From NCBI RefSeq assembly GCF_003030345.1, contig NZ_CP028158.1, positions 3,782,001-3,846,000 on the forward strand: 64,000 bases of DNA. The letters are read 5' to 3'. Origin of the DNA: Plantactinospora sp. BC1 (GTDB lineage Bacteria > Actinomycetota > Actinomycetes > Mycobacteriales > Micromonosporaceae). The notes beneath the pieces were generated by a model. That model made no database searches. It had not been told where the DNA came from and saw only the letters and a list, made by a program, of their open reading frames with translations. The translations under genes and the position numbers were made by a program. The first letter of the stretch is position 1. Every line of letters starts with the position of its first letter. Shown piece after piece: positions 1 to 64,000 of this stretch.

Positions 1-92
1 GCGACCTGCGGAAATCCGCGTCGCCGCAGCGCGCGTTCCATGGCGTAGATGCCGCCCTCGCGGCGGATCACGGTACGGGGTGGGGTCAGCAC
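1..92 (-). CDS. rnhB: Ribonuclease HII, N-terminal fragment
   Basis: RNase HII removes ribonucleotides and RNA primers from RNA-DNA hybrids. Only about 30 codons are in the window; the gene continues past the left edge. The visible start MLTPPRTVIRRE...YAMERALRRRGF resembles actinobacterial RNase HII N-termini as I remember them, and rnhB commonly follows lepB in actinobacteria. The GTG start lies 2 nt after the NUDIX gene's stop, so the two are probably co-transcribed. The catalytic acidic residues are outside the window, so the call rests on the N-terminus and the neighbourhood. Confidence 0.7.
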   Translation of the reverse strand, partial: MLTPPRTVIRREGGIYAMERALRRRGFPQV

Positions 93-94
93 CG

Positions 95-553
95 CTACTC
101 GCTCTCCAGCGCCCGGCGCAACAGCTCGGGCAGGTCGGTCGGATAGAACCGTTCCGTCGTCCGCTCCAGCTCGTCGATCGACCACCAGCGGTGGGTGTCG
201 ATCGTCTCCTGTTCGACCGCGTCGAACCCGGCCGTGTCCACCGCCCAGGCGGCGACCCGGACGAGGAAGAAGTGCTGTTCCTGGCGGAACCACCGGCCAC
301 CGAAACTGAACTCGGTGGTCTCCTGCCAGACCGGCTCGCCGAACTCGGCCGGGCCGAGCCGCAGGCCGGTCTCCTCGGCCAGCTCGCGGGCGGCACCGGC
401 CGCCGGGGTCTCGTCGGGATCCAGGCCGCCGCCGGGGGTGAACCAGTAGCGGTGTTCGGGGCGGGCCGGATCCCAACCGTGGAACAGCAGCACCCGACTG
501 TCGGCGTCGACCAGGAGCACCCGGGCGGCCTGGCGGGGGCTGAACACGGTCAC
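95..553 (-). CDS. NUDIX hydrolase
   Basis: A 152-residue single-domain NUDIX hydrolase, a family that cleaves nucleoside diphosphates linked to another moiety. The NUDIX box spans residues 42-64 in the order G-x5-E-x7-R-E-x-x-E-E-x-G, with REL at 56-58 and EETG at 60-63, so the metal-binding glutamates are present. The substrate cannot be told from sequence. The GTG start has no clear Shine-Dalgarno, but a TAGGCT hexamer ends 6 nt upstream, which suggests a leaderless mRNA. It lies downstream of the two lepB genes with a gap of about 54 nt and 2 nt before rnhB. Confidence 0.9.
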   Translation of the reverse strand: MTVFSPRQAARVLLVDADSRVLLFHGWDPARPEHRYWFTPGGGLDPDETPAAGAARELAEETGLRLGPAEFGEPVWQETTEFSFGGRWFRQEQHFFLVRVAAWAVDTAGFDAVEQETIDTHRWWSIDELERTTERFYPTDLPELLRRALESE

Positions 554-559
554 CCGGTC

Positions 560-565
560 AGCCTA
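560..565 (-). promoter_or_regulatory. Candidate leaderless -10 hexamer of the NUDIX gene
   Basis: TAGGCT on the minus strand fits the actinobacterial TANNNT -10 pattern. It is separated from the GTG start by only 6 nt, so transcription would begin at or next to the start codon. No convincing -35 is seen. Inferred from spacing only. Confidence 0.4.
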
Positions 566-607
566 GCCGCGTCCGCGCCCGGCCCGCCGCCGGCCGCGCG
601 CCGTCGG

Positions 608-1255
608 TCAGCCCTGCGGCTCCGGGATCGCGCCGTAGGAATCGGGTACGGAGAGCCAGGTGGCCCGGCCGACCGGCCAGAAGACGGTGAAGGCCCGTCC
701 CACCACAGACTTCTCCGGAATCGTCGCCACCTGAATGTCCTTGCGGCTCTGCTGGTAGTGCTCCAGCGAGTCGCCGGAGGCGGAGCGGTGGTCGCCCATC
801 ACCCAGAGTCGCCCCTCCGGGACGGTGATGTCGAACTCCTCGTCGGCCGCCGGATCCCGTACCCCGTTCTCGGTGAAGATGTACGGCTCGTCCAGCGACT
901 GACCGTTGATCATCAGTCGGTCCTGCGGGTCGCAGCAGACGATTCGGTCGCCGCCGACGCCGATCACCCGCTTGATGAAGTCCTCACCCTTCGGATTGCC
1001 GGTCCACTGGGTGGGCGCCTTGAATACGATGATCTCGCCCCGGTGCGGCGACCGGAAGTCGTAGACCAGCTTGTTGACGAGCACCCGGTCGTAGATGTCG
1101 AGGGTGTGCTCCATCGACGGCGACGGGATGTAGAAGGTCTGCAGCACGAACGCCCGGACCAGCACCGCGACCAGGATGGCCACGCCCACCAGGATGGGCA
1201 GCTCCCGCCAGAACGAACTGCGGGGCTTGGACTTGTCGGTCTGCTCGTCAATCAC
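608..1255 (-). CDS. lepB: Signal peptidase I
   Basis: Membrane-anchored serine protease (215 aa) that cleaves signal peptides from exported proteins. One N-terminal transmembrane segment lies at about residues 19-37. Ser47 (in PSPSM) is the nucleophile and Lys95 (in FIKRVIG) the general base. The GDHRSASGDS box is conserved near residue 153. The GTG start overlaps the end of a second signal peptidase by 4 nt, so the two are translationally coupled. It is a full-length type I signal peptidase; which of the two paralogues does most of the work cannot be said. Confidence 0.95.
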   Translation of the reverse strand: MIDEQTDKSKPRSSFWRELPILVGVAILVAVLVRAFVLQTFYIPSPSMEHTLDIYDRVLVNKLVYDFRSPHRGEIIVFKAPTQWTGNPKGEDFIKRVIGVGGDRIVCCDPQDRLMINGQSLDEPYIFTENGVRDPAADEEFDITVPEGRLWVMGDHRSASGDSLEHYQQSRKDIQVATIPEKSVVGRAFTVFWPVGRATWLSVPDSYGAIPEPQG

Positions 1256-2157
1256 GGGTGGAGCCTACGGTGCCGAGTCCCGCGAAAGCGCCGGGAACGC
1301 GCGGTAGCGAGCAGAGAGCCCAAGATTGGCATAGCAATTGCTATTTCTCCCGTGTCTGCGCTGTTTTGCGGACTGTCGGCGGGCGCTTCACCGGGAGCGG
1401 ATGCCGCCGCCGGTTTCGGCAGTTTGTCGAAGCCGTCCGGCACCGGCAGCGAACTCCAGTGTCCGAACGGCCAGACGACCACGAAGGCCCGGCCGATCAC
1501 GTTCTCGATCGGTACCGGACCCTGGCAGCGCGCGTCCTGCGACACCAGTCGGTGGTCGCCCATCACGAAGATCTGGCCCGCCGGGACCACCACCTCGTCG
1601 AACCGCCGCGACCGGCATTCCTGGCGGTTGGGTGGGAGGTCCAGTGGGGAGTTCTCCAGCACGTACGGCTCGTCGATCGGGGCACCGTTGACGGTCACCC
1701 GACCCTGGTCGTCGCAGCACTGCACCCGGTCGCCGGGCAGCCCCACCACGCGCTTGATGAAGTCCTTCTCGCCGGGCCGGCTCACTCCGACCAGGTCTCC
1801 GATGGTGCGGCCGAGCTTGGCCACGAACCCCGGATCGGCCGCCTCGCGGACCTCGGGCGCCCAGGCCGCCGTACCCCGGAACACCACGATCTCGCCGCGG
1901 GCCGGGTCGCGCACGTCGTAGACGATTTTGTTGACCAGGACCCGGTCGCCGATCAGCAGGGTGTCCTCCATGGACCCCGAGGGGATGAAGAACGCCTGGA
2001 GCAGGAAGGTCCGGATCAGGACCGCCAGGCAGAACGCCACGATCAGCAGTAGCGGAAGCTCCTGCCACAGTGGCATCTGCTTACGGGTACGGCGGGATCG
2101 TCGGGGCCGACGACGCCACGGTTCGACATCGTCCTCGTCGTCCACCCTACGCACCAC
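1252..2157 (-). CDS. lepB: Signal peptidase I, longer paralogue
   Basis: Second type I signal peptidase (301 aa). A basic N-terminal tail of about 30 residues precedes a transmembrane segment at about 33-54. Ser62 (PSGSM) and Lys135 (FIKRVVG) form the catalytic dyad. Compared with the downstream copy it has an insertion of about 25 residues between these boxes. The GDHR box reads GDHRLVSQDARC rather than the usual S-x-DS form. The C-terminus after the last conserved block (about 245-301) is Pro/Ala then Arg rich and looks disordered. It overlaps the next lepB by 4 nt. Confidence 0.93.
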   Translation of the reverse strand: MVRRVDDEDDVEPWRRRPRRSRRTRKQMPLWQELPLLLIVAFCLAVLIRTFLLQAFFIPSGSMEDTLLIGDRVLVNKIVYDVRDPARGEIVVFRGTAAWAPEVREAADPGFVAKLGRTIGDLVGVSRPGEKDFIKRVVGLPGDRVQCCDDQGRVTVNGAPIDEPYVLENSPLDLPPNRQECRSRRFDEVVVPAGQIFVMGDHRLVSQDARCQGPVPIENVIGRAFVVVWPFGHWSSLPVPDGFDKLPKPAAASAPGEAPADSPQNSADTGEIAIAMPILGSLLATARSRRFRGTRHRRLHP

Positions 2158-2237
2158 GCAACTCCCCGGTCCCGAGATACAGCGCCATCACCCACTGGCT
2201 GGTGACGGGCACCGCGAGCCGAAGCGCGGGGTGAACG

Positions 2238-2265
2238 GGCGACCCCGGCAGTCGCCGGGGTCGCC
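2238..2265 (-). terminator. Hairpin terminator after rplS
   Basis: A perfect 12-bp inverted repeat (2238-2249 and 2254-2265) with a 4-nt loop lies about 90 nt downstream of the rplS stop. There is no U-tract, as is usual for actinobacterial terminators. It separates the rplS operon from the two lepB genes. Confidence 0.7.
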
Positions 2266-2353
2266 GCGTCTCGCGTCTGCCCGTGCGGCCAGCGTAGTCG
2301 GCGTTCGCCGGCTCGGCACCCCGCGATCGGCGTCGCTCGCGGTCAGCGGGAGG

Positions 2354-2710
2354 TCAGCCGACCCGCTTCTCGCGCTTCTCCTTGATCTTGGCCTTCTTGC
2401 CGCGCAGCTCGCGGAGGTAGTAGAGCTTGGCCCGGCGCACGTCACCACGGACCATGACCTCGATCCGGTCGATACCCGGGCTGTTGATCGGGTACGTCCG
2501 CTCCACCCCGACCCCGAAGCTGATCTTGCGTACGGTGAAGGTCTCCCGCAGGCCCGCTCCGTGGCGCCGGATGACGACACCCTCGAAGACCTGGACCCGG
2601 GACCGGCTGCCCTCGATGACTCGGGCGTGCACCTTGACGGTGTCACCGGCTCGGAAGTCGGGCACGTCGGTCCGCTGCGACTGGGCGTCGAGGGCGTCCA
2701 GGGTGTTCAT
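2354..2710 (-). CDS. rplS: 50S ribosomal protein L19
   Basis: Component of the large subunit near the 30S-50S interface (118 aa, normal length). The conserved blocks [43 protein letters not shown] and [17 protein letters not shown] are in order, ending in a basic tail. ATG start with AAGGATG about 6 nt upstream. It follows trmD after about 140 nt and ends in a strong hairpin. Confidence 0.97.
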
Positions 2711-2850
2711 CGCTGCATCCTTGAAGACTCACGGCGCACCGGGCGTCGGCGCGCGGATGGGTGATTCTGATCTCCACGGCGGGGCCCGGCACGCAACCCC
2801 GGCGGAGATCCTCGCAGCCGTCCGTGGCACGGGCGACTGCGGCAACCCCC

Positions 2851-3627
2851 CTACTTTGCCATATCGTCGGCCGGAGGCTGAAATCCGGCCCCGGCCAGGG
2901 CGGCCACGTCCCGTTTGTCCAACTGCTCCGCCGGCAGCGCGGCGAGCATGTCCGGCCGGCGCCGGGCCGTCCGGACCAGCGCCTGGTCGCGGCGCCACCG
3001 GGCGATCCGGCCGTGGTCACCCGAGCGCAGGATTTCGGGTACGTCGTGTCCGCGCCAGCTCGGCGGCTTGGTGTAGACCGGCGCCTCCAGCAGACCGTGC
3101 GCGTGCGACTCCTCGGCGAGCGACTCGGCGTTGCCGAGCACCCCGGGGAGCAGGCGGGTCACCGCCTCCATGATCACTAGGACCGCGACCTCGCCGCCGA
3201 AGAGCACGTAGTCGCCGAGCGAGATCTCGGTCACCGGCATCCGGGTGGCGGCGTGTTCGAGTACCCGCTGGTCGATCCCCTCGTACCGGCCGCAGGCGAA
3301 GACGAGGTGGGACTCGGCGGCCAGCTCGTGCGCCACCGCCTGGCTGAACCGCGCACCGGCCGGGCTGGGCACCACCAGCCGGGCGCCTGACTCCTCGCCG
3401 GCCGGCACCAGGGCGTCCAGCGCCTCGCCCCAGGGCTCGGGCCGCATCACCATGCCGGGCCCGCCGCCGTACGGGGTGTCGTCGACCGTACGGTGCACGT
3501 CGTGGGTCCAGGTCCGCAGGTCGTGCACGGCGACGTCGAGTACGCCGGCCGCCCGGGCCCGCCCGATCAGGGAGAGCTCCAGCGGAGCCAGGTACTCGGG
3601 AAAGATCGACACCACGTCGACGCGCAT
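2851..3627 (-). CDS. trmD: tRNA (guanine-N1-)-methyltransferase TrmD
   Basis: SPOUT-class methyltransferase that makes m1G37 in tRNAs to prevent frameshifting. At 258 aa it is of family length. The N-terminus [12 protein letters not shown] and the knotted SAM-binding region ([20 protein letters not shown], then RLLPGVLGN) are intact. It lies between rimM and rplS in the classical rpsP-rimM-trmD-rplS order, read on the minus strand. Confidence 0.97.
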
Positions 3628-3695
3628 CTGCGGAAGGGCCCTCTCGACGGCTCCCGGTCAGCGGAGCCGGGTCGGACGACGGACGTGAACCGGAC

Positions 3696-4268
3696 TCAGA
3701 GGTCCAGCAGGCCCGGCGGCGCGTCCACCACCACCCGGCCGGCCGCCAGGTCCACCTCGGGGACGATCGCCTTGACGAACGGGATCAGCGCGGTCCGCCC
3801 CTCGGGGCGGCGCAGCACCAGCAGCTCCGAGGCGGGGGCATGGTCGATCCGGGCCACCTCGCCGAGCGGCTCGCCGGCCGGTGTGACCACCGTCAGACCG
3901 ACCAGCTGATGGTCGTTGAACTCGTCCGGGTCGGCCGGGGCCGGCAGCTCGGCGCTGTCGACCCAGAGCAGGGTGCCGCGCAGCGCCTCGGCGACGTCGC
4001 GGTCGTAGACGCCGTCGAAGGTGACCAGCAGCTTGCCCTGGTGCCAGCGGGTGGCCTCGACGGTGAGCTGCTCCGGCACCCGGACCAGCTCGCCGTGCTC
4101 GGTGACCGTGGGCGGCGTCGCGGGGCCGGTGCCGGAGGCCGCCGCCGGGTCGGTGCGCAACACCGTCCCGGCGGCGAACCGTGCCTCGGGATCGTCGGTC
4201 CGCACCTCCACGGTCACCTCACCGCGGATGCCGTGCGGACGGCCGATCCGGCCGACGATCAGGAGCAT
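3696..4268 (-). CDS. rimM: 16S rRNA processing protein RimM
   Basis: 30S maturation factor that binds S19 and assists 16S 3'-domain folding. The N-terminal domain begins VGRIGRPHGIRGEVTVE; the C-terminal PRC-barrel holds LVGLTVVTPAGEPLGEV and ALIPFVKAIVPEVD. I take the ATG at 4268 (MLLIVGRIG, 190 aa). The ORF is open 18 codons further, but that extension would run into the KH gene and is not family-like. There is an internal Ala/Gly/Pro-rich linker around residues 45-60. Confidence 0.95.
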   Translation of the reverse strand: MLLIVGRIGRPHGIRGEVTVEVRTDDPEARFAAGTVLRTDPAAASGTGPATPPTVTEHGELVRVPEQLTVEATRWHQGKLLVTFDGVYDRDVAEALRGTLLWVDSAELPAPADPDEFNDHQLVGLTVVTPAGEPLGEVARIDHAPASELLVLRRPEGRTALIPFVKAIVPEVDLAAGRVVVDAPPGLLDL

Positions 4269-4281
4269 CGGGATCCGCGGA

Positions 4282-4515
4282 TCAGTACGAGTCGACGATG
4301 TCGACGCGTACTCCACGGCCACCGATCGACCCGATCACCTGGCGCAGCGCCTTCGCGGTACGGCCAGAGCGACCGATCACCGTACCCAGGTCCTCGGGGT
4401 GCACCCGCACCTCCAGGCGCTTGCCGCGCCGGGAGTCGACCATCCGGACCCGTACGTCGTCCGGGTGGTCGACGATGCCCTTGACCAGGTGTTCGAGCGC
4501 CGGCCGGAGCGCCAC
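4282..4515 (-). CDS. KH-domain RNA-binding protein (KhpA/YlqC type)
   Basis: Small single-KH protein (77 aa) of the family placed between rpsP and rimM in Gram-positive bacteria; KhpA homologues bind RNA with KhpB and affect cell size. The KH signature is EDLGTVIGRSGRTAKALRQV (GxxG-type loop IGRSGRT). The start is GTG at 4515, 1 nt after the rpsP stop, giving VALRPALEHLVKGIVDHP. The longer open frame runs into rpsP. Confidence 0.9.
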   Translation of the reverse strand: MALRPALEHLVKGIVDHPDDVRVRMVDSRRGKRLEVRVHPEDLGTVIGRSGRTAKALRQVIGSIGGRGVRVDIVDSY

Positions 4516-4516
4516 G

Positions 4517-5026
4517 TCAGGCCTGCTCGCCGGAGTCCGCACCGGCCTGCTCCTCGGTCTTGGGGGCCTCGGCGGGTGCCGCCTTCGCCTCGGCGGGTGC
4601 CGCCTTGGCCTCGGCCGGTGCCGCCTTCGCCTCGGCCGGTGCCGCCTTGACCGCCTTCTTCGCCGGCTTGGCCGACTCGGTCAGCCCGGCCGCCGCCTTC
4701 GCCTCGGCCTCGTAGGCCGCGGTGCGGTCGGCCCGCTCCGGCGCCACCAGCAGCGGCGGCGGGGCCGGCAGGCCCTTGAACTTCTGCCAGTCGCCGGTCT
4801 TCTCCAGCAGGCGCTGGACGGCCTCACTCGGCTGCGCGCCGACAGAGAGCCAGTACTGCACCCGGTCCGACTTGACCTCGATCACCGAAGGGTGCTCCTT
4901 CGGCTGGTAGATCCCGACGAACTCGATCGCCCGACCGTCACGCTTGGTGCGCGAGTCGGCGACGACGATGCGGTATTGCGGGTTGCGGATCTTACCCATC
5001 CGCAGGAGCCGGATCTTTACGGCCAC
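4517..5026 (-). CDS. rpsP: 30S ribosomal protein S16 with repetitive C-terminal tail
   Basis: The S16 core ([26 protein letters not shown]) occupies about the first 80 residues of 169. The GTG at 5026, preceded by AGGAG, is the start; upstream codons in the same frame are not S16. The C-terminal half is an Ala/Lys/Pro/Glu tail with four copies of KAAPAEA (7 residues, 21 bp) and an acidic end. Extended S16 tails are known in actinobacteria. It is the first gene of the rpsP-KH-rimM-trmD-rplS operon. Confidence 0.95.
4567..4650. repeat. Four 21-bp in-frame repeats in rpsP
   Basis: Four nearly identical tandem 21-bp units encode KAAPAEA in the tail of S16. The differences are mostly synonymous. 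Repeat-number polymorphism between strains is likely. Confidence 0.85.
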
Positions 5027-5340
5027 AGTGTGTTCGCTCCTGTTGCGATTCTCACCGTCCCGGACTCGGGCGGTGCGCGGGTGAGAGCCGACCGGCACAG
5101 TGGGGTTGAGCCGGGGACTGCTCGATGGACTGGCGACACGCCCGGGTTAGAGGGCGCCGGACGCGCGCCGGATACCAGCGACCCATTCTGCCAGACCCGG
5201 CCCGGGAACCTCACACCGGCCGGCGAACTCGCCGGCAAGCTCGCGGCAGGGCCCGCTCCCGGGCGATCATGGCGGCCCACGGCCCTGGTCAGGGGTGGTG
5301 GCCCTCCTCGCCCGCCCGGGGCGTGCCCAGCGGACCTCGC
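5027..5340. other. Intergenic region before rpsP (314 nt)
   Basis: Lies between the stop of the permease gene at 5341 and the rpsP start. It must hold the promoter of the rpsP operon. I see the rpsP Shine-Dalgarno (AGGAG on the minus strand near 5036) but no convincing -35/-10 pair, no ORF with coding character and no strong terminator hairpin. Confidence 0.5.
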
Positions 5341-6201
5341 TCAGCCCTTGACCGCACCCTGGAGGCCGCCGACGATCTGCTTCTCGGCGAAGGTGAAGAA
5401 GAGCAGTGCCGGCAACATCGCCAGCGAGGTGAAGGCGAGAATTCCCGCCGTGTCGGAGGTGTACTGGCTTGAGAAGTTCTGCACACCGAGTGGCAGGGTG
5501 TGCAGATTGACGTCGCCGAGTACGAGCAGCGGCAGCAGGAACGCGTTCCAGCTCGCCACGAACGCGAGGATTCCGACCGTGACGAGCGCGGGCCGCGACA
5601 GCGGCAGCACGATCAGCCAGAGGAAGCCGAGCCGGCCCGTACCGTCGATCGCGGCGGCGTCCTCCAACTCGCGCGGGATGGCGGCGAGGAAGGGACGCAG
5701 GATCACGATCGTGAGCGGCAGCGCGAAGGCGATCTGCGGCAGGATCACCGCGTAGTAGGAATTGATCAGGTTCAGGTCGCGCAGCATCAGGTAGAGCGGC
5801 AGGATCGCCGCCCCGGCCGGGAAGAGCAGACCGAGCGTGAAGAAGGTGTAGAGCGCCTCGCGCCCGCGGAAGGTGTAGCGGGCGAGCACGAACGCGGCGC
5901 AGACGCCGAGCACCACGACGCCGAGGGTCGTACCCAGGGCGATCACCGCGCTGTTGAAGGCCTGGCCCCAGAAGTCGCTCTGGGTCAGCACCCTGGCGTA
6001 GTTGTCGAAGACCCACGGGTCGGGCAGTCCGGCCGGGTTCGCGACGATCTGCGGGGTGGTGCGGAAACCGCCGACGATCACGTAGACGACCGGGGCGATC
6101 GACACGGCCGCGACCGCGAGCGCCAGCGCGTAGGTGAGCGGGTTGCCCCAGGACACCGGTCGGCGCTTGGACGGTGGGGGCAGGACAGCGTTCGCGGCCA
6201 C
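5341..6201 (-). CDS. Carbohydrate ABC transporter permease (MalG type)
   Basis: Inner-membrane permease (286 aa) with six predicted transmembrane segments. The EAA loop that docks the ATPase is at about residues 187-210 (EDAAAIDGTGRLGFLWLIVLP). It starts 2 nt after the MalF-type gene and ends the binding protein-MalF-MalG operon. No ATPase gene is nearby; in actinobacteria such importers share an MsiK-type ATPase encoded elsewhere. The sugar is unknown. Confidence 0.92.
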   Translation of the reverse strand: MAANAVLPPPSKRRPVSWGNPLTYALALAVAAVSIAPVVYVIVGGFRTTPQIVANPAGLPDPWVFDNYARVLTQSDFWGQAFNSAVIALGTTLGVVVLGVCAAFVLARYTFRGREALYTFFTLGLLFPAGAAILPLYLMLRDLNLINSYYAVILPQIAFALPLTIVILRPFLAAIPRELEDAAAIDGTGRLGFLWLIVLPLSRPALVTVGILAFVASWNAFLLPLLVLGDVNLHTLPLGVQNFSSQYTSDTAGILAFTSLAMLPALLFFTFAEKQIVGGLQGAVKG

Positions 6202-6203
6202 GG

Positions 6204-7205
6204 TCAGTTCACCCTTCTGGTGATGGCGCCCTGGATGTCACGGCGCAGGAGGAAACGCTGGAACAGCAGCGCCGCGACGAAGGAGATGACGAAGAGGATC
6301 ACGGCCACCGCGTTGCCGTAACCCCAGAGCCGGGCGAAGAAGCCGTTGTCGACCATGTAGGTCGCCATCGTCGCCGACGCGCCGAGCGACCGGACCGAGG
6401 AGACCGAGGTCACCCAGATCACGTCGAAGACCTGCAACGAGCCGATCATCGACAGGAACATCCAGATCCGGATCGTCGGGCCGAGCAGCGGGAGCGTGAT
6501 GTGGCGCTGCACCTGCCACCAGCTCGCACCGTCGATCGCGGCGGCCTCGGTCAGCTCGTGCGGCACGTTCGACAGGCCGGCGAGCAGCAGGATGATGGCG
6601 AAGCCGACGTACTTCCAGGTGAGGACGAAGAGCAGCGTCCAGATCACGACGTCGAGGTCGGCGAGCCACGCCTGCACCAGGCCGCCCAGTCCCAGCGACC
6701 GCATCAGGGCGTCGACCGTCCCGCCGTCGGTGAGGATCAGCTTCCACATGATGCCGACGGTGACCTCGGCGAGCACGTAGGGGACGAAGACCAGCAGGCG
6801 GAAGACGGTACGGCCGCGGAAGCGACGGTTGAGCAGCAGCGCCACGCCGAGCGCGATGGGGCCCTGGATCAGCAGCGACCCGACCACGATGATGGCGTTG
6901 TTGCGCAGCGCGTCGAGGAAGATCGGGTCCTCGAAGGCGAGGACGTAGTTGTCGAAGCCGACGAAGTCGGTGGGCGGTCCGACGCCGCGCCAGCGGAAGA
7001 GGCTGTAGTAGACCGCGAAGCCCATCGGCACCAGCACGAACATCACGTAGACGATGACCGCCGGGGTGGTGAGCCCGATGATCTCGTACCACTTGCGTCG
7101 GTTCTCGGCCCCGCGCGAGGACGGCCGCCTCCGGGCGGGCCGGAGACCCGCCGGTGGCGCGGAGGCGCCACCGGCGGGGTTCAGGGTTGAGTTGGTGGAG
7201 GTCAC
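6204..7205 (-). CDS. Carbohydrate ABC transporter permease (MalF type)
   Basis: Second permease of the importer (333 aa). An N-terminal Pro/Arg-rich cytoplasmic stretch is followed by six transmembrane segments. The EAA motif ELTEAAAIDGASWWQVQRHI is followed by TLPLLGP. The GTG start overlaps the stop of the binding-protein gene by 4 nt (GTGA), indicating translational coupling. Confidence 0.93.
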   Translation of the reverse strand: MTSTNSTLNPAGGASAPPAGLRPARRRPSSRGAENRRKWYEIIGLTTPAVIVYVMFVLVPMGFAVYYSLFRWRGVGPPTDFVGFDNYVLAFEDPIFLDALRNNAIIVVGSLLIQGPIALGVALLLNRRFRGRTVFRLLVFVPYVLAEVTVGIMWKLILTDGGTVDALMRSLGLGGLVQAWLADLDVVIWTLLFVLTWKYVGFAIILLLAGLSNVPHELTEAAAIDGASWWQVQRHITLPLLGPTIRIWMFLSMIGSLQVFDVIWVTSVSSVRSLGASATMATYMVDNGFFARLWGYGNAVAVILFVISFVAALLFQRFLLRRDIQGAITRRVN

Positions 7206-8509
7206 TTTCGTGCGGCCGCCTTCATAGCCTCGACGACCTTCTCAGGGGTGCCGCTGCCAGCGAAGATGGCGACGATCGCGTCGTTCATCGCGTTGCCGAC
7301 GGTGCTGCCGAAGGCCGTGTCCAGCCAGAGCTGTACGTAGGTCGCGCTGGTGGTGGCTTCGAGGATGGACTTCAGGGCGGGGTCCGCGACGCCGCCCTCG
7401 GCGCCCTTGGCGACGGGCAGGCCGACGCCGGTCTCGGCGTAGCCCTTCTGCACCTCGGGGCTGACGATGTACTTGAGGAACTCGACGCACTCGGCCGGAG
7501 CGTTCTTGGCGCAGGAGAACCCGTCACCACCGCCGAGGGCGGCCTTCGGGTCGCCGGCCGAACCGGTGATCGCCGGTACCGGGAACCAGCCGAGGAACTT
7601 GGCCAGCGCCGCCTTGTCCTCCGCGACGGTCTCCAGGGTGCCCTTGTTCCAGTCACCCATGAGTTCCATCGCGGCCTTGCCGTTGGCGAGCAGGCCGTTG
7701 GCGCTGGTCGGGTCGTTCTGGCCCGGGGTGGCGATGAAGTTGGGCTGGAACGGGTTGGTACCGATGAAGGTCTTCAGGTCCGCGCCGGCCTTCACGAAGC
7801 ACGGGTCGTCGAAGACGGCCTCGTTGGAGGCCTTCTTCAGGGTGTCGACCGAGCAGGCGCGCATCGCGAAGTTGTACCACCAGTGCGCGGCGGGCCACTT
7901 GTCACCGGCGCCGAGGGCGATCGGGACGACGTTGATCGCCTTGAGCTTGGTGACGGCGTCGTTGAGCTCGTCGAACGTGGTCGGCGGGGCGGAGATGCCC
8001 GCCCGCTGGAACATGTCCTTGTTGTACCAGATGCCCTCGATGCCCATCCGGTACGGCAGGCCGTACTGCTTGCCGTCCACGGCCCAGATCTCGGCCGCGC
8101 TGCCGATGTTCTCGATCTCCGCCTTGGCCTCGTCGGTGATGTCCTTGAGGTAGTCGGCCTCCACCTGCTCGCGCATCTCGCCGCCGCCCCACGCGTTGAA
8201 GATGTCCGGCGGGTCGGCGGTCAGCAGGGCGGCGGGGAGCCGGGTGCGCTGGAGCTGGTTGGTCTCGATCGCCTCGATCTCGATCGTGACGGTCGGGTGC
8301 AGCGCGGAGAAGTCCTTGGCGACCTTCTCCCAGTAAGTCTTGCCGGGACCGTCCTGCGAGGCGTTGTGCCACCAGGTCAGGGTCACCGGGTTCTTGTAGA
8401 GTTCCTCTTCAGCGGGCTCTTCGCTCTCGCCGCCGCCACATCCGGCAGCAAGGAGTGCGCTGGTCGTAAGCAGCGCCAGGACGGTGCCCGCGCGGCCTTT
8501 CATCGCCAT
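7202..8509 (-). CDS. Extracellular sugar-binding lipoprotein
   Basis: Solute-binding protein (435 aa) of the SBP_bac_1 family. The signal peptide ends in the lipobox LLAAGC, so Cys24 would be lipidated. The mature part contains VTLTWWHN near the N-terminus, DIFNAWGGG and YGLPYRMGIEGIWYNKDMF, which are typical of sugar-binding proteins. It is the first gene of the operon and divergent from a LacI regulator. The ligand is probably an oligosaccharide or pentose-type sugar, but this cannot be fixed from sequence. Confidence 0.93.
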   Translation of the reverse strand: MAMKGRAGTVLALLTTSALLAAGCGGGESEEPAEEELYKNPVTLTWWHNASQDGPGKTYWEKVAKDFSALHPTVTIEIEAIETNQLQRTRLPAALLTADPPDIFNAWGGGEMREQVEADYLKDITDEAKAEIENIGSAAEIWAVDGKQYGLPYRMGIEGIWYNKDMFQRAGISAPPTTFDELNDAVTKLKAINVVPIALGAGDKWPAAHWWYNFAMRACSVDTLKKASNEAVFDDPCFVKAGADLKTFIGTNPFQPNFIATPGQNDPTSANGLLANGKAAMELMGDWNKGTLETVAEDKAALAKFLGWFPVPAITGSAGDPKAALGGGDGFSCAKNAPAECVEFLKYIVSPEVQKGYAETGVGLPVAKGAEGGVADPALKSILEATTSATYVQLWLDTAFGSTVGNAMNDAIVAIFAGSGTPEKVVEAMKAAARK

Positions 8510-8566
8510 CGAATGTCTCCTCGACTAGTCAGTCGCGGTACTCAACCTGAACGGGGAGTTTTACAG

Positions 8567-8579
8567 CCGCGTAACGCGG
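8567..8579. promoter_or_regulatory. Short palindrome in the importer promoter region
   Basis: CCGCG-TAA-CGCGG, 5-bp arms around 3 nt, about 60 nt upstream of the binding-protein start. It could be a half-recognised second operator or chance; it is GC-rich and short. Confidence 0.25.
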
Positions 8580-8590
8580 TGTCAACCGTT

Positions 8591-8608
8591 GTCGATAACG
8601 TTTTCGAC
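8591..8608. promoter_or_regulatory. LacI-family operator between importer and regulator
   Basis: An 18-bp near-perfect palindrome (GTCGATAACGTTTTCGAC, one mismatched pair) with the central AACGTT core typical of LacI/GalR operators. It lies in the divergent region, about 82 nt from the binding-protein start and 43 nt from the regulator start. It probably mediates repression of the importer and autoregulation. Confidence 0.75.
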
Positions 8609-8637
8609 TCCCCTGTCATGGGGCGCTGGCAGCCCTC

Positions 8638-8643
8638 TATCAT
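8638..8643 (+). promoter_or_regulatory. Candidate leaderless -10 hexamer of the LacI gene
   Basis: TATCAT fits TANNNT and ends 7 nt before the GTG at 8651. There is no Shine-Dalgarno before that GTG. This spacing is what decided the start of the regulator gene. Confidence 0.45.
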
Positions 8644-8650
8644 CGTCGGC

Positions 8651-9709
8651 GTGGCGTTTCCGCAGCGCGTCAAGATGTCGGACGTGGCCCGTACGGCCGG
8701 CGTCTCCGTCGCGACGGTATCCAAGGTGGTCAATGGCAGGTACGGCGTGGCGCAGGCGACCGTGGAACGCGTCCAGCAGGTCATCCACCAGCTCGGGTAC
8801 GAAGCCAGCCTCGGTGCGCAGAGCCTGCGCAGTCACCGCACCAACGTGTTGGGCATCCTGGTCGCCGAGTTCGAGCCGTTCTCGACCGAGCTGCTCAAGG
8901 GGGCGTCCCGGGAGGTCGCCGGCACCGGATACCAACTGCTGGCCTACTCCGGCGGCGACGGCGACCACACGGCCATCGGCTGGGAGCGGCGGTCACTGGC
9001 CCGGCTCTCCGGAACGCTCATCGACGGGGCCGTGATCGTCACCCCGACCGTGGTCGAGACCAACCAGGGCTTCCACGTCGTGGCCGTCGACCCGCACACC
9101 GGCCCCTCCGGCCTGCCCACCGTCGACTCCGACAACTTCGCCGGCGCCGTACTCGCGACCAACTACCTGCTCTCGCTCGGTCACCGCCGGATCGGGCACA
9201 TCAGCGGACGCTACGACCTCGAGTCCGCCCGGCTGCGCGAGGCCGGATTCCGCAAGGCGATGGCCGACGCCGACGTCCCGGTCGACGAGCGGTTGGTGCG
9301 GGTCGGCGGGTTCCGGATCGAGAGCGCCGCCGGTACGGCCGCGGAGCTGCTCGCCCTCCCCGACCGGCCGACCGCGGTCTTCGCCGGAAACGACCTCTCC
9401 GCGATCTCCACCCTCGACGTCGCCCAGAGCATGGGCCTGCGGGTACCCGAGGACCTATCGGTGATCGGTTTCGACAACGTCCCGGAGTCGGCGCTGGTCA
9501 ACCCGCCGCTGACGACCATCATGCAACCGCTGCAACGGATGGGCGCCGAGGCGTTGCGCCTGCTCATCGACCTGATCGGCGGCGTCGAACGGGACACGCA
9601 CATCCGGCTCCCCACCGAGCTGGTCGTCCGGGCGTCCTGTCGCCCCTACGCCGCCGACCGGCTGCCGCAGCTGCCGCTGCCCGCCAGCGTCACCCCCACC
9701 GGCGGCTGA
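8651..9709 (+). CDS. LacI family transcriptional regulator
   Basis: Sugar-responsive repressor (352 aa). The N-terminal HTH reads MSDVARTAGVSVATVSKVVNG (residues 9-29), followed by the hinge helix region SLRSHRT and a periplasmic-binding-like effector domain. The C-terminus has DLSVIGFDNVPES and NPPLTTIMQP. The frame is open far upstream, but GTG 8651 is chosen because a TATCAT -10 lies 7 nt before it and homologues start close to PQRVKMSDVA. It is divergent from the ABC importer and probably its regulator. Confidence 0.93.
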   Translation: MAFPQRVKMSDVARTAGVSVATVSKVVNGRYGVAQATVERVQQVIHQLGYEASLGAQSLRSHRTNVLGILVAEFEPFSTELLKGASREVAGTGYQLLAYSGGDGDHTAIGWERRSLARLSGTLIDGAVIVTPTVVETNQGFHVVAVDPHTGPSGLPTVDSDNFAGAVLATNYLLSLGHRRIGHISGRYDLESARLREAGFRKAMADADVPVDERLVRVGGFRIESAAGTAAELLALPDRPTAVFAGNDLSAISTLDVAQSMGLRVPEDLSVIGFDNVPESALVNPPLTTIMQPLQRMGAEALRLLIDLIGGVERDTHIRLPTELVVRASCRPYAADRLPQLPLPASVTPTGG

Positions 9710-9730
9710 CCCCGGCGCGGATCGGCGCCA

Positions 9731-9798
9731 CCCGGCACGCCCCGGCTCCCCGGCACGCCCCGACCCCCCGGCGCGGGGCGGCGGCGCCCGGCACGCCC
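9731..9798. repeat. Three short GC-rich repeats between convergent genes
   Basis: CCCGGCACGCCC occurs three times (9731, 9749, 9787) in the 105-nt gap between the LacI gene and the DUF402 gene. G/C-rich pairing here could serve as a bidirectional terminator, but no single clean hairpin stands out. Confidence 0.5.
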
Positions 9799-9814
9799 TC
9801 GGCTCGTCGCCGGG

Positions 9815-10459
9815 TCAGCGCACCGGCGGGCGGTCCCAGCCGGGTGGCAGATCCGGCGCGGTCCAGGCCGGGTCGGGGACGAAGTCGCACCAGGTGCCGT
9901 CGAACGGGAACTGCGCCGCCTCGGCGATCTTGATCACCCGCTCCCCCTCGGCCCGTACCGCCGCCGCGTCCGGCACCCAGTAGTGCTCGGGGAGGGCGAG
10001 CCGCTCGGCGAACTCCTCCTCGTCCTTCCACTCCCAGGTGTGGTCGGGCCAGACCACCACGTCGAGGTCCTGGTCCACCATGTCGACCCCGGCCAGGTCG
10101 CCGTCGTCCCAGCGGACGCCGTGCTCCTCCAGGTTGACGTACCAGCTGGCGAACCGCTCCGAGGCGTCCCGGAAGAACCAGACCGAGTGGTCCGCGCCGG
10201 CCGGCAGGAACTTCAGCACCGGCGGGCCGTTCCAGGTCCCGACGTGCAGCCGGTGGTCCGAGGTGACCCACTCACGGAACGGCAGCGCCCGCATGCCCCG
10301 GCCGTCCGCGGTGACCTCGCTGGCCACCCGGGTGCCCCGGGCGACCCAGAGCAGCAGCCCACGGTCGTCGTCGCTGACCACCCGGGCCGGACGGACCCAA
10401 CCGATCCGGCCCCGCCGCACGTTGCGGTGCACGATGACGCGGCCCGGTGCGAAGCGCAT
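9815..10459 (-). CDS. DUF402 domain protein (FomD-like)
   Basis: A 214-residue protein of the DUF402 family, whose characterised members (FomD, nucleoside diphosphate phosphatases) hydrolyse NDP-type substrates. The characteristic block is WYVNLEEHG then DGDLAGVDMVDQDLDVVV (about residues 106-137), with acidic metal ligands, followed by EWKDEEEFAERL. The true substrate is unknown. It is convergent with the LacI gene; proS lies 21 nt upstream on the same strand, so they may be co-transcribed. Confidence 0.85.
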   Translation of the reverse strand: MRFAPGRVIVHRNVRRGRIGWVRPARVVSDDDRGLLLWVARGTRVASEVTADGRGMRALPFREWVTSDHRLHVGTWNGPPVLKFLPAGADHSVWFFRDASERFASWYVNLEEHGVRWDDGDLAGVDMVDQDLDVVVWPDHTWEWKDEEEFAERLALPEHYWVPDAAAVRAEGERVIKIAEAAQFPFDGTWCDFVPDPAWTAPDLPPGWDRPPVR

Positions 10460-10480
10460 CCTGATCCCGGTCCGGTCGGC

Positions 10481-11887
10481 TCAGTAGGAGCGGGCGAGGA
10501 TGGCGGTCAGCTCCGGCTCGTCCTCCGAGTCCGGCACCGAGCCGTCGGCCCGGCGCAGGCAGCGGACGGTCACGCCCTGGGCGTTCGCCTCCGCCTCACC
10601 CTCGGCGCCGACGGCCGACCACGGCACCCGGGCGAAGCCGGTGCCGGCCGCCTCGATCGCCTCGGCCAGCGACTCCACCGAGACGGTGTGCGACTCGCGC
10701 CGGGCCAGCGCCTCGTCGTAGAGCGCCTTCTGGTCGGCCTCCAGCGCGGCGAGCACCCCCGCCACCACGTCCGGCACCGGGACCGGAGTCTTGGCGCCGG
10801 TGGTCCGGCGGACCAGCACCGCGTTGCCGGCGGCCAGGTCGCGGGGACCGAGCTCGACGCGTACCGGATAGCCCTTCAGCTCGGCGTCGACGGCCCGGCG
10901 GCCGAACGGGGTCTCCACCCGGTCGTCGAGCGCGACCCGGACCCCGGCGTCGCGCAGCGCGTCGCAGAGCTTCGCGGCGGCCTCGGCGACGCCGTCGCCG
11001 GCCTTCACCACCATCACGTACGCCTGCACCGGCGCCAGCCTCGGCGGCACCCGCAGCCCGTTGTCGTCGCCGTGGCACATGATCAGCCCGCCGAGCATCC
11101 GGGTCGAGCTGCCCCACGAGGTCGTCCAGGCGTGCTCGACGCTGCGCTCGGCCGAGGTGTAGGTGATGTCGAAGGCGCGGGCGAAATTCTGCCCCAGCTC
11201 GTGCGAGGTGCCCATCTGGAGCGCCTTGCCGTCGCCCATCATGCCTTCGAGCGTGTAGGTGCGGGTGGCACCGGCGAACCGCTCCCGGGCGGTCTTCAGC
11301 CCGACCAGCACCGGAATGCCGAGCACCCCGACCATGAAGTCCTCGTAGACCTCGTGCAGGATCTTCCGGGCGTACGCCCGCGCGTCGGCCTCGTCGGCGT
11401 GCGCGGTGTGCCCCTCCTGCCAGAGGAACTCGCTGGTCCGCAGGAAGACCCGGGGCCGCAGCTCCCAGCGCACCACGTTGGCCCACTGGTTGAGCAGCAG
11501 CGGCAGGTCGCGGTAGGAGTCGACCCACTTCGCCATGAACTCGCCGATCACCGTCTCGCTGGTCGGCCGGACCACGACCGGCTCGGCGAGCTGCTTGCCG
11601 CCACCGTGGGTGACCACCGCCAGCTCGGGCGAGAAGCCCTCGACGTGCTGTGCCTCGCGGCGCAGGTAGCTCTCCGGGATGAAGAGCGGGAAGTACGCGT
11701 TCTCGGCGCCGGCCAGCTTGATCCGGGCGTCCATCTCGGCCTGCATGCGCTCCCAGATGGCGTAGCCGGCCGGTCGGATGACCATGGTCCCCCGCACCGG
11801 GCCGTTGTCGGCGAGCTGCGCCTTGGCGATCAGGTCCTGGTACCAGCGGGGGAAGTCCTCCGCACGGGGAGTGAGCACGCGTGCCAT
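10481..11887 (-). CDS. proS: Prolyl-tRNA synthetase (short, archaeal/eukaryal-type)
   Basis: Class II synthetase (468 aa) that charges tRNA-Pro. It lacks the long editing insertion of E. coli ProRS. Class II motifs are visible: motif 1 around GTMVIRPAGYAIWERMQ, motif 2 RWELRPRVFLRTSEFLWQEGHTA split over residues 142-165, and motif 3 near GGLIMCHGDDNGLRVPP. The ATG start has a TAGGAT hexamer 8 nt upstream, fitting a leaderless mRNA. Confidence 0.96.
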   Translation of the reverse strand: MARVLTPRAEDFPRWYQDLIAKAQLADNGPVRGTMVIRPAGYAIWERMQAEMDARIKLAGAENAYFPLFIPESYLRREAQHVEGFSPELAVVTHGGGKQLAEPVVVRPTSETVIGEFMAKWVDSYRDLPLLLNQWANVVRWELRPRVFLRTSEFLWQEGHTAHADEADARAYARKILHEVYEDFMVGVLGIPVLVGLKTARERFAGATRTYTLEGMMGDGKALQMGTSHELGQNFARAFDITYTSAERSVEHAWTTSWGSSTRMLGGLIMCHGDDNGLRVPPRLAPVQAYVMVVKAGDGVAEAAAKLCDALRDAGVRVALDDRVETPFGRRAVDAELKGYPVRVELGPRDLAAGNAVLVRRTTGAKTPVPVPDVVAGVLAALEADQKALYDEALARRESHTVSVESLAEAIEAAGTGFARVPWSAVGAEGEAEANAQGVTVRCLRRADGSVPDSEDEPELTAILARSY

Positions 11888-11895
11888 GAGGGCAC

Positions 11896-11901
11896 ATCCT
11901 A
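11896..11901 (-). promoter_or_regulatory. Candidate leaderless -10 hexamer of proS
   Basis: TAGGAT on the minus strand, 8 nt before the proS ATG, fits TANNNT. No Shine-Dalgarno is seen between them. Confidence 0.4.
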
Positions 11902-11966
11902 TGCGCCGACGCCCGAGCCGACGCGCCCGGCCCGCTGGTGCTCGTACCCGCCCGGCGGGGGGCCGG

Positions 11967-13046
11967 TCAGCGCACCACCCGGCCGCGCAGCACGATGCGC
12001 TCCGGTGCGCGTACCACCCGCAGGTCGGTCCGGGGGTCGGTGGGGTACACCACCAGGTCGGCGAGGCCCCCCTCGACCAGGCCGGGGAAGCCGAGCCAGT
12101 CCCGGGCCCGCCAGGAGGCGGCGGCCAGGACGTCGACGCGGGACATGCCGGCCCGCTCGTGCAGCAGCAGCATCTCCTCGGCGGCCAGCCCGTGGTCGAT
12201 CCCGCCGCCCGCGTCGGTGCCGACGTAGATCGGCACCCCGGCCTCGTACGCCGCGCCGACCACGGTGGGAAAGTTGTCGCGGAGCGCGAGCATGTGCTTG
12301 GCGTACCCGGGGAACTTCGCGGCGGCCCGCTCCGCGATCTCGCCGAAGGTGTCGATGTTGATCATCGTGGGCACCAGGGCGGTGCCGCGCCGGGCCATCT
12401 CGTCGACCAGGTCGAGACTGACCCCGGTGCCGTGCTCGACCGAGTCGACCCCGGCCCGGACCATCACCTCGACCGCCGACTCCGAGAAGGTGTGCACGGC
12501 TGCCCGGGCGCCGGCCGCGTGCGCGGCGGCCACCGCAGCGGCCACGGTCTCCGGATCCCAGGAGGGTGCCAGGTCGCCGACGTTCCGGTCGATCCAGTCG
12601 CCGACCAGCTTGACCCAGCCGTTGCCGGCCCGGGCCTGCTCGGTCACCGCCGCCGGCACGTCGGCGGCCTCGACCTCCACCGCGATGCCCCGCAGGTACC
12701 GCCTCGGCGGCGCGACGTGCCGCCCGGCGCGGGCCAGTCGGGGCAGGTCCGGCTCGTCCTCCAACTCCGGGTACGGGAACGGCGAGCCGGCGTCCCGGAT
12801 CGCCAGCACCCCGGCGTCCCGGTCGATCCGGGCCAGCTCGCGGGCCTGGTCGAGCGAGGTGATCGGCACCGCGCCGGGGGCGATGCCCGGGTGACAGTGC
12901 GCGTCGACCAGACCCGGCAACACGAAGCCGCGATCGGCCACCGTCACCGCTCCGGGGACCGGGGTGAAGGTGACCCGGTCGCCGACCAGCCACAGGTCGC
13001 GGACCTCGTCGTCCGGGAGCACGACCCCTCGTACGTGCAGCGCCAT
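11967..13046 (-). CDS. Metal-dependent amidohydrolase
   Basis: Amidohydrolase-superfamily protein (359 aa), similar in layout to imidazolonepropionase-like enzymes. The metal-binding HxH is in GLVDAHCHPG (about residue 50). Further conserved parts are TFSESAVEVMVRAGVDSVEHG and VPIYVGTDAGGG with the late Asp. I start at the ATG 13046 (MALHVRGVVLPDDEV); the open frame 14 codons upstream is not family-like. The substrate is unknown. Confidence 0.88.
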   Translation of the reverse strand: MALHVRGVVLPDDEVRDLWLVGDRVTFTPVPGAVTVADRGFVLPGLVDAHCHPGIAPGAVPITSLDQARELARIDRDAGVLAIRDAGSPFPYPELEDEPDLPRLARAGRHVAPPRRYLRGIAVEVEAADVPAAVTEQARAGNGWVKLVGDWIDRNVGDLAPSWDPETVAAAVAAAHAAGARAAVHTFSESAVEVMVRAGVDSVEHGTGVSLDLVDEMARRGTALVPTMINIDTFGEIAERAAAKFPGYAKHMLALRDNFPTVVGAAYEAGVPIYVGTDAGGGIDHGLAAEEMLLLHERAGMSRVDVLAAASWRARDWLGFPGLVEGGLADLVVYPTDPRTDLRVVRAPERIVLRGRVVR

Positions 13047-13127
13047 GCGCACATTCCTACCCGATCGGGCTCGGCCCACCCGTCGCACCCCGGCCCGCCC
13101 CGCCGAGGAACACCCCTGGACCCGGAA

Positions 13128-13706
13128 CTATGCCTCGGCGCGCCCGCGCAGGCCGGCCCAGCGGGTGGTCAGGGCCGGCAGGTCGATGGTCACCTTCCAC
13201 GGCCGCTCGGTGCTGAAGACGTCGTCGGTGTGCACGGCCGGCTCGTATTCGCCGGACGGGCCGAGCACGAACTCGGTGAGCGTCATCCGCTCGTGCAGCG
13301 GGTCGACAACCCAGTAGGTCGGCACCCCGGCGTGGGCGTAGACCCGGGCCTTGGCGTACATGTCCCGGAAGGTGGAGTCGGGGGAGATCACCTCGACCGC
13401 GAGGATCGCGTCCTGCACCGGGACCGGGCTGCGGGTGACGTGCTCGGGGCGCAGCGCCACCACGTCGGGCCGGGGCTCGTTGCGCCGGTCGACCCGCATC
13501 GACAGGTCGATGCTGACCACGTACTCCGGCGGGCAGTTCGCTTCGAGTGCGAGCAGGATGCGGACACAGAGGTCCTGGTGCAGGTGGGTGGGGGACGGCA
13601 CGATCAACCTTCCGTTGACCAGTTCGTACGGAAGGTCCTTCGGCAGCTCGCCGAGGTCGTCGACCGTCCACTCCTGCCGCTCCGGCAGCATCGGCGCCGC
13701 GGACAT
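13128..13706 (-). CDS. Uma2 family protein (DUF820 putative restriction endonuclease fold)
   Basis: A 192-residue member of the Uma2/DUF820 family, which has a PD-(D/E)xK nuclease fold but mostly unknown function. Typical blocks are LPYELVNGRLIVPSP, RPDVVAL (the D of the active site), AILAVEVISPDST and KARVYAHAGVPTYWVVDP. The ATG at 13706 sits 5 nt after AAGGAG, which favours it over the GTG two codons earlier. Many actinomycetes carry many copies. Confidence 0.9.
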   Translation of the reverse strand: MSAAPMLPERQEWTVDDLGELPKDLPYELVNGRLIVPSPTHLHQDLCVRILLALEANCPPEYVVSIDLSMRVDRRNEPRPDVVALRPEHVTRSPVPVQDAILAVEVISPDSTFRDMYAKARVYAHAGVPTYWVVDPLHERMTLTEFVLGPSGEYEPAVHTDDVFSTERPWKVTIDLPALTTRWAGLRGRAEA

Positions 13707-13765
13707 GACCACTCCTTCCCGGTGTCGCCGTCACCCTACGCGGTCAGGTTATCGCCCGCTGTCCC

Positions 13766-13792
13766 CGACGACGGACATTGTGTCCGTCGTCG
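13766..13792 (-). terminator. Hairpin directly abutting the ffh stop
   Basis: A perfect 12-bp stem (13766-13777 with 13781-13792) and 3-nt loop start on the base after the ffh TGA. No U-tract follows. The extreme closeness to the stop codon is unusual but fits an actinobacterial intrinsic terminator. Confidence 0.75.
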
Positions 13793-15334
13793 TCACTTCT
13801 CGTCCGGACGCTTGCCGAGCTTGTTGAAGTCGATCTTCGGCAGCTTGAAGCCGGGCGGCAGGCCCTGGCCGCCCTGCAACGCGTTCGGGTCCAGCCCCGG
13901 CGGCAACTGCGGCATGCCGCCCGGGAAGCCACCGGCCGGGCCGCCGATCCGGGGCCGGCCGCCGCCCTTGGTGCCCTTGCGCTTGTTCTTCGGCGACTTG
14001 GTCGCCTTGCGCCGGCCGCCGGGCAGGCCCATCATGCCGCCCATCTGCTTCATCATCTTCTGCGCCTCGGCGAAGCGGTTGAGCAGCTGGTTCACGTCCA
14101 TCACGGTGACGCCGGAGCCGTTCGCGATCCGGGCCCGCCGCGAGCCGTTGATGATCTTCGGGTTGGTCCGCTCGCCGGGGGTCATCGACCGGATGATCGC
14201 GGTGACCTTGTCGAAGTGCTTGTCGTCGACCTCGGCCAACTGGTCCTTCATCTGCCCCATCCCGGGCATCATGGCCAGGACGTTGGCGATCGGGCCCATC
14301 CGGCGTACCGCGATGAGCTGGTCGAGGAAGTCCTCCAGGGTGAACTGCTCGCCGCCCATCAGCTTGGCGGTCATCTTCTCTTTCTGATCGGCGTCGAAGG
14401 CCTGCTCGGCCTGCTCGATCAGTGTGAGCACGTCACCCATGCCGAGGATCCGGCTGGCCATCCGGTCCGGGTGGAAGACGTCGAAGTCGGTCAGCTTCTC
14501 GCCGGTGGAGGCGAAGAGGATCGGCTGACCGGTGACCTGCCGTACCGAGAGCGCGGCACCACCGCGCGCGTCACCGTCGAGCTTGGAGAGGACCACGCCG
14601 GTGATCCCGACGCCGTCCCGGAACGCCTCGGCGGTGCGTACGGCGTCCTGACCGACCATCGCGTCGATCACGAAGATGATCTCGTCCGGGTCGACCGCGT
14701 CCCGGATCGCGGCGGCCTGCGCCATCATCTCGGCGTCGATGCCGAGCCGGCCGGCGGTGTCGACGATGACGATGTCCCGGGCGGCCCGCCGGGCGTGCTC
14801 GATCGACGCCTTGGCGACCTGGACCGGGTCGCCGACCCCGTTGCCGGGCTCCGGCGCGAAGACCTCGACCCCGGCCCTGCCGCCGAGCACCTGCAACTGG
14901 TTGACCGCGTTGGGCCGCTGGAGGTCGGCGGCGACCAGCAGCGGCTGGTGTCCCTGCCCCTTCAGCCAGCCGGACAGCTTGCCGGCCAGGGTCGTCTTAC
15001 CGGAGCCCTGGAGGCCGGCGAGCATGATCACCGTCGGGGGCTGCTTGGCGAACTGCAACCGGCGGCCCTCGCCGCCGAGCACCGCGACGAGTTCCTCGTG
15101 GACGATCTTGATTACCTGCTGGGCCGGGTTGAGCGCCTGGGAGACCTCGGCACCCCGGGCCCGCTCCTTCACGCTGGCGATGAAGGACTTGACCACGGGC
15201 AGCGCGACGTCCGCCTCCAGCAGCGCCAGCCGGATCTCCCGGGCGGTGGCGTCGATGTCGGCGTCGGTGAGGCGACCCTTGCCACGCAGCTTGGTGAAGA
15301 TCCCGGACAGGCGGTCACTCAAAGTGTCAAACAC
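13793..15334 (-). CDS. ffh: Signal recognition particle protein Ffh (SRP54)
   Basis: GTPase (513 aa) that binds signal sequences and SRP RNA and targets nascent membrane proteins to FtsY. The N domain is followed by the G domain with G1 GLQGSGKTTLAGKL, DTAGRLGID and SKLDGDARGG. The C-terminal M domain is methionine-rich (MKQMGGMMGLPGG near the end) with a Gly/Pro/Lys tail. GTG start; the upstream region has no clear Shine-Dalgarno. Confidence 0.97.
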   Translation of the reverse strand: MFDTLSDRLSGIFTKLRGKGRLTDADIDATAREIRLALLEADVALPVVKSFIASVKERARGAEVSQALNPAQQVIKIVHEELVAVLGGEGRRLQFAKQPPTVIMLAGLQGSGKTTLAGKLSGWLKGQGHQPLLVAADLQRPNAVNQLQVLGGRAGVEVFAPEPGNGVGDPVQVAKASIEHARRAARDIVIVDTAGRLGIDAEMMAQAAAIRDAVDPDEIIFVIDAMVGQDAVRTAEAFRDGVGITGVVLSKLDGDARGGAALSVRQVTGQPILFASTGEKLTDFDVFHPDRMASRILGMGDVLTLIEQAEQAFDADQKEKMTAKLMGGEQFTLEDFLDQLIAVRRMGPIANVLAMMPGMGQMKDQLAEVDDKHFDKVTAIIRSMTPGERTNPKIINGSRRARIANGSGVTVMDVNQLLNRFAEAQKMMKQMGGMMGLPGGRRKATKSPKNKRKGTKGGGRPRIGGPAGGFPGGMPQLPPGLDPNALQGGQGLPPGFKLPKIDFNKLGKRPDEK

Positions 15335-15550
15335 GGCGCAGCATCCCGTTTGTCGTATTTACCCGAGCATGGCATGGCCGAGGCACGGATGCCCGGCCAC
15401 CGCAAGGGTAGCCGCCCGCATCTCCCGCCGCCTCGACCCCGCCCCGGCCGGGCCGGGCGGAGCGGGCGGGGTTGTGGGCGGGCGCACAGGCGGGGCAGCT
15501 CGACAGTCTCGCGGTCAACCTACCCCCGGCCGGGCGCCGAGGGCCCGGCC

Positions 15551-16246
15551 TCAGGGCTCGACCAGACCGGACTGGTAGGCGTACACCACCAACTGGGCCC
15601 GGTCCCGGGCGCCGAGCTTGACCATGGCCCGGCTGACGTGGGTACGCGCCGTCGCCGGACTGACCAGCAGCCGGCTGCCGATCTCGTCGTTGCTCAATCC
15701 CTCGCCGACCAGCCCGACCACCTGCCGCTCCCGCTCGGTCAGCGTCTCCAGCCGGGGATGCGGCCGGAGCACCCGGGACGGCCGGGTGGCGAACTCCCGG
15801 ACCACCCGCCGGGTCACCGACGGGGAGAGCAGCGCCTCGCCGCCAGCCACCAGCCGGATCGCCCGGAGCAGCTCGACCGGCTTGGTGTCCTTGGTCAGGA
15901 AGCCGCTGGCACCGTGCCGCAGCGCCTCGAAGACGTACGAGTCGAGTTCGAAGGTGGTCAGCACGACCACCCGGGTACCGGCCAGCTCCGGGTCGGCGAC
16001 GATCCGCCGGGTCGCCTCGATGCCGTCGATCCCGGGCATCCGCACGTCCATCAGCACCACGTCGGGGCGCTCCCGCCGGGCCACCGCCAGCGCGGCCAGC
16101 CCGTCGGCCGCCTCACCGACCACCCGCAGGTCGGACTCGCTCTCCACCAGGGCGCGCAGCCCCAGCCGGACCAGGTCCTGGTCGTCCGCGATCAGCACCC
16201 CGATCGGCCCGCTCCGCCCGGTCATTCCACCGTCCTCCCCGGTCAT
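15551..16246 (-). CDS. NarL/LuxR-family response regulator
   Basis: Two-component response regulator (231 aa). The receiver domain has acidic D21/D22 and the phospho-acceptor Asp67 in VVLMDVRMPG. The C-terminal LuxR-type HTH is at about 160-220 (LTERERQVVGLVGEGLSNDEI). The ATG at 16246 is one of several closely spaced ATGs; the ATG at 16225, in frame 7 codons later, is an alternative. It lies 48 nt after the histidine kinase gene and pairs with it, probably controlling the neighbouring ABC exporter. Confidence 0.93.
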   Translation of the reverse strand: MTGEDGGMTGRSGPIGVLIADDQDLVRLGLRALVESESDLRVVGEAADGLAALAVARRERPDVVLMDVRMPGIDGIEATRRIVADPELAGTRVVVLTTFELDSYVFEALRHGASGFLTKDTKPVELLRAIRLVAGGEALLSPSVTRRVVREFATRPSRVLRPHPRLETLTERERQVVGLVGEGLSNDEIGSRLLVSPATARTHVSRAMVKLGARDRAQLVVYAYQSGLVEP

Positions 16247-16293
16247 CGCCGCTCTCCGGTCATCGCCGCTCCCCCGTCATCGCCGCTCCCCCG
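16243..16293 (-). repeat. Three 17-bp tandem repeats carrying ATGs and RBS-like GGGGAG
   Basis: Between the kinase stop and the regulator start a 17-bp unit occurs three times, each with a purine-rich GGGGAG/GGAGAG run and an ATG. Two units encode M-T-G-E-R-R-stop, and each stop overlaps the next ATG as ATGA. The last ATG is the regulator start. Confidence 0.7.
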
Positions 16294-16294
16294 G

Positions 16295-17479
16295 TCAGTC
16301 CCGTGCCCGCGCGGGCAGCCGGGCGAAGACCCGGAACCCGCCGCCGGGACGCGGCCCGACCTCCAGCGCGCCGCCGAGCGCGTCGATCCGCTCCCGCATC
16401 CCGGTCAGCCCGTGCCCCTCGCCCGGACCGGCCGCCCCCGAACCGCCGTGCCCGGTGTCGACCACCTCCACCGTCACCTCGTCCGGCAGGTACCCGATCC
16501 GGACCGTCGCGGCGGCGGTGCCGGCGTGCCGCAACACGTTCGTCAGCGACTCCTGCACCACCCGGTACGCGGCCAGGTCGACCGCCACCGGCAGCGGCCG
16601 ACGGTCGCCCTCGCACTCCAGGGTGACCGTCAGCCCGGTCTGGCGCAGCCGGGCGGTCAGCGCCGCCACCTGGTCCAGTCCGGGCACCGGCGCGCGGTCG
16701 ACGGCGGCGTCCCGGCGGACCACCGAGAGGGTGACCCGAAGCTCGTCCAGCGCCTCCCGGCTGGTCCGGCTGATCGCCGTCAACGCCGTCTCCGCCTGCT
16801 CCGGGCGCTTCGCCAGCAGGTGCAGGGCGATCTCGGCCTGCATGTTGATCGCGGCCAGGCCGTGCCCGACCACGTCGTGCACCTCCTGGGCGATCCGCAG
16901 CCGCTCGTCGTCGGCGAGCCGGCGGGCCTGCTCGATCCGGTCCCGGGCGGCGGCCTCCCGGTTGTTGCGCACCGTGACCCCCACCGCGAACGGTACGACG
17001 ATCCACGCCGCGCCCGGCAGCAGACCGGACAGCCCCACCGGTTCGCGCAGGGAGACGAAGACGTGCACCAGTACCGCCGCCAGGGCCGGGGTGCAGCCGA
17101 GCACCGCCCGGCGGATCGGCAAGTGCCGGGCGACGGTGTAGACCGCGACGAAGAACGAGAACAGGATCGGCCCGTACGGATAGCCGGCCACCAGGTACGC
17201 CGAGGCGGCCACGGTGCCGAACGCCAACGTGACCAGCGGCCAGCGGCGGCGTACCACCAGCGCCAGCGCCGCCACCGTGACCAAAAGGTCGGCCCAGCCG
17301 TCGACCGGGGCGGCGTGCGGGAAGTTCTGCGCCGCGGCGCGGGTGCCGACGTACCCGACGAGCAGCAGCACCAGCGCGAGCGCGGCGTCGGCCAGCAGGC
17401 TGCTCCACCGCCCGTCGGCCCGGCGCAGCCCGCCGTCCGCCTCCCGTCCCCGCGTCGCCATCTGTGCCGAGGATGTCAT
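16295..17479 (-). CDS. Sensor histidine kinase (HisKA_3 type)
   Basis: Membrane sensor kinase (394 aa). The N-terminal half has several transmembrane segments (about residues 28-45, 62-76, 83-100, 104-118, 126-143, 152-170). The phosphorylated histidine is His201 in AQEVHDVVGHGL, followed by the dimerisation helix. The C-terminal ATPase has VVDTGHGG and GEGHGLTGMRERI. Start ATG 17479, preceded by AGGGG. It is downstream of the ABC transporter genes and upstream of its regulator, a common actinobacterial arrangement. Confidence 0.93.
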   Translation of the reverse strand: MTSSAQMATRGREADGGLRRADGRWSSLLADAALALVLLLVGYVGTRAAAQNFPHAAPVDGWADLLVTVAALALVVRRRWPLVTLAFGTVAASAYLVAGYPYGPILFSFFVAVYTVARHLPIRRAVLGCTPALAAVLVHVFVSLREPVGLSGLLPGAAWIVVPFAVGVTVRNNREAAARDRIEQARRLADDERLRIAQEVHDVVGHGLAAINMQAEIALHLLAKRPEQAETALTAISRTSREALDELRVTLSVVRRDAAVDRAPVPGLDQVAALTARLRQTGLTVTLECEGDRRPLPVAVDLAAYRVVQESLTNVLRHAGTAAATVRIGYLPDEVTVEVVDTGHGGSGAAGPGEGHGLTGMRERIDALGGALEVGPRPGGGFRVFARLPARARD

Positions 17480-17531
17480 GCCGGCACCCCTGTCTGGCGG
17501 CCGTGCAACCGTCGGCACGCCCGTCGAATGC

Positions 17532-18353
17532 TCAGAGGATGTCCCGGCGGTGCAGGTACGCCCCGGCCAGCAGGACGAAGCCGAGCAGGTACCCGGCGAG
17601 GACGACCGCCGCCTGGCCACCGCCGACGACGGCGGCGACACCGGGCGTCTCCGGGCCGGCACCGAGCGCCGCCGCCAACGCCCCCGCGTTCGGGCCGGGC
17701 AGCCCCTTCTGGAGTTCCGCCACCCAGGCCAGGATCGGCGCGGCGACGCCGGCCAGCAGGTTCTGCACGGCGAGCAGCCAGACCAGGCCGAGCCCGATCG
17801 GCAGCGCCACCCCGCGCAGCAGCACCGCCAGCAGCACCCCGAAGCCGGCCCAGACCATGCTGATCAGCCAGCCGGCGCCGATCCCGACCGCGACGTCACC
17901 GACCGCCGGCCAGTGCACCGGCTGCGCCTGCGCCACCGCGATCAGCAGGCTGGTCAGCGCGCCGACCGCGAAGAGGGTCAGCACCAGCACCAGGGTCGCG
18001 GCGGCCAGCACCAGCAGCTTGCCCAGATATACCGACAGCCGGGACGGCCCCTGGGTGAGCAGGGTCTTCCAGGTTCCCCAGGCGTACTCGCTGCCGACGG
18101 TGAGCACCGCCAGGATCAGGCAGATCGCGCCGAGGAAGACCGGCAGTCCGCCGATCGAGTTGCCGACCAGCCGGGCCGGCAGCAGCGCGTCGAGCGCCCG
18201 GTCGCTGCGCACCCCGGCGGAACCGTCGGCGTAGGCGGCGTACGGGACGAGATAGGTGAAGACCAGGCTGAGTACGACCGCCACGGCGAGCAGCAGCCAG
18301 GTCCCCGGTCGGCGGAGCAGCTTGACCGCCTCCGCCGCACAGCTAGCCCACAT
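17532..18353 (-). CDS. ABC-2 type transporter permease
   Basis: Membrane subunit (273 aa) with six predicted hydrophobic segments. The N-terminus AAEAVKLLRRPGTWLLLAV and the loop VGSEYAWGTWKTLLTQGPSR are typical of ABC-2 exporters. It overlaps the ATPase gene by 11 nt. Together they form an exporter whose cargo (drug, lipid or peptide) is unknown. Confidence 0.9.
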   Translation of the reverse strand: MWASCAAEAVKLLRRPGTWLLLAVAVVLSLVFTYLVPYAAYADGSAGVRSDRALDALLPARLVGNSIGGLPVFLGAICLILAVLTVGSEYAWGTWKTLLTQGPSRLSVYLGKLLVLAAATLVLVLTLFAVGALTSLLIAVAQAQPVHWPAVGDVAVGIGAGWLISMVWAGFGVLLAVLLRGVALPIGLGLVWLLAVQNLLAGVAAPILAWVAELQKGLPGPNAGALAAALGAGPETPGVAAVVGGGQAAVVLAGYLLGFVLLAGAYLHRRDIL

Positions 18354-19275
18354 GGTCGGTCCCTCCGGTCAGTTCGAAGAACACCTGCTCCAGGTCACGT
18401 TCCAGCGGACGCAGTTCGCGTACCGCCACTCCGGCGCCGACCAGCTCGGTGTTGAGCCAGGCGGCCCGGTCCGGGTCGACCGACAGGTCCAGCCCGCCGT
18501 CGACCACCCGCACCCGGTCGGGGCCGAGCAGTGCCCGTACCCGCTCCTCGGCACCGCCCAGCGGCTCGGCCAGGACCCGCAGGCCGGCCGTACCGCGCAG
18601 CTGCGCGACCGTGCTCTCGGCGACCAGCCGGCCCCGGGACACCACGCCGACCCGGTCACAGACCTGCTGCACCTCGCCGAGCAGGTGGCTGGAGAGCAGT
18701 ACGGTGCAGCCGGCCGCCGCGAGCCGGCGGATCAGGGCCCGCATGTCCGCCATCCCGGCCGGGTCGAGCCCGTTCGTCGGCTCGTCCAGGATCAGCAGCC
18801 GGGGATCCTTCAGCAGCGCGGCGGCGACCCCGAGCCGCTGCTTCATCCCGAGCGAGTAGCTGGCGTACCGGTCGCCGGCCCGGTCGGCCAGGTCGACGAG
18901 TTCCAGCACGGTCCGGATCCGGATCGGCGGGGTACCGGTGAGCCGGGCCAGCACCCGCAGGTTGTCCCGGCCGGAGAGGTGGGGGTAGCAGGCCGGCCCC
19001 TCGATCAGCGCGCCGACCCGGGCGAGTTGGCCGGGGGCGCCGGGTGGCCGGCCGAAGAGCCGGACCGTGCCGGCGGTGGGCCGGACGAGGCCGAGCAGCA
19101 TCCGCAGGGTACTGGTCTTGCCGGCGCCGTTCGGGCCGAGGAACCCGTACACCTCGCCGCGCAACACGGTGAGGTCGAGCGCGTCGACGGCGACGAGGTC
19201 GCCGTACCGCTTGGTCAGCCCGCTGGTCCGCACCGGATGCGGCGGTCCGGCCGGGCTGGGTGGCGTTTCCGTCAT
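18343..19275 (-). CDS. ABC transporter ATP-binding protein
   Basis: DrrA/CcmA-type ATPase (310 aa). Walker A is GPNGAGKTS, the signature is YSLGMKQRLG, Walker B is LLILDEPTNGLD and the H-loop LSSHLLGEV. The C-terminal about 80 residues are the variable extension typical of exporters. It is the first gene of the ATPase-permease-kinase-regulator cluster. Confidence 0.93.
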   Translation of the reverse strand: MTETPPSPAGPPHPVRTSGLTKRYGDLVAVDALDLTVLRGEVYGFLGPNGAGKTSTLRMLLGLVRPTAGTVRLFGRPPGAPGQLARVGALIEGPACYPHLSGRDNLRVLARLTGTPPIRIRTVLELVDLADRAGDRYASYSLGMKQRLGVAAALLKDPRLLILDEPTNGLDPAGMADMRALIRRLAAAGCTVLLSSHLLGEVQQVCDRVGVVSRGRLVAESTVAQLRGTAGLRVLAEPLGGAEERVRALLGPDRVRVVDGGLDLSVDPDRAAWLNTELVGAGVAVRELRPLERDLEQVFFELTGGTDHVG

Positions 19276-19370
19276 GCCCCCGACGATCCCGCCCGGCGGG
19301 GCCGGCGGCGTCGCCCGCCGGGCGGCCTTCCGGCTACGCCCGCTGACGTAGTCGACCGGCCCGGCGCCGG

Positions 19371-21803
19371 TCAGCCGGCGGCGGCGAGCACGGCTGCCTC
19401 GACCCGGTCCCGCTCGGCCTGGTCGGGCCAGCTCCCGACCAGGTAGAAGGCGTCGACGACGTCACCGCCGAGGGTGGAGATCCGGGCCGCCCGCACCTGG
19501 GCGCCGGCCTCGTCGAGCGCGCTGCTGACCCGGTAGAGCAGCCCGCCGGCGTCGGCGGCCCGCAGCTCCAGCACCACGGCGTCGGTGGCGGCGGCCCGGT
19601 GCCAGACCACCCGGGGCGGCGACCCGCCGCCCCGGGCCGCCAGCGCGCGCCCGCGCAGCCGCTGGGTCACCGAGACGTCCCCGGTGACCGCCCGCCGCAG
19701 GTCGGCGGCGAGCGCGACCGGGTCGGGCGGGGTGCCGTAGCGCGGCTGGACCAGGAACTCGACCAGGGCGGTCTCGCCGACCATGCTGGCGTCGGCGGCG
19801 AGCACCTCCAGCCGGTGCAGGGCCAGGCAGCCGGCGACCGCGGTGAGCAGGCCCCGCCGGTCCGCCGCGGCCACCGCCACCCGCTCCCCTTCCAGGTGTA
19901 CGGCCGGCAGCGGCCCCGCCACCAGCGCCGGGTCCGGGGTCGGCGGCTCGGGAAGCCGGCCGGTGTCGAGCCTGGTGTGCACCCGGCGGACCAGTTCGGC
20001 GATCAGCCGGGCCTTCCAGTCCGACCAGGCGGCCGGCCCGGTCGCGCGCGCGTCGGCCCGGGCCAGCGCGTGCAGCAGGCTCAGCGTGCCGGTGTCCCGG
20101 ACCGCCTCGGCCACCCGGGCGATGGTGACCGGATCGGCGAGGTCCCGCCGGGTCGCCACCTCGGGCAGCAGCAGGTGCAGCCGGACCAGCCGCTCGATCA
20201 GGTCGACCTCGGCCGGCGGCAGCCCGATCCGGGCGGCGATCCGGGCCGCGATCGGCGCCCCGACCACGCTGTGGTCCCCGCCGAGCCCCTTGCCGACGTC
20301 GTGCAGGAAGGCGGCGAGCAGCAGCAGGTCGGGCCGGTCCACCTCGCGGGCGTACCCGGTCGCCTCGGCGGCGGCCTGCACCAGGTGCCGGTCCAGCGTG
20401 TAGCGGTGTACCGGGTTGTGCTGCGGCAGGCTGCGCATCCGGGGCCACTCCGGCAGCCACCCGTCGACCAGGCCGTACCGGTCGCAGGTCTCCCAGGTGC
20501 CGACCAGCCCCGGGCCGGCACCGAGCAGGGTGATCAGCGCCGTCCGGGCGGCCGGCGGCCAGGGCGTCGGCAGCGGTGGGCAGTACGCGGCGAGCCATTC
20601 GCAGGTGGCCCGGGCGATCGGCAGTCGGGCGCTGGCCGCGGCGGCGGCGACCCGCAGCGACAGGCTCGGGTCGGGACGGGCCCCGATGGCGGTCCGGGCG
20701 AGGACCAGTTCGCCGTCCTGCTCCACCACGTCCCGGGCGACCGGGCGGCGCAGCGGCCGGCCGTCGGCGCCCCGGCGCCGCCCGGAGCGGAGCCGGTCGG
20801 CGGCCCGCCAGGCGTCGTCCAGGGCGTGGCTGATGGTCCGGGCGTCCCCGGCGACCTGGCGCAGCAGCGCGTCGCCGGGCTCGGCGACGGCCCGCGCCGC
20901 CTCTTCGCCGTCTCCGGCAGTGTCCCCGGCGGCGTCCCCGCCGTCGGCCGGACCGTCGCCGTCGGGGGGAAGCTGTCGAGGGGCGGGGCCGACGGTGCCG
21001 GGCCGGAGTTGGCGCAGCCCGAGCAGGCCGGCCACGCCGGCCCGCTCCTGGGCGAGCAGCCGGTCGACGCGGCGGCCGACCGAGGTGTGCAGGGCGTCCC
21101 GGGTGTCCAGCATCCGCAGGTGCGCGGCCCGGACCGCCGGGCGGAGCGCGTCGCTGATCCCGGCGAAGGCGATGGCCCGGAGCAGCGCCACGTCCCGCAG
21201 GCCGCCGGCCGCCTCCTTCAGGTCGCCCTCCAGCAGGAACGCCAGTTCGCCGTGCGCCTGCCAGCGGGTCGCGGTGATCTCGCGCAGCGCCGGCAGCGCG
21301 CGTACGGCGGTCCGCCGCCACTGGTCGGCGGCGGCGTCGACCAGCCGGGCGGCGAGTTCCCCGTCCCCGGCGACGTGCCGGGCGTCGAGCAGGCCGAGTG
21401 CGACCTTGACGTCGTCGTGTGCGACGGAGAGCGCCTCGGGAATGGTCCGTACCGAGTGGTCGAGGCCGAGCCGGGCGTCCCAGATCGGATACCAGAGCGC
21501 GGCGGCCAGCTCGTCCATCCCGGGCACCCCGGAGTGCAGCAGGACCAGGTCGAGGTCGCCGCAGGGTGCGCACTGCCGGCGGCCGAGTCCGCCGACCGCG
21601 ACCAGGGCGACCCCCTCGACGGTGGTCGGATCCGCGCCGCCCCGACCGCCGGCCGTCTCCCGTAGCCCGGCGGCGAGCAGCCCGGTCAGCCAGGCGTCCA
21701 GCGCCGCCGCCCGCTGCTCGCGGGCGGCGGCGCCGATGCCGGGGACGACCAGGGGCCTCGGGTCGAGCTGACCGGTGGTCGTCGGCGCGGGTCCCCTGGT
21801 CAT
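19371..21803 (-). CDS. glnD: [Protein-PII] uridylyltransferase GlnD
   Basis: Bifunctional nitrogen sensor (810 aa) that modifies and demodifies PII; in actinobacteria the modification is adenylylation. The nucleotidyltransferase signature VAVGGLGRRQCAPCGDLDLVLL is at residues 69-89. The HD domain HDVGKGLGGDHS is near residue 504, and two C-terminal ACT domains (about 675 and 740 on) sense glutamine. An Asp/Gly/Ala-rich insert follows about residue 270. It starts 12 nt after glnB and ends the amt-glnB-glnD operon. Confidence 0.95.
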   Translation of the reverse strand: MTRGPAPTTTGQLDPRPLVVPGIGAAAREQRAAALDAWLTGLLAAGLRETAGGRGGADPTTVEGVALVAVGGLGRRQCAPCGDLDLVLLHSGVPGMDELAAALWYPIWDARLGLDHSVRTIPEALSVAHDDVKVALGLLDARHVAGDGELAARLVDAAADQWRRTAVRALPALREITATRWQAHGELAFLLEGDLKEAAGGLRDVALLRAIAFAGISDALRPAVRAAHLRMLDTRDALHTSVGRRVDRLLAQERAGVAGLLGLRQLRPGTVGPAPRQLPPDGDGPADGGDAAGDTAGDGEEAARAVAEPGDALLRQVAGDARTISHALDDAWRAADRLRSGRRRGADGRPLRRPVARDVVEQDGELVLARTAIGARPDPSLSLRVAAAAASARLPIARATCEWLAAYCPPLPTPWPPAARTALITLLGAGPGLVGTWETCDRYGLVDGWLPEWPRMRSLPQHNPVHRYTLDRHLVQAAAEATGYAREVDRPDLLLLAAFLHDVGKGLGGDHSVVGAPIAARIAARIGLPPAEVDLIERLVRLHLLLPEVATRRDLADPVTIARVAEAVRDTGTLSLLHALARADARATGPAAWSDWKARLIAELVRRVHTRLDTGRLPEPPTPDPALVAGPLPAVHLEGERVAVAAADRRGLLTAVAGCLALHRLEVLAADASMVGETALVEFLVQPRYGTPPDPVALAADLRRAVTGDVSVTQRLRGRALAARGGGSPPRVVWHRAAATDAVVLELRAADAGGLLYRVSSALDEAGAQVRAARISTLGGDVVDAFYLVGSWPDQAERDRVEAAVLAAAG

Positions 21804-21815
21804 CGTGACGGTCGC

Positions 21816-23574
<1,759 letters not shown>

Positions 23575-23665
23575 GCTGGCCTCCTAAAGTTGGTTACCCT
23601 CCTTCCCGGCCCACGAAAGGCAGCATCGCCCGTACGCCGGTTGCGCGGAAGCTTCCTGGCTGGAG

Positions 23666-23725
23666 GTTTCACGCGTGGTGCCCGCCCGGTTTCCACGGCG
23701 TCACGGGTTGTTTCCAACGTGTGAA
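23666..23725 (-). promoter_or_regulatory. Tandem GlnR-type boxes upstream of amt
   Basis: Read on the minus strand: TTCAC-n6-GAAAC-n5-GTGAC-n6-GAAAC-n6-GGCAC-n7-GAAAC. The GTNAC-n6-GAAAC arrangement is the published actinobacterial GlnR consensus. The best half-site pair is 23689-23704. It lies about 90-150 nt upstream of the amt start and would activate amt under nitrogen limitation. Confidence 0.75.
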
Positions 23726-23804
23726 GAAGCTCGCACTATCGATGGAACGGACAGGGGCATACCAGCCGAATAGCCCACCGTCGATGTACGGACAGCGACA
23801 ACCG

Positions 23805-24593
23805 CTACCGGAGCGCGTACTCCAGGGTGTGCCGTTCGTAGTCGAGCAGCCGCAGATCGCGCATCGGGCGCCGCAGGTGCCCCTTGTGCACGATCCGGAC
23901 GAACGCCGGGTCACCGGCCGCCGCCATCCGGCGGATCCCCTCCACGTGGTCGACGATCCGCTTCCGGATGGTCCGGACCAGCCGGTGCCGGTCCCGGGGG
24001 ATCAGCCCGTACGCGTCGGCGAAGAGCCGCAGCCGGCGCGGCCGGTTGGGCCGCTGCCAGCCGAGGGTGTAGGAGTCCCGGTCGGAGAAGAGCGGCACCC
24101 AGGTCCAGGCCGCGTACGCCACGTCGTAGATCCGGGCGCCCGGCGAGGCGAGGTCGAAGTCGATCAAGGCCAGGGTGCCGTCCGGCCGCCAGATCACGTT
24201 GTGCGGGGCGGCGTCGTGGTGGCAGATCACCTCGGTGTCCGGGGGCGGCGGCCCGAACGACCGCCAGACCGCGTTCGGCGGCGGCTGGAAGCCGTACTGC
24301 GCGTCGTGGAACATCCGCAGCATGGTGGCGACGGTGACCAGCGCCTCGTCGGTGACCCAGTGCGGGGCGAGCGGGTACTCCCCGCACTCCCCCTCCAGGT
24401 ACGACAGCACCTCGCGGTTGCGCGAGTCCATCCCGAGGGCCCGGGGCGAGCCGGTGAAGCCGACGTATTCCAGGTGCCGGAGCAGGGCGTGCACCGACGG
24501 GGTCCACGGCCCGGCGTTGCGCCGGACCGTGTCGCCCACCCGCACGACGGTGCTGACGTTCCCGCCGTGCAGCGGGATCTCCTGCGAAGTCAC
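23805..24593 (-). CDS. Aminoglycoside phosphotransferase-family protein
   Basis: Protein-kinase-like small-molecule phosphotransferase (262 aa). The catalytic Brenner motif is HHDAAPHNVIW (about residues 125-135), followed by the metal-binding LIDFDLASPG. The GTG start has GGAGAG about 7 nt upstream. The family includes aminoglycoside and choline-type kinases and many uncharacterised members; resistance cannot be claimed. It is a single gene between amt and ftsY. Confidence 0.88.
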   Translation of the reverse strand: MTSQEIPLHGGNVSTVVRVGDTVRRNAGPWTPSVHALLRHLEYVGFTGSPRALGMDSRNREVLSYLEGECGEYPLAPHWVTDEALVTVATMLRMFHDAQYGFQPPPNAVWRSFGPPPPDTEVICHHDAAPHNVIWRPDGTLALIDFDLASPGARIYDVAYAAWTWVPLFSDRDSYTLGWQRPNRPRRLRLFADAYGLIPRDRHRLVRTIRKRIVDHVEGIRRMAAAGDPAFVRIVHKGHLRRPMRDLRLLDYERHTLEYALR

Positions 24594-24682
24594 GTACGTC
24601 TCTCCTGAAGGAGCGGCGCTGGAACAGCGTCACCAGGCCCGCGCCCGGGAGCGGGGCGGGGTTTGCGATCAGTCCCCCGAGA

Positions 24683-25882
24683 TTACGCGTCCACGCCAAG
24701 TGGCTCGGTGCCGAGGAGCGCGTCGACGAACTGCGCCGGATCGAACGGCGCAAGATCGTCGGGGCCCTCGCCGAGCCCCACCAGCTTCACCGGGATGCCG
24801 AGCTTGCGCTGTACCGCGATCACGATGCCGCCCTTGGCGGTGCCGTCGAGCTTGGTCAGCACCACGCCGGTGACGTCCACCACCTCGGTGAAGACCCGGG
24901 CCTGCTCCAGGCCGTTCTGCCCGGTGGTGGCGTCGAGCACCAGCAGGGTCTCGTCCACCGGGCCGTGCCGGGAGACCACCCGCTTGATCTTGCCCAGCTC
25001 GTCCATCAGGCCGACCTTGTTCTGCAACCGGCCGGCGGTGTCGATCAGCACGGTGTCGACGGACGCCTCGATGCCGCGCTGCACCGCGTCGAAGGCGACG
25101 CTGGCCGGGTCGGCCCCCTCGGGGCCCCGGACCACCTCGGCGCCGACCCGGCCGGCCCAGGTGGTGAGCTGCTCGGCGGCGGCGGCCCGGAACGTGTCGG
25201 CGGCGCCGAGCAGCACCGTACGGCCGTCGGCGATCAGCACCCGGGCCACCTTGCCGCAGGTGGTGGTCTTGCCGGCGCCGTTCACCCCGACCACCAGCAG
25301 TACCGCCGGGGTGGCACCGTCCCGGGTCGCCCGCAGCGACCGGTCCAGCGTCGGGTCGAGTACCCCCACCAGCTCGGCGGCGAGCAGCGCCCGCAGCTCG
25401 GTCGCGCTGCGGGTGCCCAGCACCGCGGTCCGCTCCCGCAGCCGGTCGACGATCTCCCGGGTCGCCTCGACCCCGACGTCGGCGCCGATCAGGCTGTCCT
25501 CGATCTCCTCCCAGACCTCCTCGTCCAGATGGTCCCGGGCGAGGAGGCTCAGCAGGCCCTTGCCGAAGACGTTCTGCGACCGGGAGAGCCGGGCCCGCAA
25601 CCGGACCATCCGCCCGGCGGTCGGCTCCGGCCGCTCCACCACCACCGGCGCCTCGACCTCGGTCGGTGCCGGCGGCGCCTCGGCGGGTGGGGTCAGCACG
25701 TCTGTCGGCGGTGCCGCCGTGGGGCTGGGTGGCACCGGTGGCACCGGCGGGGCGGGCGGGATCGGCGGCAGCGGCGGGGCGGCCCGGCCACCTCGGCGGG
25801 TCACCACCAGACCGACCATCAGGCCCACCGCGAGGAGCACCAGCACGCCGGCCACGACCAGCATGACGACGAGGTTGTCCAT
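24683..25882 (-). CDS. ftsY: SRP receptor FtsY
   Basis: SRP receptor GTPase (399 aa). The N-terminus has a transmembrane helix (residues 4-27), then a Pro/Ala-rich linker to about residue 75; a membrane-anchored N-terminus is known in actinobacterial FtsY. The NG domain has G1 GVNGAGKTTTCGK, DTAGRLQNK, LTKLDGTAKGG and the closing GLGEGPDDLAPFDP. Its partner Ffh is encoded about 9 kb to the left. Confidence 0.96.
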   Translation of the reverse strand: MDNLVVMLVVAGVLVLLAVGLMVGLVVTRRGGRAAPPLPPIPPAPPVPPVPPSPTAAPPTDVLTPPAEAPPAPTEVEAPVVVERPEPTAGRMVRLRARLSRSQNVFGKGLLSLLARDHLDEEVWEEIEDSLIGADVGVEATREIVDRLRERTAVLGTRSATELRALLAAELVGVLDPTLDRSLRATRDGATPAVLLVVGVNGAGKTTTCGKVARVLIADGRTVLLGAADTFRAAAAEQLTTWAGRVGAEVVRGPEGADPASVAFDAVQRGIEASVDTVLIDTAGRLQNKVGLMDELGKIKRVVSRHGPVDETLLVLDATTGQNGLEQARVFTEVVDVTGVVLTKLDGTAKGGIVIAVQRKLGIPVKLVGLGEGPDDLAPFDPAQFVDALLGTEPLGVDA

Positions 25883-26033
25883 ACCGGCGATCCTGTCAGA
25901 CGCCGGACGGGTTGGCGCGGGCGCCGCACCTGTGCCCGGGTGTTACACCCGAGTAGGCTCGCCGCGAAGCTCCGGTAAGCACCGCGGGCAACCGGGTGTC
26001 CACCACCCCCTACCCTCGCTCGGAGGTCGTCGC

Positions 26034-27797
26034 ATGTCCACCGCCCGGCTCCTGATCGGCCCGGTCCTGCGCCGGGTGGTCGGCTCCAGGGCCACCGTCT
26101 GGGTGGAGACCAGCGCTCCGGCCCTGGTCCGGGTCGAGACTGCGGACGGCGCGGCCGGCGAGGCGGTCACCTTCAGCGCCTTCGACCACCACTACGCGCT
26201 GGTCGTGGTGGAGGGGCTGGAGCCGGGCCGGGCCGCGCCCTACCAGGTCTCCCTGGACGGCGAGCAGGTCTGGCCGGAGCCCGGGGCGAAGTTCCCGCCG
26301 AGTGTGATCCGGACCCGTCCGGCCGACGACCTCGGGGCGCGGCTGGTCTTCGGTTCGTGCCGGGAGACCACCCAGCACTCCACCGCCCGGAAGCTGCCGC
26401 CGGACGCGCTCGACGCGTACGCGCGGCGGTTGATGGCGTCGGTCGCGGCCGGGCGGCCGGGCGAGCGGAGCGGGCCCGCGGACGCCGCCGACGACTGGCC
26501 GGACCTGCTGGTGCTGCTCGGCGACCAGGTCTACGCCGACCAGACCTCTCCGACGGTACGCAAGCTGCTGCGCCGCCGCCGTGACCGCAGTGCCGGCGCT
26601 CCCGCCGACCAGGTGGTCAGCTTCGACGAGTACACCAAGCTCTATCTGGAGTCGTGGCGGGATCCGGAGATTCGCTGGCTCTTCTCCACCGTGCCCAGCG
26701 TGATGATCTTCGACGACCACGAGATCATCGACGACTGGAACACCTCGAACCCGTGGCGGACCGAGACGCACCGCGAGCCGTGGTGGTCGGAGCGGATCTC
26801 CAGCGGGCTCGCGTCGTACTGGGTCTACCAGCACCTCGGCAACCTCGAACCGGACGAGATCGCGGCCGACCCCGTCTACGCCAAGGTCGTCGCCGCCGAG
26901 GACGCGACCTCGGTACTGCGCGAGTTCGGCACCCGGGTCGACGCGGAGGCGACCGGCTACGACGCCGCGCTGGGCCGGGGCGAGACCCCGGCCGAGGCCG
27001 CCCCGCCCGGCCGCTACCAGTGGAGCTACTCCCTGGACGTCGGCCGTACCCGGCTGGTGGTGCTGGACAACCGGTGCAGTCGGGTACTCGACCCGACACA
27101 CCGGGCGATGCTGCCGCCGACCGAGTGGGCCTGGTTCACCGACCAGGTGCACGGCGAGTACGACCACCTGGTGGTCGGTTCGTCGCTGCCCTGGCTGCTG
27201 CCGCCCGGCATCCACCACCTGGAGTCCTGGAACGAGCGGCTGGCCGACTCGGACCGGCCCCGGGTGGCGGCCTTCGCCGAAGGGCTGCGCCGGGCGCTCG
27301 ACCTGGAGCACTGGGCGGCGTTCCGGCGGTCGTTCGACGCGCTCGCCCAGGTCTTCGCCCGGCTCGGCAGCGGGCCCACCGGGCAGCCGGGCGACCGGGT
27401 GGGTGCCGGACCGGCGTACCCGCCACCGGCGTCGATCAGCGTCCTCTCCGGCGACGTGCACCACTCCTACGTCGCCCGGGCCCGGTTCCCGGGCGGTCCG
27501 ACCACCACCCCGATACACCAGCTGACCTGCTCGCCGATCCACAACCAGATCCCCGGGCCGATGCGCCCGCTGCTCCGGCTCGGCTGGTGGCGCGGCCCGT
27601 CGGTGGCGGCCCGGGCGCTGGCCCGGACGGCCGGGGTCAGGCGCCCGCCGGTGCGCTGGCGCAAGCTCGACGGCCCGTACTTCGGCAACGCGGTCAGCAC
27701 GCTGCGGCACGAGGGCCGCTCCGCCGAGGTGACCATCGAGGGCACCGCGCCGGACGGCACCCTGCGCACGGTGGCCCGGCGCCCGCTCACCCGCTGA
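26034..27797 (+). CDS. PhoD-like alkaline phosphatase family protein
   Basis: Metallophosphatase of the PhoD family (587 aa). Visible motifs are LVFGSCRETTQ, LLVLLGDQVYADQ, MIFDDHEIIDDW and SGDVHHSYVARA, the order of metal ligands in the PhoD fold. An N-terminal beta-sandwich-like domain precedes it. No signal peptide is visible, unlike secreted PhoD, so it may be cytoplasmic. The ATG 26034 has GGAGG 7 nt upstream; upstream open frame is antisense to ftsY. Confidence 0.88.
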   Translation: MSTARLLIGPVLRRVVGSRATVWVETSAPALVRVETADGAAGEAVTFSAFDHHYALVVVEGLEPGRAAPYQVSLDGEQVWPEPGAKFPPSVIRTRPADDLGARLVFGSCRETTQHSTARKLPPDALDAYARRLMASVAAGRPGERSGPADAADDWPDLLVLLGDQVYADQTSPTVRKLLRRRRDRSAGAPADQVVSFDEYTKLYLESWRDPEIRWLFSTVPSVMIFDDHEIIDDWNTSNPWRTETHREPWWSERISSGLASYWVYQHLGNLEPDEIAADPVYAKVVAAEDATSVLREFGTRVDAEATGYDAALGRGETPAEAAPPGRYQWSYSLDVGRTRLVVLDNRCSRVLDPTHRAMLPPTEWAWFTDQVHGEYDHLVVGSSLPWLLPPGIHHLESWNERLADSDRPRVAAFAEGLRRALDLEHWAAFRRSFDALAQVFARLGSGPTGQPGDRVGAGPAYPPPASISVLSGDVHHSYVARARFPGGPTTTPIHQLTCSPIHNQIPGPMRPLLRLGWWRGPSVAARALARTAGVRRPPVRWRKLDGPYFGNAVSTLRHEGRSAEVTIEGTAPDGTLRTVARRPLTR

Positions 27798-27821
27798 CCA
27801 CCCCCATGCGATCATGTGCCG

Positions 27822-28340
27822 ATGACCTGGACCGCACCCCACGTCGACCGGCAGCAGGCACCACTGGTCGCGGACGAGCGCACCATGCTCGACGGCTGGC
27901 TCGACTTCCACCGGCAGACCCTGCTGACCAAGTGCGCCGGGCTGACCGCCGAGCAGCTCCGCACCGCCAGCGTCGAACCCTCCGGACTGACCCTGCTCGG
28001 CCTGGTCCGGCACTGCGCCGACAACGAGCGGTACTGGTTCCGCCAACAGTTCGCCAAGCTCGACGTACCGTGGCTGTACTACACCCCGGAGCAGCCGGAC
28101 CGTGACCTCCAGGAGGTCGCCGAGGCGGACCCGGCGACCGAACTCGACACCCTGCGGGACGAGATCGAGCTGGCCCGGCAGACCGTCGCCGGCCGCGCCC
28201 TGGACGAGACCTTCGTCAGCTCGCGCGGCAACGACATCAACCTGCGCTGGGTCTACCTGCACATGATCGAGGAGTACGCCCGGCACAACGGCCACGCCGA
28301 CCTGATCCGGGAACGCCTCGACGGCACCACCGGCGAGTGA
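27822..28340 (+). CDS. DinB family protein (DUF664)
   Basis: Four-helix-bundle putative metal enzyme (172 aa) of the DinB/DUF664 group, some of which are mycothiol- or bacillithiol-dependent transferases. The three His ligands would be in VRHCADNERYWF and in HMIEEYARHNGHADLIRE. It starts at ATG 27822, or GTG 27816, 24 nt after phoD, and converges on the HAD gene with a 7-nt gap. The substrate is unknown. Confidence 0.88.
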   Translation: MTWTAPHVDRQQAPLVADERTMLDGWLDFHRQTLLTKCAGLTAEQLRTASVEPSGLTLLGLVRHCADNERYWFRQQFAKLDVPWLYYTPEQPDRDLQEVAEADPATELDTLRDEIELARQTVAGRALDETFVSSRGNDINLRWVYLHMIEEYARHNGHADLIRERLDGTTGE

Positions 28341-28347
28341 TCCCCGC

Positions 28348-28968
28348 TCAGTACGCCAGCGCGGCGCGCAGGTAGCGCAGATCCGCCGGCCCGCTCCACC
28401 GGTACGCAGACAGCCCGGCCACCCGGGCCCCCCGCACCGACCGGTCCGAGTCGTCGACGAAGAGCACCTGGGCCGGCGGGGCGCCGATGGCCAGACACGC
28501 CTGCTGGAAGTACTCCTTGGCCGGCTTGGGCACGCCCAGCTTCGAGGAGTTGACCACCACGTCGACCTCGTCGGTCAGGCCGAGCAGTGCCAGGTCGGCG
28601 TCGAGCAGGTCGGTGGCGTTCGTGGCCAGCCCGACCCGGATCCCGGCAGCCCGCACCTGGCGGACGAAGTCGAGGACCTCCTGGTCCACCGTGCCCCGGT
28701 CGGCCTGCCACTCGTCCACGGCCGCCCGCGCCCGGTCCGGCCCACCGGCCGGCTCGGCGAGCGCGTCGACGATCCCGGCCAGCCATTCGGCGTGACTGAG
28801 CTGCCCGGTCACCGCCGGTTGCAGCAGCGACCACCGCATCGCGGTGTCGTAGAGCGCACCGGCCGGCAGCCCGTACCGGCGCTCGACGGCGGCACTGGTC
28901 TCCGGATCCCACCGCCGCAACACCCCGTCGAGGTCCACCAGCAGGGCGGTCGCCCGTTCCCGGGGCAT
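28348..28968 (-). CDS. HAD superfamily hydrolase
   Basis: HAD-IA-type phosphatase (206 aa). Motif I is LLVDLDGVLRRWD (nucleophile and acid Asp), motif II LATNATD, the Lys is in NSSKLGVPKPAKEYF and motif IV is VLFVDDSDRSV. Its ATG overlaps the smc stop (TGATG), so it is translationally coupled to smc. The substrate is unknown. Confidence 0.9.
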   Translation of the reverse strand: MPRERATALLVDLDGVLRRWDPETSAAVERRYGLPAGALYDTAMRWSLLQPAVTGQLSHAEWLAGIVDALAEPAGGPDRARAAVDEWQADRGTVDQEVLDFVRQVRAAGIRVGLATNATDLLDADLALLGLTDEVDVVVNSSKLGVPKPAKEYFQQACLAIGAPPAQVLFVDDSDRSVRGARVAGLSAYRWSGPADLRYLRAALAY

Positions 28969-31900
28969 CAGTCCTCCTCGTTGCTGAGCCGCTGGCTGAT
29001 CACCTGGGTCACGCCGCTGCGCATGGTCACGCCGTACAAGGCGTCGGCCACCTCCATCGTCCGCTTCTGGTGGGTGACGACGATCAACTGGCTCTTCTCC
29101 CGCAGCTGCGCCATCAGGGTGATCAGCCGGCCGAGGTTGACGTCGTCCAACGCCGCCTCGACCTCGTCCATGATGTAGAACGGGCTGGGCCGGGCCCGGA
29201 AGATCGCCACCAGCATGGCGACGGCGGTCAGCGACCGCTCGCCGCCGGAGAGCAGCGAGAGCCGCTTGATCTTCTTGCCCGGCGGCCGGGCCTCGACCTC
29301 GACGCCGGTGGTGAGCAGGTCCTCCGGGTCGGTGAGCACCAACCGCCCCTCGCCGCCGGGGAAGAGCACCGTGAAGACCTGCTCGAACTCCCGGGCGGTG
29401 TCGTGGTAGGCGCTGGCGAAGACCTCCAGGATCCGGTCGTCCACGTCCTTGACCACGGTGAGCAGGTCCTTGCGGGTCGCCTTGAGGTCTTCGAGCTGCT
29501 CGGAGAGGAACTTGTAGCGCTCCTCCAGGGCGGCGAACTCCTCCAGGGCCAGCGGGTTGACCTTGCCGAGCAGGGCCAGCTCGCGTTCCGCCTTGGCGGC
29601 CCGCTTCTCCTGCACCGGCCGCTCGAACGGTACCGGCTCCGGCACCGGCCGGTCGTCGCGTTCGGCGGCGGCGATCTCGGCCTGGCTGGGCGGGACCGGC
29701 TGCTGCGGACCGTACTCGGCGACCAGCGTCTCCACGTCCAGCCCGAAGTCCTCGGCCGCCCTCGCCTCCAACTGCTCGATCCGGAGCCGCTGCTCGGCCC
29801 GGGCCACCTCGTCCCGGTGTACCGCACTGGTCAGCCGCTCCAGGTCGGCGCCGAGCCGCTTCGCCGCGCCGCGTACCTCCTGAAGCTCGGCCTCCCGGGC
29901 GGACCGGGCCGCCGCGACCTCGTCCCGGGTCTGCTCGGCGGTGGCCAGCGAGACGGCGAGCCGGGTCAGCGCCTCCCGGGCGCCGAACTCGACGGCCCGG
30001 GCGATGCCGGCACCCCGGGCCCGGGCGGCCCGCCGTGCGGCGGCCCGCTCCCGGGCGGCCCGTTCGGCGGCGGCCTGCCGGGCCAGCGAGTCGGCCCGGC
30101 CGGCGATCGAGGCGACCCGCTCCTCGGCGGTACGCACCGCGAGCCGGACCTCCATCTCGTTCTGCCGGGCCTGCGGCAGGTACGCCGCCAGCTCGTCCCG
30201 CTCCTCGGTGGACGGGTCGGCGTCGATCGGGGTCGCCTCGGCGAGCCGGAGCCGCTCCTCCAGCTCGGCCAGGCCGGCGAGGTCCCGCTCCCGGGCCTGC
30301 TCGGCGCGGCTGCGCGACTCGGCGAGCCGCTCCATCTCGGCCTTGGCGGAGCGGGCGGCGGCGCCCAGCTCGGCGAGCCGGCGGGCGGCGGCGTTGCGCT
30401 GCCCCTCCGCGTCCCGCTTCACCGCGGCGGCGGCAGCCACCTCCTGCTTGCGCTCCGCCACCTCCTCGCGGGCCTCGCCGAGCTGTTCGCGCAGCTCGGC
30501 GATGGTCTGCTCGGCGGTGAGCCGGTTGGCCCGGGCCTCCTCGACCGCGGCCTGCACCTCCAGGAAGCTCGGCGCCTTGGCCGAGCCGCCGGCCGCCGCG
30601 TAGCCGCCGACCACGTCGCCGTCGGCGGTCACCGCCCGCAGTTCGGGGTTGCCGGCCACCAGCTTGGTCGCGTCGTCGAGGGTGTCGACGAGTACGACGT
30701 CGCGCAGCGCCCGGTGCACCGCCGGGCGTACCCCGTCAGGGCAGCCGACCAGGTCCGGCGCCCACCGTGCCCCGTCCGGCAGCGCGGGGCGGAGCGCGTC
30801 CGGCGAGCCGATCATGCCCGGTCCGGCCTGCCCGCCGACCAGCAGCTCGGCCCGGCCGGCGTCCTGGATCTTCAGCCACCGCATCGCCTCGGCCGCCTCG
30901 TCGACCCCGGCCACCGCGACCGCGTCGGCGAGCGAGCCGAGCGCGGCGGCGAGCGCGGCCTCGTGTCCGGGCGCGACGGTCAGCAGCCCGGCCAGGCTGC
31001 CCAGCAGCCCCGGCACCTGGTCGGCGCGGGCCAGCAGCGCTCCGGCGCCGTCCTTGCGGCGCAGCCCCATCGCCAGCGCCTCTTCCCGGGCCTTCCAGCT
31101 CGCCGCGTCCTTCTCCGCCGCCCGTTCGGCGTCGGAGAGGGTACGCACCCGGGCCGCCGCCTCCTCCTGCGCGGCGACCGCCTCGGCGTGCCGGGTGTCC
31201 AGCTCGGCGTTGTCCCGGTCCGCCTCGGAGGACTGTTCGGCGACGGCGTCCAGCTCGGCCTGGGTCGCCTCGGCCCGCAGTTGGGCGTCGGCGTGCGCGG
31301 CGGCGAGCCGTTCGATCTCCTCGGCCGCCGATCCGGTACGCGCCCGCGCCGAGTTGACCTGCCCGGTCAGCTTGGCCAGCCCCTCCCGCCGGTCCGCGAT
31401 CGCCTTCGCCGCCGCGACGAGTGCGCGTTCCGCCTCGGCGAGCTGGCGTTCGAGCTGCTGGCGGCTCTCCACCGCCTCGGCCAGCCGGATCTGGTCCTCG
31501 GTGAGGGCGGCGCGCAACTCCTCCTCGTGCGCGCGGACCTCCTCGGCCTCGGCTTCGAGCCGGTCGGGGTCGCGGCCGGGGCGCTCGTCGTCCGGGGTGG
31601 TACTCAGGTGCCGCAGCCGCTCCCGGGCCAGCTGCTCGGTGGAGCGGAACCGCTCGGTGAGGGCGGAGAGCTTGTACCAGGTCTCCTGGGCCCTGGCCAG
31701 CAGCGGAGCGTCCTCGGCGAGCGCCTCCTCCAGCTCCGCGAGCCGGGACTGCACCTCGGCGTGCTCCGCCTCGACCTGCTCGCGCCGCTGCCGCAGGGCC
31801 GCCTCGTCGGCGATCTCCTTGTCCAGGGTCGAGCGGAGCGTGGCCAGGTCGTCGGCGAGCAGCCGCAGTCGGGCGTCCCGCAGGTCGGCCTGGATCCCCT

Positions 31901-32546
31901 GCGCCCGCCGGGCCACCTCGGCCTGTCGGCCCAGCGGCTTGAGCTGACGGCGCAGTTCGGCGGTGAGGTCGGTCAGCCGGTTCAGGTTGACCTGCATCGC
32001 GTCGAGCTTGCGCAGCGCCTTCTCCTTGCGCTTGCGATGCTTGAGTACCCCGGCCGCCTCCTCGATGAAGGCCCGCCGGTCCTCCGGCTTCGCGTGCAGT
32101 ACGGCGTCGAGCTGGCCCTGCCCGACGATGACGTGCATCTCCCGGCCGATCCCGGAGTCGGAGAGGAGTTCCTGGATGTCGAGGAGCCGGCATGAGTCGC
32201 CGTTGATCTCGTATTCGCTCTCGCCGGAGCGGAACATCCGGCGGGTGATCGACACCTCCGTGTAGTCGATCGGCAGCGCGCCGTCGGTGTTGTCGATCGT
32301 CAGGGTGACCTCGGCCCGTCCCAGTGGCGCCCGGCCGGCGGTACCGGCGAAGATCACGTCCTCCATCTTGCCGCCACGCAGCGCCTTCGCGCTGTGCTCG
32401 CCGAGCACCCAGGCGATCGCGTCGACGACGTTCGACTTGCCCGAGCCGTTCGGGCCCACCACGCAGGTGATCCCCGGCTCCAGCTTGAAGGTCGTGCTGG
32501 AGGCGAAGGACTTGAAGCCCTTCACCGTCAGGCTCTTGAGATACAC
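28968..32546 (-). CDS. smc: Chromosome segregation protein SMC
   Basis: SMC ATPase (1192 aa) that organises the chromosome with ScpA/ScpB. Walker A GPNGSGKSN is at residues 31-39. Long coiled coils flank a hinge at about 505-655. The C-terminal head has LSGGERSLTA and the Walker B FYIMDEVEAALDD. The GTG 32546 (VYLKSLTVKGFKSF) is the start; upstream codons are not SMC-like. It is followed by the coupled HAD gene. Confidence 0.97.
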   Translation of the reverse strand: MYLKSLTVKGFKSFASSTTFKLEPGITCVVGPNGSGKSNVVDAIAWVLGEHSAKALRGGKMEDVIFAGTAGRAPLGRAEVTLTIDNTDGALPIDYTEVSITRRMFRSGESEYEINGDSCRLLDIQELLSDSGIGREMHVIVGQGQLDAVLHAKPEDRRAFIEEAAGVLKHRKRKEKALRKLDAMQVNLNRLTDLTAELRRQLKPLGRQAEVARRAQGIQADLRDARLRLLADDLATLRSTLDKEIADEAALRQRREQVEAEHAEVQSRLAELEEALAEDAPLLARAQETWYKLSALTERFRSTEQLARERLRHLSTTPDDERPGRDPDRLEAEAEEVRAHEEELRAALTEDQIRLAEAVESRQQLERQLAEAERALVAAAKAIADRREGLAKLTGQVNSARARTGSAAEEIERLAAAHADAQLRAEATQAELDAVAEQSSEADRDNAELDTRHAEAVAAQEEAAARVRTLSDAERAAEKDAASWKAREEALAMGLRRKDGAGALLARADQVPGLLGSLAGLLTVAPGHEAALAAALGSLADAVAVAGVDEAAEAMRWLKIQDAGRAELLVGGQAGPGMIGSPDALRPALPDGARWAPDLVGCPDGVRPAVHRALRDVVLVDTLDDATKLVAGNPELRAVTADGDVVGGYAAAGGSAKAPSFLEVQAAVEEARANRLTAEQTIAELREQLGEAREEVAERKQEVAAAAAVKRDAEGQRNAAARRLAELGAAARSAKAEMERLAESRSRAEQARERDLAGLAELEERLRLAEATPIDADPSTEERDELAAYLPQARQNEMEVRLAVRTAEERVASIAGRADSLARQAAAERAARERAAARRAARARGAGIARAVEFGAREALTRLAVSLATAEQTRDEVAAARSAREAELQEVRGAAKRLGADLERLTSAVHRDEVARAEQRLRIEQLEARAAEDFGLDVETLVAEYGPQQPVPPSQAEIAAAERDDRPVPEPVPFERPVQEKRAAKAERELALLGKVNPLALEEFAALEERYKFLSEQLEDLKATRKDLLTVVKDVDDRILEVFASAYHDTAREFEQVFTVLFPGGEGRLVLTDPEDLLTTGVEVEARPPGKKIKRLSLLSGGERSLTAVAMLVAIFRARPSPFYIMDEVEAALDDVNLGRLITLMAQLREKSQLIVVTHQKRTMEVADALYGVTMRSGVTQVISQRLSNEED

Positions 32547-32836
32547 GTTTCCGATCCTCGTCCGGCGCGACCGCCGGGCAGACTCAGCGCTTCCCGGTCC
32601 GTCCCGCTCCCGGTCCGGCACCGCCGGTGACCGGGTCGTCGGCCGCTCGGCCGCGCCCCCGGACTCGGGCGGAGACTGCTTGCCCCCGGCGGTGGGAGCC
32701 TGGTCAACCCGCAGGGTAACCCGGAGGCGGTCGTCCTGCGCGACGCGGCACGCGCCGACCAGCGTATCGGATCACCGGAGCCCACCGGCCGGACAGCGCA
32801 CCGACGGCCCCGGAGCCGGGCTCCGCGGCGTGCCCG

Positions 32837-32874
32837 GGAACAGACGGGCCGGAACAGACGGGCCCGGGAACAGA
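32837..32874. repeat. 14-bp direct repeats upstream of smc
   Basis: GGAACAGACGGGCC occurs twice in tandem (32837-32850, 32851-32864) followed by a partial third GGAACAGA at 32867-32874. Function unknown. Confidence 0.7.
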
Positions 32875-32877
32875 ACT

Positions 32878-32911
32878 GCGCGCCGCCACAAGATGTGTCG
32901 GCGCGCTTTTT
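32878..32911 (+). terminator. Hairpin plus T-run, plus-strand orientation
   Basis: GCGCGCCG at 32878-32885 pairs with CGGCGCGC at 32899-32906, with CAC/GTG pairing inside, followed by TTTTT at 32907-32911. The T-run is on the plus strand although no plus-strand gene is known upstream. It could also end the small minus-strand gene that stops at 32963. Confidence 0.6.
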
Positions 32912-32962
32912 CTGGTGCGATTCAGTTGTCAGGCGGGGCGCCGGTTGCCCGACGCCCTGAGC

Positions 32963-33157
32963 TCAGGTCAGCGCGGGCTCGGCCAGCCGCAGCAGGTCGT
33001 CTGCCTCGGCGACCGCCGCAGCGAGCCGATCGTTCTCGGCACGCAACCGCGTCGTCTCGAACTCCAGTGCCTGAACCCTGGCACGCAGTCGGGTGACCTC
33101 GTCGAGGAGGCGCCGGTCAGGCGCCGCACCAACGTGGCCGTAGAGGGCCTTCGCCAT
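32963..33157 (-). CDS. Small coiled-coil protein
   Basis: A 64-residue protein starting MAKALYGHVG, with AAGGAG 6 nt before the ATG at 33157. After about residue 12 it is a heptad-rich helix (LLDEVTRLRARVQALEFET, then TTRLRAENDRLAAAVAEA), so a dimeric coiled coil is likely. I recognise it as a type of short conserved actinobacterial protein but know no function. A TTGACT/CACTAT promoter lies about 115 nt upstream. Confidence 0.8.
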   Translation of the reverse strand: MAKALYGHVGAAPDRRLLDEVTRLRARVQALEFETTRLRAENDRLAAAVAEADDLLRLAEPALT

Positions 33158-33573
33158 ATCGTCTCCTTGTAATGCGCTGCCGGAAAGGCCGGCCAACGCG
33201 CGCCCAACTCGTACGCGACTACCTGCCCGCAGGAAAACGCAGGCATGGTCGGGCGCGACTGGCGACACTTACATAGTGTGCCGATGTCCCGGCTGAGTCA
33301 AGTTTCCCCGGGCACACGGCAGCTGTGCTGTCAACCACTCGCTCGGCGAGGGCTTGCCGCGCAGGCGCGAACCAGGTCGCTGTCCGGACGACGAGAGTCT
33401 ATCTGTCGTCGATGTCCCGGTGGGCGTCGGCCCTGGCCAACCGCACGATCCCACCGGCGGGTCCCCCCTTATATCTTCCTTAGCCACGTTGCCCCCCGCT
33501 GGCGGGCCCGCGTAGCGTCCGCACGGTCAGCGACCAGGCGATAACCGGAATCCGGCAGCAATGGAGGCGCAGC
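33158..33573. other. Divergent intergenic region (416 nt)
   Basis: Separates the small coiled-coil gene (minus) from the CAP-domain gene (plus). It holds the promoter at 33273-33301 for the minus gene and the CAP gene's GGAGG. A locally AT-rich TTATATCTTCC near 33468-33480 could contribute a -10 for the plus gene, but no -35 is convincing. Confidence 0.5.
33273..33301 (-). promoter_or_regulatory. Sigma-70-type promoter of the small coiled-coil gene
   Basis: Minus strand: TTGACT (33301-33296), 17-nt spacer, CACTAT (33278-33273). This is a good housekeeping-type promoter with optimal spacing and predicts a 5' UTR of about 110 nt. Confidence 0.55.
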
Positions 33574-34947
33574 GTGCAGGGGTGGAACGAGCAGACCGAC
33601 TGGGAGGACGGCGGCGACTGGCCCGGCCGGCCCGACAACGGTGCTGCCTACCCGGCCGCCCGCGCCGGTCATCCGGACGACCGGTACCGGTCGTCCCGGC
33701 ATCCCGCAGAGGCTGGCCGGGTCGACGACCCCGACGATCAGTACGGCGACGCCCGCTGGGCCGACGAGCCGGATGATCCGGCGCCCTCCGCCGGAGCCGA
33801 CTGGAGCGAGGAGCCGACCCGGGGCAACGGCTGGAGCGGGGAACCGGCCCGCGACAACGCCTGGAGCGAAGAGGCGGCCCGTGACACGGGCTGGCACGAA
33901 GCGGCAGCCCACGACACCGGCTGGAGCGACGAGCCGGCCCGGGGCCCGGAGCCCGGCGAAGCGGGCTGGGTGGACGGGGTCACCGAACGCTGGCGACGGG
34001 CCGGGCTCGACCGGGTGGACGAACCGACCGGGCGGCGGCAGCAGGCCGCGGCACGCTGGGCGGACGAGCCGGCCGACCTCGGCGCGTTCGAGCTGGGCCG
34101 GAACGCCGATGCCGTCCCGGGCCGCCGGGCGCGCTCCGGCGACCGCCAGCTCGACGGCGGACCCTCCGACCGGCGCGACGCCGACCGGGGCAGCTCCGGC
34201 CGGCACCGCCGGCCGACCCCGCTGCGTGGCCCGGTCGGCCTGGGCGTCGCGGTGACCGCGCTGCTCGGCGTCTTCGGCGTCGGTGCGGCCCTGCTGCCGC
34301 CGAGCCTGGCCGACGCGCCGGCCGGCAACCGGGGCGGCCAGCCGGCGGTCGAGGCCGCCGGCCCCGAGGAGGCCACGGATCCGGCGACACCGGACCCGAC
34401 CGGAGCCGCCGAGCCGACCGGCGCTCCGGCGCCGACCGCGACCGCCACCCGGCCGGCCCCGAAGCCCAGGGCCACCACGACCAAGCCGAAGCCGCCCAGG
34501 ACGACCAGCCCGGCCGCGCGGCGTACGCCGGCCCGGTCGGGATCCGGGGCCGGCGCCGCCGGCAGCAGCCAGGAGGCGCAGGTACTCGCGATCGTCAACC
34601 AGGAGCGCACGGCCAACGGCTGCGGCACGGTGGTGATCAACAACGACCTGGCCGAGGCGGCTCGGCTGCACAGCCAGGACCAGGGCGAGCACACCAACAT
34701 GTCGCACACCGGCAGCGACGGCAGCGACTTCGTCGAACGTGCCCGCCGGGCCGGCTACGACCGACCGATCGGTGAGAACGTCGCCATGGGTTACCAGAAC
34801 GCCGCCGCCGTGATGGACGGCTGGATGAACAGCTCCGGGCACCGGGCGAACATCCTCAACTGCGACGCGAAGGCGATGGGGGTCGGGGTGGCCACCGGGG
34901 CCGACGGCCGGCTCTACTGGACCCAGGTGTTCGGCGCGGTCGCCTGA
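33574..34947 (+). CDS. Membrane-anchored CAP/SCP-domain protein with repetitive cytoplasmic part
   Basis: A 457-residue protein. The N-terminal about 215 residues are acidic and low-complexity, with five 10-residue repeats beginning with Trp at 77, 87, 97, 107 and 117 (W-S-x-E-P-A-R-type). One transmembrane helix lies at 221-243, then a Pro/Thr/Ala linker, then an extracellular CAP domain (about 332-457) with IVNQERTANGCG, HSQDQGEHTNMSHTG, GENVAMG and NSSGHRANILN. The GTG 33574 has GGAGG upstream. The role of bacterial CAP proteins is largely unknown. Confidence 0.88.
   Translation: MQGWNEQTDWEDGGDWPGRPDNGAAYPAARAGHPDDRYRSSRHPAEAGRVDDPDDQYGDARWADEPDDPAPSAGADWSEEPTRGNGWSGEPARDNAWSEEAARDTGWHEAAAHDTGWSDEPARGPEPGEAGWVDGVTERWRRAGLDRVDEPTGRRQQAAARWADEPADLGAFELGRNADAVPGRRARSGDRQLDGGPSDRRDADRGSSGRHRRPTPLRGPVGLGVAVTALLGVFGVGAALLPPSLADAPAGNRGGQPAVEAAGPEEATDPATPDPTGAAEPTGAPAPTATATRPAPKPRATTTKPKPPRTTSPAARRTPARSGSGAGAAGSSQEAQVLAIVNQERTANGCGTVVINNDLAEAARLHSQDQGEHTNMSHTGSDGSDFVERARRAGYDRPIGENVAMGYQNAAAVMDGWMNSSGHRANILNCDAKAMGVGVATGADGRLYWTQVFGAVA
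33802..33951. repeat. Five 30-bp repeats encoding W-x-x-E-P-A-R units
   Basis: In-frame degenerate 30-bp repeats in the CAP-domain gene, each encoding a 10-residue unit starting with Trp (residues 77-126). Confidence 0.75.
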
Positions 34948-35098
34948 GCCGTTCGCCCCGACGGGAGGGCTGCCGCGCCCGACTGCCTGAGCCGACGGCT
35001 CCGCCGACACCTCCCGACCGCTGCCGTGCCCGACCCGCCGGCTGGCTCGTTGGCCGGTACGAGGGGGTGCGCAGCCGTGTTCCGCGCTGCTCGATGAG

Positions 35099-35923
35099 GT
35101 GCCCGGGGTACGCCGGCTCGCCGGCCTGATCCTCGCGGTCGCGCTGCTGACGCCGGTAGCGGGATGTCGGCTCCCACCGGACCGGTCCGCCCCGGTGCCA
35201 CCGTGGCCGGGTGGGCCCACGCCGAGCTGGCAGTGGCAGGTCAGCGGTCAGCTCGATCCCACCGTCGACGCCCAGGTGTACGTGCTCGACGGCTTCCGGA
35301 TGTCGTTGGAGGCCACCCGACGGCTGCGGGCGGAGGGGCGGCGCCTGGTCTGCCACGTCGAGGTCGGGATCTACCAGGAGTCCCGGCCCGACGCGGGGAG
35401 GTTTCCGGCCACCCTGCTCGGTGCGCCGGCCCGGCTGCCCGGCCAGCCCTCGGGTGCTCCGCGCGGCCGGTGGCTGGACATCCGGCAGTGGTCGGCTCTC
35501 GAACCGGTACTCGCCGACCGGTTCCGGCTCTGCCGGGGCAAGGGTTTCGTCGGCGTACTGCCGGTCGGGATGGACGGCTACGCGCACCGGTCCGGCTTTC
35601 CGCTGACCTTCGACGACCAGCTCGGCTTCAACCGGCGGGTCGCCGAGCTGGCCCGGCGGGCGCACCTCGCCCCGGGGCTCGCCGGCGACATCGACCAGGT
35701 ACTCGCGCTGGAGCCGTACTTCGACTTCGCGGTCAACGAGGAGTGCGTCCGGCGTACCGAGTGTGCCCGGCTGGTGCCGTTCACCGAGGCCGGCAAGCCG
35801 GTGTTCCACGTCGAGTACCAGGGCTCGACCGCCGAGTTCTGCGCCACCTCGGTCGGCTACGGGCTCACCTCGATCCGCAAGGACCGTGACCTCGGGGTAC
35901 GCCGGGACGTCTGCCCGCCCTGA
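35099..35923 (+). CDS. GH114-like lipoprotein with altered catalytic motif
   Basis: Resembles endo-alpha-1,4-polygalactosaminidases (GH114 TIM barrel; 274 aa). The lipobox PVAGC gives Cys23. Family blocks are WQWQVSGQLD (45-53), RPDAGRFPATLLG, RWLDIR (124-129) and FDFAVNEEC (208-216). The usual acidic strand G-F-D-G-V-(E/D)-P-D-N is here GFVGVLPVGMDGY (149-161), so three acids are missing. It may be a carbohydrate-binding pseudoenzyme. The GTG start at 35099 lacks a clear Shine-Dalgarno. Confidence 0.8.
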   Translation: MPGVRRLAGLILAVALLTPVAGCRLPPDRSAPVPPWPGGPTPSWQWQVSGQLDPTVDAQVYVLDGFRMSLEATRRLRAEGRRLVCHVEVGIYQESRPDAGRFPATLLGAPARLPGQPSGAPRGRWLDIRQWSALEPVLADRFRLCRGKGFVGVLPVGMDGYAHRSGFPLTFDDQLGFNRRVAELARRAHLAPGLAGDIDQVLALEPYFDFAVNEECVRRTECARLVPFTEAGKPVFHVEYQGSTAEFCATSVGYGLTSIRKDRDLGVRRDVCPP

Positions 35924-35967
35924 CCGCCCGGCTCTGGCACCACGCCCGGCGGCGGACCGGCCGAACC

Positions 35968-36831
35968 TCAGCGGGTCGGCCGCGCCGCCGCCCGGGGCCG
36001 GGTCTGGCAGCGGGGGCAACTGAACGACGACCGGTTCATGAACGCCTCGCGGCGGATCGGCGTGCCGCAGCGGCGGCAGGGCAGCCCCTCCCGGCCGTAC
36101 ACGTTCAGTTCGCGGTCGAAGTAGCCACTCTCGCCGTTGACGTTGACGTAGAGCGCGTCGAAGCTGGTGCCGCCCTCTTTGATCGCCTCGCCGAGCACGT
36201 CCCGGACGTGGCCGAGCAGCCGGGTGACCGCCGGCCCGGTGAGCGTCTCCGTGGGTCGGGCGCCGTGCAGGCCGGCCCGCCACAGCGCCTCGTCGGCGTA
36301 GATGTTGCCGACCCCCGAGATCAGGGTCTGGTCGAGCAGCGCCCGTTTCACCTCGGTCCGCCGTCGCCGCAGCGCGGCCACGAAGGCGGTGTCGGAGAAC
36401 TCCGGATCCATCGGGTCCCGGGCGATGTGCGCGATCTCGGCCGGCAGGGTGGCCCCGCCCTCCGAGACCGCGAGCCCGCCGAAGGTGCGCTGGTCGACGA
36501 AGCGCAGGTCGGTGCCGCCGTCGTCGAAGGTGAACCGGATCCGCAGGTGGATCTCGTCGGCCGCCTCGGTGGGCCGGACCAGGAGCTGGCCGGACATCCC
36601 GAGGTGTCCCACGACCGCGTCACCGCTGTCCAGCGGCAGCCACAGGTATTTGCCGCGCCGCCGGGCCGCCAGGATCGTCCGTCCGACGAGTACCGCGGCG
36701 AAGTGCGCGGCGCCGGGCAGGTGCCGGCGTACGGCGCGCGGATGGCGTACCTCGACGGCCGCGATCCGTCGACCGGTGACCCAGCGGGACAGTCCCTCCC
36801 GGACCGTCTCCACCTCGGGCAGCTCAGGCAT
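35968..36831 (-). CDS. mutM: Formamidopyrimidine-DNA glycosylase
   Basis: Base-excision repair enzyme (287 aa) that removes 8-oxoguanine. The N-terminus PELPEVETV provides the catalytic Pro2/Glu3, and Lys61 (RRGKYLW) is conserved. The helix-two-turn-helix is around [15 protein letters not shown], and the zinc finger [11 protein letters not shown]...SCPRCQ is at the C-terminus. Start ATG 36831 with AAGGGG upstream, 11 nt after rnc. Confidence 0.97.
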
Positions 36832-36842
36832 GTACCACCCCT

Positions 36843-37763
36843 TCAGTTCCCGACGGCGTCGGCCCCGACGACCGGCCCGGCCCCGTCGGCCGTCGATCCG
36901 GCCCCGTCGGCTGTCCTCCCGGCCCCGTCGGCCGTCGACCCGGCCCCGTCGACCGCCGGTCCGGCCCCGTCGACCCTCGGTCCGGTGCCGTCGACCGCGG
37001 GGACGACAGGGGCGGCGGGGGCTTCGGCAGCGGTGGCAGTGGCGGGTTCGTTCTGCTGTTCGGAGAGGGTCCGCCAGGCGGCCTCGGCGGCCCGCTGCTC
37101 GGCCTCCTTCTTGCTGCGGCCGTCGGCCCCGCCGTACTTGCGGCCGGCCACCACCACCCAGGCGGTGAAGGTCTTGGCGTGGTCCGGACCGGCCTCGTCG
37201 ATCCGGTACTCCGGGACGCCCAGCCCGAGCGCGGCGGTCAACTCCTGGAGGCTGGTCTTCCAGTCCAGCGCGGCACCCCGGCCGGCCGACTCCGCCATCA
37301 GCGGGTCGAAGAGCCGGTGGATGACGATGGCGACCGTGTCGAGGCCGTACTGGAGGTAGATCGCGCCGAGCAGCGCCTCCAGGGTGTCGGCGAGGATGCT
37401 CGCCTTGTCCCGGCCGCCGGTGCTCTCCTCGCCCTTGCCCAGCAGCAGGTACGGCCCCAGACCGCCCGGGCCGAGCCGCCGGGCGACGTCGGCCAGCGCC
37501 CGCATGTTGACCACGCTGGCCCGCAGCTTCGCCAACTGCCCCTCGGGCAGGTCCGGATGGTTGTGGAACAGCGCCGTGGTGATCACCACGCCGAGCACCG
37601 AGTCGCCGAGGAACTCCAGCCGCTCGTTGGTCGGCAGGCCGCCGTTCTCGTAGGCGAACGACCGGTGGGTGAGGGCCCGCTCCAGCAGTTCCGGGTCGAG
37701 GGCGACCCCGAACGCCGCCTCCAGATGCGTGGTCGGTGGCCGCCGCCGCTTGTCCTTCGTCAT
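36843..37763 (-). CDS. rnc: Ribonuclease III with repetitive C-terminal tail
   Basis: Double-strand-specific RNase (306 aa). The catalytic signature [13 protein letters not shown] is at 46-58, with the second acidic pair in [11 protein letters not shown] (126-136). The dsRNA-binding domain is about 167-235. Residues 257-299 are about six copies of a 7-residue unit ending DGAG (21 bp), which is not part of the family. Its ATG overlaps the preceding small ORF by 4 nt. Confidence 0.95.
36867..36995. repeat. 21-bp in-frame repeats in rnc
   Basis: About six 21-bp units encode x-x-x-D-G-A-G variants (residues 257-299) after the dsRNA-binding domain of RNase III. Confidence 0.8.
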
Positions 37764-37951
37764 GCCGTCTCCTCGCTTCGCCCGCCACCGCCACGACCCG
37801 GGCGGCTGGGCTGGCTGATTCGCTCGTTGCGCTCGTTGCGCTCGCCCGCGCCGTCTCCCCCGCCCCGCCGGTGGACGTGCCGGGGCCCGGCGGTGCGCTG
37901 GCTGGCGGTGCGCTGGCTGATGTGTGCGCGCTGGCTGAGGTCTGCGCTCAT
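37760..37951 (-). CDS. Candidate 63-residue linker ORF between plsX and rnc
   Basis: The ATG overlaps the plsX stop and the TGA overlaps the rnc start, both as ATGA, so the ORF exactly tiles the gap. Third positions are G/C-rich as in real genes here. The product is basic and repetitive ([11 protein letters not shown], then ERNERNER) with no recognised domain. No Shine-Dalgarno is evident; translation would depend on coupling. It may be a real small protein, a coupling device or chance. Confidence 0.4.
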
Positions 37952-39027
37952 GCCGTCACCTCGGCGTCGGTGACCCGACCGGTCGCGGTGGACTCGGCCA
38001 GCAGCGCGGAGACCGCCGGGATGGTCCGGCGGCGGTGCAGGTGGGCGGCGAGCGCGATGCCCGAGGCGACGTCGTCGTCCCGGGCGGCACCGTGACAGAC
38101 CACCACGGCACCGGAGACCCCGAGCAGGGTGGCCGCCCGGGGCGGGCCGCCGTTGGCGGGCGGGCCGCCGGCCATCGCGTACGCGCCCTCGATGCCCTTG
38201 AGCAGGATGTTTCCGGTGAACCCGTCGGTGACGACGACGTCGGCGCGGTTGCCGAACGCCACGTCGTACCCCTCGACCAGCCCGACGTAGCGGGCGCCGG
38301 CCGGCAGGTCCTGCTCGGCCAGGACGGGGTCGGCCGCCCGGCGGATCCGGTCGCCCTTGCCCGGCTCGGTACCGATCGAGAGCAGTCCCACCCGGGGCCG
38401 CGGTACCCCGTGGGTGACCGCCGCATAGGCCGCGCCGAGTACGGCGTGCCGGGCCAGGGTGGCCGCCCGGGCCTCCAGGGAGCCGCCGACGTCGAGCAGC
38501 ACCACCGGACCGTCCAGGGCGGGCAGGGTGGCGACCAGCGCCGGTCTGCGTACGCCGGGCCAGCGGCCGAAGCCGAGCACGGCGGCGGTGACGGTCGCCC
38601 CGGTCGACCCGGCCGAGACGACCGCGTCGGCGGCGCCGGAGACCACGGCCGCCACCGCGGCCTTGATGGTGTTGTCGGAGCGAACGATCGCGGTGACGTC
38701 CCCGTTCATCGCGACGGCGTCACGGACGGGCCGGACGGCGACCCGGTCCCGGTCGGCCGGGTCGAGCGCGGCGATCAGCTCGTCGGCCACCTCGACGGGG
38801 CCGACGAGCAGGAGACGCAGGTCGGGATCAGCGCGGAACGCCCGCAGAGCGCCGTCAACCACGACGGCGGGAGCTTCGTCCCCGCCGAGGAGGTCGACGG
38901 CGATCCGCACGGTGCCCGGCTCCACGGGAACGCCGGCCGTCCATTCTCGGTCGGCGTCGGCGGGAGCCGGTGCACCGGGCTGTCGCCAGGGCGGGTGCGC
39001 CGTCCGACCGGAGGTCGGTGGCGTCAC
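37948..39027 (-). CDS. plsX: Phosphate acyltransferase PlsX
   Basis: Converts acyl-ACP to acyl-phosphate in phospholipid synthesis (359 aa). Typical blocks are [56 protein letters not shown] and [15 protein letters not shown]. The first about 38 residues are a Pro/Ala-rich extension before the conserved start ([13 protein letters not shown]), so an internal start is possible. It follows rpmF by 15 nt. Confidence 0.94.
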
Positions 39028-39042
39028 TCGGTGTCCAGGAGG

Positions 39043-39216
39043 TCAGACCTCGATGACCTGGCGGCCGTTGTAGGTGCCGCAGACGCTGCAGGCCGCGTGC
39101 GGCAGCTTCGGCGACTTGCACTGCGGGCAGGCCACGGTCGCGACCGCCGTGGTCTTCCACTGCGCCCGGCGGGACCGGGTGTTGCTGCGCGACATCTTGC
39201 GCTTGGGGACGGCCAC
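39043..39216 (-). CDS. rpmF: 50S ribosomal protein L32
   Basis: 57 residues, [20 protein letters not shown] at the start, then four Cys as CPQCKSP and [10 protein letters not shown], so this is the zinc-binding (C+) form. GTG start 8 nt after the DUF177 gene. It is short enough to be missed by length filters. The DUF177-rpmF-plsX order is classical. Confidence 0.96.
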
Positions 39217-39224
39217 GGTTCTTC

Positions 39225-39788
39225 CTACTCCTCTTGACGGGTCAGTTGCGACAGGCCCGCCCAGCGCGGGTCGACCTGCTGGTGGCTGTGCTCAGCCGGC
39301 AGCTCGTCCCAATGCACCCCACACTCGGGGCACAGTCCTGGGCAGTCCTCCCGGCACACCGGGTTGGTCGGCAGTGCGAGCACCACCGCGTCCCGCAGTG
39401 CCGGTTCCAGGTCGATCAGGTCGCCCTGCATCCGGCCGACCTCGTCCTCGTCGGTCGTCTCGTCCGTGGTGCTGTGCTCGTAGGCGTACAGCTCCTGGAT
39501 CGTGACGACCAGCGAGTCCGTGATCGGGCGCAGGCAACGGCCGCACTCGCCCTTGATCGGACCGGTGACGGTCCCGGAGACGAGCACGCCCTCGGACACC
39601 GACTCGAGCCTCAGATCGAGGTTCAGGTCCGCGCCCTCCGGCACGCCGATCAGCTCCACGCCGAGGTCCGCCGGTGCCGCCACCGTCCGACTGACCGCAC
39701 GCAACACTCCAGGTCGGCGCGGCAGCTCCCTCGTGTCGAGGACCAGCGGCGACCTGGGGTTGAGATGGGTCGGCAGATGTTTGGGCAT
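39225..39788 (-). CDS. DUF177 / YceD family protein
   Basis: A 187-residue protein of the YceD family, linked to 23S rRNA accumulation in other bacteria and plants. It has [29 protein letters not shown] and a Cys-rich C-terminus [14 protein letters not shown]. Start ATG 39788 with CGGAG 7 nt before. It is directly upstream of rpmF. Confidence 0.9.
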
Positions 39789-39916
39789 AATCAGACTCCG
39801 GCCTGTGCGGGGCCGACGAAACAGGTTACCTGAGCAGGGGGCTTAGCGTCGAACCGGGGCGAGCCGACCGACCCGCGAGGGTACGACAGCCCGCCCCGAC
39901 GATCCGGACACTACGC

Positions 39917-40453
39917 TCAGAACGGCAGGGGCCGCTCGTTTTCCTCCCCCACGAACGTGCCGATCTCGCGCAGCGCGTGCATCTTGTCCCGGCCGCGCTC
40001 GATCGAGGCGAGTGCCCGGGTCAGGAACTGCTCGAAGTTGGCCAGCGCGGTGTCGACGTAGTCGTCGACCTCCTCGCGTAGCCGCTGGGCCTCGGCCCTG
40101 GCCTCGGCGATGATCCGGGCGCCCTCGTGCTCGGCGGAGACGGTGATCTCGTTGACCGAGACCAGCCGGGCGTGCTCCGCCTCACCCTCGCTGATGATCC
40201 GGTCCGCCTCGCGCTTGCCGGCGTCCATGATCTTGTCGCGCTCTTCCAGCAGCGCCGCCGCCCGGCGCAGTTCGACAGGCAGCTCGACACGCAGTTCCTC
40301 AAGGGCGCCGATCATCTCGGCGCGGTCGACCATGGCGTTGTTGCGGGACATCGGGACGGATCGCGCCGTCTCCACCATGCCGATGATCTCGTCTATGCGA
40401 TCGAGCGGGTCCACCGGTACCTCACTCCCGTCGTTACTTCGGTCGACATACAT
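39917..40453 (-). CDS. SepIVA-like DivIVA-domain coiled-coil protein
   Basis: A 178-residue protein that is almost entirely helical: DPLDRIDEIIGMVETARSVPMS at 16-37, then long coiled coil (KREADRIISEGEAEHARLV and AEARAEAQRLREEVDDYVD). In mycobacteria the septation factor SepIVA is encoded directly upstream of the DUF177 gene, as here. Some databases call such proteins F0 subunit B-like. Start ATG 40453; the frame is open upstream without family similarity. Confidence 0.8.
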   Translation of the reverse strand: MYVDRSNDGSEVPVDPLDRIDEIIGMVETARSVPMSRNNAMVDRAEMIGALEELRVELPVELRRAAALLEERDKIMDAGKREADRIISEGEAEHARLVSVNEITVSAEHEGARIIAEARAEAQRLREEVDDYVDTALANFEQFLTRALASIERGRDKMHALREIGTFVGEENERPLPF

Positions 40454-40681
40454 GATGGGGCGTCGGACCGGATTACTGCTCAACCAATGATGCGGTGCGG
40501 TCCGTACCCGACCGGCGATCGACCCGGGACCGGCGCGTCGCAGGGCTTGCGGAGCTGGGCCGGAGCGCGGTCGTCGCCGGTTTCCCACCGGCGGCGGCTT
40601 CTCCACCGGCGGGCCTTCTCACCGGCGGGGCCGGTGTCGGCCGGCGCCCGGGACGGGCGCGGCCGCGCGGACGCCGGCCGG

Positions 40682-41167
40682 TCAGGAGCCGGGGCGGACC
40701 AGCCGCTCCCGCAGCCGCTCGCGGACCACGTCCGGTACGTGTGGCGAGACGTCGCCGCCCCACTTCGCCACGTCCTTGACCAGACTCGACGAGAGAAACG
40801 AGTGCAGCGGGCTGGTGGGCATGAAGAGGGTCTCGACGCCGGCCAGCCCGATGTTCATCTGGGCCATCTGCAACTCGTAGTCGAAGTCGCTGACCGCGCG
40901 CAGGCCGCGCACCACCACGCCGGCCTGCTGGGTCCGGCAGAAGTCGACCAGCAGCCCCTGGAACGACTCCACCCGGACGTTGCCGTAGGAGCCGGTCACC
41001 TCGCGGAGCATCTCGATCCGCTCTTCGACGGTGAACAGCCCGCGCTTGGACTCGTTGATCAGCACGCCGACGATCACCTCGTCGAAGAGCCGGCTGGCCC
41101 GGCCGATGATGTCGAGGTGACCGTTGGTGACCGGATCGAAGGAGCCGGGACAGACCGCACGTCTCAC
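40682..41167 (-). CDS. coaD: Phosphopantetheine adenylyltransferase
   Basis: Penultimate step of coenzyme A synthesis (161 aa). The T/HxGH nucleotidyl-transfer motif is PGSFDPVTNGHLDII. RGLRAVSDFDYELQMAQMN and FLSSSLVKDVAKWGGD are family blocks. The GTG start overlaps the rsmD stop by 4 nt (GTGA). Confidence 0.97.
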   Translation of the reverse strand: MRRAVCPGSFDPVTNGHLDIIGRASRLFDEVIVGVLINESKRGLFTVEERIEMLREVTGSYGNVRVESFQGLLVDFCRTQQAGVVVRGLRAVSDFDYELQMAQMNIGLAGVETLFMPTSPLHSFLSSSLVKDVAKWGGDVSPHVPDVVRERLRERLVRPGS

Positions 41168-41745
41168 GATCGGCGACCGTACCAAAGAGTGGTCTCGCCG
41201 TAACGGCGGCTGCGCTGCGCAGTGATTCCCTGCACCCAGTCGACCTCGCCGGACCGGGTGGACCGCTCGATCACCAGCAGGGCGTCCGGGGCCAGCCAGC
41301 CCTGATCGCGCAGCGCGGCCTGCACCACCGCCAGCTCCGCATCGGGTACGGCGTAGGGCGGGTCGGCGAAGACGACGTCGTAGGGGCCACCCTCGGGCGG
41401 AGTACCGAGCACCTGGGCGACCTTGCCGGTCACCAGCCGGGCGGTGCCGGCCACCGGGCTGGCCGGGGTCGAGCGCAGCGCGGCCAGGTTCTCCCGGATG
41501 GTCCGGGCGGCCCGGGGATCGGACTCGACCAGCAGCACCTGGGCGGCACCCCGGGAGAGCGCCTCCAGGCCGACCGCGCCCGAGCCGGCGTAGAGGTCGG
41601 CGAAGCGCGCGCCGGTCAGGTCGACGGTCGCCTCGATGGCGCTGAACAACGCCTCCCGGACCCGGTCGCTGGTCGGCCGGGTCCGATCGCCCGGCGGGGC
41701 GGCGATGCGGCGCCCGCCGAGTACGCCCGCCACGATCCGGGTCAT
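41164..41745 (-). CDS. rsmD: 16S rRNA (guanine966-N2)-methyltransferase RsmD
   Basis: SAM-dependent rRNA methyltransferase (193 aa). The N-terminus has VLGGRRIAAPPGDRTRPTSDRVREALF split over residues 8-34. The SAM-binding region is FADLYAGSGAVGLEALSRGA, and the catalytic motif is VVFADPPY. It is coupled to coaD and its ATG overlaps the stop of an 11-codon leader ORF. Confidence 0.95.
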   Translation of the reverse strand: MTRIVAGVLGGRRIAAPPGDRTRPTSDRVREALFSAIEATVDLTGARFADLYAGSGAVGLEALSRGAAQVLLVESDPRAARTIRENLAALRSTPASPVAGTARLVTGKVAQVLGTPPEGGPYDVVFADPPYAVPDAELAVVQAALRDQGWLAPDALLVIERSTRSGEVDWVQGITAQRSRRYGETTLWYGRRS

Positions 41746-41777
41746 CCCGATGTCTCCGGCATGGACGTCTGCTCCAT
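41742..41777 (-). CDS. Candidate leaderless 11-residue leader ORF before rsmD
   Basis: ATG at 41777 encodes MEQTSMPETSG and stops at 41742-41744, overlapping the rsmD ATG (ATGA). A TAGCGT hexamer ends 7 nt upstream of its ATG. The layout suggests the rsmD-coaD mRNA begins at or near this ATG and that rsmD is reached by coupling. An alternative is that GGAGA before rsmD acts alone. Confidence 0.45.
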   Translation of the reverse strand: MEQTSMPETSG

Positions 41778-41784
41778 GACAGCG

Positions 41785-41790
41785 ACGCTA
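41785..41790 (-). promoter_or_regulatory. Candidate -10 hexamer of the rsmD leader ORF
   Basis: TAGCGT on the minus strand, 7 nt before the leader ATG, fits TANNNT and leaderless spacing. Confidence 0.4.
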
Positions 41791-41823
41791 CGCGACCCGA
41801 CGGTCGTGCCGGTTCGGGCGGGC

Positions 41824-41887
41824 GGCAACACCCTTGGGATGAAACGGCAACACCCTTGCGATGAACCGCAACACCCTTGGGATGAAC
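41824..41887. repeat. Three 22-bp tandem repeats upstream of rsmD
   Basis: The unit GGCAACACCCTTGGGATGAA occurs three times with period 21-22 bp and one or two substitutions. It lies about 35 nt beyond the rsmD leader -10, outside any supported gene. Confidence 0.75.
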
Positions 41888-42165
41888 GGAAACAGACAAA
41901 CAGGCACGGCACACACACCGAGTGAAATAGGTTCACTACCGCCCGTGGATCAATAATCTCGAATTGACAACATCATCGTTAGAGGACCCTGAAGGCTGTT
42001 TCTGTACCACGCCAATCGCTAAGGTCGTGCGCTGTGCCGGCTGCGTCTTGCCGGTGCCTACGACGTCGGGGAGGCGGTTCTCGCAGGTCGAGCGCCACCC
42101 CATGGCGCCCCCGCTCGCCTCCCACCCGCGTCGTACCATGACGCCCTCATCTCTCAGGAGTACGC

Positions 42166-43110
42166 GTGATCCGTCCTAAGCTGTCGCTCCGGCGATCGGC
42201 TGCCGTCCTCGGGGCCGCCTTCCTCGGCCTCGGCGCGGCAGTCGCGATTGCGGCACCGGCCAGCGCCCACCACCCCGAGATCTACGGCAACTTCTGCGTC
42301 GTCAAGGGGAGCAACAACTACGAGTTCCAGTGGACGGTCGGCAACAGCGAGAACATCAAGGCTGAGGTCACCAAGGTCCGTCCCGGTCCGGCCGGCGACA
42401 TCCGCGAGGGTGCCGAGCTGAACCCGCGGGGCGGCGCGCCGCTCACCGGCACCGAGACCCGCACGGCGGCCTCGAAGCAGCAGCTCAACAAGAACCTGAC
42501 GGTCGAGGCCAAGTGGCGCCGGGACGGTCGGATCATCAAGGAAGAGCGCACGGTCGCGGCCAAGGACAAGGGCAAGTGCGACACCCCGCCCACCACGCCG
42601 CCGACCACCCCGCCGACGACTCCGCCGGCCACCCCGACCCCGGAGCCGACGCCGTCCGCGACGCCGACCCCGGAGCCGACCCCGTCGACCACCCCCACCC
42701 CGGAGCCGACCCCGTCGGTCACCCCGGAGCCGGTCGAGCCGGTGGGCACCTACGAGTCCACCTGTGACGAGCTGATCATCACGCTCGAGAACACCACCGA
42801 CGCGGAGATCAGCGTCGTCCTCACCCCGAACGAGGGCGAGGCCAAGACCCTGACCGTGGCCCCGGGCGAGACCGGCAGCGTCAAGTTCCCGGCCGAGGAG
42901 GGCCTGACCGTCACCCCCAGTGGTGAGGGCCTGGAGGGCGAGCCGATCGTCTACGAGAAGCCGGAGGACTGCGGTGGCGGCGGCGGTGGCGAACTGCCGC
43001 TGACCGGTGCCGCTGCCGGTGGCATCGCGGGTGGCGCGGTGCTGCTGCTCGCCGCCGGTGTGGTGCTCTACATCGTGGCCCGCCGCCGTCGGGTGACCTT
43101 CACCGCCTGA
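42166..43110 (+). CDS. Secreted LPLTG cell-wall-anchored protein
   Basis: A 314-residue surface protein. The signal peptide ends at about residue 34 (PASA-H). The mature N-terminal domain (about 35-140) is not recognised. A Pro/Thr/Glu stalk follows (about 143-187, TPTPEPTPS repeats), then a second domain (about 190-265) with YESTCDELIITLEN. The C-terminus has LPLTG at 277-281, a hydrophobic helix and RRRR, a complete sortase signal. GTG start with CAGGAG. No sortase gene is in the window. Confidence 0.88.
   Translation: MIRPKLSLRRSAAVLGAAFLGLGAAVAIAAPASAHHPEIYGNFCVVKGSNNYEFQWTVGNSENIKAEVTKVRPGPAGDIREGAELNPRGGAPLTGTETRTAASKQQLNKNLTVEAKWRRDGRIIKEERTVAAKDKGKCDTPPTTPPTTPPTTPPATPTPEPTPSATPTPEPTPSTTPTPEPTPSVTPEPVEPVGTYESTCDELIITLENTTDAEISVVLTPNEGEAKTLTVAPGETGSVKFPAEEGLTVTPSGEGLEGEPIVYEKPEDCGGGGGGELPLTGAAAGGIAGGAVLLLAAGVVLYIVARRRRVTFTA
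42587..42740. repeat. Pro/Thr/Glu-coding repeats in the LPLTG gene
   Basis: Degenerate 12-bp and 30- to 36-bp units encode the TPPTTPPT and TPTPEPTPS stalk of the surface protein. Confidence 0.7.
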
Positions 43111-43142
43111 TCGGTAGCGACCGCACCAACTGAACCAACCGC

Positions 43143-43189
43143 CTGAGGGCGCGTCGACCGGAAACGGTCGGCGCGCCCTCAGCGTTTTT
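43143..43189 (+). terminator. Strong intrinsic terminator after the LPLTG gene
   Basis: An 11-bp stem (43143-43153 with 43172-43182) continues through a T-G wobble into CGACCG/CGGTCG pairing closed by a GAAA tetraloop, giving about 18 bp in all. It is followed by CG and TTTTT, one of the few classical U-tract terminators here. Confidence 0.9.
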
Positions 43190-43195
43190 CGCAGG

Positions 43196-43450
43196 TCAGG
43201 GGGCGCGGTTGCGGGGTACCCAGTAGACGATGCGACCGGCCAACAGCGCCGGGTGTACGCCGGGTAGGTCTTGAATTGCCCTCGTGAGTTGGGCAGCGAG
43301 GTAGATGAGCAAGCCCGTCCGGTCGTTCCGGTAGACGTGCAGAAGCATCCGGCGGGCGATGGAGCACGGCCACTCGGCCCCACAGGCACGGCACCGGAAC
43401 GACGGCCGCATCGGCGTATGGGGTCGGCGCGGGGCGTGCGGCCGGGTCAT
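43196..43450 (-). CDS. Small Cys-rich protein (second gene of divergent pair)
   Basis: An 84-residue protein with a CRACGAEWPC motif at about 20-29 followed by an amphipathic helix (ARRMLLHVYRNDRTGLLIYLA) and a Trp/Arg-rich end. It overlaps the preceding gene by 4 nt (ATGA). I recognise the type as a small actinobacterial protein found next to HTH regulators; function unknown. The CxxC...WxC pattern may bind zinc. Confidence 0.7.
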   Translation of the reverse strand: MTRPHAPRRPHTPMRPSFRCRACGAEWPCSIARRMLLHVYRNDRTGLLIYLAAQLTRAIQDLPGVHPALLAGRIVYWVPRNRAP

Positions 43451-43803
43451 ACCCGCTCGACGCCTTGGGCCGGCTCGACGTATCCGCTGCGGCGCGCCTG
43501 ACCGTGCGTCAGCCCGCTCACCCGGCCGATCTCCCGGCAGCCGGTCGGGGAATTCCAGAGCGTGTGGCTGTTTCTCGGGCGGCGGTGGACCGGCGGGGAC
43601 GGGACGTCCGAGGCCACGGCCGCAGGCACCCGAACTGCCTCGCGGTACGCGGTTCGGGTCAGTGGCGACACCTTCGGCGCGTACGGCATCGGAACCTGCT
43701 CGATGGCGTCCGGGCAGGTCCACCGGAATCCGCAGCGGCAGTAACGCCAGAAGCGGCGCCAGTCTCGACGGTGCGGCGGCCTGGGTCGTCGAAGACAATT
43801 CAT
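43447..43803 (-). CDS. Small Cys-containing protein divergent from HTH gene
   Basis: 118 residues, starting MNCLRRPRPPHRRDWRRFWR, with CRCGFRWTCPDAIE near residue 24 and LTHGQARRSGY near the C-terminus. The ATG at 43803 has AGGAGGGG 3-4 nt before it, which is why I prefer it to the longer open frame. It starts a two-gene unit divergent from the HTH regulator at 44006. No known function; zinc binding is possible. Confidence 0.7.
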   Translation of the reverse strand: MNCLRRPRPPHRRDWRRFWRYCRCGFRWTCPDAIEQVPMPYAPKVSPLTRTAYREAVRVPAAVASDVPSPPVHRRPRNSHTLWNSPTGCREIGRVSGLTHGQARRSGYVEPAQGVERV

Positions 43804-44005
43804 GTCCCCTCCTCTACTGAAAGATGGAGGCGGGACGGCGCCAGACGCAGATGCTTCGAGCGCCACCCCGCCGGCAACCCCCGCCCGTCCGTGCAGATTG
43901 CGCGTTGGGTCCGAGCAGGGGTGCTTGCTACCACTCTGTATCTGCACGGTCTACGCTCGGGAGCCGTACCTGTGCCGCAACAAAGGTGCGGCAACCGGAG
44001 TGGAG

Positions 44006-45052
44006 ATGAGAACCGGACCGGAACTACGGCAGGCACGGCGCGCAGCCGACCTCACACTCGCCCAGGTCGCGGGTCTCGGTGGCCTGTCCACAAGCCATCT
44101 GTCCCGGATCGAGTCCGGCGAGCGGCCCGTCACGCCAGCCACGATCGAGCTGTACCAACGGGCGATACGGCGGACGCTGACGGAGTCACCGTCGCCTACC
44201 GTTGACGACGTGAGACGCAAGGACTTTCTCGCGCTGACGGGCGCTACCGTCGCTGGCGCCGTCGCTGGCGCCCCACCGGTCGTTGACCTGGACGAGTGCG
44301 CCCAGTGGATCGCGTGGGAGATCTGGCGCGGAGACGGACGCGAGCTACCCGAGAGCTTGATACCGGCTGCCCTGCGACCTGCCACGGCTCAGCTCCTACA
44401 GCGTCGCCAACTCGTCCGCACCCCTGCGGGAGTCGTACGCTTCCCTCACCCGGGCCTACTCGATTTTCACCTGGCCTGCCGGGTCTTCGACGGCATCGCC
44501 ACGGGCACGAGCGGACAGCTTGAGACCGCGCAAACCAGCCATGCGACCGACCTCGTGATCCGCGAGTTCGTCGAGCAGGACCCGGCCAGCGAAGCGACCC
44601 TCAGCCGCTGGATGAGCGGTGGCGCGACAGAGATACTGCGAGTGAACGCGGCCGGCATCCTGGCCAAGGTCGACGCGCCCGAGACGGCCGACCGGGTCAT
44701 AGCGGCTCTGCGGACTGACGAGGCGATGCGCACGCTATACCTGACCGCCGTCGCGAGCCGGGTTCTCGGGCTGTCCTGGGCACTCGCGATCCAACTTGCC
44801 CAGGGGTCGACCGTCGTCGGGCCAGAAGCTGCACTGAAGCTCGCGGAAGAGCTACGCAATCCACGGGACGCGGCGGCCCGGTGGTGTAGCGCGGTGCTCC
44901 TGTACGGGGCCAACGCGACCAGCCGGGAGGCGGTAAAGGCTGCCGTCACCGATGCCCTGCGGACCGAGAGAGCAGCCGAGAACCTACGCACCATGGCGGC
45001 GCTCCTGGCGGGTGCGGACCCGATCACGACGACAGCAGAGAGGTCCCGATGA
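44006..45052 (+). CDS. XRE-family HTH regulator with internal twin-arginine-like segment
   Basis: 348 residues. The N-terminal HTH (about 6-62) reads GPELRQARRAADLTLAQVAG and STSHLSRIESGERPVTPAT. After residue about 70 comes VRRKDFLALTGATVAGAVAGA, which resembles a Tat signal peptide but sits inside the protein. The remaining about 260 residues are helical and unrecognised. The ATG 44006 has GGAG a few nt upstream; its stop overlaps the next gene. It probably controls this divergent cluster. Confidence 0.82.
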   Translation: MRTGPELRQARRAADLTLAQVAGLGGLSTSHLSRIESGERPVTPATIELYQRAIRRTLTESPSPTVDDVRRKDFLALTGATVAGAVAGAPPVVDLDECAQWIAWEIWRGDGRELPESLIPAALRPATAQLLQRRQLVRTPAGVVRFPHPGLLDFHLACRVFDGIATGTSGQLETAQTSHATDLVIREFVEQDPASEATLSRWMSGGATEILRVNAAGILAKVDAPETADRVIAALRTDEAMRTLYLTAVASRVLGLSWALAIQLAQGSTVVGPEAALKLAEELRNPRDAAARWCSAVLLYGANATSREAVKAAVTDALRTERAAENLRTMAALLAGADPITTTAERSR

Positions 45053-45381
45053 TCCTCGTTTCCGTGCAGCCCGGCCAGGAAGTCATGACGACGCTGAAGG
45101 CCGAGCTTCAGGCACGTGGCGTCACGAACGGCGCGATCGTGTCGCTGATCGGGGCCGTCGAGGGCTGTGCGATCTCGACGATGGCGGCCGATGACTACTC
45201 CAAGGACATCGTCACGGAGTACGAGGAGCCGATGGAGCTGACCGGGACGGGCGAGGTCAAGGACGGCGAGGTGCACGTACACGTCGTACTCGGCCGGCAG
45301 GGCGACGAGGCGAAGGCCGGTCATCTGCACTGGGGCAGGGTCGAACACTTCTTCGTCAACGCCTACGTGTTGGCGCTGTGA
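45049..45381 (+). CDS. PPC (DUF296) domain protein
   Basis: 110-residue protein of the PPC/DUF296 family, the fold found in plant AT-hook proteins and in bacterial single-domain proteins. It has ILVSVQPGQEVMTTLKAEL, IVSLIGAVEGCAIS and HVHVVLGRQGDEAKAGHLHWG, the His-rich strand probably binding metal. The ATG overlaps the HTH stop by 4 nt, so it is coupled. Role unknown. Confidence 0.85.
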   Translation: MILVSVQPGQEVMTTLKAELQARGVTNGAIVSLIGAVEGCAISTMAADDYSKDIVTEYEEPMELTGTGEVKDGEVHVHVVLGRQGDEAKAGHLHWGRVEHFFVNAYVLAL

Positions 45382-45394
45382 CGCTGGCTGACCG

Positions 45395-47800
45395 TCAGCC
45401 CTTCTCCAGGTATTCGGCGCGTTCCTCGTCGACCAGGGCGGCGACCGAGGCGGCCAGCGCCGGATGCCGGTCCAGTTCCGGATCCTCCTCGACCAGCGCG
45501 ATCGCCTCGACCCGAGCGTCCCGGATCAGTTCCGCGTCACGCAGCAGCGAGAGCAGCCGCAGGTGCGAGCGCCGTCCGGACTGGGTCGCCCCGAGTACGT
45601 CGCCCTCCCGGCGCTGCTCCAGGTCGAGTTCGGCCAGCCGGAACCCGTCGGTGGTGGAGGCGACCGCGTCCAGCCGCTCCCGGGCCGGCGACTCCTCGAC
45701 GGCCTCGGTGACCAGCAGGCAGAGCCCGGCCGCCGAACCCCGGCCCACCCGACCCCGCAACTGGTGCAGTTGGGAGACGCCGAACCGGTCCGCGTCGAGC
45801 ACGATCATCACGGTCGCGTTCGGCACGTCGACCCCGACCTCGATCACCGTTGTCGCCACCAGCACGTCCAGCTCGCCGGCCGCGAAGGTGCGCATCACCG
45901 AGTCCTTCTCGTCGGCCGGCAGCCGGCCGTGCAGTACGCCGATCCGCAGCCCGTGCAGTGGGCCCTCGGCGAGCAGTGGAGCCACCTCGGCCACCGCCAG
46001 CGGGGGACGTCGGCCGTCCTCGCCGACCGCGCCGACCTCCTCGGCGGTCGCCGCCTGGTCGCCGATGCGCGGGCAGACCACGTACGCCTGGTGTCCGGCG
46101 GCGACCTCCTCGCGCAGCCGGCGCCAGGCCCGGTCCAGATAGGCCGGCTTCTCCGCCGCCGGTACGACGTGCGAGGCGATCGGCGACCGGCCGCGCGGCA
46201 ACTGGGAGAGGGTGGAGATCTCCAGGTCGCCGTAGACGGTCATCGCCACGGTGCGCGGGATCGGTGTCGCCGTCATCACCAGTACGTGCGGCGGCTGCTC
46301 GGCCTTGGCGCGCAGCGCGTCCCGCTGTTCGACACCGAACCGGTGCTGCTCGTCGACCACCACCAGTCCGAGGTCGGCGAAGTCGACGCCCTCGTAGAGC
46401 AGGGCGTGCGTGCCGACCACGATTCCGGCCTCCCCGGCGGCGACGGTCTCCAGGGCACGCCGCCGGGCCGCCGCGCCGAGCGAGCCGGTGACCAGGGCCA
46501 GCCGGGTACCGTCCGGGTCGCCGTCCAGCTCGCCCCGTCGACCGAGCGGGCCGAGCAGGTCGAGCATGCCCCGGTAGTGCTGCGCGGCGAGTACCTCGGT
46601 CGGGGCCAGCAGCGCGGCCTGGCCGCCCGCGTCGACCACCTGGAGCATCGCGCGCAGCGCGCAGACCGTCTTGCCGGAGCCCACCTCGCCCTGGAGCAGC
46701 CGGTGCATCGGATGGGCGGTACCGAGATCGGCCGCGACCTCCTCGCCGACCGCGCGCTGCCCGGCGGTCAGCTCGTACGGCAACCGGGCGTCGAAGGCGG
46801 TCAGCAGCCCGCCCTCGCGGCGCGGCCGGGGCTTCGCCGGCCAGGCCGCCGCCCGGTGCTTGCGCTGCACCAGCGTCAGTTGCAGGGCGAACGCCTCGTC
46901 CCACTTCAACCGGTGCCGGGCCCGGTACAGCTCCTCCTTGCTCGCCGGCCGGTGGATCTCGCGCAGCGCGGTGGCGAGCCCGACCAGGTTCCGGGTGGCC
47001 CGCAGCGTCGCCGGCAGCGGGTCCTCCGGTGGGGTGACGGTGTCCAGCACCACCCGGACGCAGCGGGCGATCACCCAGGTCGGCACCGCCGCCGCGGCAG
47101 GGTAGACCGGGATCAGCGCGCCGGCGAACTCCTCGATCTCCTCGCCCAGCTCGCCACCGGCGCCGGGCTCGCCGCCGCCGGAGCCGTCGCCGAGCAGGAC
47201 GTACTCCGGGCCGTTGAGCTGGCGCTTGCCCCGGAACTCGGTGACCTTGCCGGCGAACATGCCCCAGCGGCCGGGTTTGAGGTCCCGTTCCCGCCACGCC
47301 TGGTTGCCGAAGAAGGTGAGCGTCAGCACGCCGCCGGAGCCGTCCCCGACGGTCACCTCCAGCAGGTTTCCCCGGCGCTGGCGCATCGGCCGGACCGCCG
47401 TACGCTGCACCTGGCCGAGCACGGTGACCTGCTCCCCCACCTCCAGGGAGCGGATGTCGGTGTGCTCGCCCCGCTCGTCGTAGCGGCGGGGGAAGTGGTA
47501 GAGCAGGTCGCCGGCCGTGTGCAGGTCGAGGTGGCTGGCGAGCGCCTTCGCCGTCTTCTCGCCGACCAGCTTGCGCAGCGGCGTCTCCAGGTCGGCCGAG
47601 GTCGCTTCGGTGCCGGCCGAGGTCGGTCGGTTCGCAGTCATCGGCCCCCCACGAGCGCTCTCGTCCGGCTCCCCACCAGCACCGTCATCCAGCTCTCCAC
47701 CAGCACCGTCATCCGACTCCCCCGGCACCCTCGGGCGACTTCCCCGGCACCCTCGGCCGACTTCCCCGGCATTCTCGGGCGGCTTCCCCGGCAGCGTCAT
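45395..47800 (-). CDS. recG: ATP-dependent DNA helicase RecG
   Basis: Branch-migration helicase (up to 801 aa). The wedge/OB domain is about 115-200. Walker A is GEVGSGKT, the DEAH-type box is VVDEQHRFG, and motif VI is QLRGRVGRG. The first about 53-70 residues are an acidic low-complexity extension (DDGAGGEL repeats) not found in the family. The ATG 47800 overlaps the fakA stop and has GGGAG nearby; ATG 47641 (MTANRPTSA) is a serious alternative. Confidence 0.94.
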   Translation of the reverse strand: MTLPGKPPENAGEVGRGCRGSRPRVPGESDDGAGGELDDGAGGEPDESARGGPMTANRPTSAGTEATSADLETPLRKLVGEKTAKALASHLDLHTAGDLLYHFPRRYDERGEHTDIRSLEVGEQVTVLGQVQRTAVRPMRQRRGNLLEVTVGDGSGGVLTLTFFGNQAWRERDLKPGRWGMFAGKVTEFRGKRQLNGPEYVLLGDGSGGGEPGAGGELGEEIEEFAGALIPVYPAAAAVPTWVIARCVRVVLDTVTPPEDPLPATLRATRNLVGLATALREIHRPASKEELYRARHRLKWDEAFALQLTLVQRKHRAAAWPAKPRPRREGGLLTAFDARLPYELTAGQRAVGEEVAADLGTAHPMHRLLQGEVGSGKTVCALRAMLQVVDAGGQAALLAPTEVLAAQHYRGMLDLLGPLGRRGELDGDPDGTRLALVTGSLGAAARRRALETVAAGEAGIVVGTHALLYEGVDFADLGLVVVDEQHRFGVEQRDALRAKAEQPPHVLVMTATPIPRTVAMTVYGDLEISTLSQLPRGRSPIASHVVPAAEKPAYLDRAWRRLREEVAAGHQAYVVCPRIGDQAATAEEVGAVGEDGRRPPLAVAEVAPLLAEGPLHGLRIGVLHGRLPADEKDSVMRTFAAGELDVLVATTVIEVGVDVPNATVMIVLDADRFGVSQLHQLRGRVGRGSAAGLCLLVTEAVEESPARERLDAVASTTDGFRLAELDLEQRREGDVLGATQSGRRSHLRLLSLLRDAELIRDARVEAIALVEEDPELDRHPALAASVAALVDEERAEYLEKG
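47673..47785. repeat. Two sets of tandem repeats at the recG 5' end
   Basis: One 18-bp unit occurs at 47673 and 47697 (period 24). A 22-bp unit based on CCCCGGCACCCTCGGGCGAC occurs three times from 47720 to 47785. Both lie between the two possible recG starts. Confidence 0.7.
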
Positions 47801-49431
47801 TCGACTCCCACCAGCAGGGGATAGAACGGCTGGCCGCCGGAGTAGTGGTGCACCTCGACGAAGGGCCAGCGCCGGGTCAGGTGGGCCCGGAGGACCTCGG
47901 CCAGCTCCTCCGGGGCGTCGGCGCCGAGCAGCAGGGTGACCAGCTCACCGCCGCCGCCGAGCATCCGGTCGAGCAGCGCCGCGCAGGTCTGCACCAGGTC
48001 ACCGCCGATCAGGTGCACCTCGCCGTCCACCAGCCCGAGCACGTCGCCGGGCTGGCAGCGCCCGGCCACCGTGAGCGCCTCCCGGGAGGCGTGGCAGACC
48101 TCGGCGTACCGGCAGGCGCCGGCCGCCTCGGCCATCGCGATCACGTCGTCGGCGAACCGGCGGGCCGGGTCCCGGACCGCGAGGGCGGCCAGCGCCTGCA
48201 CCGGGGAGCGGGTCGGCACCACGCTCACCGATATCCCGAGCTGCTGCGCCTCCTCCGCCGCCACCCGGGCCACCGCCTGGGCGTTCGGGTCGTTCGGCAG
48301 CACCACCACCCGGGACGCGCCGGTCGACCGGACCGCCGCGAGCAGCTCTCCGGCGGACGGGTTGCCGTCCACCACGGTCGCACCCTCGGCGGCGAAGATC
48401 GCGGCCAGGCCGGGGCCGGACGCGACCACCACCGCCGCCCGTTCCGGCGCGTCCGGCTCGGGCTGCTCCGCCGGGGCCGCCGCCGGGAGCTGGTCCTCGA
48501 AGCGGGTGACCGAGATCTGGTACGGCCGGCCGGCCAGCACGCCGGCCTCGATGGCCGCCCCGACGTCGTTGACGTGTACGTGCACGTTCCAGGTCGACGG
48601 GCCGGTGGGCCCCGCCTCGTCCCCGACGACCACCAGCGAGTCGCCCAGCCGGGCGAGTTCGGCCCGGAGCCGGCGTACGGCCGCAAGGTCGGCGTCGAGC
48701 AGGAACTGCACCTCGTAGGCGTACTCGGTCGAGCCGGTCTCCCGGGCGGCCGCCAGCGGCCGGCGCGGCGGTGCCGGTGCGGCTTCCGGCCGCTCCGGCG
48801 CGGCGCCGGTGACCACCTCGACCAGCGCGTCCAACAGGACGCAGAAGCCGCGTCCGCCCGCGTCCACCACACCGGCCCGGGCCAGCGCCGGCAACTGCTC
48901 CGGGGTACGCGCCAGCGCCTCGTCGGCGGCGCTCGCGGCGGCCCGGGTCACCGCCGCGAGATCGTCGGTGCCGGCCCGTTCGGCGGCGGTCGCGGCGGCG
49001 GCGGCGACGGTGAGCAGGGTCCCCTCGACCGGCTCGGCGACCGCGCCGTACGCCGCCGTGCTGGCCGCCCGCAGCGCCGCCGCGAGCGCCCGGCCCCGGA
49101 CCTCCGGGGTGCCGGCGAGGGCGTCGGCCAGGCCGCGCAGGATCTGCGAGACGATCACTCCCGAGTTGCCCCGGGCGCCGAGCAGCGCGCCCCGGGCCAG
49201 CAGCCGCAGCACCCTGACGTGCGCCGGCTGTCCCCCAACGTCCGGATCGTCCCGCTCCATCCGCAGCGCCTGCTCGGCCGAGGTCATCGTGAGCACCAGG
49301 TTGGTGCCGGTGTCGCCGTCGGGAACCGGATAGACGTTGAGCTGGTTGATCTCGTCCTGGTGCCGCCTGAGCGCGGCCAACCCGCCCGCACACCACCGGC
49401 GCAGGGCCATGGCGTCGAGGGTCTCCAGCAC
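47797..49431 (-). CDS. DAK2-domain fatty acid kinase subunit (FakA/YloV-like)
   Basis: 544 residues. The N-terminal DhaL/DAK2 domain has NVYPVPDGDTGTNL (ATP/Mg site) and ARGNSGVIVSQILRG; the C-terminal part matches the FakA partner domain (VTLLLGADAPEELAEVL). In Firmicutes the FakA/FakB pair phosphorylates fatty acids; a FakB is not in the window. The GTG 49431 has no Shine-Dalgarno but a TAGGCT 7 nt upstream. It overlaps recG by 4 nt. Confidence 0.9.
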   Translation of the reverse strand: MLETLDAMALRRWCAGGLAALRRHQDEINQLNVYPVPDGDTGTNLVLTMTSAEQALRMERDDPDVGGQPAHVRVLRLLARGALLGARGNSGVIVSQILRGLADALAGTPEVRGRALAAALRAASTAAYGAVAEPVEGTLLTVAAAAATAAERAGTDDLAAVTRAAASAADEALARTPEQLPALARAGVVDAGGRGFCVLLDALVEVVTGAAPERPEAAPAPPRRPLAAARETGSTEYAYEVQFLLDADLAAVRRLRAELARLGDSLVVVGDEAGPTGPSTWNVHVHVNDVGAAIEAGVLAGRPYQISVTRFEDQLPAAAPAEQPEPDAPERAAVVVASGPGLAAIFAAEGATVVDGNPSAGELLAAVRSTGASRVVVLPNDPNAQAVARVAAEEAQQLGISVSVVPTRSPVQALAALAVRDPARRFADDVIAMAEAAGACRYAEVCHASREALTVAGRCQPGDVLGLVDGEVHLIGGDLVQTCAALLDRMLGGGGELVTLLLGADAPEELAEVLRAHLTRRWPFVEVHHYSGGQPFYPLLVGVE

Positions 49432-49438
49432 GGCCAGA

Positions 49439-49444
49439 AGCCTA
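49439..49444 (-). promoter_or_regulatory. Candidate leaderless -10 hexamer of the fakA-like gene
   Basis: TAGGCT on the minus strand, 7 nt before the GTG at 49431. No ribosome binding site is seen, so this decides the start. Confidence 0.45.
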
Positions 49445-49522
49445 CTGGCGTACCCTGACGCCCCGCTGGCACCGCCGCACCACGAGTGGGACCGGGCAGG
49501 CGTCTCCGCCGCGCTCCTCCGG

Positions 49523-49580
49523 CATCTCCGGGCGTCTCCGGGCGTCTCCCGGGCGTCCGTCTCCCGGGCGTCTTCGGGCG
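49523..49580. repeat. Short GGCGTCTCC-type repeats upstream of rpmB
   Basis: Irregular 10- to 18-bp units of GGGCGTCTCCCG type repeat about five times in the divergent gap between fakA and rpmB. Function unknown. Confidence 0.55.
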
Positions 49581-49707
49581 GCTTGGCGGCCGGTCCGGAC
49601 CGGCGGGAGCCGATTCGCACGGCGACCGGCGCATCGGGTACCCTGGCCAGGTTGCCCGGGCAGCACCCTGCCGGCAACCTGACGACGATCAATCCCAGGA
49701 GTATCCC

Positions 49708-49899
49708 GTGGCTAGCGTGTGCGACATCTGTGGCAAGGGGCCTGGCTTCGGCCACAACGTGTCCCACTCGCACCGGCGGACCAACCGTCGCTGGAACCCC
49801 AACATCCAGTCGGTGCGTACCCCGGCGGGTGGCGGCACGACCCGCAAGCTCAAGGTCTGCACCTCGTGCATCAAGGCCGGCAAGGTCGCCCGCGCCTGA
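49708..49899 (+). CDS. rpmB: 50S ribosomal protein L28
   Basis: 63 residues starting [20 protein letters not shown], with a second Cys pair in VCTSCIKAG, so it is the zinc-binding form. The GTG has AGGAG 7 nt upstream. It is divergent from the fakA-like gene and is followed by a strong terminator. Confidence 0.96.
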
Positions 49900-49927
49900 C
49901 CCACCCCTGGGCAGACCCTGAAGCACG

Positions 49928-49960
49928 GACAGCCGCCGGAGCACCGCTCCGGCGGCTGTC
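49928..49960 (+). terminator. Hairpin terminator after rpmB
   Basis: A perfect 15-bp stem (49928-49942 with 49946-49960) and a 3-nt loop, 28 nt after the rpmB stop. It also lies just past the end of the convergent GNAT gene and could stop both. Confidence 0.85.
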
Positions 49961-50013
49961 GCTGTCTGTACCAGCCCGGCCCCTGCCGGCCCCGGTCGGC
50001 GTCAGAGTCGGCG

Positions 50014-50481
50014 TCAGAGCGCCCGGCCGAACGAGAGGACGCCCGGCTCGTTCCGGTAGTAGCCGAAGTCCGGAATCCGCTGGTAACCGCTGCCCTGGTA
50101 GAGGGCGATCGCCTCGGGCTGCCGGTCGCCACACTCCAGGATCAGCCGGCGCCGCCCGTACTCCCGGGCGGAGCCCTCGACCGCCGACAGCACCCGGCGG
50201 GCTACGCCGCGACCGCGAGCCACCGGTGAGACGTACATCCGCTTGAGTTCGGCGACGTCGCCGGCCCCGTCGTGGGTACGCCAGCCGGCGCAGCCGACCG
50301 GCACGTCGTCCAGGTACGCCACCAGGAACGCCCCGGCGGGCGGCTCGAACTCGGTCGCCGCCACGGGTGTCTCGTCGCCCCCGCCGCCGTAGCGCTGCGC
50401 CAGGTCGGCCAGTGCGGCATCGACCAGCTCCCGGGCCACCGGGGAATCGTAGGGAACGACGCGAATGTCCAGCTCACTCAC
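50014..50481 (-). CDS. GNAT family N-acetyltransferase
   Basis: Acetyl-CoA-dependent acetyltransferase (155 aa). The CoA-binding motif A is MYVSPVARGRGVARRVLSAVE, followed by LILECGDRQPEAIALYQGSGY. The substrate is unknown. The GTG 50481 (VSELDIRVVPYDSP) is chosen because TACCCT ends 7 nt upstream; the longer frame starts without family similarity. Convergent with rpmB. Confidence 0.9.
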   Translation of the reverse strand: MSELDIRVVPYDSPVARELVDAALADLAQRYGGGGDETPVAATEFEPPAGAFLVAYLDDVPVGCAGWRTHDGAGDVAELKRMYVSPVARGRGVARRVLSAVEGSAREYGRRRLILECGDRQPEAIALYQGSGYQRIPDFGYYRNEPGVLSFGRAL

Positions 50482-50488
50482 CCGGTGA

Positions 50489-50494
50489 AGGGTA
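50489..50494 (-). promoter_or_regulatory. Candidate leaderless -10 hexamer of the GNAT gene
   Basis: TACCCT on the minus strand fits TANNNT, 7 nt before the GTG start; no Shine-Dalgarno is present. Confidence 0.4.
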
Positions 50495-50613
50495 CGACCC
50501 GCACCCGGCCCCCACCGATCTGCCCCGGGCGTGATCACCGACACAGAAGCCGGCACACCGGACGCACCGAACGGCGTGAAGGACAGCGCACCGGACGGCG
50601 CGACCGGCACCGG

Positions 50614-51552
50614 TCAGCGGAAGTGGTCCCAGCCACCCGATCCCTTGTAGTCCCGCCCGTCCACGGTGACTCCGGCGCCGTGCACGACGTGCCCGATCAG
50701 CCGGAAACCGCCCGGCAGCGGCAGGTCCTCCGGGAACGTCGCCACCAGCGCGTGGTCGTCGCCACCGCCGAGGACCCAGGCCAGCGGGTCCACCCCGAGC
50801 GCGTGCGCGGCGTCCCGCATCTGCTCCGGCACCTCGAACGCGCCGCCGAGCAGGTCGATGCCGACCCGGCTGGCCGTCGCCACGTGACCGAGGTCGGCCA
50901 GCAGCCCGTCCGAGACGTCGATCATGGCCGTGGCGCCGAACCGGGCCGCCGACGGTCCCGCCGCGTACGGCACCTCCGGCCGCCGGTACGCCTCGACCAG
51001 TACCTTCGGGGTGCGGAACCCGCGCGACAGCACGGTGTAGCCGGCGGCGGCGTAGCCGAGCCGACCGGCGAGCGCGACGACGTCGCCGGCCCGCGCCCCG
51101 CTGCGTACCACCGGAGCCTGCCCGGCCAGGTCGCCGAGGGCGGTCACCGCGATGGTCAGGGTGGGGCTGGCCGACATGTCCCCGCCGACCACACTCGCCC
51201 CGACCTTGGCCGCCTCCGCCGCCAGGCCGTCGGCCAGCTCCTCCGCCCACTGCACCTCCAGGTCGGGCGGCATGCAGAGCGCGACGAGCAGCGCGGTCGG
51301 CACCGCGCCCATCGCCGCCACGTCGGCCAGGTTCGCCGCGGCGGCCCGATGCCCGATGTCCACCGCGCTCGCCCAGTCGCGGCGGAAGTGCCGACCCTCG
51401 ACCAGTACGTCCGTGGAGGCGACCACCCGACCGTCGGGTGCGTGCACCACCGCCGCGTCGTCGCCGGGCCCGAGCAGCGTGGCGTGTCCGCTGCCCAGCC
51501 GGGCGGTGACCCGGGCGATCAGACCGAACTCGCCGGCCCGCGCGACGCTCAC
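50614..51552 (-). CDS. thiL: Thiamine-monophosphate kinase
   Basis: Phosphorylates thiamine monophosphate to the diphosphate cofactor (312 aa). Conserved parts are GEFGLIARVTARL, LLGPGDDAAVV (metal/ATP), VEGRHFRRDW, GGDMSASPTLTIAVTALG and MIDVSDGLLADLGH. The GTG 51552 is preceded by GGGGG and overlaps the stop of a 42-codon ORF by 4 nt. Extra upstream codons in frame are open but not family-like. Confidence 0.92.
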   Translation of the reverse strand: MSVARAGEFGLIARVTARLGSGHATLLGPGDDAAVVHAPDGRVVASTDVLVEGRHFRRDWASAVDIGHRAAAANLADVAAMGAVPTALLVALCMPPDLEVQWAEELADGLAAEAAKVGASVVGGDMSASPTLTIAVTALGDLAGQAPVVRSGARAGDVVALAGRLGYAAAGYTVLSRGFRTPKVLVEAYRRPEVPYAAGPSAARFGATAMIDVSDGLLADLGHVATASRVGIDLLGGAFEVPEQMRDAAHALGVDPLAWVLGGGDDHALVATFPEDLPLPGGFRLIGHVVHGAGVTVDGRDYKGSGGWDHFR

Positions 51553-51677
51553 ATCGACCCCCGGGCACGCTCGGCAGCCGGACCTGCCGGGCCGGTCGCC
51601 GGTCGCGGCCGCCGGTTTCCGGGTACCTCCGGAGCCGGCACCGCACCCGCACCCGGCCGGCCGATTCGATCGCTCAT
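51549..51677 (-). CDS. Candidate 42-residue leader ORF before thiL
   Basis: ATG 51677 has a near-ideal AGGAG 6 nt upstream, better than that of thiL itself. The product (MSDRIGRPGAG...PAAERARGSM) is Pro/Arg/Ala rich with no domain. Its TGA overlaps the thiL GTG (GTGA). It may be a coupled leader peptide, or the sign that thiL is translated through this initiation site. No sign of a TPP riboswitch was seen. Confidence 0.4.
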   Translation of the reverse strand: MSDRIGRPGAGAVPAPEVPGNRRPRPATGPAGPAAERARGSM

Positions 51678-51767
51678 CGTGTCTCCTCCGACCACCGATC
51701 GGGATCCGCCCTGCTCCGTACGGTATTTTCACGGTCTAGCCGCTCGGCGGCGGACGGGAGGCGGGTC

Positions 51768-52001
51768 GTGGTCCAGGCGTACATCCTCATCCAGACTGAG
51801 GTCGGAAGGGCACGTGACGTGGCCGCGCACATCTCGGATATTCCCGGAGTCGTCCGCGTCGACGCCGTCACCGGCCCGTACGACGTGGTCGTGCTCACCG
51901 AGGCACACACCGTCGACGAGCTGGGCAAGATGATCGTCAGCAAGGTGCAGTTGGTGCCCGGCATCACCCGCACGCTGACCTGCTCCGTGGTCCGGTTGTA
52001 G
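51768..52001 (+). CDS. Lrp/AsnC ligand-binding-domain (RAM) protein
   Basis: 77-residue stand-alone RAM/ACT-like domain without an HTH: MVQAYILIQTEVGRARDVAA then IPGVVRVDAVTGPYDVVVL and ITRTLTCSVVRL. Such proteins may bind amino acids. GTG start with GGGAGG 7 nt upstream. Divergent from the thiL unit and followed immediately by DUF3515. Confidence 0.9.
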   Translation: MVQAYILIQTEVGRARDVAAHISDIPGVVRVDAVTGPYDVVVLTEAHTVDELGKMIVSKVQLVPGITRTLTCSVVRL

Positions 52002-52640
52002 ATGGCGCGGAGCACCAGACCCAGCCAGCCGGAGGCGGCGACCACCGGGCCGGCGGACCGGCCGACCGGGGCCGGACCGGACCGGACCACCCGGCAGGCG
52101 GCGCTCTGGGCGACCGTGGTCGCCCTGCCGCTGACCGCCCTCGTCGCGGTGCTGGTCTTCGGCCAGCTCAGCCCGGATCCGGTCGCAAAGCCCGCTCCGA
52201 CGCCGACCTCGGCCGCGCCGCAGGCGAGCACGCCGGTGCAGATGGCGGCCCCGGCCCTGGCCGAACGGCCGGCCACGGTCTGCCGGGCCCTGCTGTCACG
52301 GCTGCCGGCCACCCTCCGCAGCCTCGGCCAGCGACCGGTCACCGCCGGCCCGGAGCAGAACGCCGCGTACGGCGACCCGGCCATCACCCTCGCCTGCGGC
52401 GTGGCCCCGCCGGCCGTTCCGGACGTACCCGACCTGTGGATGGTCAACAACGTCTGCTGGCTCACCGAGCATCGCGACGGCGGCCTGGTGCTGACCACTG
52501 TGGACCGTGAGGTGCCGGTCCGGCTCAGCGTGCCGGCCGGGCAGGAGCAGACGGTGCAGTGGGCGGCACCGGTGTCGGAGTCCCTGGTCGCCTCCGTGCC
52601 GTCGTTGCCGCAGATTCCCAGCGGCTGCACCGGGGGCTGA
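52002..52640 (+). CDS. DUF3515 membrane-anchored protein
   Basis: 212 residues with one N-terminal transmembrane helix (about 34-54), a Pro/Thr linker, then an exported domain containing TVCRALLSRLP, ITLACGV, CWLTEHRDGG and a final Cys (PSGCTGG); three or four Cys suggest disulphides. DUF3515 genes usually sit next to ddl and thiL in actinobacteria. Its ATG follows the Lrp-like TAG with no gap. Function unknown. Confidence 0.88.
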   Translation: MARSTRPSQPEAATTGPADRPTGAGPDRTTRQAALWATVVALPLTALVAVLVFGQLSPDPVAKPAPTPTSAAPQASTPVQMAAPALAERPATVCRALLSRLPATLRSLGQRPVTAGPEQNAAYGDPAITLACGVAPPAVPDVPDLWMVNNVCWLTEHRDGGLVLTTVDREVPVRLSVPAGQEQTVQWAAPVSESLVASVPSLPQIPSGCTGG

Positions 52641-52713
52641 CCACCGCCACGAGCCGGCGGCACCCGGAGGGGCAGCGCCGGCCGCGCCCGGACGGGCAGC
52701 GAACGGACGCTGG

Positions 52714-53817
52714 TCAATGCAGACCGGTGCCTCGACGCAGCGCGGTCCGGATCAGCCGGTTCACCAGCTTCGGGTACTCCAGCCCGGTCGCCGCCCACAT
52801 CTGCGGGAACATCGAGGTGGGTGTGAAGCCCGGCATGGTGTTGATCTCGTTGAGATAGACGTCCAGTTCCGGTGTGACGAAGAAGTCGACCCGGGCCAGA
52901 CCGGCACAGTCCAGCGCGCTGAACGTGCGGCAGGCGTACTCCTGCACCTGCCGGGTCACCCGGTCCGGCAGCTCGGCCGGGATGTCGTAGTCGCTGGCGT
53001 CGAGGTATTTCGCCTCGAAGTCGTAGAAGTCGTGCTCGACCACCCGGATCTCGGCCAGCAGCGACGCCTCCGGGCCACCGCCGGCCTCGGCCTCCAGCAC
53101 CCCGCACTCGATCTCCCGGCCGATGATCGCGGCCTCGACCAGCACCTTCGGGTCGACCTGCCGGGCCAGCGCGACGGCCTCGTCGAGGTCCGCCCAGTCG
53201 GAGACCTTGCTGATCCCGACCGACGAACCCGCCCGGGACGGCTTGACGAAGACGGGCAGCCCGAGCCGCTCCTTGTCCTCCTCGGTCAGGCTGACCCCGC
53301 TGCGCAGCACCGCGTACGGCCCCACCGGGATGCCCTCCGCGATCGCCAGCTTCTTGGTGAACTCCTTGTCCATCGCCGCTGCCGAGGCGAAGACGTTCGC
53401 GCCGACGTACGGGATGCCGGCCATCTCCAGCAGTCCCTGGATGGTGCCGTCCTCGCCGTACGCGCCGTGCAGCGCCGGAAAGACCACGTCGACCCCGGCG
53501 AGTGCCTGGGGCCCCTGGGCCGGGTCCAGCACCATCAGCCCGTCGCCGGTCGGGTCGGCCGGCAACACCACGGTCGATCCGGCGGCGGCGGTGATCTCCG
53601 GTAGTCGCCGGTCGGTGATGGCGAACTGGGCCGGATCACCGTCGGTCAGCACCCACTGACCCGCCCGGGTGATGCCCACCGGGACCACGTCGAATTCGTC
53701 CGGGTCGAGGGCGGCCAGAATGCTGCCGGCGCTGACGCAGGAGATGGCGTGTTCCGTGCTGCGGCCGCCGAAGACGAGGGCCACACGGGTCTTGCCTGGG
53801 GTGGTCACTCCGGTCAC
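52714..53817 (-). CDS. ddl: D-alanine--D-alanine ligase
   Basis: ATP-grasp ligase making D-Ala-D-Ala for peptidoglycan (367 aa). Blocks are [55 protein letters not shown] and [17 protein letters not shown]. The Tyr of VPYVGAN-type position is present ([12 protein letters not shown]), consistent with D-Ala specificity rather than D-Lac. GTG 53817 or 53805 could be the start. Convergent with DUF3515. Confidence 0.95.
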
Positions 53818-54133
53818 CTTTCGTTCGCGTCACCGCTGTGCGCTCATGTCACCGCTGGTCGCTGTCGTCGCTGGTCGCGGTCACACCGGGCGGGCACCGT
53901 CATTGGCAGACCCAACGGTGTTGCCGTCGCTCCTCGTGCGCTCACCGGGTGACCCTACTCTGCGTGGCCAACTCCCGGGTCCACACCCCTTTTCACCGTC
54001 GGGAAACCTCCGCCGCCGTGAGCGTGCCGAGCACAACGGGTAACCGGTGGCGTACCGATCCGCGAGGGTTCGCCGGGACCGGAGTTGCGGGTGTGTCGCC
54101 CCGGTGACGGGCGCCGTCTAGGCTGCTCGTCTT
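53818..54133. other. Divergent intergenic region between ddl and the AAA+ gene (316 nt)
   Basis: Contains imperfect repeats of the TCACCGCTG/TCGCTGGTCG type near 53829-53887, promoters expected for ddl and the AAA+ gene, and a TAGGCT 9 nt before the AAA+ start. No ORF or terminator is supported. Confidence 0.5.
54119..54124 (+). promoter_or_regulatory. Candidate leaderless -10 hexamer of the AAA+ gene
   Basis: TAGGCT, 9 nt before the GTG at 54134, with no Shine-Dalgarno between them. Confidence 0.4.
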
Positions 54134-55522
54134 GTGACTTCCGATTCGGTTATCGACAGCCTGAGCGCGGCGGTCGGCGCGAGCCCGGACGACGTCCCGC
54201 TGCGGCTGCATCTCGCCGGGCTGCTCCTCGACGCCGGACGTCCCGCCGAGGCGATCGCGCACGTCGGGCAGGCGCTCGCCCGTAACCCCGCCGATCCCCA
54301 GGCACAGGCCCTGATGCAGCGGGCCCTGGGCGGCGGCACACCCGCGCCCGCCGCCGGCCGGCCGGTCTCCGGTACGCCAACCTCCGGTACGCCGGTCTCC
54401 GATGCGGCCTCGCCGGGCGCGGCGGCCGGTGCGGACGCCTCCGCCGGAGCGGTCGGCGGCACCGGGCCGGCAGCCGACCCACCACGCCCCGGCCAGCCGG
54501 GCGTACCGGGCCAGCCGGGCGCACCGGGCCAGCCGGGTGACGATCCGCTCGCCGCCTACGAGCAGGAACTCGCCGACGTCGTACCGCCGCGCTTCTCACC
54601 GGCCGGAGACCAGCCCGAGCCGGTGACCGGGGACGCCGACCGGATGTTCGACGTCGAGGTCTCCACGATCCGGCTCGGTGACGTCGGCGGGATGACCGAG
54701 GTCAAGGAGCGGTTGGAGCTGGCCTTCCTCGGCCCGCTGCGCAACCCGGAACTGCGCAAGCTCTACGGCAAGAGCCTGCGCGGCGGCCTGATGCTGTACG
54801 GCCCGCCCGGCTGCGGCAAGACGTTCCTGGCCAAGGCGATCGCGGGCGAGATGGGCGCCAAGTTCATCTCGCTCTCCATCGTGGACGTGCTGGACATGTG
54901 GATCGGCAACTCCGAGCGCAACCTGCACGAGCTGTTCCAGACGGCCCGGCGCAGCGCGCCGTGCGTACTCTTCCTCGACGAGGTCGACGCGCTCGGACAC
55001 AAGCGCTCCAAGGTCACCTCCAGCGGGATGCGGACGATCGGCAACCAACTGCTGGCCGAACTCGACGGTGTGGAGGGCAACAACGAGGGCGTCTTCGTGC
55101 TGGCCGCCACCAACACGCCCTGGGACGTGGACCCCGCGCTGCGCCGCCCCGGCCGCCTCGACCGGGTGGTGCTGGTACTCCCGCCGGACGCGCCGGCCCG
55201 GACCTCGATCCTCGAGTACCACCTGCGGGAGCGGCCGATCGCCAACATCGACGTACGCCGGATCGTCGCCGCCACCGACGACTTCTCCGGCGCCGACCTG
55301 GCGCACCTGTGCGAGTCGGCCGCCGAGTACGCGATGGCCGACTCGATCCGGCGCGGCGAGGTACGGATGATCGAGCAGCGCGACTTCGACCGGGCGCTCA
55401 AGGACATCCGCCCCTCCACCAAGCCGTGGTTCGCCACCGCCCGCAACGTGGCGATGTTCGCCAACGAGGGCGGCATGTACGACGACCTCGTCGGCTATCT
55501 GAAGCGGCGGAAGCTGCTCTGA
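54134..55522 (+). CDS. AAA+ ATPase with N-terminal TPR-like segment
   Basis: 462 residues. The N-terminus (about 8-65) resembles a TPR hairpin pair (LRLHLAGLLLDAGRPAEAIAHV). A long Pro/Gly/Ala linker (about 67-140) follows. The AAA+ module (about 185-445) has Walker A GPPGCGKTF, Walker B LFLDEVDALG and the sensor/arginine region LRRPGRLDR. It resembles CDC48/SpoVK-type ATPases. It is translationally coupled to a TPR membrane protein. Partner and substrate unknown. Confidence 0.88.
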   Translation: MTSDSVIDSLSAAVGASPDDVPLRLHLAGLLLDAGRPAEAIAHVGQALARNPADPQAQALMQRALGGGTPAPAAGRPVSGTPTSGTPVSDAASPGAAAGADASAGAVGGTGPAADPPRPGQPGVPGQPGAPGQPGDDPLAAYEQELADVVPPRFSPAGDQPEPVTGDADRMFDVEVSTIRLGDVGGMTEVKERLELAFLGPLRNPELRKLYGKSLRGGLMLYGPPGCGKTFLAKAIAGEMGAKFISLSIVDVLDMWIGNSERNLHELFQTARRSAPCVLFLDEVDALGHKRSKVTSSGMRTIGNQLLAELDGVEGNNEGVFVLAATNTPWDVDPALRRPGRLDRVVLVLPPDAPARTSILEYHLRERPIANIDVRRIVAATDDFSGADLAHLCESAAEYAMADSIRRGEVRMIEQRDFDRALKDIRPSTKPWFATARNVAMFANEGGMYDDLVGYLKRRKLL

Positions 55523-56739
55523 TGACCGCCGGGGTCGACACCGGAGGGGGTGGGCCCAGCGACGGTGCGGCCGGGGACGGGACCGCACCGTCGGCCGGGG
55601 GCGGCTCGGGCGCGGACCCCGGGACGGCGCTGCTGGAGCGGGCGTTGCAGCTCGCCCAGGTGGGCCGGGTGAAGGCGGCGTACCCGCTGATCAACGAGGC
55701 GCTCCGGGCCGACCCGGGCGACAGCTACGCGCTCCAGGTGCTCGGCTACTGCTACCAGCGGGAGGGCCGCTGGGCGGACATGCTGACCGTGCTCGACATG
55801 GCGGCCCGGAGCCTCCCCGCCAGTCCGCAGGTGCAGCGGAACCGCTCCCTGGCGCTCCGCCAGCTGGGCCGGATTCCCGAGGCGCTCGCCGCCGCCGAGC
55901 TGGCCCGTACCCTCGATCCGGACGACGCCCGCAGCGAACTCGCCCGGGCCGAGGCGCTGCTCTGCGGTCGGGGTACCCGCACGGTGCTCGCCGCGCTGGC
56001 CGCGACCCGGCGGGCCAGGGAACTCGATCCGGAGAGTGTCTGGGCGCACGTCACCGAGGGCAGGGTGCAGCGCCGGATGGCCGAGTTCGGTCGGGCCCGG
56101 GCGGCGTACCTGGAGGCGCTGCGGCTTGCCCCCGACGACCCGCAGGCCCTGTATCAGTTGGCCACCTTGGACAGTGATCGGGGCCGGGCGGTGCGCGCCT
56201 CGCCGGTGATGGCCGGGATGCTCCAGACGGTACCCACCGATCCGGTCGCGATCCGGGCCGCCACCGGGAACGCCCGCCGGGCGCTCTGGCTGCTGACCGA
56301 TCTCGGCTGCGTCGTACTCCTGCTCGTGACGCTCCTGGTGGGGACGTTGCAGGATGTGGTCGACTCCCGGCCGCTCGCCACGGCCAGCGGGTTGCTGGTG
56401 GTGCTGGCCGGCGCGGCCGGCGTCTTCGCGCTGCTGCGCTGGCGGTTCAACCGGCTCTCCGGGCCGACCCGCACGCTGGTCCTGGTCAACCGTTACCGGT
56501 TCTCCTTCGTCACCGCGCCGCTGCGGCTCGTCGCCCTGCTGCTCGGCATGCTGCTGATCACGCTCGACCCGCATCCGCCGACCGCTGTCGAGGTCGTCGG
56601 CGGGGCGTCGCTGATCGTGCCGCTGGTGACGCTGATCATCCGGTGGCGCAGCCGGGCCGCCGTCGAGGTGGGTCTGCTGGTCCGCCGCTGCTGGTTCCGG
56701 CTCCGCCGCCTCAACTCCGGCACCCGAACGCCGACCTGA
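55522..56739 (+). CDS. TPR membrane protein coupled to AAA+ ATPase
   Basis: 405 residues. Residues about 35-235 hold TPR repeats (ALQVLGYCYQREGRWADML, NRSLALRQLGRIPEALAAAE, AHVTEGRVQRRMAEFGRARA). Three or four hydrophobic segments follow (about 253-273, 283-303, 328-345, 353-373). The ATG overlaps the AAA+ stop (TGATG). A joint membrane-linked role with the ATPase is inferred from the coupling; no function is known. Confidence 0.85.
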   Translation: MTAGVDTGGGGPSDGAAGDGTAPSAGGGSGADPGTALLERALQLAQVGRVKAAYPLINEALRADPGDSYALQVLGYCYQREGRWADMLTVLDMAARSLPASPQVQRNRSLALRQLGRIPEALAAAELARTLDPDDARSELARAEALLCGRGTRTVLAALAATRRARELDPESVWAHVTEGRVQRRMAEFGRARAAYLEALRLAPDDPQALYQLATLDSDRGRAVRASPVMAGMLQTVPTDPVAIRAATGNARRALWLLTDLGCVVLLLVTLLVGTLQDVVDSRPLATASGLLVVLAGAAGVFALLRWRFNRLSGPTRTLVLVNRYRFSFVTAPLRLVALLLGMLLITLDPHPPTAVEVVGGASLIVPLVTLIIRWRSRAAVEVGLLVRRCWFRLRRLNSGTRTPT

Positions 56740-56744
56740 CCGGG

Positions 56745-56804
56745 CCCGAACGACGGCCCGAACGACGGCCCGAACGACGGCCCGAACGACGACCCGAACG
56801 ACGG
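56745..56804. repeat. Five 12-bp tandem repeats after the TPR gene
   Basis: CCCGAACGACGG five times in perfect 12-bp register (one copy ends GA), starting 5 nt after the TPR stop. The array is a multiple of 3, is outside any supported gene and is likely variable in copy number. Confidence 0.9.
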
Positions 56805-56853
56805 CCTGAGCGGGGGGCTCGGCGGTGGGACGGGTTCCGGGATCGGCGGCGGC

Positions 56854-57093
56854 TCAGCCGGCCAGTGATCGACGTCGGCCGACCGCGAGTACCTTGACCC
56901 GCTGCCGGCCCGCCCGCACCATGCCGAGGGCGGCGAAGGCGGCGGCGATCCGGTCCGCGGCCTCCCTGCTGGTGGCGCCGACGACCTGGCGGCGCCGCTC
57001 CGGCTCGATCCGCTCGTCCCGGCCCTCCTTGGTCAGTGGCCGCACGTCGGTGAGCACCACGAGGAACCGGGTCACCGTGACCGCCCCGGCCAC
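56854..57093 (-). CDS. Small protein of the divergent pair, function unknown
   Basis: 79 residues at most. It reads VTRFLVVLTDVRPLTKEGRD near the start and has a helix TSREAADRIAAAFAALGMVR, ending in basic residues. GTG 57093 or GTG 57075 could be the start; no clear Shine-Dalgarno. It is downstream of the Cys-rich gene and probably co-transcribed. Function unknown. Confidence 0.55.
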   Translation of the reverse strand: MAGAVTVTRFLVVLTDVRPLTKEGRDERIEPERRRQVVGATSREAADRIAAAFAALGMVRAGRQRVKVLAVGRRRSLAG

Positions 57094-57141
57094 CGTCGCG
57101 GATGGCTGCGCCGCCCGCGACCACTCCGAAGTCCGTGCCGG

Positions 57142-57318
57142 TCAGAGGCCACGGCGAGCCGCCTCCGGCTCGGCGGTCGTGCCGGCCAGCCCACCCCACC
57201 GGTCCCGGCACACGTAGGCCAGGTCGGCGTGGATCCACGCGTCCTCGTTGTCCCGCAACACTGGTCGCGCGCACCAGCGGCATCGGGAAACCCGAGGCCA
57301 GCACGGGGTCGCGGTCAT
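57142..57318 (-). CDS. 58-residue Cys-rich protein divergent from HTH/DUF397
   Basis: Starts MTATPCWPRVSRCRWCARPV; a CxxC (CRWC), then WIHADLAYVCRDRWGG, giving a possible zinc site from CxxC plus His and Cys. The ATG at 57318 has GGAGG 7 nt upstream. Divergent from the HTH gene at 57545. Short, so easily missed; function unknown. Confidence 0.7.
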   Translation of the reverse strand: MTATPCWPRVSRCRWCARPVLRDNEDAWIHADLAYVCRDRWGGLAGTTAEPEAARRGL

Positions 57319-57544
57319 CTGTCACCTCCAGGTCCGCTTGCTGGCGGGAGGGACACGGCGATCGGGTACGGGAAGGTCCGATCGCCGTGCGCCTCATTCC
57401 CCTTCGGTCACCCACAGCCACCGTCGACACGACCACCGGCGGTGAGGACGTGATGACAGATTGCCAGTTGTGAACGCGTGAATGCAACTCTCACGTACCT
57501 TCTCTCATGCACACATTCCCGGTTCCATGTGACAGGATCGATGC

Positions 57545-58390
57545 ATGGCTCCGAAGTCGTTCCGCGCCCGCCGCCTCGGCATCGCCCTACGCCATGCCCG
57601 CGAGGCGGCCGGGCTCACCCTCGAACAGGCCGCCGACGAGATCAACAGCACCCGCAGCACGCTCTCGCGGTACGAGAACGCGCAGACGATGGTCAGCCCG
57701 GCCTCGGTACGCGCCCTGCTCACCCTCTACAGGCGGCCGGAGAGCGAACTGGAGGACATGGTGGCGCTCGCCAAGGAGGCCAGGAAGCAGGGTTGGTGGG
57801 TCCCGTACTCGTACATCCTGGACCGCCGCACCATCGACTTCATCGCCGTCGAGGCCGAGGCCACCGCGATCGCGAACTTCGAGCCCTCGGTCGTGCCGGG
57901 CCTGCTCCAGACCACGGAGTACATCCGGGCGATCATGCGCGGCGGCCCGCACACCCTCGGCGACGAGGAGGTGGAGCAGCGGGTGCAGATCCGGATCGGC
58001 CGGCAGGAGCGGCTGAAGGAGAGCGACCCGCCGATCTTCGACGCCATCGTCGACGAGGGCGCCCTGCTCCGCCCGGTCGGCGGGGAGGCCGTGATGGCAG
58101 CACAGCTGAAGAGCCTGCTCAAGATGTCCGAGCTGCCGAACGTCACCGTCCAGGTCATCCCGCTCAAGGCCGGCTACCACCGCGGTACCCGTGGCTCGCT
58201 GCACCTGCTCGAGTTCGCCGACCCGGAGGATCCGATCCTCGCCTCGGTGGAGACCGTCGCCGGACAACTGATCCTCGACCGGCCGCACGAGCTGCGCACC
58301 TGCACCAAGATCATGGAACACCTGCGGGCCGTCGCACTGAGTCCCGCGGAAAGCCGCGACACCATCAACCGCCTCCTGAAAGGACTGTGA
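57545..58390 (+). CDS. HTH regulator with DUF5753 domain
   Basis: 281 residues. The N-terminal XRE HTH (about 6-62) has LRHAREAAGLTLEQAADEI and STLSRYENAQTMVSPASV. The C-terminal DUF5753 domain (about 95-270) has EPSVVPGLLQTTEYIRAIM and EGALLRPVGGEAVMAAQL. Such regulators usually act together with a small DUF397 protein, encoded 1 nt downstream. Target unknown. Confidence 0.93.
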   Translation: MAPKSFRARRLGIALRHAREAAGLTLEQAADEINSTRSTLSRYENAQTMVSPASVRALLTLYRRPESELEDMVALAKEARKQGWWVPYSYILDRRTIDFIAVEAEATAIANFEPSVVPGLLQTTEYIRAIMRGGPHTLGDEEVEQRVQIRIGRQERLKESDPPIFDAIVDEGALLRPVGGEAVMAAQLKSLLKMSELPNVTVQVIPLKAGYHRGTRGSLHLLEFADPEDPILASVETVAGQLILDRPHELRTCTKIMEHLRAVALSPAESRDTINRLLKGL

Positions 58391-58391
58391 C

Positions 58392-58616
58392 ATGTCACCG
58401 GAGACCACCGACCTGCTCGGCCGGGCCCCCTGGCGCAAGAGCAGCCACAGCGGAGACCAGGGCGCCTGCGTCGAGTTCGCCCTGCTCGCCGGGGCCGCCG
58501 ACGACGTCGTGGCCGTCCGCGACTCCAAGGACACCACCGGGCCGGTGCTGATTTTCGCGCCGGCCGCCTGGACCGCATTCACCACCGCGCTGCCCGCCTC
58601 CCCCGTTCTCCCCTGA
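58392..58616 (+). CDS. DUF397 domain protein
   Basis: 74 residues with the family pattern: WRKSSHSGDQGACVEFA near the N-terminus, then VVAVRDSKDTTGPVLIFAPAAW. DUF397 proteins pair with DUF5753 HTH regulators in actinobacteria and are thought to modulate them. One base separates it from the HTH stop; the ATG is at 58392. Confidence 0.93.
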   Translation: MSPETTDLLGRAPWRKSSHSGDQGACVEFALLAGAADDVVAVRDSKDTTGPVLIFAPAAWTAFTTALPASPVLP

Positions 58617-58986
58617 CAGTGAGGATGTAGGAGCGGGTCACCCGGCCGGTCTGACTCAGCCTCTGACTGACCTTGGGTGTCTTCTAGGGGATTCGTCGGT
58701 CTGCCCGGGTGACCCGTTCCTGCACTCACCGACCGGGCGCTCGATCACCGCCCACTGCCGATCAGTCAGCGACGACTCGTACGCCGGTTTACAAACACAA
58801 CGACACAGAAGTGATCTTCGTCCAAAGAGTCAGCAAAGGTCACGCCGAGGTATCACAACACTCTCTAAGAGGGGACCAGATGTCCCGCCAGGGAAACCGG
58901 CGGTGGTGGCCGAGCGGGGTGGAGAGCGGGCCGGCAGCGCCGGTGCAAGGAGGCAGCCGGGGCCTACTGATCACCGCCCGCACGAC
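58617..58986. other. Intergenic region between DUF397 and VanZ (370 nt)
   Basis: Contains the 17-bp inverted repeat, then a relatively AT-rich stretch (about 58785-58870). An ATG at 58879 (plus) has AGAGGGG upstream and an open frame that runs antisense into the VanZ gene; I do not call it. The VanZ gene ends at 58987. Confidence 0.5.
58629..58721. repeat. 17-bp inverted repeat with 59-nt spacer after DUF397
   Basis: 58629-58645 and 58705-58721 are inverted repeats with a single G-T mismatch in 17. The spacer holds shorter CTGACT/GGTCTG repeats. It could fold as a large RNA hairpin ending the DUF397 transcript or mark a recombination or protein-binding site. Confidence 0.7.
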
Positions 58987-59583
58987 TCAGGATTCCGGTG
59001 CCGGCGCCGATCGGGGCAGCCCCGACGAGGTTTCGGCGGTGTCGCGCCACCAGCGACGCGACGCCAGCGCGGCCAGGCCGGCGCCGGCGGCGTTGAGCAG
59101 TACGTCGTCCACTGAGGACACCCGGTCCAGCCGCAGGAGGTACTGCGCGGCTTCGACCAGTACCGAGCAGCCCGCAGCGAGCGCCAGGATCCGCGGTACC
59201 GACGCCAGCGCCGGGAACCGCAGCGGGGCGAGGAAGCCCAGCGCCGCGAAGACCAGCAGGTTGCCGATCACCTGGCCCGCCGCGGTCAGCGGCCCGGCGG
59301 CGGCGATCGTGAACAGGTCGACCAGTGGTACCAGGCTCACCCGACCGGAGACGGTGCCGGCCCGGTCACCCGGCAACATGATCATCCATACCCACGGCAC
59401 CGTGCCGTAGACGATGCCGACCTCGGCCAGCGACATCCGCCAGGCCCACGCCGGCTCGGTGCCGGCGGCCCTGCGACGGCGTGCCAGCGCCCACACCGTC
59501 AGCGCCGCCAACGGCAGTACGGCCACCGTGATGAGTACCACGCCGGTGAATGTGCCGACCCAGCCGTGCCAGCCCCTGAGCAT
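58987..59583 (-). CDS. VanZ family membrane protein
   Basis: 198 residues with four or five hydrophobic segments. The VanZ signature is NLLVFAALGFLAPL and SVLVEAAQYLLRLDRVSSVDDVLLNAAG in pieces. The name is historical (teicoplanin resistance); function is mostly unknown. ATG with GGAGG 4 nt upstream. Divergent from the RiPP genes. Confidence 0.88.
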   Translation of the reverse strand: MLRGWHGWVGTFTGVVLITVAVLPLAALTVWALARRRRAAGTEPAWAWRMSLAEVGIVYGTVPWVWMIMLPGDRAGTVSGRVSLVPLVDLFTIAAAGPLTAAGQVIGNLLVFAALGFLAPLRFPALASVPRILALAAGCSVLVEAAQYLLRLDRVSSVDDVLLNAAGAGLAALASRRWWRDTAETSSGLPRSAPAPES

Positions 59584-59744
59584 GCCGCCTCCGCTTCCGT
59601 CCGACCGTGAAACTACCCGGCGCGCCTCCGGCGGCTGACCCGACCAACCGGCCGCCGGTCCGGGTCGCCTCGTCCCACATTGGGCTCTCGGGCCGCCGCC
59701 GGGAAACCATGACCGCTAACATTTGCTCTGCGATTGGCGTGTCC

Positions 59745-59763
59745 TTCGGCGCAATGCGCCGAA
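59745..59763. promoter_or_regulatory. Perfect 19-bp palindrome upstream of fxsA
   Basis: TTCGGCGCA-A-TGCGCCGAA: 9-bp perfect arms around one base, ending 44 nt before the precursor start. Such a symmetric site suggests an operator for a dimeric regulator; as RNA it could also form a short hairpin in the 5' UTR. It is not a common terminator. Confidence 0.6.
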
Positions 59764-59807
59764 TTGTCGGATGCTAGGGGCAGTACCGATCACCCAGGGT
59801 GGGTCGC

Positions 59808-59978
59808 ATGGAACCTTTGGCCGAGACTGCTCACTTCGACCTTGTCGATCTGACCGGCGTGAGCCTGGCCAAGCTCAACGAGTTGCCGCAGACCGTCTTC
59901 GTCGGCTCGTTGCGGAGGATCCTCGAAGACATCGAAGAGCCCCACGACGTGGTGGCCGGGTGGAACTCGGCCATGTAG
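59808..59978 (+). CDS. fxsA: FxSxx-COOH type RiPP precursor peptide
   Basis: 56-residue peptide (MEPLAETAHFDLVDLTGVSL... at the N-terminus) ending W-N-S-A-M at 52-56. FxSxx-COOH precursors carry an aromatic-x-Ser-x-x C-terminus; the usual Phe is Trp here. The leader contains VSLAKLNELPQTVF, resembling conserved leader helices. ATG with an AGGGTGGG purine run upstream. It lies 3 nt before the radical SAM maturase, which is expected to link the aromatic residue and a nearby side chain into a cyclophane. Confidence 0.85.
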   Translation: MEPLAETAHFDLVDLTGVSLAKLNELPQTVFVGSLRRILEDIEEPHDVVAGWNSAM

Positions 59979-59981
59979 GTC

Positions 59982-61223
59982 ATGCCGCCAGTGCCTCTTC
60001 CACCACCCGCCACGACCCGGCCGCCGGAGCCCGCCCGCTCCGCGCCGCCGGGCGCCGGCGCGGAGGGGCGAGGGGTGCCGTTCCGCGAGTACGTCGTCAA
60101 ACTGCGGTCGCGCTGCAACCTCGCCTGCGACTACTGCTACATGTACGAACTGGCCGACCAGAGCGCCCGCAGCGCACCGGCGGTCATGAACAGCGCGGTT
60201 TTCGACCGCGTGTGCGAGCGGATCGCCGAACATGCCGACACGCACGGGCTGGCCGAGGTGCGGGTGGTGTTCCACGGCGGTGAGCCGATGCTCGCCGGCT
60301 CCGCACTGCTGGCCCAGTGGGCCGGCCGGCTGCGCGAGGCGTTGCCGGAGCGGATGGCCGCGCAGATCGCGGTGCAGACCAACGGCGTGCTGCTGACCGG
60401 CGCCGACCTGGATCGGCTCGCCGCCGCCGGGGTACGCGTCGGGGTGAGCCTGGACGGCGGTCGGGTCGCCAACGACCGGCACCGGCGCTACCGCAGCGGG
60501 CGCAGCAGCTTCCCGGCGGCGGACCGGGCCCTGCGGATGTTGCGCGCCCGGCCGGAGCTCTTCGCCGGCATCCTCTGCGTGGTGGACGTCGAGAACGACC
60601 CGGTGCACACCTACGAGGCACTCCTCGAATACGACCCGCCGATGGTGGACTTCCTGCTGCCGCACGCGCACTGGGACCGTCCGCCGCCCGGCTGGCGGCC
60701 CGGCACCACCCGCTACGGTGACTGGCTGGTCGCGGTCTTCGACCGGCAGTACGGCGCACCCGTGCAGGAGACCAGGGTGCGGCTCTTCGAGGAGCTGATC
60801 CGCCTCTCGTTCGGTGCACCCAGCCGCACGGAGACGGTGGGGCTGAGCCCCGTCGCCACCGTGGTGTTCAATGTGGACGGCGCATACGAGCAGGTCGACA
60901 CGTTACGGTCGACGTACCCGGGCGCCGTCGGTACCGATCTGACCGTCTTCGCCGATCCGCTGGACGCCGCGATGCACCACCCCCAGGTACGCGCGCGCCA
61001 GGCCGGAGCGGCGGGACTTGCCGACGCCTGCCGGCGGTGCGCCGTGCACCTGGTGTGCGGCGGGGGCTACTACCCTCACCGCTACCGTGCGGCGTCCGGC
61101 TTCGCCAACCCCTCGGTGTACTGCTCGGACCTGGAGCGACTCATCCGCCACATCGTGGCGCGGCTCCGCAGTGATCTGACCGGCCTGAGGGATGGTACGA
61201 ATGCACACGCATCACCTGGCTGA
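59982..61223 (+). CDS. fxsB: FxsB-family radical SAM/SPASM peptide maturase
   Basis: 413 residues. The radical SAM cluster is CNLACDYC (Cys45, 49, 52), with GGEP in VFHGGEPML. The SPASM C-terminal cysteines include CRRCAVHLVCGGGYYP and NPSVYC (about 350-391). The family forms cyclophane crosslinks in FxSxx precursors. The Pro-rich N-terminus (1-30) is variable. It starts 3 nt after fxsA and overlaps the next gene by 23 nt. Confidence 0.93.
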   Translation: MPPVPLPPPATTRPPEPARSAPPGAGAEGRGVPFREYVVKLRSRCNLACDYCYMYELADQSARSAPAVMNSAVFDRVCERIAEHADTHGLAEVRVVFHGGEPMLAGSALLAQWAGRLREALPERMAAQIAVQTNGVLLTGADLDRLAAAGVRVGVSLDGGRVANDRHRRYRSGRSSFPAADRALRMLRARPELFAGILCVVDVENDPVHTYEALLEYDPPMVDFLLPHAHWDRPPPGWRPGTTRYGDWLVAVFDRQYGAPVQETRVRLFEELIRLSFGAPSRTETVGLSPVATVVFNVDGAYEQVDTLRSTYPGAVGTDLTVFADPLDAAMHHPQVRARQAGAAGLADACRRCAVHLVCGGGYYPHRYRAASGFANPSVYCSDLERLIRHIVARLRSDLTGLRDGTNAHASPG

Positions 61224-63036
61224 CGCCGAACTCGACCAACTGGGCCGTGGTCTGGGCGACCCGGCGCTCATCGACCGGCTGCGCGCCGGCCAGCTGAGCA
61301 AGCGGATGCTGCACCTGCGGCTGCTGCTGGACGGCCTGCCGGAGCAGAGCCGCGTACACGAGCACTTCGCGCTCCTGGTCGCGGCGACCCGGCGCCGGCC
61401 CGAACTCGGATCGGCCACCCTCGCCCACCCGCACCTCGGTACCTGGCTGGCCGAACAGCTGCGGCGGCTGCACGGTGGCCGGGACGGCGCCCCCGCCCCG
61501 GCGGACGTCGACTATCTCGGCTGCGTGGCGGCGGACGCGGCGGCCCGGGCCGGCCTCGACTTCGAACTGACCCTCACCCCGCGCGACGGCGCACTCGTGC
61601 TGCCGGGCCGGGGCATGGCCCTGGTCGACCCGTCGGCACCGGCCGTCGTCCGCCACCGCGACGGCGTCCTGCGCATCGGTACGGTGACCGTCCCCGCCGA
61701 ACCGGAGCGGGACACCGAGAACTGGTTGGCGGTGCGGACGCTGCGGGCCGAGAGCGAGGGACTGGGCATAACGCTGCTCCTGGACGACCTGGACCCGTTC
61801 CGGGACCGACACCAGCTCGGCGCGGCCACCCGGCTCGACGAGAAGGAGGTACGGCACTGGCAGACCGCGCTCACCTCGGCCTGGTCGATGCTCACCCGGC
61901 AGCACCGCCAGTACGCCGAAGGGATCGCCGCCGGCCTGACCACGGTGGTGCCGCTGGACGCGCCGCACAGCACTGCCGGGGTGAACGTGACCAGCCTGGA
62001 GGCCTTCGGCGCCACCGCGATGACCCGACCCGCCGACGGGATCGCCCTCGGGCTCGGCCTGGTACACGAGTTCCAGCACGCGAAGCTCGGTGCCGTACTC
62101 GACGTCGTCGAGCTGTACCAGCGGGACGAGCGGCCCCGCTACTACGCACCCTGGCGCGACGACCCGCGCCCGCTCGGCGCCGTCCTCCAGGGCGTGTACG
62201 CGTTCCTCGCGGTCACCGACTTCTGGCGGGTCCAGCGCACCGTCCTCACCGGCGGCCCGGCCCAGCTCGCGGAGGCCGAGTTCGTCCGCTGGCGGGACCG
62301 GGTCTGGCGGACCCACGACACCCTGGTCAGGGCGGACCGGTTCACCGCACCCGGGCGGCGGTTCCTCGCGGCGATGCGAGCGGTGCAGGAGCTGTGGTGG
62401 AGCGAGCCGACCTCGCCGCAGGCGCAGCAGTTGGCCCGCGACGCCGCCGCCGATCACTGGGTGGGCTGGCGGCTGCGCAACCGCCGGCCGGATCGGGCCG
62501 CCGTGCTCCGCCTCGCCGACCTCTTCGCCGACGGGGAGCCGTGCCCGGCCCGCTGGGTGGAGGTGCGCGTCGAACCCCGGGCGGAGCGGCTGCTCACCTT
62601 CAGCGCCCGGCTGGACCTGATCCGGCTCGGGCTGACCGACCCGGCGCGGTTCGCCGAACTCTGTCGGGAGCCGGACCCGGGCTTCTCCGTCGGCGACCTC
62701 GCGCTGGTCGGCGGCGACCTGGCGGCGGCCCGGGACGCGTACCGGGCGCAGATCGCGGTCGGCGAGGACCCGCTGGACGCATGGATCGGACTGACCCTGG
62801 CGTGCCAGCGCGACGACCGGTACCCGGTGCGGCTCGACTCCCCCGAACTCTGTCTCGCGGTGCACACGGAACTGCGCCGCCGGGGCCGCGAGGCGGACCC
62901 GCTGGAGCTGGCCCGCTGGCTGGAGCCGGTGACCTGCGACGAGGACGGCGCGGGCGAGCGGACCTGGGGCCCGCTCGTCCAGCCACGCCGTACGCCGGTC
63001 GCCGCTACGTCGGAGGCGGCTCCAGATCGCAGTTGA
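61201..63036 (+). CDS. HExxH-motif peptide modification enzyme
   Basis: 611 residues from ATG 61201 (ATG 61192 is possible but has its purine run adjacent). The metal motif is HEFQH at 289-293. The family (HEXXH motif domain) accompanies FxSxx-type and other RiPP precursors; some members have been described as alpha-ketoglutarate-dependent peptide beta-hydroxylases. Its C-terminal half (about 320-590) is helical. It overlaps fxsB by 23 nt and the convergent TPR gene by 32 nt. The residue it modifies is unknown. Confidence 0.88.
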   Translation: MHTHHLADAELDQLGRGLGDPALIDRLRAGQLSKRMLHLRLLLDGLPEQSRVHEHFALLVAATRRRPELGSATLAHPHLGTWLAEQLRRLHGGRDGAPAPADVDYLGCVAADAAARAGLDFELTLTPRDGALVLPGRGMALVDPSAPAVVRHRDGVLRIGTVTVPAEPERDTENWLAVRTLRAESEGLGITLLLDDLDPFRDRHQLGAATRLDEKEVRHWQTALTSAWSMLTRQHRQYAEGIAAGLTTVVPLDAPHSTAGVNVTSLEAFGATAMTRPADGIALGLGLVHEFQHAKLGAVLDVVELYQRDERPRYYAPWRDDPRPLGAVLQGVYAFLAVTDFWRVQRTVLTGGPAQLAEAEFVRWRDRVWRTHDTLVRADRFTAPGRRFLAAMRAVQELWWSEPTSPQAQQLARDAAADHWVGWRLRNRRPDRAAVLRLADLFADGEPCPARWVEVRVEPRAERLLTFSARLDLIRLGLTDPARFAELCREPDPGFSVGDLALVGGDLAAARDAYRAQIAVGEDPLDAWIGLTLACQRDDRYPVRLDSPELCLAVHTELRRRGREADPLELARWLEPVTCDEDGAGERTWGPLVQPRRTPVAATSEAAPDRS

Positions 63037-64000
63037 GCCGGTTCTCCTCGGCCAGCGCGACGGTGTTGGGATGAGTGTCGCCGAGGACCCGACGAAACGC
63101 GGGTAGCAGCGAGCGGCGCAGCTCCTGTGCCGCCGACCGGTCGCCGTCGGCGGTGAGGCTGGTCGCCAGGTTGTTGGCGACCGCCAACGTGTCGGGATGG
63201 TCCGGGCCGAGAAGTTGCCGGAGCCGTTCGTAGTCCTGCTCGTCGGTGCGGCGGGCCGCCGCGTAGTCGCCCTGGTGGTAGAGGCAGTTGCCGAGGTTGA
63301 TCCGGGCGGCCAGCGTGTACGGGTGGTTCGCCCCGGCGACCGCGGTGAACCGCTGCACCATGTCCTTGTTGAGCTCGTACGCCCCGGCCGTCTCCCCGGT
63401 CTTGCGGAGGAAGATCGCGACGTTGCTCCCGTACGCGAGCGTGAAGAGGTGGTTGTCGCCCATGATCCGCCGGTACCACTCGTAGACCGGCTGGGCGCGG
63501 CGCAGCGCCGCCTCGTCGTTACCGAGGGCGGAGTCGTCACAGGCGAGGTTCATCGCGCAGGCCTGCACGTCGGGATGGTCGGGGCCCTGGAAGAGTCGCC
63601 GCGACCGGGTCAGCGTCTCGGCGCTCAGGGCGTGTGCCTGCTCGAACTCCCCGATCTTCCGCAGTGTCACGGCGTAGTTCTTGATCGCCCGCAGCGTCTC
63701 CGGGTGCTCCTCGCCGAGCACCTCCCGGTGCGCCTCCACGGTCTGCTCCAGCACCCGGCGCGATTCGCGCAGCTCGCCGGTGTCGCGCAGGTCGCGCCCG
63801 TAGTTGCCGGCGCTGTAGAGCGTGTTGGGGTGCCGGTCGCCGAGTACGGCTCGGCGCCGGTTGAAGGTGTCCTCGTCGAGTTGCAGGGCCCGGCGCAGGT
63901 CGCCGACGAGTCGCAGCGACACGGCGAGGTTGTGTGCCGCGTTCAACGCCAGCGGGTTGAACTCGCCGAAGACGTCCCGGGCCAACGGCTCGGTCTGCTC
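63005..64000 (-). CDS. FxSxx system TPR protein, C-terminal part
   Basis: The open frame crosses the right edge of the window, so about 330 C-terminal residues are seen. They are nine or so degenerate TPR units of about 42 residues with the HPxTL pattern (DRHPNTLYSAGNYGRDL, EEHPETLRAIKNYAVTLRK, GPDHPDTLAVANNLA). This resembles the large FxSxx-COOH system TPR/NB-ARC proteins; any NTPase part would lie outside. It converges on the HExxH gene with a 32-nt antisense overlap. Confidence 0.82.
   Translation of the reverse strand, partial: EQTEPLARDVFGEFNPLALNAAHNLAVSLRLVGDLRRALQLDEDTFNRRRAVLGDRHPNTLYSAGNYGRDLRDTGELRESRRVLEQTVEAHREVLGEEHPETLRAIKNYAVTLRKIGEFEQAHALSAETLTRSRRLFQGPDHPDVQACAMNLACDDSALGNDEAALRRAQPVYEWYRRIMGDNHLFTLAYGSNVAIFLRKTGETAGAYELNKDMVQRFTAVAGANHPYTLAARINLGNCLYHQGDYAAARRTDEQDYERLRQLLGPDHPDTLAVANNLATSLTADGDRSAAQELRRSLLPAFRRVLGDTHPNTVALAEENRLNCDLEPPPT

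What the first reader, a model, noticed from the sequence alone, without database searches (positions are those of the whole stretch)
59808..64000. Compact FxSxx-type RiPP locus: precursor, radical SAM/SPASM maturase, HExxH enzyme and TPR protein
Seen: a 56-codon precursor 3 nt before a CxxxCxxC radical SAM/SPASM gene, which overlaps an HEFQH enzyme gene; a TPR gene converges. Known: FxSxx-COOH precursors, FxsB-family cyclophane-forming enzymes and HExxH peptide-modifying proteins co-occur in actinobacteria, with TPR proteins of the same system. Inferred: the product is a cyclophane-bearing and additionally hydroxylated peptide. No protease or transporter is seen in the window, so the mature product and its function are open; genes right of 64000 matter.
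Basis: partly seen in the sequence, partly recalled or inferred. Interest (0 to 1): 0.85.

Follow-up and report, generated by a model that had tools for sequence, protein, structure and literature searches.

The report
Modified peptide tied to immune-like sensor
This is a complete, already catalogued type of bacterial gene set (FxSxx) that makes a tiny chemically cross-linked peptide beside an immune-receptor-like protein; here the peptide's key ring amino acid is tryptophan instead of the usual phenylalanine, which predicts a cross-link not on the list of known ones that I read.

Summary
Beyond 64000 the TPR gene proves to be a ~1350-aa ParA-like/TIR/NB-ARC/TPR STAND protein, next to FxsC, a TIR-like protein. 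This is the stand-alone form of the peptide-processing conflict systems of PMC7159879. No recurrent transporter group includes it. An NB-ARC domain lies within 10 kb in 113 of 124 relatives with enough flank, 22 of 26 where no HExxH gene was found and 10 of 10 where no radical SAM gene was found; asking also for TPRs gives 110. The HExxH protein models as an alpha-ketoglutarate oxygenase (SjiH, ChlH). The departure: the core is W-N-S-A-M, not F-x-S-x-x. Trp is shared by one supported clade of 10 species and predicts a Trp-Ser cyclophane absent from the list I read. Four of five sister F-core loci carry a VMAP-group gene instead of the TIR module. Most likely role, inferred: the cyclised peptide gates the STAND/TIR protein.

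The parts
59808..59978 (+). fxsA precursor, 56 aa, ending ...VVAGWNSAM-COOH
   Evidence: TIGR04268 31.5 bits, cut-off 28; a Met at the same distance from the core in the nine W-core relatives printed
59961..59975 (+). core pentapeptide W52-N53-S54-A55-M56; predicted cross-link Trp52 ring to Ser54 C-beta
   Evidence: WNSA[M/I] in 9 species and WNAAIG in a tenth, one clade; last 8 residues 97% identical against 75% for the preceding 37, mean of 36 pairs from 9 rows, L107 left out. The bond itself is inferred
59982..61223 (+). fxsB, radical SAM/SPASM cyclophane synthase, 413 aa; C45-x3-C49-x2-C52 and SPASM-region Cys350, 353, 359, 381
   Evidence: TIGR04269 456.9 bits; ChlB 9gm3 E 4.4e-76; these Cys conserved in 94-98 of 98 rows
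61192..63036 (+). fxsH, aKG-HExxH peptide beta-hydroxylase, 614 aa
   Evidence: TIGR04267 164 bits; model pLDDT 91.6; Foldseek SjiH 22ob E 5.6e-24, ChlH 8s5f E 7.8e-9
62065..62079 (+). HEFQH motif (residues 292-296)
   Evidence: HExxH intact in 85 of 87 loci with a separate gene (the other 2 are gaps at contig ends) and in 19 of 20 of the fused type
62149..62172 (+). PWRDDPRP motif (residues 320-327), shared with ChlH (SPWREDLRP)
   Evidence: R322, R326, P327 invariant in 49 rows; ChlH alignment
63005..64000 (-). fxsT, C-terminal TPR part; the gene runs on to about window-equivalent 67060 (KGGVGR ParA-like, TIR, NB-ARC, TPR). Upstream of it, fxsC (TIR-like) at window-equivalent 67069-68352, outside the window
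   Evidence: L009 11005-15075 and 15069-16352 (window = L009 + 52000): NF040586 1007 bits over its full 830 positions, NF047398 139 bits, NF040588 166 bits, TIGR04276 113 bits, all over cut-off; TIR_2, NB-ARC, TPR in Pfam

Best explanation
A complete stand-alone FxSxx system of five genes in a Micromonosporaceae genome. FxsA is translated; FxsB (radical SAM/SPASM) joins the Trp52 indole carbon to the Ser54 C-beta, making a three-residue W-N-S cyclophane; FxsH (Fe/alpha-ketoglutarate) then beta-hydroxylates a residue in or next to the ring. The modified C-terminus is the ligand or safety-catch of FxsT, a NLR-like STAND ATPase (ParA-like, TIR, NB-ARC, TPR), probably read by its TPR domain, and FxsT acts with or through FxsC, whose TIR domain keeps the catalytic-type glutamate. 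Likely outcome: a threshold response that spends NAD or makes a nucleotide signal in infected or stressed cells. Shown by computation: gene content, family membership, enzyme fold and motifs, conserved linkage, Trp core. Inferred: the bond, the hydroxylated residue, peptide binding by FxsT, the effector step, and a defence rather than developmental role.
For: All five genes pass curated models. The FxsH model matches only SjiH and ChlH chains at E <= 1e-3. NB-ARC (over 100 bits) within 10 kb in 113 of 124 loci: 81 of 88 with both enzymes, 22 of 26 with no FxsH and 10 of 10 with no FxsB in the fetched stretch; with a stricter NB-ARC score and TPRs on the same strand, 79 of 88, 21 of 26 and 10 of 10, 110 in all. 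The own genome shows 22 NB-ARC matches in 8.33 Mb, so about 5% would be expected by chance within 10 kb either side. Only one NF040586 match over cut-off in the genome, and it is this one. FxsC Glu102 invariant in 5 rows and conserved in at least 90% of 41. Four of five sister F-core loci carry a VMAP-group gene instead, with MoxR-like AAA, caspase or trypsin domains in some: the conflict modules of PMC7159879. MscB of the FxsB family makes C4(Phe)-Cbeta(Ser) bonds (PMC11002830).
Against: No binding, activity or phenotype data. 11 of 124 loci (14 by the stricter rule) have no NB-ARC partner within 10 kb, among them W-core L107. In 3 of the 26 'no FxsH' loci (L146, L148, L152) a FxsH gene lies just beyond the fetched stretch, so they do not show independence from it. 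The FxsT TIR does not conserve the glutamate across 24 rows, so only FxsC could be catalytic. A recurrent MFS gene in 36 of 124 relatives allows export in those lineages. PADLOC gives only pVip for FxsB (E 6.2e-11, partial) and PDC-M28B for the ParA-like part of FxsT (E 2.9e-23), nothing for FxsH or FxsC. Neither Asp nor His, the residues ChlH hydroxylates (PMC12636437), is in WNSAM.
Confidence: 0.58

Rival explanations
1. A secreted RiPP natural product (antibiotic, signal or metallophore) whose exporter and leader protease lie elsewhere; the STAND gene is immunity or a chance neighbour.
For: Same enzyme classes as triceptides. MFS genes recur in 36 of 124 relatives, often at a similar place. 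Leader proteases are unlinked in a subset of RiPP clusters (PMC12636437).
Against: The STAND linkage is kept in loci where no FxsH or no FxsB was found. Neither the recurrent MFS group nor the ABC-ATPase group includes any of the ten W-core clade loci; not every neighbour of those loci was annotated.
Confidence: 0.2
2. FxsH is a zincin-like metallopeptidase that cuts FxsA and frees the C-terminal peptide, as PMC7159879 (section 24) proposed for this gene class.
For: HExxH motif; zincin-like fold reported for the ChlH type; PflC, an aKG-HExxH enzyme, cuts backbones oxidatively, and hydrolytically without leader (PMC12636437).
Against: Best fold matches are the oxygenases SjiH and ChlH; no peptidase at E <= 1e-3. 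The PWRxDPRP motif shared with ChlH is nearly invariant. A mixed oxidative-cleavage activity remains possible.
Confidence: 0.15
3. The system regulates the host's own development or stress response and is not a defence.
For: Very widespread: 196 of 300 sampled family genomes have FxsB over cut-off; the named hosts are actinobacteria.
Against: Patchy by subtype: none of the six other same-genus genomes has this subtype (best FxsH match there 38% identity, none in one); swaps of effector modules between close relatives fit conflict systems better.
Confidence: 0.2

Closest known systems
FxSxx-COOH system (NCBIfam TIGR04268, TIGR04269, TIGR04267, NF040586, NF040588/TIGR04276)
   Same: All components present and over curated cut-offs
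   Different: Trp instead of Phe in the core; FxsH is a separate gene; FxsT and FxsC converge on the enzyme genes, whereas in the 20 loci of the fused FxsBH type examined (19 in one open frame, L130 split) they follow on the same strand
Stand-alone actinobacterial peptide-processing systems with AP-ATPase and inactive MinD/ParA domain (PMC7159879)
   Same: NB-ARC with TPR, ParA-like domain with deviant KGGxGR loop, TIR
   Different: That paper calls the HExxH protein a metallopeptidase; the structure search here favours an oxygenase
ChlBH / SjiH radical SAM and aKG-HExxH enzymes (PDB 9gm3, 8s5f, 22ob)
   Same: FxsB like ChlB, FxsH like SjiH and ChlH in sequence and fold
   Different: Extra helical C-terminal region in FxsH; substrate W-N-S
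Triceptides (XncB, OscB, MscB and others; PMC11002830)
   Same: Aromatic-x-x motif and SPASM radical SAM enzyme
   Different: Trp-Ser is not among the cross-links in the passages I read; the closest are C4(Phe)-Ser and C6/C7(Trp)-Asn/Arg/Asp

Membership tests
FxSxx-COOH RiPP system | Precursor over the TIGR04268 cut-off | tested here: met
   31.5 bits, cut-off 28; 6 of 6 W-clade relatives tested also pass, of 9 available
FxSxx-COOH RiPP system | FxsB over the TIGR04269 cut-off, next to the precursor | tested here: met
   456.9 bits, cut-off 370; 3 nt apart
FxSxx-COOH RiPP system | FxSxx_TPR protein and FxsC | tested here: met
   1007, 166 and 113 bits, all over cut-off
FxSxx-COOH RiPP system | Phe at position -5, which gives the family its name | tested here: not met
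   Trp. The curated model does not require the literal motif: WNSAM and FVNDPE precursors pass it. Hence 'variant', not 'non-member'
aKG-HExxH peptide beta-hydroxylase | HExxH, PWRxDxRP and the ChlH/SjiH fold | tested here: met
aKG-HExxH peptide beta-hydroxylase | Fe(II)/aKG-dependent hydroxylation of a cyclophane peptide | not testable with these tools
   needs enzymology
Triceptide (three-residue cyclophane) | C-C bond from an aromatic ring to C-beta of residue i+2 | not testable with these tools
   only motif and enzyme family seen
Stand-alone peptide-processing conflict system (PMC7159879) | AP-ATPase with TPR and an inactive MinD/ParA-like domain beside the peptide genes | tested here: met
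   that the ParA-like domain is inactive is read from its KGGxGR loop only
VMAP ternary (vWA-MoxR) system | VMAP gene in the locus | tested here: not met
   no member of the VMAP group in the 20 kb of L009; the rest of the genome was not searched for it

The most novel reading that the evidence does not exclude
A ribosomal peptide bearing a Trp-Ser cyclophane (and probably a beta-hydroxyl) is the built-in ligand or safety-catch of a bacterial NLR-like TIR/NB-ARC receptor: an immune system whose activation state is set by a post-translationally made macrocycle, with the same maturation cassette re-plugged between TIR-STAND and VMAP/caspase effectors.
Probability: 0.3. Interest if true: 0.88.

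Novelty: new variant of a known kind. Interest (0 to 1): 0.5.

Why it matters
Bacterial relatives of NLR immune receptors are known, but a receptor that depends on a cross-linked ribosomal peptide would be a new way of arming one. What FxSxx peptides do is open in the text I could search (4 papers hold the string, one relevant). This is a compact set of five genes; named close relatives (Micromonospora endophytica DSM 45430, M. andamanensis NBRC 109075) carry the same layout and identical last 8 residues, and enzymes of solved structure exist for comparison, so the question is testable. The Trp core also predicts a new cross-link type.

Tried and rejected
Tried without result: own-genome second copy of the cassette (only one aKG-HExxH gene found); PADLOC models (pVip on FxsB and PDC-M28B on the FxsT N-terminus only); promoter and terminator scan upstream of fxsA (0 found); a tree test of whether absence of FxsH goes with Asn at the third core position (11 N and 2 S without FxsH, of which L146, L148 and L152 have one beyond the fetched stretch; 63 S, 14 N and 8 A with it; only 5 independent pairs, about 2 informative, not significant). 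Considered and rejected: that the XRE/DUF397 pair, VanZ or SOD belong to the system. The XRE/DUF397 block matches in all 6 other same-genus genomes searched, none of which has this subtype; VanZ matches over its length in 4 and SOD in 2 of the 6, at other places.

Limits of the census: 133 non-redundant loci came from 141 (8 duplicates removed). 80 came from one FxsB search of named genomes (best 80 of 159); 60 were chosen by me from the match lists, not at random. 9 of the 133 had under 8 kb downstream and were left out of the 124 (6 of them have NB-ARC). One search counted NB-ARC hits over 100 bits whether or not TPRs follow; three of its 113 (L029, L063, L078) fail the stricter rule. Core letters were assigned by hand for 98 loci; 86 are F and 12 W. 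The rest, among them L024, L067, L078, L086 and L096, had no clear core, an odd one or no precursor found and were dropped; L107 was left out of the identity means.

Papers: PMC7159879, section 24 and passages; PMC12636437, part 1 of 6 and passages; PMC11002830, passages; all others only as search listings. The two triceptide source papers were looked up by DOI and are not held. The statement that Trp-Ser is not on record rests on those passages and on searches only.

Recalled, not from a call: the meaning of the TIR glutamate as catalytic, and the naming of NLR-like proteins.

Full report
Observation. The precursor has 56 codons, lies 3 nt before the radical SAM gene, and ends in G-W-N-S-A-M. 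The radical SAM gene overlaps the HExxH gene by 32 nt, and the latter overlaps the convergent TPR gene by 32 nt. Curated NCBIfam models name all four as parts of the FxSxx-COOH system, each over its cut-off.

Surroundings. The window is G000:C1:3782001-3846000 of an 8.33 Mb single-contig genome. Its family also holds Micromonospora, Dactylosporangium and Asanoa genomes, recognised because fetched loci were identical in FxsB and FxsH to named ones, so Micromonosporaceae is inferred. To the right (L009) the TPR gene continues into a protein of about 1350 aa: ParA-like KGGVGR domain, TIR, NB-ARC, TPR, matching NF040586 over its full 830 positions with 1007 bits. Just upstream of it lies fxsC, a TIR-like gene. 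Then come SOD and an MFS gene. Left neighbours (XRE/DUF5753, DUF397, VanZ) are not part of the unit: the XRE/DUF397 block matches in 6 of 6 other same-genus genomes, whose best FxsH match is only 38% identical.

Enzymes. FxsB matches ChlB (9gm3, E 4.4e-76) and keeps the CxxxCxxC and SPASM-region cysteines found in 94-98 of 98 rows. FxsH matches SjiH (22nu/22ob) and ChlH (8s5f) in sequence (the name SjiH comes). An AlphaFold2 model from 49 sequences has mean pLDDT 91.6, and Foldseek finds only SjiH and ChlH chains, five in all, at E <= 1e-3. HExxH is intact in 85 of 87 loci with a separate gene (the other two are gaps) and in 19 of 20 of the fused type. PWRxDPRP, which ChlH shares, is nearly invariant. 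So FxsH is most likely an alpha-ketoglutarate oxygenase; the older label of metallopeptidase (PMC7159879) is less likely, though PflC shows that such enzymes can also cleave (PMC12636437).

The Trp core. Among 98 loci with an assigned core, 86 have Phe and 12 Trp. Ten of the 12, including the window, form one clade (SH-aLRT 96, quick tree); the other two are separate gains. The ten are WNSAM or WNSAI in nine and WNAAIG in one. In the nine, the last 8 residues are 97% identical and the preceding 37 are 75% identical on average. FxsB positions N297 and Y302 are fixed in the ten; position 297 is Asp in all five sister rows and acidic in 83 of 86 F-core rows, position 302 is Leu, Ile or Val in the sister rows. 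The two independent Trp gains do not share these residues, so this is a lead only. The known FxsB-family reaction in the review is C4(Phe) to Cbeta(Ser) by MscB; Trp-Ser is not in its list (PMC11002830). W-N-S therefore predicts a Trp-Ser triceptide.

The constant partner. In 124 non-redundant loci with at least 8 kb downstream, an NB-ARC hit lies within 10 kb in 113: 81 of 88 with both enzymes, 22 of 26 with FxsB but no FxsH found, 10 of 10 with FxsH but no FxsB found. Asking for a higher NB-ARC score and TPRs on the same strand leaves 110: 79 of 88, 21 of 26 and 10 of 10. In 3 of the 26 a FxsH gene lies beyond the fetched stretch. With 22 NB-ARC matches in 8.33 Mb of the own genome, chance would give about 5%. 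Other recurrent neighbours are a nSTAND1-TPR protein (41 of 124), an MFS transporter (36), a VMAP-group protein (29), an ABC ATPase (18; named from its sequence, not by a family search) and a MoxR-like AAA protein (11). Nine of the ten W-core loci have the ParA-TIR-NB-ARC-TPR protein with FxsC; L107 has neither in the 19.5 kb fetched. Of the five sister F-core loci, L021, L112, L116 and L117 have an NB-ARC-TPR protein without ParA-TIR and a VMAP-group gene; the fifth, L053, also lacks ParA-TIR but its stretch ends too early to tell about VMAP. Pfam confirmed VMAP-C in L021, L116 and L117 (and in L045) and found a caspase domain in L112, a trypsin domain in L117 and a MoxR-like AAA protein in L116. 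The peptide cassette is thus re-plugged between two conflict-type modules. F-core loci with FxsC-type and ParA genes also exist (L097, L146-L148, L151-L154, and the 20 of the fused type), so Trp and this module are not strictly tied.

Mechanism. Best reading: peptide made, cross-linked and hydroxylated, then used inside the cell as ligand or safety-catch of FxsT, with FxsC as TIR effector; its glutamate is conserved in at least 90% of 41 rows, that of the FxsT TIR is not (24 rows). PMC7159879 already suggested a peptide toxin or signal coupled to such ATPases; what is added here is the persistence of the linkage in loci where one of the enzymes was not found, the oxygenase assignment by model and fold search, and the Trp variant. 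The binding and effector steps are inference.

Verdict. Known system, complete, with a clade-specific Trp core that was not noted: a new variant of a known kind. Interest 0.5 as it stands, higher if the peptide proves to control the STAND protein.

Noticed in passing
window 58610-58740: A 131-bp hairpin-forming repeat, 10 matches listed at 99-100% identity in the own genome, itself included, right after the DUF397 gene; a second repeated stretch adjoins it (about 58740-58873). Conservation of the left flank with same-genus genomes ends here. Probably a MITE or REP-like element.
   Followed up: partly
L028, L042, L059, L060, L066, L072, L079, L091: Loci without a found HExxH gene mostly have Asn, not Ser, at the third core position (11 N, 2 S, three of the N having the gene further off; against 14 N, 63 S, 8 A with it). 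The tree test has too few independent events to judge.
   Followed up: partly
L119-L121, L125, L160-L165: HExxH-only loci with precursors ending in ...GYNPQRLD or ...GPPGRVD and NB-ARC-TPR but no FxsB within the fetched stretch; probably the RxD type of PMC7159879.
   Followed up: no
L107 (G112): A W-core cassette (WNAAIG) with FxsB and FxsH but no NB-ARC-TPR or FxsC in the 19.5 kb fetched: an orphan worth a look.
   Followed up: no
L028-L098, nSTAND1 and MFS groups: In many Nocardiopsis and Actinomadura type loci the precursor lies beyond the NB-ARC gene, about 5 kb from FxsB, near a nSTAND1-TPR gene (41 of 124 loci) and an MFS gene (36 of 124).
   Followed up: partly
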